From contig JAJXYT010000194.1 of NCBI GenBank assembly GCA_021780375.1, forward strand, positions 1 through 38,338: 38,338 nt of DNA, given 5' to 3'. This stretch comes from a bacterium (GTDB lineage: Bacteria; Verrucomicrobiota; Verrucomicrobiia; Limisphaerales; UBA11358). Below, in pieces: positions 1 to 38,338 of the stretch (positions are counted from its first letter, which is position 1; each line of letters opens with the position of its first letter). A model generated the notes under the pieces. It worked only from the letters and a program-made list of their open reading frames with translations, searched no databases and was not told the origin of the DNA. The translations under genes and the position numbers were made by a program.

Positions 1-2135
1 TCCTCGCTCACGATGATGTCGTTGCGAAAATCCTGCGACGAGACCCAGAGCCGCACGATGTCCGCGCCCCATTTCTTCACATATGCCTCGGCGGTCTGCG
101 GTTTTTCATAACCGCCCTGTTTGCTCTTGGAAATCTTCTCGCGATCCGCATCCACGACAAAGCCGCTCGTGAGCACCCTTTTGAACGGCGCCGCGCCATT
201 GCCGGCCAGCGAGAGCAGCAGCGACGATTGAAACCAGCCGCGATGCTGGTCGGAGCCTTCGAAATACATGTCGGCCTGCCATTGTAGCGCGGGCGTCACG
301 CCTGCGGGTGCAGGCGGCATCTTACCGCTGGATTCGCGAGGCAAGGATGCCTCGCCAACTCGCAGGCTGGAAGCCGGCGCTACGTTGTGATGCAATTCTT
401 CCCGTCGCATCAAAACGCTTCGTGACGAGCTGCCGGAATCAATCCATACGTCAAGGGTGTCGCTGGATTTGTTGACCGCTTCCGCGCCCTTCCAACCTTC
501 CGGTTTCAAGAGCGACCAGAGTTCGACGGCGGATTTCTCGAACCAGACGTTCGAGCCGTGTTTCTCTATCAAATCGGCGGCGTTGCGGACGATTTGCGCA
601 TCGAGGATCGGTTCACCCTTGGCGTCGTAAAATGCCGGAATCGGCACGCCCCAGGTGCGTTGCCGCGAAATGCACCAATCGGGCCGCGTTGCAACGGCGG
701 CTTTGATGCGATTGACGCCCCAGTCGGGAACCCAATTCACGCGGTCAATCTCGGCAAGGGCGAGACCGCGAAAGGTTTCACCTTGGAGGGCAGCGCTTCG
801 TCGCCGCCCCAAAAGTTTGGGCACTGACGAAGCAGTGCCCTCCGGCACATGATCAATCTTGATGAACCACTGGTCCATCGCGCGGAAGATGACGGGCGTT
901 TTGCTCCGCCAGCAGTGCGGGTAGCTGTGATGATAATTTTCCTGGTGCAGCAGGGCATGGTGCGCCCGGAGTTCGTGCAAAACCGCTTCATTGGCGTCGC
1001 TTTTGCCGTGCTTTTCGAGAATCGATTTGCCGATCATTTCCTTTGGCATCTGCTGTTCGACCGGCAACTCGTTCGTGTAGGCGAACTTGCCGTCATCGTC
1101 CACCGGCGAATAAATCGGTAGACCGACGGACGAACCCAGGCCATAGTCCTCGAGACCGTGGCCGGGAGCGACATGGACGAAACCCGTGCCGGTGTCGCTG
1201 GTAACAAAATCGGCAGCGTAGGCTTTGCCTTTACGCGCCGGGATGAAGGGGTGCTGGTATTCCAACCTGGCGAGCTCTTCGGTCGGGAAAGGCGTTTGCG
1301 TGTAATTTGCCCAGCCGCATTTCTCGGCGACGACCGCAAGCAAACCACGGGATAAAATGTATTTTTCACCACCTGCTCCGACCTGGAGATATTGGAATTT
1401 CTCGTTGTAAGCGACGGCCAGGTTCGCCGGAAGCGTCCATGGCGTCGTCGTCCAGATGAGCACAAAGGTGTTTGCCCGGCCAATGACGGGAAACTTCACG
1501 TAAATGCTCGGGCTGACGTGGTCCTGGTATTCCACTTCCGCCTCGGCGAGCGCGGTACGGCAGGGAATGCTCCAATAAACCGGCTTTTTCCCACGATAAA
1601 CAAAGCCTTGCTCAACGATGTTGGCGAACAACCGCAATTCCTCGGCCTCGTATTCCTTGTTCAGCGTAAGGTAGGGATTCTCCCAGTCGCCCAGCACACC
1701 GAGCCGTTTGAACTGCACACGCTGGAGGTCAATGTACTTCCGGGCATACGTTTCGCAGGCCTTGCGAATGGCCGCGGCATCGGCGCTGGTGTCGCCCGCC
1801 TTGCGCATTTCCTGGGAAACCTTGAATTCAATGGGCAATCCATGACAATCCCAGCCCGGTACATACGGCGCGCTAAAACCGCGTAAGGACTTATATTTAA
1901 CAACGATGTCCTTAAGAATCTTGTTCAGCGCGGTGCCGATATGAACGTCGCCGTTGGCAAACGGCGGGCCGTCGTGCAGGACAAATTTGTCTTTTGCCCG
2001 GGCGCGGTTAGTCTGGATTTTCCGGTAAAGCCCGGCCTTTTCCCACTTTTTCAGCCGCTCCGGCTCCCGGGCCACCAGGTCGGCTTTCATCGGGAAATCA
2101 GTGTGCGGCAGATTCAATGTATTTTTATAGTCCAT
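1..2135 (-). CDS. ileS: Isoleucyl-tRNA synthetase (3'-partial, cut by window start)
   Basis: Charges tRNA-Ile with isoleucine in the cytoplasm. The ORF track misses it because the stop lies outside the window. I translated it from ATG at 2135: it starts [17 protein letters not shown] and stays open to base 1 (about 711 codons). Visible class I motifs are the HIGH region [18 protein letters not shown], the editing-domain segment [22 protein letters not shown], the DSGSS and [11 protein letters not shown] segments, and the KMSKS-type loop EKISKSK. Two stretches are foreign to the family as I know it: [20 protein letters not shown] after WFIKIDH, and a proline/serine-rich run before [13 protein letters not shown]. 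Both coincide with DNA palindromes listed separately, and both keep the frame. The synthetase is therefore presumably functional despite about 50 extra residues. The C-terminal anticodon-binding and zinc domains are outside the window. Confidence 0.96.
284..383. repeat. ~100-bp imperfect palindrome inserted in frame in ileS
   Basis: The outer arms are 284-321 and 346-383. By hand they match at 28 of 38 positions, starting GTAGCGC on both sides, and they contain smaller perfect palindromes: GCCTGC/GCAGGC at 300-315 and GCGAGGCA/TGCCTCGC at 336-355. It encodes [20 protein letters not shown] and following residues of IleS, between the DSGSS and [13 protein letters not shown] segments. In the IleS sequences I recall, only about ten residues separate these. 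The element contains no stop in the ileS frame. It is read here as a small palindromic mobile element of unknown family. Confidence 0.7.
785..843. repeat. 59-bp palindrome inserted in frame in ileS
   Basis: The arms GGAGGGCAGCGCTTCGTC (785-802) and GACGAAGCAGTGCCCTCC (826-843) pair at 16 of 18 positions. The loop holds a second small hairpin around CCAAA..TTTGG. It encodes about 20 residues ([20 protein letters not shown]) between WFIKIDH and FRGLALAEI, where E. coli IleS has no insertion as far as I recall. The sequence differs from the 284-383 element, so it is probably another family. Confidence 0.7.
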
Positions 2136-2155
2136 CGTGACTTTTAGAAGGAACG

Positions 2156-2184
2156 AAGCTAACAGCCGGGGAAAATAGTGTCAA
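2156..2184 (-). promoter_or_regulatory. Candidate ileS promoter
   Basis: On the minus strand TTGACA (2184-2179) is followed after 17 nt by TAGCTT (2161-2156). That places the start point about 15 nt before the ileS ATG at 2135. The -35 is perfect and the -10 is poor. If real, it makes the upstream transcript independent of ileS. Confidence 0.45.
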
Positions 2185-2211
2185 CGAACGCGCGCGGCCA
2201 TTGGGATGGGT

Positions 2212-2391
2212 CGTTAAAAAGAAAAACCGGGTCAAACGGCCAGGGGGTGGCCGAGAGACCCGGGGAATTTTCGAGAGTACGTACGTAGGATTACGAAGAA
2301 CTCCGATCCGGGAGCGTACCGATACCCGGAACGAAAACGGTTATAGAAATTCAAAGAACACCTCGACAGACCCATGAACCCGTCGCACCTT
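2212..2391 (-). ncRNA. Candidate ~180-nt structured RNA, family unknown
   Basis: This gene-free stretch is bounded on the minus strand by a consensus -35 promoter (2426-2398) and a strong intrinsic terminator (2263-2216), which implies a transcript of about 180 nt. Inside it are a hairpin TCCGGG...CCCGGA and a possible distant pairing GAATTT with AAATTC. No reading frame of note is present. A T-box was considered because ileS follows, but the AGGGTGGNACCGCG motif is absent before the terminator. 6S RNA has a similar length, but I could not fold a convincing central bubble. It could also be an ileS leader with an attenuator. Confidence 0.45.
2216..2263 (-). terminator. Strong intrinsic terminator of the candidate ncRNA
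   Basis: On the minus strand the stem CCGGGTC/GACCCGG (7 bp) encloses a second stem GGCCA/TGGCC and is followed directly by TTTTTCTTTTT. It lies 80 nt before the ileS start codon and points toward it. Confidence 0.75.
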
Positions 2392-2397
2392 GCAGAT

Positions 2398-2426
2398 ATA
2401 AAATCACAATCGCTTATTTATGTCAA
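2398..2426 (-). promoter_or_regulatory. Sigma70-type promoter of the candidate ncRNA
   Basis: On the minus strand a perfect TTGACA (2426-2421) precedes, after 17 nt, TTTTAT (2403-2398), or TTTATA with an 18-nt spacer, in an AT-rich stretch. The predicted start point is near 2391. Confidence 0.5.
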
Positions 2427-2536
2427 CCTGCATTGATAAAGTATAAGTTATATTTCTTTTCCCACGCCAAACCAATAAGTGTGTCCTGCCCTTCAAGGCG
2501 TTCATTTCGTTCCCATTGGAATCTCACCGGGGATAA

Positions 2537-2953
<417 letters not shown>

Positions 2954-2987
2954 ACTGTAATTTAGAAGGATAGAATCGCAGAGAAAA

Positions 2988-3011
2988 GTTTTCGTCTGAG
3001 AACCAGTTTTT
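2988..3011 (+). terminator. Weak intrinsic terminator after glnB
   Basis: GTTTTC-gtct-GAGAAC forms a 6-bp stem (one G-U pair), followed after three bases by TTTTTATT. It lies 35 nt past the glnB stop. Confidence 0.35.
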
Positions 3012-3072
3012 ATTGAATAAAACAGTCGGCAAAATCGTGAAATCATTTTGATTCAGGCGGGTGGCCGGCGGT

Positions 3073-3081
3073 TGTGAATAA
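3073..3081 (-). promoter_or_regulatory. DnaA box (TTATTCACA)
   Basis: Exact match on the minus strand to the TTATNCACA consensus, about 330 nt upstream of dnaA. Confidence 0.5.
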
Positions 3082-3411
3082 CTCGTGAACAAAAGTTAAT
3101 ATGTTGTCCTAGAAACGTCCGGCCGATTTGCGTAAAAAGTTCGCGTAACCAAAAAGCCGGTCGTGATGTTTCAAAGGTTTTAGAAGACGCAGTATCAGAG
3201 TTTTGGTCTTGTAATCCGCAACATACTACAAATCAGTGTGTTACATTGATGCTGGAGCGGCGGTTTCGATGAATAAGGGCGTGCGTGTGAACGCTTTATC
3301 GAAACCATAAGTTTAAAGCGGCGCAAGTGAGCAAGGCGGGCGAAGCCAAACGCCAATTTTGAGGCTAGGTGAATAAAATGCTTGGAAAACGGGCTTTTTG
3401 ACAAAACGCAA

Positions 3412-4782
3412 ATGCAGCTTTCGGCAGAAAAAATTTGGAATTCAGCGCGGGAACATCTTCGTTCCAGGTTGAATACAGACACTTACAACATGTGGTTCGC
3501 CCCGTTGCGTGCCAATGCGGTTGACCCCAACTGCGTTACCCTGGAGGTGGCCAACGAATTCTGCGAGGTCTGGCTTAAGGACAATTATCTCAGCCTGTTG
3601 CAGGATGCCTTGACGGTCGCCGCCGGGCGCCAGTTGCAGATTAAATTCAAAATCGCTGCCGGCAACGATGCCCGGGCGCTTTCCGCACCTGTCGCTCCCG
3701 CGCCGGCCAAACCCACCCGGGCCGCCGAGTCCAGCCACGAGCGCGCGTCGCACAATGGGGACATTAATTTCAACCCCAAAAACACATTCGATACCTTTGT
3801 CGTCGGCAACAACAACAATTTCGCCTATGCCGCCGCGCTGGCCGTCGCCCAGGCTCCCGGCAAATCCTATAATCCGCTTTTCCTCTACGGCGGAGTCGGT
3901 CTGGGCAAGACCCATCTGCTCCACGCCATCGGCCAGTATGTCACCAGCAGCAAGAAGAGCGCGCGCGTCGCCTACGTCTCGTCCGAGAAGTTCACAAACG
4001 AGTACATTGATGGCATTCAAAACAACCAACTGGCCCGGTTCCGCAAGAAATACCGGCAAACCGACGTGTTGTTGATTGATGACATCCAATTCCTGGCGGG
4101 CAAGGAACGGATTCAGGAGGAATTTTTTCACACGTTCAACGCGTTGCACGAGGCGCACAAGCAGATCGTGCTCACCTGCGACCGCCCGGCCAGTGAAATC
4201 CAAGGACTGGAACACCGCCTCGTTTCCCGGTTTGAATGGGGCCTGGTCACCGATTTGCAGCCGCCGGACATCGAAATGCGCCTGGCCATCCTGAACAAAA
4301 AGGCACAACTCATGGGTGTCACCCTGCCTGAGGACATCTTGAATTTCCTCGCCAGCCGCATTCGCACCAACGTCCGCCGGCTCGAAGGCGCGCTCATCCG
4401 CGTGGCTTCCTACGCCTCGCTCACCGGCCGGAAATTGACCATCGAAGTGGTGGAAGGTTTGTTGCGCGAAATCCTCCATGAAGAAGGCCGGCTCTCCATC
4501 AGCATCGAAGTCATCCAGAAGCGTGTGGCCGAGCATTTTGATATCCGCCTTGCCGACATGACCAGTAAACGGCGCCCGGAAAACATTGCCTTCCCGCGCC
4601 AGGTGGCCATGTATTTGTCGCGCCAGATGACCGAAAGCTCGCTCAATACCATCGGCGAAGCCTTCGGTGGCCGCGATCATGGCACCGTCCTCCACGCCTG
4701 CCGCCTCGTGAAAGACCGCATGGAAGTGGACTCCAATGTCCGACAAGTCGTCCATTATCTCGAAAAGCAGTTGATGCGCTGA
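3412..4782 (+). CDS. dnaA: Chromosomal replication initiator protein DnaA
   Basis: Binds DnaA boxes at the origin, oligomerises with ATP and melts DNA to start replication. Domain I is at the N-terminus (AEKIWNSAREHL...YNMWFAPL), followed by a short alanine/proline-rich linker. The AAA+ domain has Walker A GGVGLGKTH (about residue 160), Walker B LLIDDIQF and the sensor II region VRRLEGALIR. C-terminal domain IV carries the box-binding signature DHGTVLHACR. From ATG 3412 the product is 456 residues, usual for DnaA. The in-frame TTG at 3382 would add ten residues and has a GGTGA upstream, so it is a real alternative; I prefer 3412 because domain I then starts at the usual distance from its tryptophan. 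The 475-aa antisense ORF (3442-4869) is a shadow. Confidence 0.97.
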   Translation: MQLSAEKIWNSAREHLRSRLNTDTYNMWFAPLRANAVDPNCVTLEVANEFCEVWLKDNYLSLLQDALTVAAGRQLQIKFKIAAGNDARALSAPVAPAPAKPTRAAESSHERASHNGDINFNPKNTFDTFVVGNNNNFAYAAALAVAQAPGKSYNPLFLYGGVGLGKTHLLHAIGQYVTSSKKSARVAYVSSEKFTNEYIDGIQNNQLARFRKKYRQTDVLLIDDIQFLAGKERIQEEFFHTFNALHEAHKQIVLTCDRPASEIQGLEHRLVSRFEWGLVTDLQPPDIEMRLAILNKKAQLMGVTLPEDILNFLASRIRTNVRRLEGALIRVASYASLTGRKLTIEVVEGLLREILHEEGRLSISIEVIQKRVAEHFDIRLADMTSKRRPENIAFPRQVAMYLSRQMTESSLNTIGEAFGGRDHGTVLHACRLVKDRMEVDSNVRQVVHYLEKQLMR

Positions 4783-4825
4783 TTCCGCGCTCGACACTTT
4801 TCGCCCGTCACTCAACACTTCTGTC

Positions 4826-5803
4826 ATGCCGGTCATTGAAGTCAACGGCCTGACCAAGGCCTTTCGCACCTATAAAAAGCAGCCCGGCTTTGCGGGCGCG
4901 GTCAAAGGGCTTTTCCACCGTCAATACGAGCAAACCGTTGCCGTCAACGACGTCCATTTCCAGATTGAACCCGGCGAACTGGTCGGTTTTCTCGGCCCGA
5001 ACGGCGCCGGCAAGACCACCACGCTCAAAATGCTCGCCGGCCTGCTCTATCCAACGGGTGGCTCGGCCCGGGTCCTCGATTACACACCGTGGGAACGCGC
5101 CGACGGTTACCGTCGTCAGTTCGCGCTCGTCCTCGGCCAGAAAAACCAGCTCTGGTGGGATTTGCCCGCGCGCGAATCGCTGGAATTGAACGCGAAAATC
5201 TACGGCATTCCCCCCGACCGTTTCGAGCGAACGGTAGCCGAAATGAGCGAGCTGCTCGCCGTCCAGGAGAAGCTCAACGTCAGCGTCCGTGAACTTTCCC
5301 TCGGCGAACGCATGAAAATGGAGCTCATCGCCTCGTTGCTGCACCAGCCCAGGGTGCTTTTTCTCGATGAACCGACCATCGGACTGGACGTCGTCTCGCA
5401 AAAGACCGTCCGGGAATTCATCCGCCGCCACAACGCCGAGCAAAAGACCACGATTCTCCTCACCAGCCACTATATGGCCGACATCCAGGCACTGTGCCGG
5501 CGCGTCATCATCATTGACCACGGCAAAATCTTCTTCGATGGCCGACTGGACGAGATTGTGGACCGTTTCGCCGATTTCAAGTTCGTCACGATCCAATGCG
5601 CCAGCACGGAGGCGCACCCGAATGAAGATCTTTCGCGCTACGGCGAAGTCGTGGAAAAGACGCCGAACGCGATCACGCTCAAGGTCAAACGCGACCGCGT
5701 GATTGCCGTCTGCAAATCATTGCTCGACGACCTGCCGGTGACCGATATTGACATCCAGGAAGTCCCGATCGAAGACGTCATCCGCCAGATTTTCGCGCGA
5801 TGA
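4826..5803 (+). CDS. ABC transporter ATP-binding protein (ABC-2 type)
   Basis: The ATPase subunit of an ABC exporter. Its 325 residues hold Walker A GPNGAGKTTT (about residue 58), a Q-loop (LGQKNQLWW), the signature LSLGERMKMEL, Walker B VLFLDEPTIGLD and the switch histidine in LLTSHYM. After the nucleotide domain comes a C-terminal accessory domain of about 90 residues, common in the NatA/YbhF-like group. ATG 4826 follows the dnaA stop by 43 nt. Permease partners normally follow such genes, but here the next gene is convergent and only one base separates the two stops. The membrane subunits must be elsewhere, and the substrate is unknown. Confidence 0.92.
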   Translation: MPVIEVNGLTKAFRTYKKQPGFAGAVKGLFHRQYEQTVAVNDVHFQIEPGELVGFLGPNGAGKTTTLKMLAGLLYPTGGSARVLDYTPWERADGYRRQFALVLGQKNQLWWDLPARESLELNAKIYGIPPDRFERTVAEMSELLAVQEKLNVSVRELSLGERMKMELIASLLHQPRVLFLDEPTIGLDVVSQKTVREFIRRHNAEQKTTILLTSHYMADIQALCRRVIIIDHGKIFFDGRLDEIVDRFADFKFVTIQCASTEAHPNEDLSRYGEVVEKTPNAITLKVKRDRVIAVCKSLLDDLPVTDIDIQEVPIEDVIRQIFAR

Positions 5804-5804
5804 T

Positions 5805-7328
5805 TTAATCACAGGGCACGGTGCGGTCGGACGCCCAATCGCGCGTTTCCTGGATCTTTTCCCGCATCACCACCGACAACGGCCGGGTTTGTTGGATTTC
5901 AGCAATCAAATCGGCCTGCGTCAGGCCGTGCCCTTGCGCGTGGGCCGTGTACATGGCCGAGACGATGGCCTGTTCGATTTCCGAACCCGAAAAACCGTTC
6001 GTGGCTTCCACGAGCGCGTCCAGGTCAAATTGCGCCGGTTCCAGCGCCCGTTTGCCCAGGTGAATCTGCAGGATGTCGCGGCGGTTCGGCGGCGACGGCA
6101 GATCCACGAAAAAAATCTCGTCGAACCGGCCTTTGCGCACCAATTCCGGCGGCAGACGCATGATATCATTGGCGGTGGCAACGACGAAAACCGGCTTTTT
6201 GCGTTCGGACATCCACGTCAGGAAGGTTCCCAAAATCCGGCGTGACAAGCCGTCGTCGTCTTCCTGCACGGCCACGCCTTTTTCAATTTCGTCCATCCAC
6301 AGAACACACGGTGACATGACTTCGGCGGTTTCAAAGGCCTTGCGCAAATTGCGTTCGGTTTCGCCGTAGTATTTGTTGTAAAGCACGCTGAAATCGAGCC
6401 GGAGGAGCGGCACACCGAAAATCGCGGCGGCCGCCTTGGCCACGAGGCTTTTGCCGCAACCCTGCACGCCCAGCAGCAACACGCCGCGCGGCGGGTCGAG
6501 CCGCGTGTCGGCGTCGCCCAGGAAAAAGTCCTTGCGCACGGTCAGCCAGTTCCGCAGCCGCTGCAGGCCGCCAATTTCCGAGAATTGCACGGTTTCATAT
6601 TCAAATGACAAAACGCCGTCGCGCCCGAGCAATTCATATTTCGCGCGCATGACTTCGGGCATTTCGGATTCGGAAATCACGCCGTCGTCGTTGATGGCCT
6701 TGAGCGCCAGCCGGCGCACATCCGTGGCGGTCAGACCGACGAGATTCCGCACCAGCAAATCAATCGCCTTGTTGGTAGTTTGGACATCACGTTTGCCGTG
6801 TTCCGCCCCCCAATCGGCGGCCACGTCATAAACGATTCCGCGCACGTCACCGGCTGAAGGCAGCGGCAGGCGGAAGCGCGCGGTGAACGGCTGCAGGTCC
6901 GGCGGTACCGGCATGGTCGAACCAACCAGGACCACCGTTGAATAGTGGCGCGAATACGCCAAGGCGATGTCTTTCAAATAACGGACAACCACCGCGTCCT
7001 GCAGATAGGGATGAAAATCCAGCAGGACAAACAGCGAGTGGGTGGCGGCAGTTTTAATGTAGTTTAAAACTTCCTGCGATTTGACAACCGACTGCAGTGG
7101 TTGGTCACAAGGATCAAACGCCTGCAAGCCTTCCGTCACCGTCCAGCGATAGGCCTTTAACTGAAAACGGCTCGCAATTTGCCGCACCATCTGGACAATC
7201 TGCGGCTCTTCGCCGGTCTCGACGGCGATCAGGGGCGTTCGCGAACGGATGATGGCCTCCAAATCACGAATCGGGCTTTCCGTGATCAACGATCCCGAGT
7301 TGGCGAGTTTGGCGGACGGCAAATTCAT
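5805..7328 (-). CDS. AAA+ ATPase, Ycf46-like
   Basis: A 507-residue protein resembling the Ycf46 family of cyanobacteria and plastids, whose role is poorly known (linked to CO2 or photosynthesis regulation in cyanobacteria). The N-terminal ~230 residues form the family-specific region (DLEAIIRSRTPLIAVET...). The AAA+ module follows, with Walker A GVQGCGKSLVAKAAA (about residue 285), Walker B CVLWMDEIEKG, sensor 1 VVATAND and the arginine-finger region ELVRKGRFDEIFF, then the lid ATNGFSGSEIEQAI. No transmembrane segment or protease motif is seen, so it is not FtsH. It is transcribed divergently from the zinc-ribbon gene at 7477. The start MNLPSAKLANSG is the only plausible ATG. Confidence 0.88.
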   Translation of the reverse strand: MNLPSAKLANSGSLITESPIRDLEAIIRSRTPLIAVETGEEPQIVQMVRQIASRFQLKAYRWTVTEGLQAFDPCDQPLQSVVKSQEVLNYIKTAATHSLFVLLDFHPYLQDAVVVRYLKDIALAYSRHYSTVVLVGSTMPVPPDLQPFTARFRLPLPSAGDVRGIVYDVAADWGAEHGKRDVQTTNKAIDLLVRNLVGLTATDVRRLALKAINDDGVISESEMPEVMRAKYELLGRDGVLSFEYETVQFSEIGGLQRLRNWLTVRKDFFLGDADTRLDPPRGVLLLGVQGCGKSLVAKAAAAIFGVPLLRLDFSVLYNKYYGETERNLRKAFETAEVMSPCVLWMDEIEKGVAVQEDDDGLSRRILGTFLTWMSERKKPVFVVATANDIMRLPPELVRKGRFDEIFFVDLPSPPNRRDILQIHLGKRALEPAQFDLDALVEATNGFSGSEIEQAIVSAMYTAHAQGHGLTQADLIAEIQQTRPLSVVMREKIQETRDWASDRTVPCD

Positions 7329-7476
7329 TCAAGTACCCCTTAAAACTCCCGAAATCGCTTCGGCCTGCAAGAAAAAACGTCCGTTTTCCTTCCTTTCTCA
7401 GCGCCGGGTGCCGCCGCATTTTCGCGCCGTAAGGAGCCATTGCTTTCGCCGACGGATTCCCTTTATCCTCTTCGCC

Positions 7477-7911
7477 ATGAAATGTCCAAAGTGCAATGCC
7501 GACCTGCAAACGAAAAACGATCGTGGCGTGGCAGTGGCAGCCTGTCCTCAATGCCAGGGAATGTGGCTGACGCCCGCGGAACTGGATCAGTTGGAAAACG
7601 AAGCTTTCAGCAATGAAGCCAATAAAGGCTCGCTTTATGTCACCAGCTACGAGACTGCCTTCAAGTGCCCATGCTGCTCCGCGCCGCTGAAAGAATTTGA
7701 TTATCGGTTCTTTGGCCTGCAGCTTGAATGCTGCCCGGACCACGGATTCTGGCTGGACAAGGACGAGGACGACCAAATTCTGGAACTGATGCGTGGCGAA
7801 GAAGAACGCGTTGAAAGGAAATTTGGAACGGAAAGCTCGTGGGCAACGTACGTCAACCATTTGCGCTCGCCTTCGTTTTTCGCAAAGGTCAAAGATTTAT
7901 TCCGTCGGTAG
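7477..7911 (+). CDS. Zinc-ribbon protein (zf-TFIIB type)
   Basis: A 144-residue cytoplasmic protein with two zinc-binding units: CPKC...CPQCQGMWL near the N-terminus and CPCC...CCPDHGFWLD in the middle. The repeated C..C....G.WL pattern is that of TFIIB-type zinc-finger domains of unknown function. The C-terminus is basic (FFAKVKDLFRR). I start it at ATG 7477, since the longer ORF-track version (from 7249) would run backward through the start of the Ycf46-like gene and has no homology there. It ends 3 nt from the convergent clpX stop. No function is assigned. Confidence 0.8.
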   Translation: MKCPKCNADLQTKNDRGVAVAACPQCQGMWLTPAELDQLENEAFSNEANKGSLYVTSYETAFKCPCCSAPLKEFDYRFFGLQLECCPDHGFWLDKDEDDQILELMRGEEERVERKFGTESSWATYVNHLRSPSFFAKVKDLFRR

Positions 7912-7914
7912 AAA

Positions 7915-9192
7915 CTACGCCGCTTCCATATCCGGCTTGCGCCGCACCAGGGGCTGGGTTTCACCGAGCACGGCGGACCGCGTGATTTTCACGTGAACAA
8001 CGTCGCTGTTGTCGGGCGCGTCATACATCACGTCGAGCATCAGCCGCTCAATCAACCCGCGCAAGGCGCGCGCGCCGGTGCCTTTTTTCAGAGCCAACAC
8101 CGCCAGTTCGCGCAAGGCCTCGGGCGTGAACTCCAATTCCACGCCTTCCATCGCCATGAGCTTGGCGAATTGCTTCGTCAGCGCGTTTTTGGTCTCGGTG
8201 AGAATGGAAACCAGTTGATCTTCGGACAATTCCGCCAGCGTGGTCACCACCGGCAGCCGGCCGATGAATTCGGGAATGAAACCATAATCCAACAAATCCT
8301 CCGGTTCGGCGCGCTGTAAAATTTGATCGCGCGCGGCCTGGCCGCTCTTTTGCACCTCGCCGATGGCGCCAAAACCCATCGTGTGCCGGCCCAGCCGCCG
8401 TTGAATGATTTTTTCCAGTCCGACAAACGCCCCGCCGCAAATGAACAGAATGTCCGTCGTGTCCACGCGAATGTATTCCTGCTGCGGATGTTTGCGGCCG
8501 CCCTGGGGCGGCACGTTGCAGACCGTGCCTTCGAGGATTTTCAGCAACGCCTGCTGCACGCCTTCGCCGGAAACGTCGCGCGTGATGGACGGCCCCTCGG
8601 CCTTGCGCGCGATTTTGTCAATCTCGTCAATGTAAACGATGCCGCGCTGGGCGCGTTTCACGTCGTAATCCGAATTTTGCAGCAACCGCAATATGATGTT
8701 CTCCACGTCTTCACCCACGTAGCCGGCTTCGGTAAGCGTGGTGGCGTCGGCGATGGCGAAAGGGACATCGATGACTTTGGCCAACGTGCGTGCCAGCAGC
8801 GTTTTGCCGGAACCGGTCGGGCCGATCATTAAAATATTGCTCTTTTCAATTTCCACGCCGGCATGCTTGCCCTTGCTGGCGGCAAGCCCCCCTTCGGGTT
8901 CCTGCTGAATGCGCTTGTAATGATTGTGAACCGCGACCGCCAGCGTTTTCTTGGCGTGCTCCTGGCCGACACAGTGCATATCCAGTTGCCGTTTGATTTC
9001 CGCCGGTTTGGGAACGGTGAATTTCGGCTGTTTTTTCTGGTTCTGGAGTTCCACTTCGCGGTCGAGGACGTTTTTACAAAGGATGATGCAATTGTCGCAG
9101 ATATAAACGCCCGGTCCGGCGATGAGCTTGCGCACTTCCGCGTGCGATTTGCCGCAGAAACTGCACATGGTGAGCTGGTTGGGACGGGCCAT
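7915..9192 (-). CDS. clpX: ATP-dependent Clp protease ATP-binding subunit ClpX
   Basis: A hexameric unfoldase that feeds substrates to ClpP. The product has 425 residues. The N-terminal zinc-binding domain has Cys10, 13, 32 and 35 (CSFC, CDNC). Next come Walker [12 protein letters not shown], pore-loop motif GYVGEDVEN, Walker [10 protein letters not shown], the RKHPQQEYI segment and a ClpP-docking loop of the IGF type, here MGFGA. The true start is [13 protein letters not shown] at 9192; the ORF track adds 15 residues from a heptamer-repeat spacer. It lies 37 nt downstream of clpP on the same strand and is likely co-transcribed. The trigger factor gene often seen upstream is absent. Confidence 0.97.
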
Positions 9193-9232
9193 TCTCGATT
9201 TTTGGTTTGCGATTAATGATTTACGGTTTTTA
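9191..9232. repeat. Period-7 array between clpP and clpX
   Basis: Six degenerate heptamers in a row (ATTCTCG ATTTTTG GTTTGC G.., ATTAATG, ATTTACG, GTTTTTA), pattern RTTNNNR. They fill the whole 37-nt clpP-clpX gap and touch the clpX start codon. The period is the same as in four other arrays in this window, but the unit is different. Confidence 0.5.
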
Positions 9233-9859
9233 CACATTCACCGACGATTTTTCCGCCATACCGGCGATATCCTTGCGTGACTGCACGACCTGGTCCACGA
9301 GGCCGTATTCCCTGGCTTCGTCGGCAGACATGAACCGGTCACGGTCCGTATCGCGCGTGATGTCCTCCACCGTGCGCCCGCAATGTTTGCCGAGAATTTC
9401 ATTCAACCGGTCCTTGAGCCGCAAAATTTCCTTCGCCTGGATGCTGATGTCGGTGGCCTGCCCCTGCACGCCGCCCCAAGGCTGGTGAATCATGATGCGC
9501 GCGTTCGGCAGCGCGTAGCGTTTGCCCTTCGTGCCCGCCGCCAACAGCACCGCCGCCATGCTCGCCGCCTGGCCGATACAGTACGTGTTCACGTCGCACG
9601 TCAAAAATTGCATCGTGTCGTAAATCGCCAGCCCGGCGGTGACGCTGCCGCCCGGCGAATTGATGTAAAGATGGATGTCCTTCTTGGCGTCGTTCATCTG
9701 GAGAAACAACAATTGGGCGATGATGATATTGGAGACGGTGTCATCCACCGGCGTGCCGATGAAAATGATGCGGTCCACCAGCAGGCGGGAATAAATGTCC
9801 CACGTCCGCTCGCCGCGTCCGGTCTGCTCGACCACAATTGGAACCAAAAAGTTTTGCAT
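9230..9859 (-). CDS. clpP: ATP-dependent Clp protease proteolytic subunit ClpP
   Basis: The serine peptidase that forms the double-heptamer chamber of ClpXP. From ATG 9859 ([21 protein letters not shown]) the product is 209 residues, the usual length; the ORF-track start adds 23 unrelated residues. The catalytic triad is Ser100 in GQAASMAA, His125 in MIHQPWGG and Asp174 in [12 protein letters not shown]. The handle helix [14 protein letters not shown] is intact. Its order nudix-clpP-clpX on one strand suggests one operon, with a 75-nt gap to the Nudix gene. Confidence 0.97.
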
Positions 9860-9934
9860 GCCTGAATAACTACTCCATTTTTCGCGCAAGTAAAGGAGCA
9901 AACCTTGCGCCAAACCATCAAGACGCACGGAAAT

Positions 9935-10444
9935 TTATTTTTTGTCTCTGGCTGAATACTTTTCCCAAATCAACCGGAAGGCACTGGCAAAATCCTGCGG
10001 GCGCCCGGCAATCCAACGCACAACCGCTTCCGGCGCAAACCATTCGCCGCGTTCGATTTCGTCGGGATGCAACTGAAACGGCCCTTCCGCCGCGCAACGA
10101 TAAACCCGGACAAATTCCTGATCCGTTTCCGCGCAGGCATCCATCTTGAATAAACATTCGGGCGCTTTTGAGACAATCAATCCAATTTCCTCGCGCAGCT
10201 CGCGCACCGCACAGGCATCGTAATCCTCGCCCGAATCCACATGGCCGGAGGTCGAGCAATCCCATTTCCCCGGCTCCCGATCCTTGGTGAGCGAACGTTT
10301 CTGGAGGAATGTTTCGCCGCGCGCATTAAACACCAGCACATGGATGGCGCGATGCAACAGCCCGCGCGCATGGACTTCGTGCCGCGGCTTCCGGTCAATC
10401 ACCTCGTCGCGTTCGTTAACCACATCGAAGATTTCTTCAGGCAC
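9935..10444 (-). CDS. Nudix hydrolase, YfcD/IDI-like
   Basis: Hydrolyses a nucleoside diphosphate linked to another moiety, or a similar pyrophosphate; the exact substrate is not evident. The 169-residue protein has a perfect Nudix box GHVDSGEDYDACAVRELREE followed by IGL. The N-terminus (EEIFDVVNERDEVIDRKPRHEVHARGLLHRAIHVLVFN) is that of the YfcD/isopentenyl-diphosphate isomerase-like subgroup. The isomerase-specific active-site cysteine context was not recognised, so I do not call it Idi. It is upstream of clpP on the same strand. Confidence 0.88.
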   Translation of the reverse strand: MPEEIFDVVNERDEVIDRKPRHEVHARGLLHRAIHVLVFNARGETFLQKRSLTKDREPGKWDCSTSGHVDSGEDYDACAVRELREEIGLIVSKAPECLFKMDACAETDQEFVRVYRCAAEGPFQLHPDEIERGEWFAPEAVVRWIAGRPQDFASAFRLIWEKYSARDKK

Positions 10445-10520
10445 GTGATAAAAGTAGTGTCGATTGCATGCTTTGCAATTAGATTGCTCTTTCTATTGGC
10501 GGGGCGTATCAACTTATATT

Positions 10521-11597
10521 ATGAAATTCGGCGGGTTCTTCCTGCTCGTGATGCTACCATTGGCTTGCCGCCCCTCGTCTCAAGAAGAGCAATGGTATCA
10601 AATCCTGAAGAAAGAAAAAATCGGGCAAGAACAACCTGTCCTGGTCACACCAGCAGGAGGTCAAGCCCGCACAGAAAGAATTCTTGTTTTTGGTCGAGGC
10701 CGGTGGATGGCAATCGCGCGCCAAATTGTGCAACCCGGAGAAAACCAAATGTTGCGTGGCGAAGCGTTGCGCGCCAAACGAAATCCGTCGGTAACCGAAC
10801 TATTGGTCGGGCAAGCCAATTTTGTTGCTGAACAGGCCAATCATCTCGATCAGTTCCAAGGTGTGGATGCAATTAATGCTGGAACTGAGCTTGCAGGAAT
10901 TATCAACAAATGGGAAGCGCCTACCGCTGTTGTGCCGGCACGAAGCCTGATGCGACGCGCGATCGCTCTTTGGCCAGATTGGACAACGTTCATTATGTCT
11001 TCCGGCCATGATCTGGCGCGTGACATTCCGCAACTGACTGAAATCCGTATCGAAGGCGGTGACACAAATGCGTTGGAGGAATATGCGGCATGGATTAAAT
11101 CAGCCGGGGAGGAAAAAGTTGATGAATACGCGGTTGAGGCCTTTGAACCACTTTGGCGTAATCCCACCAATTCGGTCGTTGCAACCGTGAGTGAGTGGCT
11201 TTTCAATGACCCAGCTTCGCCGTGGAGCAAATTGCCATGGCAGCGCTCCACTTTCCACGATCCACTTGATTCTGATTTGGTGAAACTGGCCGCGTTTCGC
11301 AAGCTGCTGGCAAGAGAGATGGAAAATCAGGTTGTCGTTGGTTCAATGCAATGGCAATCAGGTATTGGCATTAACATCCGTTACCATCTTCCCCGGAGCA
11401 GCGGCGGTTACCATTTTGACTGGCCGGATGCCGCAAGCCCGACTAATGGAACTAAAGTTGATATTCGTCGGTGCGACTGGATTGCTTGGAAACTGGCGAA
11501 GTCAAAACAGATTCCATTTTTCAATCCATTTGAAACAATTGAAAAACGGGATAAAGCCATTAAGAATGACGAAACGGAATTGATTAAATCAAAGTAA
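10521..11597 (+). CDS. Lipoprotein of unknown function
   Basis: I do not recognise this 358-residue protein. From ATG 10521 it begins MKFGGFFLLVMLPLACRPSS, a lipoprotein signal with lipobox LPLAC, so Cys16 is probably acylated. The ORF-track start at 10464 would add 19 residues before the signal. The rest has no motif I can name; it is mixed alpha/beta in composition, with the notable segments DWTTFIMSSGHDLARDIPQL and GIGINIRYHLPRSSGGYHFD. Its base composition looks more AT-rich than that of its neighbours. Its 3' end overlaps the convergent rsmA stop by 9 nt. No operon partner is seen, so it may be a lineage-specific or transferred gene. Confidence 0.7.
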   Translation: MKFGGFFLLVMLPLACRPSSQEEQWYQILKKEKIGQEQPVLVTPAGGQARTERILVFGRGRWMAIARQIVQPGENQMLRGEALRAKRNPSVTELLVGQANFVAEQANHLDQFQGVDAINAGTELAGIINKWEAPTAVVPARSLMRRAIALWPDWTTFIMSSGHDLARDIPQLTEIRIEGGDTNALEEYAAWIKSAGEEKVDEYAVEAFEPLWRNPTNSVVATVSEWLFNDPASPWSKLPWQRSTFHDPLDSDLVKLAAFRKLLAREMENQVVVGSMQWQSGIGINIRYHLPRSSGGYHFDWPDAASPTNGTKVDIRRCDWIAWKLAKSKQIPFFNPFETIEKRDKAIKNDETELIKSK

Positions 11598-12470
11598 TTT
11601 TTTCGTCAAAGCGACGAATTGTTTTAAGCTCAATTTCTCCGCGCGTTCCTGCGGCGGAATTTTCAGTTCCGCAGACGCTTGTTCCAATTTTTCAACCGGC
11701 CAGTCTTCGCGCAATAATTTCAGCACCATCTTCCGCCGTTGGGAAAAGGCGCGCTTCACGATTTTTACAAAAAACTCGCGTTGTTCCGCAGACAACAACG
11801 GCACTGGGCGGCGATCCAAAATTACGCAGGCCGAGTCCACGTCCGGTTCCGGAAAAAAGCAACTTTTCGAAATTTTGAAGGAACCGGCCGGCGCGTAATC
11901 GAGTTGCACCAGCAACGTCAGCAGACCGTAATCTTTGTCACCGGCTTTGGCCATGAGCCGTTGGGCGACTTCGTGTTGGAGCGTGGCCACGATTTTCTTT
12001 GGCGCGCGCGCGCCACAGGCCAGTTCCACCAGCATCGGCGAGGCGACGGAATACGGCAGATTGGCCACCAGCTTCCACGCGCTCCAATCCCGCGACTCGC
12101 GCTTGAGGAACTCCAAGGCGTCCGCGTGCAATAATTGGAGCGCCGGTCTCCGACCCGGCGCGTTCGGCGACCCATTCGACACCCCGGGTCGGAGACCGGC
12201 GCTCCGTTCCGAAGAAAATCGTTCGCACAAAACTTCCACCAGCCGCCCATCTTTCTCAATCGCCAGCATTTCACCGGCTCTTTCCAGAAGTAATTCCGTC
12301 AGCGGCCCCAGCCCTGGCCCGATTTCGAGAACCTTGTCGCCGCCGTTCAATTCGGCGGCTTCAATAATCCGCCGCAACTGGTTGCCGTCGTGCAGAAAAT
12401 TCTGGCCGAGGGATTTCGTGAGTTGAATTCCGCGCGACGCCAGCAGCTCCCGCATTTCAGAAAGTTTCAC
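11589..12470 (-). CDS. rsmA: 16S rRNA dimethyladenosine transferase
   Basis: Dimethylates two adjacent adenosines near the 3' end of 16S rRNA during 30S maturation (KsgA). The 293-residue product has the N-terminal TKSLGQNFLHD, the SAM-binding motif VLEIGPGLGPLTE, the acidic motif AIEKD, HADALEF and the catalytic NLPYSVASP. The C-terminal domain includes AFSQRRKMVLKLL. It is some 20 residues longer than E. coli KsgA. The excess falls at RSAGLRPGVSNGSPNAPGRR, which is exactly the translation of a palindrome (12137-12205) between ERFSS and LQLLHADALEF. It is last in the queE-aminotransferase-rsmA series. Confidence 0.96.
   Translation of the reverse strand: MKLSEMRELLASRGIQLTKSLGQNFLHDGNQLRRIIEAAELNGGDKVLEIGPGLGPLTELLLERAGEMLAIEKDGRLVEVLCERFSSERSAGLRPGVSNGSPNAPGRRPALQLLHADALEFLKRESRDWSAWKLVANLPYSVASPMLVELACGARAPKKIVATLQHEVAQRLMAKAGDKDYGLLTLLVQLDYAPAGSFKISKSCFFPEPDVDSACVILDRRPVPLLSAEQREFFVKIVKRAFSQRRKMVLKLLREDWPVEKLEQASAELKIPPQERAEKLSLKQFVALTKKLL
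12137..12205. repeat. 69-bp perfect-arm palindrome in frame in rsmA
   Basis: Perfect 22-bp inverted repeats (12137-12158 and 12184-12205; the left arm starts GGAGCGCCGGTCTCCGAC) flank a 25-nt loop. The length of 69 nt equals 23 codons, none of them stop. It sits between beta-strands of the SAM-binding fold where KsgA normally has a short surface loop. Confidence 0.85.
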
Positions 12471-12481
12471 CGGGAAAATTA

Positions 12482-12546
12482 GACACGGATTTCACGGATT
12501 AACACAGATTAAAATCGGCGCCGTGAAAATCCGTGCAATCCGTGTC
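12482..12546. repeat. Intergenic palindrome with ~9-bp internal periodicity
   Basis: The arms GACACGGATTTCACGGATT (12482-12500) and AATCCGTGCAATCCGTGTC (12528-12546) match at 18 of 19. Each arm is itself a direct repeat of CACGGATT. It fills most of the 82-nt gap between the aminotransferase stop and the rsmA start. Confidence 0.75.
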
Positions 12547-12552
12547 AAAAGA

Positions 12553-13977
12553 TCAGTGTTTGTCTGTGTTCAAGACCTCCGCCAGCACGCCAACTGTCTT
12601 GGTCAATTGCGCCCTGGTGATGGTCAACGGTGGCGTGAAGCTGATGACGTTGGCGTGCTCGCCTTCGGGCAAAAGAATAAAACCCCGCCGCAACATTTTT
12701 TTGATGACCCGCATCGCGGCCTCGCTCGCGGGCTTGCCATCCGGCAATTGCAGTTCGACGCCGGCCATCAGGCCCAAACCACGAACAGAAATGCGGAGTG
12801 CGGAGTGCCGAAGGCGGAGAGAACCCAGCGCGTCCAGCAAAAATTCGCCGAGTTCGGCGCTTCGTTGGCAAAGGTTACGCCGGCGGATTTCCTCGATTTG
12901 CGCCAACGCCATCGCGCAGCCGACCGGATTTCCCAGAAACGTGCTGGTATGGATAGCCTCACCCCGCGACTTCGGCCAGGCGGCGTCCATGAGGTCTGCG
13001 CGCCCGACGCAGGCCGACAGCGGAAAACCGCCGGTCAATGCCTTGCCCAGGCAGATGAGGTCGGGTACCACGCCGCGGTGCTCACAGGCAAACCATTTTC
13101 CGGTCCGACCAAACCCCGTGTAGATTTCATCCAGAATCAACAGCGCGCCGTGTTCGTCGCAAAGTTTGCGGAGCCTCGGCAAAAATTCCGGCGGCGGGAC
13201 GTTGATGCCGCCGCGCGCCTGCACCGGCTCGGCCAGAATGGCGCCGATGGATTCGTGACGGAAGAGGTTGCGGATGCGAGCTTCAACCTTTCGGAGGGAC
13301 GAGTTATCCGAGTCCCTGACATCCGTGTTTTTGGGGACTCGTGCAACTCGTCCCTCCGTGCTCGCCGGGAACGGCACGAAATGGCCAAACTCGCGAAGCT
13401 GGTAATGGAACGGGCCTCGGAAAAAATCCCGGTGCGTGACGTTGAGCGCGCCGTATCCGAGCCCGTGATAAGCGCCGGAAAAGGCAATGACACCTTGTTT
13501 GCCGGTGGCCAGCATGGCGGTTTTGAGCGCGGATTCAACGGCTTCAAAACCGGAATTGGAGAAGATCACCTTTCCGGACGGACGAGTTACCCGAGTCCCT
13601 GATTTTATACGAGCCGCCTGTTTCCGGGACTCGGGTAACTCATCCCTCCGAATTTGTTCCCAACGTTCAAAGGCGAGCCGGCTCAATGCGCGCGCGAGTT
13701 CGGCCTTGCGCGCGTGGGGATGTACGTCACCCATGGCATGGGGCAGCCGGGCCAGTTGCCTCTGCGCGGCTTTCACCACGCGCCGGTTGGCATGGCCGGC
13801 GGCGGCCACACCAAACGCCGCGGTCAAATCAAGATACTTTTTCCCGCTGGCGTCCCAAACGTGCACGTCCCGGGCGCGATCCCAAACAATCGGCCAGGAA
13901 CCGTCACTCTCTAAAAATAAAATGTTCCGCGATTCAAAATCACGAAGCTGTTGCAGGATTTTTTTTGTTTTGGACAC
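12553..13977 (-). CDS. Class III (PLP) aminotransferase
   Basis: A PLP-dependent aminotransferase of the acetylornithine/4-aminobutyrate/DAPA group; the substrate cannot be fixed from sequence. Recognisable segments are KVIFSNSGFEAVESALKTA (cofactor phosphate region), FSGAYHGLGYGAL, AILAEPVQARGGI, LILDEIYTGFGRTG with the PLP aspartate, the catalytic lysine in CLGKALTGGFPLSA, and HTSTFLGNP. Translation starts at GTG 13977 (MSKTKKILQQL). At 474 residues it is longer than usual. The excess comes from two palindromes of one family (13293-13357 and 13576-13649) and a heptamer array (12792-12819), all in frame. It lies downstream of queE and upstream of rsmA. A biotin role would need bio genes, and none are here. 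Confidence 0.88.
   Translation of the reverse strand: MSKTKKILQQLRDFESRNILFLESDGSWPIVWDRARDVHVWDASGKKYLDLTAAFGVAAAGHANRRVVKAAQRQLARLPHAMGDVHPHARKAELARALSRLAFERWEQIRRDELPESRKQAARIKSGTRVTRPSGKVIFSNSGFEAVESALKTAMLATGKQGVIAFSGAYHGLGYGALNVTHRDFFRGPFHYQLREFGHFVPFPASTEGRVARVPKNTDVRDSDNSSLRKVEARIRNLFRHESIGAILAEPVQARGGINVPPPEFLPRLRKLCDEHGALLILDEIYTGFGRTGKWFACEHRGVVPDLICLGKALTGGFPLSACVGRADLMDAAWPKSRGEAIHTSTFLGNPVGCAMALAQIEEIRRRNLCQRSAELGEFLLDALGSLRLRHSALRISVRGLGLMAGVELQLPDGKPASEAAMRVIKKMLRRGFILLPEGEHANVISFTPPLTITRAQLTKTVGVLAEVLNTDKH
12792..12819. repeat. Period-7 array inside the aminotransferase gene
   Basis: TGCGGAG TGCGGAG TGCCGAA GGCGGAG: two perfect and two degenerate heptamers in frame, encoding about ten residues (RLRHSALRI) just before SVRGLGLMAGVEL. 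Confidence 0.55.
13293..13357. repeat. Palindrome copy A in the aminotransferase gene
   Basis: The arms 13293-13316 (starting GGAGGGACGAGTT) and 13334-13357 match at 21 of 24. It encodes TEGRVARVPKNTDVRDSDNS and following residues between FVPFPA and EARIRNLF. It is the same family as copy B (13576-13649) but read in a different frame. Confidence 0.8.
13576..13649. repeat. Palindrome copy B in the aminotransferase gene
   Basis: The arms 13576-13599 (starting GGACGGACGAGTTACC) and 13626-13649 match at 22 of 24. The left arm matches the left arm of copy A at about 22 of 24. It encodes RRDELPESRKQAARIKSGTR and following residues between AFERW and GKVIFSNSGFE. Confidence 0.8.
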
Positions 13978-13980
13978 GAT

Positions 13981-14066
13981 TTATGATTTTTGATTTACGA
14001 TTTACGATTGCGAAATTTTGCCGGGCCGCGAGCAAATCATAAATCATCAATCGTAAATCATAAATG
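13981..14066. repeat. Inverted pair of period-7 arrays between queE and the aminotransferase
   Basis: The left array 13981-14008 is four TTAYGAT-type heptamers. The right array 14035-14066 is AATCATA AATCATC AATCGTA AATCATA AATG. The two are reverse complements in type, so the whole folds back around a GC-rich core (CCGGGCCGCGAGC). It fills the 90-nt gap from the queE stop to the aminotransferase start. Confidence 0.7.
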
Positions 14067-14067
14067 T

Positions 14068-14811
<744 letters not shown>

Positions 14812-14932
14812 CGTTCTACAGTGTAATGTTTTGACATTAAAAAGGAAACAAAGGCCGTTATCCAACGTGCGGAAACCGTGGAAAAGCTCGCCTTTTGAGC
14901 ATGAAATTTGCTCTAATCGCGGCGAATTATCG

Positions 14933-16555
14933 ATGAAAACAACCCGTTGTTTGCCCCGTAGGTTTTCGGGGTTGCGGTTTCTGGCGATGTTTTTGGCAGG
15001 ATGTCAAACAGGTTTGACTGCTCAGGCGCAGCAACTTGACACCATCGGTGTGACCTTGTTGCGGACCGTAGTTACGAACGCGGATGGCACGGGCATGCGC
15101 GTCGCGCAACCCGAGGCGGGTTATCCAAGTTTTGAAGTCAACCCGGCGAACAGTTCCGTACAGCAGCCGGCCAGTCCTTTCACCTACCTCGGCACCAATG
15201 GCACCGCCAATGTTTTCCCCAACAGTCTGGGTACGGAGTCGGGTCATGCCGACAGTGTGGCCTCTTATTATTACGGATTGCCGGGCGGCGTGGCCACCAA
15301 CGTGGCGCACGTGGACAATTACGACGCGAATGATTTTTACACCGGCATCATCGCGGCGGCACTCCCGTCGGACATCAACGATCCGGTCGTCAACCAAAGT
15401 TTCATTTTTGGTTATGTTCCCGGTCAAGTGACGGTTTCCCAGCAACAGCAGCTTGATTCGCAATTTGATAATTACGCCGCGCAATACGATACGCTGTTTG
15501 TCTCCGGCGCAGGCAACGGCGGGCCGGGCAGCGGCACGGTGGCTCCACCCTCGACGTGCTACAATGGCATGTCGGTTGGCGCCTACGGCTATGCTGACTC
15601 CAGCGTGGGACCGACCGAGGACAATGGCCGCGCAAAACCGGACATTACCGCGCCGGCCGGCGCGACGAGTTTTTCCACACCCCAGGTCAGCGGCGCCGCC
15701 GCGGTGCTGATGCAAACCGGGCGGCGCGGCGATGGTGGCCGCGGCACCAATGCGGCCGCCGACATGCGGACGATCAAGGCCTTGTTGCTCAACGGTGCTG
15801 TGAAACCCGCCGACTGGACCAACAACCCGCCATCGCCACTCGACCCGCGTTACGGCGCCGGCATAGTGAATGTCTTTAATTCCTACGAACAACTCGCCGG
15901 CGGCGAACACGGTTATATCGCCACCACCAGCGTTCCCTCCGGCAGTGCGCATCCGCCGAATGGCGCGACCGGCACGATTGGCGCTTTGAGCGGCTGGGAT
16001 TTCAACACCAACACCAGCGGCAGCAGTTCCGACGAAATAAACCATTATTATTTCAACGTCACCAATGGCCTCGGCAACGTCCCTTTCGCCGCCACGGCCA
16101 CGCTCGTTTGGAACCGCCAGCAAGGCCAGACCAGCATCAATAATCTCAATTTGTTTTTATACAACGCCGCCAACAGCAATCTGGTCGCCGGCAGCACCAG
16201 CCTGGTGGACAATGTTGAACACATCTTCGTACCGCAACTGGCGCCGGGCCGTTATGATTTACAGGTCTGGAAGGCTGCCGGAATTCCCAGAGTCAGCATC
16301 GTCAGCTCATCTGAAACGTACGCCCTGGCATGGGAATTTTCCTCAACGTGGCTGAACGTTGCCCCCTCCGGCGCCCACCTGGTGCTCACCTGGCCGATTT
16401 ATCCGGATGGTTTTGCGCTGGCCTCGGCGACCAATCTGGTTGCGCCAATCCTTTGGAACACGAATTATCCGGCGCCGGTGGTGACGAACCGTTTGAACCG
16501 GGTTCTGGTCAGCGCGACCAACACCGGCCAGTTTTTCCGCCTGCAGCCGCCGTAA
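14933..16555 (+). CDS. Secreted S8-like serine peptidase with altered catalytic Asp site
   Basis: A 540-residue exported protein. The N-terminal signal (RFLAMFLAGCQTGLTAQAQQ) could be cut after AQA or processed as a lipoprotein at LAGC. The peptidase domain shows the serine motif GATSFSTPQVSGAAA, the oxyanion asparagine in FVSGAGNGG, and a histidine in SGHADSVAS. At the place of the subtilisin aspartate (VAVIDTG) it reads VAQPEAG, so Asp appears replaced by Glu. The C-terminal ~100 residues end in ATNTGQFFRLQPP, like the tails of many secreted verrucomicrobial proteins that I recall. ATG 14933 was chosen for the signal peptide; the ORF-track start at 14789 is too early. An intrinsic terminator follows. 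Activity is uncertain. Confidence 0.75.
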   Translation: MKTTRCLPRRFSGLRFLAMFLAGCQTGLTAQAQQLDTIGVTLLRTVVTNADGTGMRVAQPEAGYPSFEVNPANSSVQQPASPFTYLGTNGTANVFPNSLGTESGHADSVASYYYGLPGGVATNVAHVDNYDANDFYTGIIAAALPSDINDPVVNQSFIFGYVPGQVTVSQQQQLDSQFDNYAAQYDTLFVSGAGNGGPGSGTVAPPSTCYNGMSVGAYGYADSSVGPTEDNGRAKPDITAPAGATSFSTPQVSGAAAVLMQTGRRGDGGRGTNAAADMRTIKALLLNGAVKPADWTNNPPSPLDPRYGAGIVNVFNSYEQLAGGEHGYIATTSVPSGSAHPPNGATGTIGALSGWDFNTNTSGSSSDEINHYYFNVTNGLGNVPFAATATLVWNRQQGQTSINNLNLFLYNAANSNLVAGSTSLVDNVEHIFVPQLAPGRYDLQVWKAAGIPRVSIVSSSETYALAWEFSSTWLNVAPSGAHLVLTWPIYPDGFALASATNLVAPILWNTNYPAPVVTNRLNRVLVSATNTGQFFRLQPP

Positions 16556-16559
16556 GTTC

Positions 16560-16598
16560 AGCCGGCACGGTCCGGCCTGGTCCGGCTCGAATTTTTTT
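16560..16598 (+). terminator. Intrinsic terminator after the S8-like gene
   Basis: AGCCGG (16560-16565) pairs with CCGGCT (16582-16587), with further GC pairing inside, followed after four bases by TTTTTTT (16592-16598). Confidence 0.55.
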
Positions 16599-16610
16599 CG
16601 AACGAGCGCT

Positions 16611-16639
16611 TTGGACTTTATCACGAATGGAGGTATAGT
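16611..16639 (+). promoter_or_regulatory. Promoter of the SDR gene
   Basis: TTGGAC (16611-16616), 17 nt, TATAGT (16634-16639). The start point would be near 16647, about 22 nt before the ATG at 16669. Confidence 0.6.
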
Positions 16640-16668
16640 TTGCCGGATTTTTTGGTAACCTCAAGGAC

Positions 16669-17412
16669 ATGAGCAATTCACTGAAAGGAAAAGCCGCCCT
16701 CGTCACCGGCGCCTCGCGCGGGATCGGGCGGGCCATAGCCGAACGCCTCGGTCGGGAGGGAGCGGCGGTTGCCGTCAATTATGCCAGCCACGCCGGCGAA
16801 GCGCGAAAGGTTGTGGCGCAAATCGAAGCTTCCCGCGGAACGGCGTTTGCCCTTCAGGCCGACGTCGGACGCGTGTCGGAAATTGTCCGGTTGTTTGACG
16901 AAATCATCGCCCGGTTCGGCAAGCTCGACATTTTGGTAAACAACGCCGGCATCATGCCCGTCAACCCGGTCAGCGCCGTCACGGAAGCCGAGTTTGATCG
17001 CATCTTCGCCGTAAACGTCAAGGGCACGTTTTTCGCGTGCCAACAGGCGGCGACGCGGCTGGCTGAAGGCGGGCGCATCATCAACATGTCCAGCTCGACG
17101 ACGGTGAGAATGATGCCGGCCTACGGAGCTTATGTCGCCACCAAAGGCGCGGTGGAACAACTGACGCGTTCGCTGGCCGGGGAGCTCGGACCCCGCGGCA
17201 TTACGGTCAATATTATTTCACCCGGCCCGACCGATACCGAATTGTTCAACGCCGGCAAGACGCCGGAGCAGATTCAGCAGTTTGCGCGCGCGTCCGCCTT
17301 TGGCCGGCTCGGCCGGCCGCTGGAAATTGCGGAAGTGGTCGCGTTTTTGGCCAGTGACGCTGCCGGTTGGGTCACAGGCCAGAACATTCGCGTCAACGGC
17401 GGAATTGCCTGA
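16669..17412 (+). CDS. SDR-family oxidoreductase (FabG-like)
   Basis: A 247-residue classical short-chain dehydrogenase/reductase, NAD(P)-dependent. It has the cofactor motif TGASRGIG at the N-terminus, the NNAG motif, catalytic Ser in NMSSST, and YxxxK as YVATK. The C-terminus VTGQNIRVNGGIA is typical of the 3-oxoacyl-ACP reductase/glucose dehydrogenase-like group. The substrate is not evident, and there are no fab genes around, so a fatty-acid role is not supported. It has its own promoter and is 74 nt upstream of the GH39-like gene on the same strand, so the two may be co-transcribed and the substrate may be a sugar. Confidence 0.92.
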   Translation: MSNSLKGKAALVTGASRGIGRAIAERLGREGAAVAVNYASHAGEARKVVAQIEASRGTAFALQADVGRVSEIVRLFDEIIARFGKLDILVNNAGIMPVNPVSAVTEAEFDRIFAVNVKGTFFACQQAATRLAEGGRIINMSSSTTVRMMPAYGAYVATKGAVEQLTRSLAGELGPRGITVNIISPGPTDTELFNAGKTPEQIQQFARASAFGRLGRPLEIAEVVAFLASDAAGWVTGQNIRVNGGIA

Positions 17413-17486
17413 GCCGCCCGCACTAAACTGCGCATTGCCAGACCTGCTGAAAATGGCGAAGATGTCGCCTGTCCATCTCACAACTC

Positions 17487-19178
17487 ATGGTCATCCGCAC
17501 TTTTTCAGCTATAACCGCGGTGGTTTCGGTTCTGGTCACCGCGCCAAGCCCAACTCACGCCGATACCTTTCCGGTCACCATCCAGGTTCACGCGGACAAG
17601 CCGATGGGCAAGTGGAAACCCATTTGGCGTTTCTTCGGCGCCGACGAGCCGAATTACGCCACCCGGCCGGACGGGAAGAAATTGCTCGGCGAACTCGGCC
17701 AGCTCGCACCGGACCGGGTTTACTTCCGCACCCACAATCTGCTCAACACCGGCGACGGCACGCCGGCGTTGAAGTGGGGTTCGACCGGCGTCTATACCGA
17801 AGACGCGCGGGGCAATCCCGTTTACAGCTGGACGATTCTGGACAGGATTTTCGACACCTACCGCGCCTGCGGCATCCGGCCGTACGTGGAAATCGGGTTC
17901 ATGCCGGAGGCGCTGTCCATCAAACCGGAGCCTTATCAGCATCACTGGACGCCCCACGCGAAATACGGCGAGATTTTCACCGGCTGGGCCTACCCGCCCA
18001 AAAGCTACACGAAGTGGTCGGACCTGGTTTACCAGTGGGCCAAACACGACGGGGAACGCTACGGACGCGCCGAGGTGACGAACTGGTATTGGGAAACGTG
18101 GAACGAGGCCAACATCGGCTACTGGCAGGGCACGCCGCAGGAATTCTTCCGGCTGCACGATTGCGCCATTGCCGCCGTAAGGCGCGCCTTGCCGGCGGCG
18201 CGTGTCGGCGGTCCGGATTCGGCGGGCGGCGGGACGAAATTTTTCCGCGAATTTCTCGAGCATTGCCTGCATGGCACCAATTTCGTCACCGGCCGGATTG
18301 GCACACCGCTTGATTTTATTTCATTTCACGCGAAAGGCGCGCCGGTTTTCACCGATGATCACGTCCGGATGGGTGTGGCGAACCAGTTGCGCGACATCAA
18401 TTCCGCTTTTGGCATCATCGCCTCGTATCCCGAATTGAAAAAAACACCAATCGTCATTGGTGAATCCGACCCGGACGGTTGCGCCGCCTGCCAAGCGCCG
18501 CAACTCGGCTACCGCAACCGGCCGGTTTATGCGTGCTACACCGCCGAATGCCTGGCCCGCGAATTGGAACTGGCGAACCACTACGGCGTGAACCTTGAAG
18601 GCGCGCTGACGTGGGCGTTTGAATTTGAAGACCAGCCGCCGTTCGCCGGCTTCCGCACGCTGGCAAGCGACGGCATTGATTTGCCGGTGCTCGACGCCTT
18701 CCGGATGTTCAGCCGGATGGGCGGTCGGCAATTGGCAACGGAAAGCGATCACACGGTCTCGCTGGATTCGATCTTGAAAGGCGGCGTCCGTGGCCAGCCT
18801 GATGTCTCGGCGCTCGCCAGCCTGGAATCCAACCAGTTGTGTGTGTTGGTCTGGCATTATCACGATGACGACATGGCAGGACCGGCGGCAGACGTGAAAA
18901 TTGCCTTGGACGGGTTGCCGTCAAAAACGACGCGAGCCCGGATCCGGCATTTTCGCATTGACGACCATCACAGCGACGCTTTCACCGCGTGGCAACGGAT
19001 GGGATCGCCGTTGTCGCTGTCGGCAAAACAATCCGCGGAACTGGAAAAGGCGGGACAACTTGCCGAATTGACGCCGCCGGAAGCCATCCGCATCAGAAAC
19101 GGCAAGGCCGAATTGCGCCTGCATCTGCCCCGTGAAGCGGTTTCACTGCTGGTGGTCAGTTGGGAAGCGCCTCAGTGA
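17487..19178 (+). CDS. Secreted glycoside hydrolase, GH39-like
   Basis: A 563-residue exported (beta/alpha)8 glycosidase, by similarity to beta-xylosidases of family 39. The signal peptide is MVIRTFSAITAVVSVLVTAPSPTHA. The general acid/base is probably the Glu of WETWNEANIGYW and the nucleophile the Glu of IVIGESDPD, matching the NEP/NEA and E-S/P pattern of clan GH-A. A C-terminal beta-rich part (QLCVLVWHYHDDD...LLVVSWEAPQ) resembles the accessory sandwich of GH39. It likely acts on plant or algal hemicellulose outside the cytoplasm. Its end overlaps the convergent thiD by 7 nt. The family assignment is from motif memory only. Confidence 0.8.
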   Translation: MVIRTFSAITAVVSVLVTAPSPTHADTFPVTIQVHADKPMGKWKPIWRFFGADEPNYATRPDGKKLLGELGQLAPDRVYFRTHNLLNTGDGTPALKWGSTGVYTEDARGNPVYSWTILDRIFDTYRACGIRPYVEIGFMPEALSIKPEPYQHHWTPHAKYGEIFTGWAYPPKSYTKWSDLVYQWAKHDGERYGRAEVTNWYWETWNEANIGYWQGTPQEFFRLHDCAIAAVRRALPAARVGGPDSAGGGTKFFREFLEHCLHGTNFVTGRIGTPLDFISFHAKGAPVFTDDHVRMGVANQLRDINSAFGIIASYPELKKTPIVIGESDPDGCAACQAPQLGYRNRPVYACYTAECLARELELANHYGVNLEGALTWAFEFEDQPPFAGFRTLASDGIDLPVLDAFRMFSRMGGRQLATESDHTVSLDSILKGGVRGQPDVSALASLESNQLCVLVWHYHDDDMAGPAADVKIALDGLPSKTTRARIRHFRIDDHHSDAFTAWQRMGSPLSLSAKQSAELEKAGQLAELTPPEAIRIRNGKAELRLHLPREAVSLLVVSWEAPQ

Positions 19179-19957
19179 AACAGCGGGTTCAGGGCAAAAT
19201 GTTTCCCAACGCGATAACTGCCGGCGATGGCCCGCGTGACGAAATCCTTGGCCAGGCCAACGGCTCGGGGCAAATCGTGGCCGAGCGCCAGCGCCGCCGT
19301 GATGGCCGCGGAATACGTGCAGCCGGTGCCGTGCGTTCGCACCCCCTTGATAAACGGCGCGGTTAAAAGCAGTTCCGTCCGGCCGTCGCAGAAAACATCC
19401 ACGGCTTCGCGCATTCCGCGCAAATGACCGCCTTTGACGAGCGCCGCGCAGCCAAAGCGCGTGTGAATTTCGCGGGCGGCGGCGCGCATCTTTTCGACGG
19501 ACGTGATTTTTCCTCCGGTTAAAATTTCGGTTTCGTGCAAATTGGGGGTGACCAACGTGGCGAGCGGCAACAACTGTTCCTCCAATACGTTGAGCGCGGC
19601 CGGGGCCAGCAACCTTGCGCCGCTGGTCGAAACGATCACCGGATCAACCACCAACGGCGGACGCCTTTGGCTTTTGAGGAAATGGGCGACGGCATGGACA
19701 TTTTCCGCCGAGAGCAACATGCCGGTTTTCACCGCCGCCGGCGACCATTCCTGGAAGACCGCCTCGATTTGCTGCCGCAACATTTTCGCCGTCGTGGATT
19801 TCAGGGCGAGAACACGGCGGGGATTCTGCGCGGTCAGGCAGCTAATGGCGCAGGCGCCATGGACCCCAAACGCGGCAAACGTTTTCAGGTCGGCCTGGAT
19901 GCCTGCCCCACCGCCGCTGTCCGAACCGGCAATGGTCAGCGCCACCGGGCAATGCAT
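19172..19957 (-). CDS. thiD: Hydroxymethylpyrimidine/phosphomethylpyrimidine kinase
   Basis: Phosphorylates HMP and HMP-P for thiamine biosynthesis. The 261-residue product starts at ATG 19957 (MHCPVALTIAGSDSGGGAGIQADLKTF), the usual N-terminus; the ORF-track start adds 25 residues. Other family marks are VKTGML, VVDPVIVSTSGARLL, LVTPNLHETEIL and the anion-hole/catalytic GTGCTYSAAI. No other thi gene is nearby. It lies 127 nt downstream of the kinase remnant on the same strand. Confidence 0.95.
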   Translation of the reverse strand: MHCPVALTIAGSDSGGGAGIQADLKTFAAFGVHGACAISCLTAQNPRRVLALKSTTAKMLRQQIEAVFQEWSPAAVKTGMLLSAENVHAVAHFLKSQRRPPLVVDPVIVSTSGARLLAPAALNVLEEQLLPLATLVTPNLHETEILTGGKITSVEKMRAAAREIHTRFGCAALVKGGHLRGMREAVDVFCDGRTELLLTAPFIKGVRTHGTGCTYSAAITAALALGHDLPRAVGLAKDFVTRAIAGSYRVGKHFALNPLFH

Positions 19958-20084
19958 GATTCGCGGCACGTCTTTGAGCTTACCGGAATTCGAAAAAGCG
20001 GCACTGAAAAAGAAAAAACACCGGGAAACCACGGCGGGAAAACCGCCCTGGGCCGACCAGGCGCGCAGGAACGGCGGCCTTGCT

Positions 20085-20984
20085 TTACACCGTGAGTTGA
20101 AGGATCAAATTGTTCAACTCCTGGATGCGCGGGGGTTTGCCGACCACCGCATCCACTTCCGGAGCGGTTTCTCCGTCCTCTTTCATGATCGTTCCCCAGC
20201 CGGTCATCATCACGATGGGCGTAGCCGGAGATTCCGCCTTGATGGTTCTGGCCACCTGGTGACCGTCAATGTCCGGCATCCCCAAATCCGTTATCACCAT
20301 CTGATACGGCTGTTTCTGAAGCATCGCCGCCCGAAACATTTCCACCCCCTGTTTTCCCCCGGCGGCCGTCGTTACCTGATGATCCAGGGTGGTCAGACAA
20401 TGTTTCAGCAGTTCCTGGATCTGCGACTCGTCATCGATGCAAAGGATGCGGAGCGAACCCCGACGCTTGTCGGGGTTGCGCGCCGGCGAGGTGGAAACGG
20501 TTGCGGGTGCAAGATCTTCCCGCACGGGGAAGCTGAGCCGGACACAAGTGCCCTGACCAGGCGCGCTCTCAATTTCAATGCTGCCATCGTGGCGGCGCAT
20601 CATGCCATACACCATCGCCAATCCCAGGCCCGTCCCTCCCCGTTTGGCCTTGGTGGAGAAGAAAGGTTCCAGGCAATGTTGGCGGATTTTTTCATCCATG
20701 CCGATGCCATTGTCCCGCACCTCAATCTGAATCTGCTTCTCGGAAGGCAGGTTTTTCACCGCCGCCGGGCGGTGGATGGATCGGGTGCCCAGGGTAATGG
20801 TGCCGCCCTGAGGAAGAGCGTCGATCGCATTGAAAATCAAGTTGGTTAACGCCTCCCGCAAATCGCCCGGCTCGCAAAGCAGTTGCGGCAGCCGGGGGTC
20901 CAATTTGCGTTGAACTTGTATGGAAACGGACTGCTTTTGCGAGAGATCGCGCCAGCGAGGGCGGGTCAGTTCGCGGGACGGACT
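20085..20984 (-). pseudogene. 5'-truncated hybrid histidine kinase: HATPase plus receiver domain
   Basis: The open frame begins right after an in-frame TGA (20985-20987). It reads SPSRELTRPRWRDLSQKQSV..., which matches the segment after the dimerisation helices in PAS-type kinases. The ATPase domain follows, with NLIFNAIDALPQGG, DNGIGMD, EPFFSTK and GTGLGLAMVYG. Then come a linker and a receiver domain with acidic CIDDE, phospho-Asp in TDLGMPDIDG, MMTGWG and the KPP lysine. The H-box and all sensing domains are missing. The 5' limit meets the divergent polX only 50 nt away. No ATG is present; the first usual start is TTG at 20903. It is either a remnant after a rearrangement or a short HATPase-REC protein. 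All remaining motifs are intact. Confidence 0.7.
20456..20477. repeat. Small perfect hairpin in the kinase-receiver linker
   Basis: AACCCCGAC (20456-20464), loop GCTT, GTCGGGGTT (20469-20477). It encodes RNPDKRRG in the unconserved linker between the ATPase and receiver domains. Confidence 0.6.
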
Positions 20985-21034
20985 TCACGCCACTTTCACT
21001 TTTGAATTCTTTCCGCCATAATTATACTCAGGTC

Positions 21035-22795
21035 ATGGACAAAGATGAGGTTGCGGAAATTCTGGCCGAGATCGGAACCTTGCTGGAATTGAAAGGGGAA
21101 AATCCGTTCAAGACGCGGGCCTACCAGAACGCCGCGCGCACCATTGAAAGCCTGAGTGAACCGCTGGCGAAAATGGTGGCCGAAAAACGGCTGGGCCAAA
21201 TCAAGGGGATCGGCGAAGCGCTGGAACAAAAAATCACCGAACTGGTGGAAACCGGCCAGCTCGCCTACTACGACGAGTTGAAAGCCTCGATCCCGCCGGG
21301 GCTGATGGAGATGCTGGACATTCCGGGACTCGGCCCTAAAAAAATCCAGGCGCTCAACCAAAAGCTCGGCGTGGATTCGGTGGCGAAATTGGAGGCGGCC
21401 TGCCGGGCGGGCAAGGTCGCGCAACTCGACGGCTTCGGCGAGAAGACGCAGACGAATTTGATGGAAGGCATCGAGCGCCGCCGCACCTACGCCTCCAAAC
21501 ACCTGTTGAGCGACGCCTGGGTGGCGGCCGAACCCTTGCTGGACGTTCTGCGCGGGCATCCGGAGGTCATCCGGTGCAGCGCGGCCGGCAGCCTGCGGCG
21601 GTTCAAGGAGGTCATCGGCGATATTGATTTGCTGGCCTCCTCAAAAAAACCGGACGACGTGATTGAATTTTTTGTGGCGCAACCGGAGGTCATCAAAATC
21701 ACCGCCCAGGGCGAGACGAAGGCGAGTGTCCTTGTTAAAGGCGGCATCCAATGCGACTTGCGGGTGGTCAGTGACCGCGAATTTCCGTTTGCCCTCGCCT
21801 ATTTCACCGGCAGCAAGGAACATAATATCGTGATGCGCCAGCGCGCGATTCAGCGCGGCCTGCGTTTGAATGAATACGGCCTGTTCAAATCCAAAACCGA
21901 AACCCGCGATCCCAAATTGCTGGTGTCGTGCCGGGATGAAGCGGAAATTTTTGCCCGGTTGAACCTGCCGTTTATCCCGCCCGAGTTGCGCGAAGATCAT
22001 GGCGAATTCGCCGCCGCAGAGAAGGACAACCTGCCCCGGCTCGTCGCATGGACGGATTTGAAGGGCGCGCTCCACAACCATTCGATCTGGAGCGATGGAC
22101 ACAATCGCCTGGAGGAAATTGCCGGCTACATGGAAGGACTGGGGCTGGAATATTGGGCCATCACCGACCATTCAAAATCATCGTTCCAGGCCAATGGTCT
22201 GGATGCCAAACGTGTCCGGCAACAGATTAAAGAAATCGGAAAAATCAACGGGCAACTCGCCGGACGCGGCAGCGAATTCCGGCTCCTCACGGGTTGCGAG
22301 GTGGACATTTTACGCGACCGGCTGGATTTCGATGACGAGCTGTTGGCGGAACTGGAAGTGGTGGTGGCGAGTTTGCACGTGCCGTCCAATAACGAAGCCG
22401 AAAACACAAAACGGCTGATTCGCGCAGCCCAAAATCCCTTCGTCCACATGCTTGGCCATCCCACCGGCCGGCTGTTGCTTGAGCGTGAGCCGTATCCGGT
22501 CAACCTCCAGGCCGTGATGGATGCCTGCGCCGAAACCGGCACGTGGATTGAATTGAATTGCAACCCGCATCGGCTCGATTTGGACTGGCGGCTTTGGCCT
22601 TATGCCAGGAGCAAGGGTGTTCAATGTGTCATCAACCCGGACGCGCACCGGAATGAGCACAGCGGCTTCCTCCGATTTGGCACTGGAATTGCGGCCAAAG
22701 GCTGGCTGGAGAGGGAAGATGTGGTAAACACATCCCCCCGCAAAGCCTTATTGGAAAAACTGAATGTTAAGCGCCGGAAAGGCAAAGCGTTTTAG
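21035..22795 (+). CDS. polX: Family X DNA polymerase with PHP domain
   Basis: Fills short gaps in base-excision or end-joining repair; the PHP domain gives 3'-5' exonuclease and AP-endonuclease activity in studied members. The product has 586 residues from ATG 21035 (MDKDEVAEILAEIGTLLELKG). In order it has an 8-kDa-like domain, helix-hairpin-helix segments (IKGIGEALEQKI, DIPGLGPKKIQAL), the polymerase palm with GSLRRFKEVIGDIDLL and YFTGSKEHN, then the C-terminal PHP domain with LHNHSIWSDGHN, AITDHSKS, GCEVDIL and INPDAH. All metal-ligand motifs are present. Its promoter must lie in the 50 nt before the kinase remnant or inside it. Confidence 0.95.
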   Translation: MDKDEVAEILAEIGTLLELKGENPFKTRAYQNAARTIESLSEPLAKMVAEKRLGQIKGIGEALEQKITELVETGQLAYYDELKASIPPGLMEMLDIPGLGPKKIQALNQKLGVDSVAKLEAACRAGKVAQLDGFGEKTQTNLMEGIERRRTYASKHLLSDAWVAAEPLLDVLRGHPEVIRCSAAGSLRRFKEVIGDIDLLASSKKPDDVIEFFVAQPEVIKITAQGETKASVLVKGGIQCDLRVVSDREFPFALAYFTGSKEHNIVMRQRAIQRGLRLNEYGLFKSKTETRDPKLLVSCRDEAEIFARLNLPFIPPELREDHGEFAAAEKDNLPRLVAWTDLKGALHNHSIWSDGHNRLEEIAGYMEGLGLEYWAITDHSKSSFQANGLDAKRVRQQIKEIGKINGQLAGRGSEFRLLTGCEVDILRDRLDFDDELLAELEVVVASLHVPSNNEAENTKRLIRAAQNPFVHMLGHPTGRLLLEREPYPVNLQAVMDACAETGTWIELNCNPHRLDLDWRLWPYARSKGVQCVINPDAHRNEHSGFLRFGTGIAAKGWLEREDVVNTSPRKALLEKLNVKRRKGKAF

Positions 22796-22804
22796 TTTGT
22801 TTGC

Positions 22805-22858
22805 CCGCGCCGTTCGGTTGTTGAGCTTTACACAGCAAAAGCTCAAAACCGGGCGCGG
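22805..22858. repeat. Long interrupted hairpin after polX
   Basis: CCGCGCC (22805-22811), CGGTT (22815-22819) and TTGAGCTTT (22821-22829) pair with AAAGCTCAA (22838-22846), AACCG (22847-22851) and GGCGCGG (22852-22858), with small bulges on the left arm. No T-tract follows on either strand, so it is not a typical terminator. It may stabilise the polX mRNA end or be another palindromic repeat. Confidence 0.6.
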
Positions 22859-22919
22859 TGCCCTGCATCGCAAGATCCTGAATGCAAAAATTGTCACGGA
22901 AAAAACCAAAAAATGATGT

Positions 22920-22949
22920 TTGACAGGATTCCGGTTTTATTGATATTTG
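22920..22949 (+). promoter_or_regulatory. Promoter of the exopolysaccharide export cluster
   Basis: A perfect TTGACA (22920-22925), then ATATTT after 17 nt or TATTTG after 18. The leader would be about 90 nt and holds a hairpin CTTGAACATC-aaaaa-GATGTCAAG (22996-23019) just before the start codon of the barrel gene. Confidence 0.45.
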
Positions 22950-23046
22950 AAGAGCAGTCAAAACGGTCGTGGTATTGTCGTTAGTTGTTTGTATCCTTGA
23001 ACATCAAAAAGATGTCAAGTAGTGTAGCGGTATTTAACATAGCCCT

Positions 23047-24348
23047 ATGAGAAAATTCTTTGTCTGTGCGGGTCTGGCCCTGGCTGGAACAACTGGCCTT
23101 CACGCTGCTTACGCGCCGGATTTAAACCAGATGCAAACCGCCAAGCTCTGGAGTGTCTCGGGCACCTTGCGCGGGTTTTATGACGACAACTACAACACCG
23201 CGCCATCGGGGTCGGTCGCCAAGCGCGACAGTTTCGGATTCGAAGTCAGTCCTTCCATCGGTTTGAACGTGCCATTGCAACAGACGGAATTGGGGCTGAA
23301 ATACACCTACGGTCTGTATTATTACCAGGATCGCGAACAAATTAACGGGCGACCGATTGATCAAACCCATCAGCTCGATTTGTGGGCGGACCATGCTTTC
23401 ACTGAACGCTGGCAGGCAAAGGTGATGGACACCCTGGCGGTGGGTCAGGAACCGCAGTTGGTTAATGGTGGCAGCTTATACCGTACGGAAGGAAACAACA
23501 TTCATAATATGGGAGCCATTTCGGTGGACACACAATGGACCCGGCTCCTCGGCACGGAACTCAGTTACCAAAATAATTTTTACGACTTCCAGAACAGCGG
23601 CGGGAATTTCGCCAATCCCAGTCTGGCCGGACTGCTGAACCGGCTTGAGCACAATATTGCTTTGAATGTGAACTGGCGATTGCAGCCGACTTTGCTGGCG
23701 TTTGTCGGCTACCAATACCAGCAAGTTAATTATACCGCGAATGAACAGGTCGGTGAATTTTTCTTGCCTCCTTCCATTATCCCTCACTACTACTACAGTG
23801 ACAATCGGGACAGCCGGTCGCAATTTGGATATGTGGGTGCGCAATATAATCCCTTGGATAATTTGACCCTGGCGGCACAGGCAGGCATTCAGTACGCAGA
23901 TTATTACAATCCTCCCGCGGGTGCTCCCTCAACTGATCAGGTTTCTCCTTTCGCAAAACTGTCGGGAACTTACACCTATTTGCCGGGCAGTTACGTGCAA
24001 TTAGGTTTTACCCAATCGCGGAATGCGACGTCTATCATTGCGATCAGCGGCAACAAAGCCACCTTGGACGAGGAAAGCTCGGTGGCTTATGCCGTCCTTA
24101 ACCACCAGATTACCCCCAGATTGACCGGCAACCTGATGGGTCAAATCCAATACTCGACTTTCAACGGCGGCGCCGTGGACGGTCAGTCGCAAACCTGGTA
24201 CAGCGTGGGGTTGAACCTGGCTTACACCATTAATCCGCATGTCTCGGCTGAAATTGGTTACAATTACGACGATGTCACCTCAGCCGGGCCTTTCGTGCCA
24301 GGGTATGATCGTAACCGCGTTTATCTGGGTATCACGGGCACTTATTGA
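23047..24348 (+). CDS. Outer-membrane beta-barrel protein of the exopolysaccharide cluster
   Basis: A 433-residue exported protein. The signal peptide is MRKFFVCAGLALAGTTGLHAA, followed by many amphipathic strands rich in Tyr, Asn and Gln (GLKYTYGLYYYQD, LGTELSYQNNFYDF, AEIGYNYDD) and a terminal strand RVYLGITGTY ending in an aromatic residue, as for BAM substrates. Its place directly before a Wzc-like kinase and a Wza-like lipoprotein suggests a porin or secretion channel for the polymer, comparable to the EpsL-type barrels found in such loci. An intrinsic terminator separates it from the kinase gene. Confidence 0.85.
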   Translation: MRKFFVCAGLALAGTTGLHAAYAPDLNQMQTAKLWSVSGTLRGFYDDNYNTAPSGSVAKRDSFGFEVSPSIGLNVPLQQTELGLKYTYGLYYYQDREQINGRPIDQTHQLDLWADHAFTERWQAKVMDTLAVGQEPQLVNGGSLYRTEGNNIHNMGAISVDTQWTRLLGTELSYQNNFYDFQNSGGNFANPSLAGLLNRLEHNIALNVNWRLQPTLLAFVGYQYQQVNYTANEQVGEFFLPPSIIPHYYYSDNRDSRSQFGYVGAQYNPLDNLTLAAQAGIQYADYYNPPAGAPSTDQVSPFAKLSGTYTYLPGSYVQLGFTQSRNATSIIAISGNKATLDEESSVAYAVLNHQITPRLTGNLMGQIQYSTFNGGAVDGQSQTWYSVGLNLAYTINPHVSAEIGYNYDDVTSAGPFVPGYDRNRVYLGITGTY

Positions 24349-24388
24349 CCAGAAAGCATTGCGTGAGCCGTATTTGAACGTTTGAGCA

Positions 24389-24425
24389 GGAGCAAGGGTC
24401 TTTACTCTGGCTCCTATTTTTTTTT
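24389..24425 (+). terminator. Intrinsic terminator/attenuator five bases before the tyrosine-kinase gene
   Basis: GGAGCaAGGGT pairs with ACTCTgGCTCC (24389-24414), followed by TATTTTTTTTT to 24425. The ATG of the kinase is at 24431. An upstream GAGCC (24365-24369) could pair with GGCTC of the right arm as an anti-terminator (inference). No Shine-Dalgarno sequence remains for the kinase gene. Confidence 0.65.
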
Positions 24426-24430
24426 GAATT

Positions 24431-26581
24431 ATGGATCCATCAAAACCCGATTCCATGCAGGACGTAAAACTGCATTTTCTGGATTATTTGCGCATTTTAC
24501 GCATTCGCAAGGCGATCATCATCACCGTCTTTTTGATCACCTTCACCATTGCGACGGTGGTAACGTTCATTTTGCCGGAATCCTATTCCAGCACGGCCCG
24601 AATCAAGATTGAACCGGACACGATTGCCGATATTCAAGGGGTCGCGGGTGGATCCGGTGATGCCACTTATGCCCCTTACGATCCTTATTTCATCCAAACC
24701 GCGTTTGAAATCATCCAGGATCAAGTGGTCCTCAATAAGGTTATCGCCAAGCTGGATTTAAATACCGTATGGGGCAAACGGTACAATGGCGGCGTGCCAC
24801 TTCAGACTTCCGTCACCATGACCATGCTCAAGCGGCGACTGTCTCTTGACCCGGTCCGGAACACCAAATTAATCGAAATTACGGTTTACGACGAAGATAA
24901 AAACATGGCGGCGAACATTGCCAATGCCATCGTGGATGCCTATCGCGATTACCGGCAGAACCTGCGCACCCAACAAACCGAACGCGGCATCAAGGCCTTG
25001 CAGGATCAGTATGAGGCCGACCAGGTGAAAATCGATGCCGCCCAGCAGAAAGTGGACCAGTTGCGCAGTGATTTGCACATCAATGATTACGATCCCAACT
25101 CGACCAGTCCTTCCCCCACCCTGACCTCGGAGCAGTTGCGCATCTACAATAACCAGATGATTGAGGGTGAGGCGCAATACGTGAAGCTGGAAAAAGAGGT
25201 GACGGAACTGCAACCGCTCAGCCCGGAAAAATTAAGGGAAGTTCTGCCCACCGTGGTTCAAGACTCGACGCTGTCTGATTTGCTGGTCAAGTTGAATACC
25301 GCCAAACAGAACCTGGTCAGCCTGACGAACGATTTCTCGCCGGCCAATCCGGATGTCATCCGGGTTAATTCTTTGATTGTCGAGTTGAATAATCAAATCA
25401 ATGACCGGGTCAGTGGCATTATGGCGGGCCTGACCAGCGAGATGCAGGCGCAGAAGGCTTCGCTGGATGCGTTGACGGAATCGGTCAATGAAGCAAAACA
25501 GAAAGACCTGGACGCCGCCGTGAAAGATCAGCCGTATTGGGAGGCAAAACGCAAAGTGGCGACCATGCAGGATTTTCACCGGCTGCTGTCCACCAAGATT
25601 GAAGCCGAAAAGATTGACATGCAGATTCCCAAGACCGGCATGGTGGAAATTGTGCGCCGGGCCGAACCGGGTAAAGACCCCGTCCGCCCGAACAAGGCTT
25701 TGAACATTGTTTTGGGCGTGGTGGTGGGACTGATTGTCGGCGTTGGCCTGGCTTTCTTCATCGAATATCTGGACACCAGCGTTAAGACCATTGACGAGGT
25801 GGAACGTGCGTTCCAGGCGCCGGTACTCGGTGTCATTCCCCAGAACGTCGGTTATTTGCTGGAGGAAGGGCCGGACAGCCAGCATGCCGAGGCGTACCGC
25901 GTCTTGCGAACCCATTTCTTGTTCTCCCGGAAGGACGACAAGCTCAACAGCATTGTCATCATCAGCGCGGGCATGGGTGAAGGCAAATCCACCACCGCCC
26001 TGAACCTGGCCACCGTTTTTGCCCAGGCGGGCCAGCGCGTCGTGATCGTGGATTCGGACCTCCGTCGCCCGACCCTCCACAAAATACTTCGGGTCAGCAA
26101 TAATATCGGTTTGACCAATTATCTGTTGAAACAAAATTCGCTGGAGGAAGTCATTCAAACCACCCCGGTGCCGATGCTCGATTTCATGGCCAGCGGCAAA
26201 CTGCCCAGCAGCTCGATGAGCATCCTCAATTCGCTGCAGATGAAAAACCTGATCACGGAGTTGAAGCAGCGCTACGATTTTGTGTTTTTTGATTCGCCGC
26301 CCATCCTGGGCGTCAGTGATGCCGCGGTGCTCGCCAGCGAAGTGGACATGGCCATCCAGGTCATCCAATATCGCCGGTACCCGCAGCCGATGAACATCCG
26401 CGCCAAACAATTGATCGAAAAGGCCGGCGGCAATCTGATCGGTATTGTGCTTAACAACATCACCATGTCGCAGGACGAAGGCTATTATTACTACTATTCA
26501 CGCGACGAAGACGAAGTGGAAGCCACACCGCAGAGCACTGCGGACGACCCGAACAAAACCGGCATCAAACAAAAGTATTGA
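24431..26581 (+). CDS. Polysaccharide co-polymerase/tyrosine autokinase (Wzc/ExoP-like)
   Basis: An inner-membrane protein that controls polymer length and export by cycles of tyrosine autophosphorylation. The 716-residue product has a first TM (AIIITVFLITFTIATVVTFIL, about residues 32-52), a Wzz-type periplasmic region with long coiled coils (LQDQYEADQVKIDAAQQKVDQL), and a second TM (ALNIVLGVVVGLIVGVGLAFFIEYL). The cytoplasmic BY-kinase domain has Walker A SAGMGEGKSTTALNLA (about residue 515), Walker A' VVIVDSDLRRP and Walker B FVFFDSPP. A C-terminal tyrosine cluster (GYYYYYSRDED) is the likely phosphorylation tail. ATG 24431 follows a terminator by 5 nt. The Wza-like gene follows. Confidence 0.94.
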   Translation: MDPSKPDSMQDVKLHFLDYLRILRIRKAIIITVFLITFTIATVVTFILPESYSSTARIKIEPDTIADIQGVAGGSGDATYAPYDPYFIQTAFEIIQDQVVLNKVIAKLDLNTVWGKRYNGGVPLQTSVTMTMLKRRLSLDPVRNTKLIEITVYDEDKNMAANIANAIVDAYRDYRQNLRTQQTERGIKALQDQYEADQVKIDAAQQKVDQLRSDLHINDYDPNSTSPSPTLTSEQLRIYNNQMIEGEAQYVKLEKEVTELQPLSPEKLREVLPTVVQDSTLSDLLVKLNTAKQNLVSLTNDFSPANPDVIRVNSLIVELNNQINDRVSGIMAGLTSEMQAQKASLDALTESVNEAKQKDLDAAVKDQPYWEAKRKVATMQDFHRLLSTKIEAEKIDMQIPKTGMVEIVRRAEPGKDPVRPNKALNIVLGVVVGLIVGVGLAFFIEYLDTSVKTIDEVERAFQAPVLGVIPQNVGYLLEEGPDSQHAEAYRVLRTHFLFSRKDDKLNSIVIISAGMGEGKSTTALNLATVFAQAGQRVVIVDSDLRRPTLHKILRVSNNIGLTNYLLKQNSLEEVIQTTPVPMLDFMASGKLPSSSMSILNSLQMKNLITELKQRYDFVFFDSPPILGVSDAAVLASEVDMAIQVIQYRRYPQPMNIRAKQLIEKAGGNLIGIVLNNITMSQDEGYYYYYSRDEDEVEATPQSTADDPNKTGIKQKY

Positions 26582-26613
26582 TTGTGCGGCCAATTTCGCG
26601 AGCATGGTCGGTG

Positions 26614-27288
26614 ATGAAACTGTTTTGGACTCTGTCGCGCGCGAAATGGCCCGCTTTGGGGTTGTTGCTGGCCGGATTGATTTTGAGCGGGTGCTCATCG
26701 CCATCTGAAGAAATTCTCTTTTCCGACAACCCCCAGCCGCCTTCCGCATTAACGGGAACGGATGCGGGAACAGGCACCGCGCCAGCAGACACAAACCCGG
26801 GTGATTTAACGGCTGCCCGTTTTCATATCGGTGACAACGTCACGGTGGACTACTCGGGCACGGTTACGCCCATCCCGGAAAATGTCCAAACCATCACGGA
26901 AAACGGCAACATCACGCTTCCCTACATCGGCACGGTTCGGGCCTTGGGCAAAACAGCAGGCGAATTGCAAAATGAGATTCATGACCTCTATGTGCCCAAG
27001 TACTATGTCCGGTTGACTATCACGGTCAGTTCTCCGCAGCGCGTCTTCTACGTCGGGGGAGAAGTGAAACAGCCCGGTCGCCAACTCTACATCGGTGAAA
27101 CCACGGTCACCAAGGCCATTCAGGCTGCCGGCGACTTCACCGACTTTGCCAATCGAAAGCGGGTCAAGCTCATCCGGCACAACGGTGAAATTATCACCGT
27201 CAATTGCATCAAAGCCCTGAAAGACCCGTCGTTGGATGCGCCCGTTTATCCCGGTGACCAAATCCAGGTGCCACGCCGGATTTTCTGA
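26614..27288 (+). CDS. Polysaccharide export lipoprotein (Wza-like, SLBB domain)
   Basis: A periplasmic/outer-membrane export component. From ATG 26614 the product is 224 residues and begins with a lipoprotein signal ending LLAGLILSGCSS (lipobox LSGC). The ORF track starts 36 nt earlier at TTG, overlapping the kinase stop. The polysaccharide export domain follows (FHIGDNVTVDYSG...ENGNITLPYIGTVRALGKTAGELQNEI), then one SLBB domain (VFYVGGEVKQPGRQLYIGETTVTKAIQAAGDFT). It is shorter than E. coli Wza (about 380 residues) and lacks the C-terminal barrel helix, so the adjacent barrel protein may supply the outer-membrane pore (inference). Its stop overlaps the FHA-gene ATG by one base. Confidence 0.9.
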   Translation: MKLFWTLSRAKWPALGLLLAGLILSGCSSPSEEILFSDNPQPPSALTGTDAGTGTAPADTNPGDLTAARFHIGDNVTVDYSGTVTPIPENVQTITENGNITLPYIGTVRALGKTAGELQNEIHDLYVPKYYVRLTITVSSPQRVFYVGGEVKQPGRQLYIGETTVTKAIQAAGDFTDFANRKRVKLIRHNGEIITVNCIKALKDPSLDAPVYPGDQIQVPRRIF

Positions 27289-27673
27289 TGATTGAACTTC
27301 ACATTCTGACGGGAAAAAAGGCGGGCAGCCAATCGGTTGTTCGCCGTTTTCCTTTTCGCATCGGTCGCGCCAGCGGGAACGATCTGCAACTGAATGATGA
27401 TGGCGCGTGGGATCAACACTTGACCCTGGAATTTCACCGGCGGGAAGGTTTCAAACTCGCCGCCGCGCAGAACGCCCTGGTCATGATCAATAATCAACCG
27501 GTCCAGGTCGCGCTGCTCCACAACGGCGATGTCATTACCCTCGGCTCCGCCAAACTGCAATTCTGGCTTGCGGCCGCCCGCCAGCGTGGCCTCTGGTTGC
27601 GGGAAAGATTCGTTTGGGCGCTCCTGGCAGCGGTCGTTTTGGGTCAATTCATTCTGATTTACCGGCTGATTCG

Positions 27674-27677
<4 letters not shown>
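27288..27677 (+). CDS. FHA-domain protein with C-terminal membrane anchor
   Basis: A 129-residue protein. Residues 1-95 look like a forkhead-associated domain: [17 protein letters not shown] carries the GR..GND signature, [13 protein letters not shown] replaces the usual S..H core, and [14 protein letters not shown] is the final strand. The C-terminal [21 protein letters not shown] is one transmembrane helix. FHA domains bind phosphothreonine, so it may sense a Ser/Thr kinase signal at the export machine. The ATG overlaps the stop of the export lipoprotein gene (TGATG), which implies translational coupling. The 3' end overlaps purH by 4 nt. A function in polymer export is inferred from context only. 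Confidence 0.8.
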
Positions 27678-29245
<1,568 letters not shown>

Positions 29246-29291
29246 AACCCCCTGAAAATCCCCCAAAGCCGCCGGTGCCGTCAATGGTAAA

Positions 29292-30686
29292 TCAGGATTT
29301 CGGATTCTGCGTTTGCACCATGTCCGCGCCAGTCGCGCGTTCGAGCCGGGCGCGGGCGGCGGCGTAGTCGTGCAACGCCTGAATTTGCGTCGTGCGCGCC
29401 TGCGTCAGCGAAGTCTGGGCGTCCAGCACGTCCAATTGCGTGCCGGTGCCGGCCGTGGCGCGCGCCTCGGCTTCGCGCAGCGCCTCCTCGGCCTCCGCCT
29501 GGACGGTCTTTTGCGAATCCAGCACCTCGCGGGCTTCAATGAACTGGGAATACGCCGTGCGCACCTCCAGCTCGATCTGGCGTCCCATGTCCTCAACGTC
29601 CGTCCTGGACCTCTCGTAAAGTGCCCGCGCCTGCACCACTTTCCCCCGCGTCAGCATTCCGTCAAAGATGTCCCAGCTCAATTGCGCCCCGGCATTCCAG
29701 CCGTGAATGTCGTGATCGAGGTCAGCGGGCTGCGTGAATTGCGCGTTATACCAACCATAGCCGGCAAAAACCTGGACCGTCGGTTTGTAACCCGATCTGG
29801 CGCTGGCCACGTTTTCGCGTTGCAACGCTTCCGCTTTGCGCAGGGCGGCGAGCTCGGTGCGGCTGGCCAACGCCTGCTCGATGGCCTGCGGCAAATCAAT
29901 CTGATAGGGCTTGGCTTCGAGCTGGTCGGAGAGATTCAGCGGAATGTCCTCCCAAATGTCGCGCGGCAGATTGTAGCCGAGCAGGTTGGCCAGATTGTTT
30001 TTGGCGATGCGGTAATTGTTCCGCGCCTGAATCAGGGCCGGCCGCTCGTTGGCCACGGCGACTTCGGCCCGCAGCACGTTGAAATGCGGCACCGTGCCGG
30101 CATGGTACCGGCTTTGCTGGTCCTCGAGCTCTTTTGAAAGCAACGCCACGGACGCCTCATGCACGACGATTTGTTGCGCCGCCAGCAATACATCGTAATA
30201 AGCCAGCCGCGTGTTCAGCAGCGTATCCTGCACCACGGTCTGATATTGCAATAAGGACTGTTCCTTCGTGAGCCGGGCGGCGCGAATGGCAGCAACCATT
30301 TTCCCGCCTTCATAAATGGACTGGACAATCTGAACGCCCGCATTCCAATTTTGATCGGGCAACTGGGGAATGGTCGAGACGGGAAAGCTCTCAATCGCGC
30401 TGCGTTCGGTCCTCTTGTATTGGCCGGAAGCGACCACGTGGGGCAGCGCCACGGCCCGGGTCTGGATCACGATGCCGTAGTTCGCCTGCAAATCGCTCTT
30501 GGCCTTGAGAATCGTGGCGTTCTGGCTCAGCGCCAGGTTCAGGCAATCCACGAGCGACAGCGGTCGAGTGACCCAGGCGGGCGCGTTGGTGTCGGCGGCC
30601 GTGCTTTGCGCCGGAGCATTCGAACCGGCGATGAATCCGGCAAGCAACAACAGGAAAATCAGTCTGGTCGTTTTCATATTTTTCAA
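29292..30686 (-). CDS. TolC-family outer-membrane efflux protein
   Basis: A trimeric channel-tunnel of the outer membrane that works with an inner-membrane pump and adaptor. The 464-residue product begins [27 protein letters not shown] (signal peptide; the second Met, three residues in, is an equal start candidate). Two OEP repeats are recognisable by [24 protein letters not shown] and [25 protein letters not shown], with long coiled-coil helices such as [29 protein letters not shown]. It lies 6 nt after the tetR stop, so they are one operon. No RND, MFS or ABC pump or HlyD adaptor follows, which is unusual. Confidence 0.93.
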
Positions 30687-30692
30687 ATTCTT

Positions 30693-31457
30693 TCAAGGCC
30701 GCCGGCGCTTGCCCCGTGGAGTAAGCTCCGCGGGTTTGCGGCGCATCCTGACCTCGGCTACTCCACGGGGCAGGGCCCGGCCCGGTTTGAACCCGGGTGT
30801 TTCAGGGTCGGACAAGTGCTTCATGGCGGCAAGCGAGAAGCGCGCAATATGCCCGGCCAGCGGCTCCACCGCCGAGGCGTCCAGTCGCTGCTCGGGAAAA
30901 AGCCGTGTAATCATGATCCGGCAATGATGAAAAAAAACACACTGGCTGACGATGCTGAAACAACACAGTCGAACTTCTTCGTCCTCGGGTGGACCGCCGA
31001 GAATTTCCGCCACCAGGCCGCGCAGCTGATCGGCCATCGGCCGGATCCGCCCTTCCAGCAACAGCTCCAGCGCCCCGGTCGGCTCCACCATTTCACGCGA
31101 CATGATCTTGCCAAACCGCGTGCTGGAGCCGCTGTCGAAGATGCGGAGCAGAAAAGACCGGATAAAGGCGCGCAGTTTTTCCTCCGGCGGCGCGTCAGCC
31201 GCCACGCCCAGCAAGGGGGGATATTTTTCAAAGGCCTTCTGCTGCGAATCCCGCAGAACCTCGGCGTAAAGCGATTCCTTGTCGCCGAAATGGTAGTTGA
31301 CGGCGGCGACGTTGGCGCCCGCCCGCCGGCAAATTTCGCGCACGGTGGCGTTGCGGAAGCCGGTCTGGGCAAACACCTCTCCCGCCGCCTCCAGGAGCTG
31401 ACGGCGCGTTTCATCATGCGCCGGGGGCCCGGGGCCGGACGACGATTTCAAATTCAT
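30693..31457 (-). CDS. TetR-family repressor (CecR/YbiH-like)
   Basis: A 254-residue regulator that probably represses itself and tolC. The N-terminal HTH domain is ETRRQLLEAAGEVFAQTGFRNATVREICRRAGANVAAVNYHFGDKE; the A..AVNYHFG.K.SLY pattern and the following ligand domain resemble CecR/YbiH proteins, which control efflux genes. The last ~25 residues (ALPRGVAEVRMRRKPAELTP...) are encoded by a palindromic repeat (30711-30771) and are unlikely to belong to the original protein. An inverted repeat overlaps its own promoter just upstream. Ligand unknown. Confidence 0.92.
   Translation of the reverse strand: MNLKSSSGPGPPAHDETRRQLLEAAGEVFAQTGFRNATVREICRRAGANVAAVNYHFGDKESLYAEVLRDSQQKAFEKYPPLLGVAADAPPEEKLRAFIRSFLLRIFDSGSSTRFGKIMSREMVEPTGALELLLEGRIRPMADQLRGLVAEILGGPPEDEEVRLCCFSIVSQCVFFHHCRIMITRLFPEQRLDASAVEPLAGHIARFSLAAMKHLSDPETPGFKPGRALPRGVAEVRMRRKPAELTPRGKRRRP
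30711..30771. repeat. 61-bp palindrome forming the 3' end of the tetR gene
   Basis: A perfect 13-bp outer arm GCCCCGTGGAGTA (30711-30723)/TACTCCACGGGGC (30759-30771), with partial pairing further in. It has no stop in the tetR frame, so the regulator reads through it and ends 18 nt beyond. Confidence 0.75.
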
Positions 31458-31461
31458 GTTT

Positions 31462-31488
31462 CAAACAAATAATTAAAACATTTGTTTG
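31462..31488. promoter_or_regulatory. Putative TetR operator
   Basis: Perfect inverted repeat CAAACAAAT (31462-31470)/ATTTGTTTG (31480-31488) with a 9-nt AT-rich centre, extendable to 10 bp. It overlaps the -10 element and lies 5 nt upstream of the regulator's start codon, as expected for autorepression. Confidence 0.7.
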
Positions 31489-31497
31489 ACATGTCAA
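31474..31497 (-). promoter_or_regulatory. Promoter of the tetR-tolC operon
   Basis: On the minus strand TTGACA (31497-31492), 17 nt, AATTAT (near 31474). The -35 is one half of a perfect 12-bp palindrome TTGACATGTCAA. The leader is very short. Confidence 0.5.
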
Positions 31498-31852
31498 CGC
31501 CTTTTGTTAACTCATTGGAAGATAACGAAATCGTGCGCAGAACGTCGGCCTTCATCCCGCGCTTTTTTCCAGGCCATCCAATTTGCCGGCTGGCTGACTG
31601 CGATTCTCCCTCTCCCGGGGGAGAGGGCCGGGGTGAGGGCGGTCGTTTCAACCGATTCGTTCTCCCCGTGAAACTGCACGAGTTCAACTGGCAACGGTTC
31701 CGGGCGATCGGGGGTGATGCTGAGCATCGGCATCCGGCGTTAGCGGCAGACGTTGGATTAAATAATTGACAGCATCAACATAACTTTTTGTTGCTTAGAA
31801 GGTTTCTCGCTGAACTTGCAAATTTGCCCCACTTCGGTTCTCCTTAGCCTGA
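31498..31852. other. Gene-free spacer before opgG with a GC-rich palindrome
   Basis: 355 nt between the divergent tetR and opgG. It has no convincing ORF; the 95-aa and 61-aa track entries overlap the repeat and have no family features. It holds CCCTCTCCC (31608-31616)/GGGAGAGGG (31619-31627), part of a CCCTCACCCCGGCCCTCTCCC-type repeat seen in many genomes, and a small palindrome GATGCTGAGCATC (31716-31728). TTGACA at 31766-31771 may be an opgG -35, but no good -10 is placed. Confidence 0.5.
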
Positions 31853-33424
31853 ATGTGGCGACGAAGTTGCCTGATTTTAACGGTGGTGATGGCCTTGACG
31901 GGACGAGTGGCGGCGAGTCTCGAATCCGGCGAGGTGAACCTGGATTATGTCGTCAAGCGCGCCGAGGAGCGGGCACGCCATCCGTTCCATTCGCCGCGCG
32001 CCGACCTGCCCAAGGTACTGCGGCAGGACAATCTTGATTACGACAAGTACCGGCAGATTCGTTTCCGCCGCAGCCAGGCTCTGTGGCGGGTGGAAAACCT
32101 GCCCTTCCGTATTGAATTTTTCCATCCGGGTTATCTCTACCAGGAGCCGGTGCATGTGTATGAATTCACGGCGACCCATTTGCAACCGATCCGGTTTGTG
32201 GAGGATTTTTTTGATTACGGCGGCCTGAACATCGAAAATGAAATTCCGGCCAACACCGGTTACGCCGGTTTTCGAGTCCTGTATCAACTGAACAAAACCA
32301 ATCAATGGGACGAACTCGGCGCGTTCCTCGGCGCGAGTTATTATCGGCTGCTGGGCAAGAATCAGCGCTACGGCCAGTCGGCGCGGGGTCTGGCGGTGGA
32401 TTGTGGAGAAATGGACCGCCCGGAGGAATTTCCCATCTTCACCGACTGGTGGCTTGGCAAACCACAACCCGGCGACAAGGAATTGACGCTGTTTGCCCTG
32501 CTGGACAGCGTCAGTTGCACCGGCGCGTATGAATTCATCATCCACCCCGGTGACACCACAACGGCGGATGTCGAGGCGGTGGTCTTCCTGCGCAAACCGA
32601 AACAAATCCTGGAGGCGAACCCGCAACGGAAACTGCCCATCAAAACCATCGGCATGGCGCCGCTGACCAGCATGTTCTGGTTCGGCAAAAATTCGGAACG
32701 CAAGTTTGACGACTATCGCCAGGAGGTGCATGACGCCGACGGCCTGCTGGTGCACATGGACAACGGCGAGGTGCTCTGGCGTCCGCTGGACAATCCGGCC
32801 ATCCTGCGGCACCAGGTTTTTTATGCGCCGCACATCCGCGGTTTCGGCCTGCTGCAGCGGGAACGTTCCTTTGCGGCGTATCAGGACATGTTCAACCTTT
32901 TTCAACGGGAACCCAGCGTGTGGGTCGAACCGCACAGCGATTGGGGCGAAGGCGATTTGCATCTGGTCGAATTGAGCGCCAACTACGAAGGCCTGGACAA
33001 TATCGTCGCGTTCTGGGACCCGAAAAACAAACCGGCGCCGATGCAACCTTTCCGTTTTGGTTACACCCTGTACTGGGAAAACGGTGAAGCGGACATAAAA
33101 CTTTCTGAAAACCGGGTCGTCAGCACGCGCATCGGTCTCGATGCGGGCCAGGCCAACACCCGCGTCATCATGATTGATTTTACCGGGCCAAAACTGGACG
33201 CCATTCCCCAAAACAATCCGCCGGAGGCCATCGCCAGTTGCAGCACCAACGCGGCGATTGTGTGGAACCAGGTTTTGCGCAATACTTTCCTCAAGACATG
33301 GCGTGTCGTCTTAAAAATGCAGCCGAATCCGGGTAATACCGATCCCGTGGATATCCGGTGCACGTTGCAACAGGGAACGAATATTCTGAGCGAAACATGG
33401 ACCTACCAATGGAGTCCGCCCTGA
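31853..33424 (+). CDS. opgG: Periplasmic glucan biosynthesis protein OpgG/OpgD
   Basis: Acts in the periplasm on the beta-1,2-glucan backbone of osmoregulated periplasmic glucans; relatives of this family have been described as beta-1,2-glucanases. The 523-residue product (E. coli OpgG about 511) has the signal peptide MWRRSCLILTVVMALTGRVAAS and characteristic segments: YDKYRQIRFRRSQALW, FHPGYLYQEPVHVYEF, GYAGFRVLYQLN, FLGASYYRLLGKNQRYGQSARGLA, LTSMFWFG and HDADGLLVHMDNGEVLWRPL. It is directly followed by an unknown gene (28-nt overlap) and opgH, so the three form an operon. Confidence 0.95.
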   Translation: MWRRSCLILTVVMALTGRVAASLESGEVNLDYVVKRAEERARHPFHSPRADLPKVLRQDNLDYDKYRQIRFRRSQALWRVENLPFRIEFFHPGYLYQEPVHVYEFTATHLQPIRFVEDFFDYGGLNIENEIPANTGYAGFRVLYQLNKTNQWDELGAFLGASYYRLLGKNQRYGQSARGLAVDCGEMDRPEEFPIFTDWWLGKPQPGDKELTLFALLDSVSCTGAYEFIIHPGDTTTADVEAVVFLRKPKQILEANPQRKLPIKTIGMAPLTSMFWFGKNSERKFDDYRQEVHDADGLLVHMDNGEVLWRPLDNPAILRHQVFYAPHIRGFGLLQRERSFAAYQDMFNLFQREPSVWVEPHSDWGEGDLHLVELSANYEGLDNIVAFWDPKNKPAPMQPFRFGYTLYWENGEADIKLSENRVVSTRIGLDAGQANTRVIMIDFTGPKLDAIPQNNPPEAIASCSTNAAIVWNQVLRNTFLKTWRVVLKMQPNPGNTDPVDIRCTLQQGTNILSETWTYQWSPP

Positions 33425-33999
33425 CCGGCCCGGGCGCGTTGACCGACGTTTCCGGCCGGCTGGCCGGCCGCCCGTTGGAAGAGTGGAACGCCGCCTACGC
33501 CAAGGTGGAAAACTATTTCCACGCCCTGCGGATTCGCAACAAGGCGTTATTGGGCCAGTTGGTGCTCCGCGTGCTCGAACGCGCCATGAAGCGCGCCCCG
33601 GTCGAACCGGGCCACTCCGCCACCCAGATTGCCGCCGAGGAAATGGACCGCATCGTGACCGAGTGGTTTGCCGCAGTGTTGCATGAACCGCCCACCAACG
33701 CCGACCAGATGCTCTCCACCCGCGGGCGGCTTGCCCTGCTCCTCGCGGACATGCCCGGCAAGTGGCAGGATCAATTCCTCCGCCCGCCACCCTGGCCGGA
33801 GGAATTCGTCCATTCCATGCGCGATGCCTACCTGCGCGCCGGACCGGGGTTTCAACTTTCCAAAATGACCCCGCGCCCGTTTGACCTGGGTCCCCTCACG
33901 ACCCTGACGAATCTGGGCCGGATTCCTTATTTGAAAATGGTGATGGCCTGGACCTTGTTCATCCTGTTGCTGTTCGCGATTTTTTATTTCACACACTGA
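33397..33999 (+). CDS. Tail-anchored protein of unknown function between opgG and opgH
   Basis: I do not recognise this 200-residue protein. It is mostly helical and rich in charged residues (NAAYAKVENYFHALRIRNKALLGQLVLRVLERAMKRAP). It has no signal peptide and ends in one transmembrane helix (MVMAWTLFILLLFAIFYFTH), so it should face the cytoplasm. ATG 33397 overlaps the opgG end by 28 nt, ATG 33409 is an alternative, and opgH starts 3 nt after its stop, so coupling is tight. E. coli OpgH carries a cytoplasmic N-terminal extension of roughly 140 residues that binds FtsZ, and the OpgH here lacks it. This gene could supply that part in trans, but I see no clear sequence match. Confidence 0.75.
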   Translation: MDLPMESALTGPGALTDVSGRLAGRPLEEWNAAYAKVENYFHALRIRNKALLGQLVLRVLERAMKRAPVEPGHSATQIAAEEMDRIVTEWFAAVLHEPPTNADQMLSTRGRLALLLADMPGKWQDQFLRPPPWPEEFVHSMRDAYLRAGPGFQLSKMTPRPFDLGPLTTLTNLGRIPYLKMVMAWTLFILLLFAIFYFTH

Positions 34000-34002
34000 A
34001 CC

Positions 34003-36168
34003 ATGCCCGGCGCCCCCCAGTCCGCTTCCGCCTCGGACCAGCCGCCGCCCCTGGGTGTGACTCCCCTGCCCCGGGTCCACCGCGGCTGGCGCGTGTTTGT
34101 TTTTTATTCCTGCGCCCTGTTGTTGACGGGATTGGTCTCCCTGCTCTTCGCCGATTTGCTCTGGCGCACCGGCTGGTCCGCCTCGAGCACCGTGTTGTTC
34201 GCCGTGTTCGTCATTCTGTTTTCGCTGATCGCGATCGGCTGTATGCATGGCGTGTTTGGTTTTGTCCTGCGCGCCGTCGGCGACCCCCGCCGCATCACGC
34301 AAACGGAGTACCGCACGCAAAGCATCGCCGGCGTCAGCACGGCCATCGTTTTTCCCATCTACAACGAAAACATCGTGCGCGTTTACGAAGGGCTGCGCGC
34401 CACCTACGAATCGCTCAAAAAAACCGGCCAGCTCGAACACTTCGACTTTTTCATTCTCAGCGATTCAACCGATCCGGACAAATGGGTGGAAGAAGAACGG
34501 TGCTGGTATGAATTGATCGGCGAACTGGACGCACTGGGACGGATTTATTACCGCCGCCGCACGGACAACGAAGGCCGTAAGAGCGGCAATGTGCGTGACT
34601 TTCTCAACGCCTGGGGCCGCCGTTACCGATATTTCCTGGTGTGCGATGCCGACAGCATTATGCGTGGCGAAACGCTGGTGGATCTGGTGAAGTTGATGGA
34701 ATTGCACCCGACCGTCGGACTGATTCAAACCGTTCCGGCGCTCGTGAACGCGGAATCACTCTTCGGCCGCATCCAGCAATTCTCCAACCGCCTTTACGCG
34801 CCGGTGTTCATCGCGGGGTTGAATTATTGGGCGCTGAATCTGGGCAATTATTGGGGACACAATGCCATCATTCGCACCGAACCGTTCATGCAGCATTGCG
34901 ATCTGCCGCAGTTGCCCGGACAGAAACCCTTTGGCGGCCAGATTCTCAGCCATGATTTCGTCGAGGCCGCGCTGTTGTCGCGGGCCAACTGGGAGGTGTG
35001 GCTCGCTTATGACCTGGAAGGCAGCTACGAGGAAGTCCCGCAGGGGATGATTGAAAATGCGCAGCGCGAACGCCGCTGGTGCCAGGGCAATCTGCAACAC
35101 GGCCTGGTCTTGTTCGTCAAAGGCCTGCGCGGGGTGAACCGGCTGCATCTGTTGCTGGGCATTTGCGGCTATCTCGCCGGGCCGCTGTGGCTGGTGTTTC
35201 TGCTCGTGTTCAACTGGATCCACTGGTATCAAAAATATACCGGGCTGTCGGAAATCACGGTCCATGGCTACCTGACCAACCTGAGCGGCACCGCCCATGC
35301 CTTTCTGGTCTTCAGCATCTGCATGGCGGTTCTGTTTTTACCGAAGGTGCTGGCGTTGATTGACCTGGCGTTTGATTGGGAACGCCGCCGGGCCTTCGGC
35401 GGCCTGGCCCGCACCACGGTGGGTGTCGTGGGCGAAACCATTTTTTCCACGCTGCATGCGCCGCTGCTCATGCTCTGGCACACGCGTTTTGTCGTCACCA
35501 ACCTGTTCGGGGCCAGCGTGGGCTGGGGCCAGCAAATGCGCGGCTCCGATGGCACAACGTGGTTGTCCGCCCTCCGGCGGCATTGGGGCCACACCCTCAT
35601 CGGCCTGGTTTGGGGCGTATTCATGTGGCGGTTGAATCAGTTCCTGTTCTGGTGGTTCACTCCGGTCTTCACCGGCATGGTGCTGTCCATCCCGCTCAGC
35701 GTGTGGACGAGCCAACGCAGCCTGGGCGCGCGCGCGCGAAAACTCGGGCTGTTTCTGACTCCGGAAGAAACCAACCCGCCGGTCGAACTCGTTTCGCTGC
35801 GCTCACAATTGCGAATCCACGAAATGACCGACGACACCACCCCGCGCCCTGCCTACGCCGGCCTGGCCGAAGCGGTGTTGGATCCTTACGTCAACGCGAT
35901 TCATGTTTCGCTGTTGCGGGAGAAGCAGCTGAATCCCGTTTATGCCGAGCAACTCGTCCGGCTCGGCGCCGGGCGTGAAGAAGTTCGGACCCTGGGCAGG
36001 AAATTGCTGGCCGAAGGCCCGGCCCAATTAACCGCCGCGGAACGACTCCTGGTCATGACCGACGCACACGCGATGGTCCGCCTGCATCAGCAAGCCTGGT
36101 TGCGCCCCGACGAGTCGCTGGCGCCGTGGTGGCGAGCGGCCATCCAGGAATATAGCCGTCGCGATTGA
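34003..36168 (+). CDS. opgH: Glucan glucosyltransferase OpgH
   Basis: An inner-membrane GT2 enzyme that makes the linear beta-1,2-glucan from UDP-glucose and passes it to the periplasm. Its 721 residues hold two N-terminal TM helices, then the cytoplasmic GT domain with VFPIYNENIVRVYEGLRATYESL, FILSDSTDPD, RRTDNEGRKSGN, the DxD motif VCDADSIM, YWGHNAIIRT, LSHDFVEAALLSRA and the Q/RxxRW motif RRWCQGNLQHGL, followed by several TM segments. The C-terminal VLDPYVNAIHVSLLR and RLLVMTDAHAMVRLHQQAW match the E. coli C-terminus. It is about 125 residues shorter than E. coli OpgH, all at the N-terminus before TM1. Confidence 0.96.
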   Translation: MPGAPQSASASDQPPPLGVTPLPRVHRGWRVFVFYSCALLLTGLVSLLFADLLWRTGWSASSTVLFAVFVILFSLIAIGCMHGVFGFVLRAVGDPRRITQTEYRTQSIAGVSTAIVFPIYNENIVRVYEGLRATYESLKKTGQLEHFDFFILSDSTDPDKWVEEERCWYELIGELDALGRIYYRRRTDNEGRKSGNVRDFLNAWGRRYRYFLVCDADSIMRGETLVDLVKLMELHPTVGLIQTVPALVNAESLFGRIQQFSNRLYAPVFIAGLNYWALNLGNYWGHNAIIRTEPFMQHCDLPQLPGQKPFGGQILSHDFVEAALLSRANWEVWLAYDLEGSYEEVPQGMIENAQRERRWCQGNLQHGLVLFVKGLRGVNRLHLLLGICGYLAGPLWLVFLLVFNWIHWYQKYTGLSEITVHGYLTNLSGTAHAFLVFSICMAVLFLPKVLALIDLAFDWERRRAFGGLARTTVGVVGETIFSTLHAPLLMLWHTRFVVTNLFGASVGWGQQMRGSDGTTWLSALRRHWGHTLIGLVWGVFMWRLNQFLFWWFTPVFTGMVLSIPLSVWTSQRSLGARARKLGLFLTPEETNPPVELVSLRSQLRIHEMTDDTTPRPAYAGLAEAVLDPYVNAIHVSLLREKQLNPVYAEQLVRLGAGREEVRTLGRKLLAEGPAQLTAAERLLVMTDAHAMVRLHQQAWLRPDESLAPWWRAAIQEYSRRD

Positions 36169-36305
36169 TTCAGCCCGCCTGCCGGAATTTCCTGAAACAG
36201 ATTCACGGGACGGGAGCTCGCCCTCTTCTCACTCTGTCTGCCATCAGCTTTGACGGGATATTTCGTTCTGGCGCGGCCCGGTTGGCGTTTTATACCGTTC
36301 ATCTT

Positions 36306-37613
36306 ATGCGATCCAAATGCTTCTCTCTCCCTGTCTTTACTTTTGTTGCGTTAATGGCCGCATGCCTCGGTCGCGCCCAAATGACGGTTGCGCCCGACAA
36401 GCCCGACGGCGTGTACCAGGTCGGAGACACCGTTCATTGGACAGTGGAATGGCAAGGCCAATCCAATGCGCCGGCCGCCCACTACACCCTTAAAAGCGGC
36501 GGCCTGACCGACGTGGGACAGGGCAACCTGAATTTCAGCAATGACGCCGCCGGGATCGAAACCCGGTTCGCGACGCCGGGCACCTTGTTGGTCGAGGTGC
36601 AATGGCAGCCGGAGAACGCCACTCATCGAGCCGTTGGCGGCGCCGTGGCCGCGCCGGACCGCATCACGCCGGCCGCGTCAATGCCGGCCGATTTCAACGC
36701 GTTCTGGAAGGCCAAAATCAAGGAACTGAAAAAAGTCCCGGCCAATCCCAAACTCGAAGCGGCGGCCAGCGGAAAACCGGGCGTGGCTTATTGGAAAATC
36801 ACCATGAACAACATCCGCGGAACCCATATCCAGGGCCAGATCGCCCGGCCCGCAACCGGCCAAAAGTTCCCCGCACTGCTCATTGTTCAATGGGCGGGTG
36901 TTTACGGATTGCAGAAAAGCTGGGTGACCGACCGGGCCGCGGAAGGCTGGCTGGCGCTGAACCTTGAACCCCACGATCTGCCGATTGATGAACCGGCGGA
37001 GTTTTACACGGAACAATCCGCCGGACCGCTCAAGAATTACTGGTCCATCGGCAACGACAATCGCGACACCAGCTATTTTTTGCGGATGTACCTGTCCTGC
37101 TACCGCGCCGTCGAATACCTGAAGACACGACCGGACTGGAACGGCCAGACGCTGGTGGTGATGGGCGACAGCCAGGGCGGACAACAAACCATCATGATTG
37201 CCGGGTTGCATCCCAAAGACATCACGGCGGCGCTGGCACTCGTGCCGGCGAACGGTGACACCCTGGCGCCTGATGTCGGCCGCGCGCCCGGCTGGCCGCA
37301 TTGGTATTTCAACACGGAAGGCAAAGACCCGGCGAAAGTGCGCGAAGCCAGCCGCTATTATGACATCGCCAACTTCGCGCGGCACATCAGATGTCCCGTG
37401 CTGGTCGGCTTGGGGCTGAGGGACGAAACCTGTCCGCCCTCCAGCGTATTGGCGGCAGTGAATGAAATGACTTCACCGAAGGAAGTGGTCATCCTGCCAA
37501 AGTCCGGCCATCAAGACGAACACGGAACGCAAAGTTTCTACAATCAACGCCGCTATGGCGGCTGGCTGCCCGCCCTGCGGCAAGGCAAGCCCGCGCCGAT
37601 TGAGCAACATTAA
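36306..37613 (+). CDS. Secreted acetyl esterase, CE7/acetylxylan esterase-like
   Basis: An exported alpha/beta-hydrolase that probably removes acetyl groups from xylo-oligosaccharides or related esters. It has 435 residues from ATG 36306, with signal peptide MRSKCFSLPVFTFVALMAACLGRAQ. An N-terminal beta-rich part (VAPDKPDGVYQVGDTVHWTVEW) precedes the hydrolase domain. The nucleophile elbow is GDSQGGQQ, the acid is probably the Asp of GLRDETCPPS and the base His is in SGHQDEHGTQ. The G-S-Q-G-G elbow fits the AXE1 family. It stands alone, 137 nt after opgH; with the GH39-like gene it suggests polysaccharide use. Confidence 0.85.
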   Translation: MRSKCFSLPVFTFVALMAACLGRAQMTVAPDKPDGVYQVGDTVHWTVEWQGQSNAPAAHYTLKSGGLTDVGQGNLNFSNDAAGIETRFATPGTLLVEVQWQPENATHRAVGGAVAAPDRITPAASMPADFNAFWKAKIKELKKVPANPKLEAAASGKPGVAYWKITMNNIRGTHIQGQIARPATGQKFPALLIVQWAGVYGLQKSWVTDRAAEGWLALNLEPHDLPIDEPAEFYTEQSAGPLKNYWSIGNDNRDTSYFLRMYLSCYRAVEYLKTRPDWNGQTLVVMGDSQGGQQTIMIAGLHPKDITAALALVPANGDTLAPDVGRAPGWPHWYFNTEGKDPAKVREASRYYDIANFARHIRCPVLVGLGLRDETCPPSSVLAAVNEMTSPKEVVILPKSGHQDEHGTQSFYNQRRYGGWLPALRQGKPAPIEQH

Positions 37614-37655
37614 CATGGCAGCCACGGTCTGCAACCGCCGCATTTTTGGAGAGGC

Positions 37656-37689
37656 GAAATAAAACTGGCGGCGTTCACCGAACGCCGCC
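37656..37689 (-). terminator. Intrinsic terminator of the malectin-domain gene
   Basis: GGCGGCGTT (37667-37675), loop CACCG, AACGCCGCC (37681-37689), a perfect 9-bp stem. On the minus strand it is followed by AGTTTTATTT. It lies 22 nt past the malectin gene stop and between two convergent genes. Confidence 0.7.
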
Positions 37690-37711
37690 TCAAATGCTGA
37701 CGCAGCCGAAA

Positions 37712-38338
37712 CTACTGGGCCGGGATGATTTCTATTCCGTTGATCTCAGGACTTTGCACGTTGGCCGTGAAGGTAATGGCCAGTTTGCCGTCCGTGACAT
37801 CCACGTTGTCCACGGTTACGTCATAGGCCTTTTGCGGGCCGCCGGCCTTGACCCAGACGTCGAAATCTTTGAATTCATTTTGCCCTCCGACATTGAAGGA
37901 AAACACCCGCTCTCCCGGGCCGGTGATCCCTTCAAAGGTTTCGGCAAAATGCAGCTTCACCGTATATTTGCCGTTGGGAACGTTCTCGGAAAAGGACGTC
38001 ATGTCGTAATGTTCCGTCCGATATAGCGCGGGGTCTTTCGTGTTGGCAATGGGCATGTCGTCATCCCGGGTGATCACCTCACCATCCGCAAAACCCTGGT
38101 CGGCGAGCCAAGTGTTGCCTTCAACATCGACGTAGTTGGTGTCCGAGCCGGCATCAATGCGGATGGCCTTGAATGCGGAGGCCGGTGTGGCTTCGGCAGT
38201 TGCGGCGGGTGCCGCCGCCGGCTCGGTTGCGGTTGCCGGTTTGCTGCTGGATTGTTCCCTGGCAGATTGGCAACCGGCGACTAACAGCATCGCGAGCGCT
38301 GAAATCAGCGATCCGCACGACCACAGAGTGAAACGTTT
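37712..38338 (-). CDS. Malectin-domain lipoprotein (5'-partial at window end)
   Basis: A carbohydrate-binding-type lipoprotein. The frame is open to the last base and reads KRFTLWSCGSLISALAMLLVAGCQSA, a lipoprotein signal with lipobox VAGC, so the true start is probably just beyond the window; the ORF-track Met at 38290 is inside the signal. After an Ala/Pro/Thr linker (residues ~30-55) comes one malectin domain: FKAIRIDAGSDTNYVDVEGNTWLADQGF, PALYRTEHYDMTSFSENVPNGKYTVKLHFAETF, RVFSFNVGGQ and INGIEIIPAQ. It may bind glucose-type sugars at the cell surface. Ligand unproven. Confidence 0.85.
   Translation of the reverse strand, partial: KRFTLWSCGSLISALAMLLVAGCQSAREQSSSKPATATEPAAAPAATAEATPASAFKAIRIDAGSDTNYVDVEGNTWLADQGFADGEVITRDDDMPIANTKDPALYRTEHYDMTSFSENVPNGKYTVKLHFAETFEGITGPGERVFSFNVGGQNEFKDFDVWVKAGGPQKAYDVTVDNVDVTDGKLAITFTANVQSPEINGIEIIPAQ

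Follow-up and report, generated by a model that had tools for sequence, protein, structure and literature searches.

A small gene between opgG and opgH of a Verrucomicrobiota bacterium, here called X, probably encodes a separate, tail-anchored subunit of the glucan synthase that provides, in trans, the cytosolic N-terminal module of OpgH. This reading is drawn from (i) the gene order opgG-X-opgH, (ii) the single-copy occurrence of X and the purifying selection acting on it, (iii) its dependence on OpgH, and (iv) a motif that is found either in cis or in trans. A trans-acting N-terminal OpgH module with its own anchor is the most economical account of these data. The X family, unnamed so far, probably contributes a third component to periplasmic glucan synthesis throughout a phylum, the glucans concerned being the sugars that fill the space between the cell's membranes.

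A conserved gene between opgG and opgH

The window (the whole stretch of DNA analyzed, 38,338 nucleotides) contains the following features, in which X residues are numbered according to the 196-aa form.

31853-33424, plus strand: opgG, periplasmic glucan protein of the MdoG family (PF04349; Pfam E value, 1.2e-165)
33397-33999, plus strand: X, situated between opgG and opgH and encoding a tail-anchored protein of 200 aa (196 aa from the alternative ATG at 33409)
33475-33837, plus strand: helical bundle of X, predicted to be cytosolic; residues 23-143 (AlphaFold2 models of X by itself and of the fusion)
33838-33894, plus strand: conserved motif AGPGFQLSKMTPRPFDLGP of X; residues 144-162, consensus AGPDFQLSKMxPRPLDLGP, matching the region of E. 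coli OpgH 83-101
33937-33993, plus strand: C-terminal transmembrane (TM) helix of X; residues 177-195 (hydropathy; AlphaFold2 helix 171-195)
34003-36168, plus strand: opgH, short form, 721 aa, with TM1 at residues 31-49 and no cis motif (NF003958; E value, 3e-242)

The original prediction described X as an open reading frame that overlaps opgG and ends 3 nt before opgH, and the coordinates confirm it: the overlap with opgG amounts to 28 nt from the ATG at 33397 or 16 nt from the ATG at 33409, and the TGA of X is followed by "acc" and then by the opgH ATG at 34003. X is a genuine gene and not a chance ORF, because a search of 49 genomes of its genus (that of the window counted) found it as a single copy in 48, the relatives in this genus (67 to 90% identity) have zero internal stops, and its dN/dS against four relatives, taken outside the opgG overlap, is 0.12 to 0.15. 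The start lies at either 33397 or 33409, since conservation is split (relatives of the genus retain an ATG matching 33409 and often have L or V at the position of 33397; other families retain the ATG matching 33397) and both candidate ATGs coincide with TGG codons of opgG. X matched no Pfam or NCBIfam family even at E values up to 1, and sequence comparison with the PDB gave chance matches only.

The predicted tail anchor is borne out by a single hydrophobic segment at the C terminus (residues 177 to 195, with R/K on its N-terminal side and only TH after it), as well as by the AlphaFold2 helix covering it. Likewise, the claim that the adjoining OpgH lacks the N-terminal extension of the E. coli protein holds, with about 30 residues before TM1 in the window versus 138 in E. 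coli. Two further ideas were dropped: stop codon readthrough joining X to OpgH, as spacing and frame differ between relatives, and X as a missing TM1 of OpgH, as the OpgH of the window retains both TM1 and TM2.

Distribution of X with opgH and opgG

The same set of 388 Verrucomicrobiota genomes was searched with an X profile (alignment A2), OpgH, and MdoG, which were found in 70, 81, and 78 genomes, respectively. None of the 70 X genomes lacked OpgH (Fisher's test of X versus OpgH presence, P = 7e-66, uncorrected for the shared ancestry of the genomes); at the order level (245 genomes), 46 genomes had OpgH and 41 had X. When the coordinates of both profile searches were compared by hand, X was found to precede the OpgH match on its strand, ending no more than about 230 nt short of it, in 67 of the 70 genomes (the exceptions are G045, G288, and G394). 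The gene neighborhood survey proposed with the original prediction thus found X bordering a short OpgH in nearly all X genomes, rather than absent beside most short OpgHs of the Verrucomicrobiota. The association holds for genomes with OpgG and fails for short OpgHs in genomes without it: no X was found in the OpgH genomes lacking MdoG (G101, G106, G209, G214, G233, and G332). Phylum-wide co-occurrence and adjacency both support the proposal that X is a new partner of OpgH.

X was matched in 69 of the 78 MdoG genomes. In the nine remaining genomes with MdoG and OpgH (G315, G324, G318, G330, G348, G428, G440, G514, and G517), direct reading revealed a diverged small ORF in the opgG-opgH gap in every case; some of these ORFs (L207 to L209) have a TM helix and match X more weakly, while the others (L210, L211, L115, L118, L119, and L217) are short and lack one. 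Four of the latter (L115, L118, L119, and L217), from genomes of 2.2 to 2.5 Mb in family f65, belong to loci with two tandem MdoG genes, a soluble ORF of about 140 residues with KPLAVAMLPIKRKSM, and then opgH; the soluble ORF has diverged too far to be picked up by the X profile. A scan of genome contigs yielded 72 loci, nearly all of which are titled Verrucomicrobiota and a few just "bacterium," and they include an isolate, Chthoniobacter flavus Ellin428 (L189), in which the order opgG-X-opgH is present. X gave zero tblastn matches against plasmids, and a scan of viral contigs for further OpgH sequences gave no relatives.

Where the cluster is divided, X stays with one of its neighbors. In four genomes (G020, G045, G288, and G394), opgG and X are kept together with opgH elsewhere, and in four others (G464, G467, G476, and G511), X and opgH are kept together with the sole MdoG elsewhere; in two X' pairs (L080 and L081), X adjoins opgH and opgG is elsewhere. 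Moreover, where OpgH is present in a second copy (G097, G157, and G375), that copy has an X of its own. Since X travels with either opgG or opgH and is missing without MdoG, it behaves as a third component of the OpgG-OpgH system. Starts and stops that overlap or nearly touch, a feature of many operons, would also suit an ordinary neighbor that is retained by translational coupling and has no role in glucan synthesis, but this is very improbable for a gene that never occurs without OpgH, survives the loss of either neighbor from the cluster, and accompanies second OpgH copies.

A more distant OpgH subfamily (L080, L081, L079, and L031; G375:C1:1554447-1557064) has its own X paralogue with SSMVPRPLD; it is the second copy in some genomes, and a nearby opgG is sometimes missing. 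The sole clear exception found is L094 (G232), where opgG overlaps opgH directly, X is absent, and the sequence ahead of TM1 (GGASMGAG) does not contain a clear motif. In G336, a genome listed as complete, X lies at C16:67376-67864 with opgH and MdoG was not detected; MdoG does occur in two genomes from its genus. At L088 (G248) and G218:C35, opgG seems broken (pieces in two frames or an internal TGA), possibly as a pseudogene or through assembly error.

Genes flanking the trio show no conservation across loci. An AXE1-like esterase ORF lies directly 3' of opgH in the window (36165-37613; it probably starts at an ATG inside the ORF, with a signal peptide) and was dropped as a fourth operon member, as it was seen in 1 of the 72 related loci. 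A TolC-like outer membrane factor and a TetR-type regulator (29292-31457, minus strand), which are not generally conserved with the opg cluster, stand beside it in the window.

A motif shared with the fused OpgH N terminus

Among 25 diverse X members (two Leptospira ORFs among them), W86, P130, and M153 are invariant and P155 is nearly so; M153 and P155 sit in the consensus given above, immediately ahead of the TM helix. The motif, AGPDFQLSKMTPRPLDLGP in X, matches the N terminus of fused proteobacterial OpgHs, including E. coli 83-101 (SSMFPDPWRTNP). The fused motifs before TM1 read RSSMFPDPWRTNP in E. coli (residues 86-98), RASMVPRQWPP in Cupriavidus, and RGAMVPRPWGLRNP in Mitsuaria. In X as in the OpgH N-terminal module, SMxPxP is cytosolic and precedes a TM segment.

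Comparison by hhalign of the cytosolic parts of X and of the proteobacterial OpgH N terminus (OpgH-N; a small set of seven sequences, Neff of 2.2) gave a score of 30.1 (E value of 2.7e-4 for one comparison), versus 13.5 for a reversed control and 12.1 ± 2.7 (maximum, 23.4) for 150 column permutations, none of which reached 30.1. The local alignment is limited to 25 columns and becomes longer only when the TM part is included; the remainder of X outside the motif aligned to E. coli OpgH-N in no convincing way. When a matrix of the X motif was run over whole OpgH sequences, the best site was the N-terminal motif in all seven long-N OpgHs, with single-protein shuffle P values of 0.007 to 0.45. 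The evidence for homology between X and OpgH-N extends to about 25 residues and seven proteobacterial sequences, a point against the module reading.

The motif occurs once per system, either in cis or in trans. It was found in cis in none of the 88 X-linked OpgHs with a readable N terminus, and a motif scan of the OpgH of the window did not find it either. It ranges over the Verrucomicrobiota, probably Leptospira, and the beta- and gammaproteobacteria, and it is missing from the OpgH of genomes without OpgG. The motif common to fused OpgH-N and X, together with this exclusivity, lends support to the earlier suggestion that X is a split-off part of OpgH.

The shortness of the similarity and the failure of X to match Pfam, NCBIfam, or the PDB leave some room for a different origin, in which X would be an accessory subunit of the synthase (for assembly, as an export gate, for contact with acyl carrier protein, or for hand-over to OpgG) with no descent from OpgH-N and with a motif that is convergent or due to chance. 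X also stays by opgG in the four genomes with a relocated opgH, as such a subunit might. We nevertheless regard this as unlikely, given the permutation result, the same place relative to the membrane, the matrix result for the long-N OpgHs, and the fact that the cis and trans forms of the motif never occur together.

Predicted structure, candidate role, and known systems

AlphaFold2 folded X alone with a mean pLDDT of 70 into helices 23-39, 45-62, 71-91, 104-113, and 131-143 and the TM helix 171-195; the motif (residues 147-160) is predicted to be disordered, with pLDDT below 50. A Foldseek search with this model returned no solved structure with an E value below 1, Bcs subunits included. Because X and opgH share a frame in the window, reading through the TGA provided a natural fusion for folding with AlphaFold2 (44 alignment rows, 16 of them paired; mean pLDDT of 76, pTM of 0.67). 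Its OpgH core and X bundle were confident, X was not docked on OpgH, and pLDDT was 34 to 51 for the motif and 53 to 64 for the X TM helix. With the motif unplaced, the model speaks neither for nor against contact between the two proteins; such a fusion is also a poor proxy for contact, as the C terminus of X should be periplasmic and the N terminus of OpgH cytosolic.

For X as an N-terminal module acting in trans, the following mechanism may be envisaged. The TM helix would hold X beside OpgH, with the helical bundle in the cytosol, and X would place its SMxPRP motif against OpgH from the cytosolic side; there, the motif might complete or activate UDP-glucose-dependent polymerization and export of beta-glucan in OpgG-dependent systems. 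BcsA-type synthases work with separate membrane-anchored partners (BcsB, BcsG, and others). OpgH in the fusion model resembles these GT2 synthases (Foldseek E value, 2.6e-13), whereas X matches no Bcs subunit by sequence or fold.

E. coli OpgH-N (residues 1-138), which contains the division-blocking peptide 83-101, and X are alike in being cytosolic, in preceding the synthase TM1, and in their motifs (RSSMFPDPWRTNP and LSKMTPRPFDLGP, respectively). They differ in that OpgH-N is fused to OpgH, whereas X is a separate protein that brings a TM anchor and a helical bundle of its own. In E. coli, OpgH 83-101 is sufficient to block division and colocalizes with FtsZ, while its deletion or replacement by alanine within OpgH-N leaves division inhibition in place (PMC3723540). 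A role for X in division regulation is possible, with indirect support that extends no further than the shared peptide. That X is a detached regulator, whose motif would bind FtsZ and couple glucan synthesis or the UDP-glucose level to division, seems rather improbable to us: the motif coincides in position with E. coli OpgH 83-101, but inhibition did not end upon removal or replacement of that peptide, and the range of the motif and its absence from OpgHs without OpgG suit glucan synthesis better than division. Because the motif is conserved together with OpgG across phyla, we place glucan synthesis first; the primary role of the E. coli peptide likely lies in the synthase. It would be a long shot to suppose that X is a stand-alone carrier of the E. 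coli anti-FtsZ peptide that both activates the synthase and regulates division in Verrucomicrobiota, the E. coli moonlighting function having arisen from a universal synthase module. With X as the module in trans, the question of what the variable OpgH N terminus is for is reduced to one small gene.

The ORFs of Leptospira biflexa (129 aa) and of L. kobayashii plasmids resemble X in lying in the opgG-opgH gap and in having a C-terminal TM helix and a motif, (LT)SMVPRNLD or (FG)SMVPK. These ORFs are shorter than X, and the match to a Verrucomicrobiota-only profile is weak (11.6 bits; E value of 0.31 among 23176 ORFs). Caulobacter OpgH has no N-terminal extension and Caulobacter encodes no OpgG (PMC11389396), which agrees with an N-terminal module that accompanies OpgG.

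Among functional precedents, OpgI of Rhodobacter sphaeroides comes nearest and has a comparable arrangement. A passage in PMC10514313, citing Cogez et al. 2002, describes the opgGIH-opgC operon of Rhodobacter (Cereibacter) sphaeroides and relates that its opgI and opgH, expressed as a pair, complement delta-opgH E. coli. OpgI and X are both small proteins whose genes separate opgG from a short opgH. However, the OpgI-position ORFs of Rhodobacterales (L066 and L069) have 56 to 66 aa, no TM helix, and PLAMPxQxL instead of the SMxPRP of X, and the X motif matrix did not match them (the comparison covers these two Rhodobacterales loci). As the sequence match fails, we do not call X OpgI; R. sphaeroides OpgI may instead be recast as one case of a wider cis/trans arrangement.

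Alphaproteobacteria with opgG carry this other motif, PLxMPxQxL, at the N terminus of OpgH (Sphingomonas), at its C terminus (Azospirillum), or in a separate ORF of 56 to 66 residues in the opgI position (Sulfitobacter and Qingshengfaniella). By position alone, it may be the same module as the X motif. On an Azospirillum argentinense plasmid (L070), PLMMPVQNL lies near the OpgH C terminus, at residue 620, and in Sphingomonas (L205), PLVMPVQNL lies at the N terminus; the alphaproteobacterial motif looks like a movable docking peptide.
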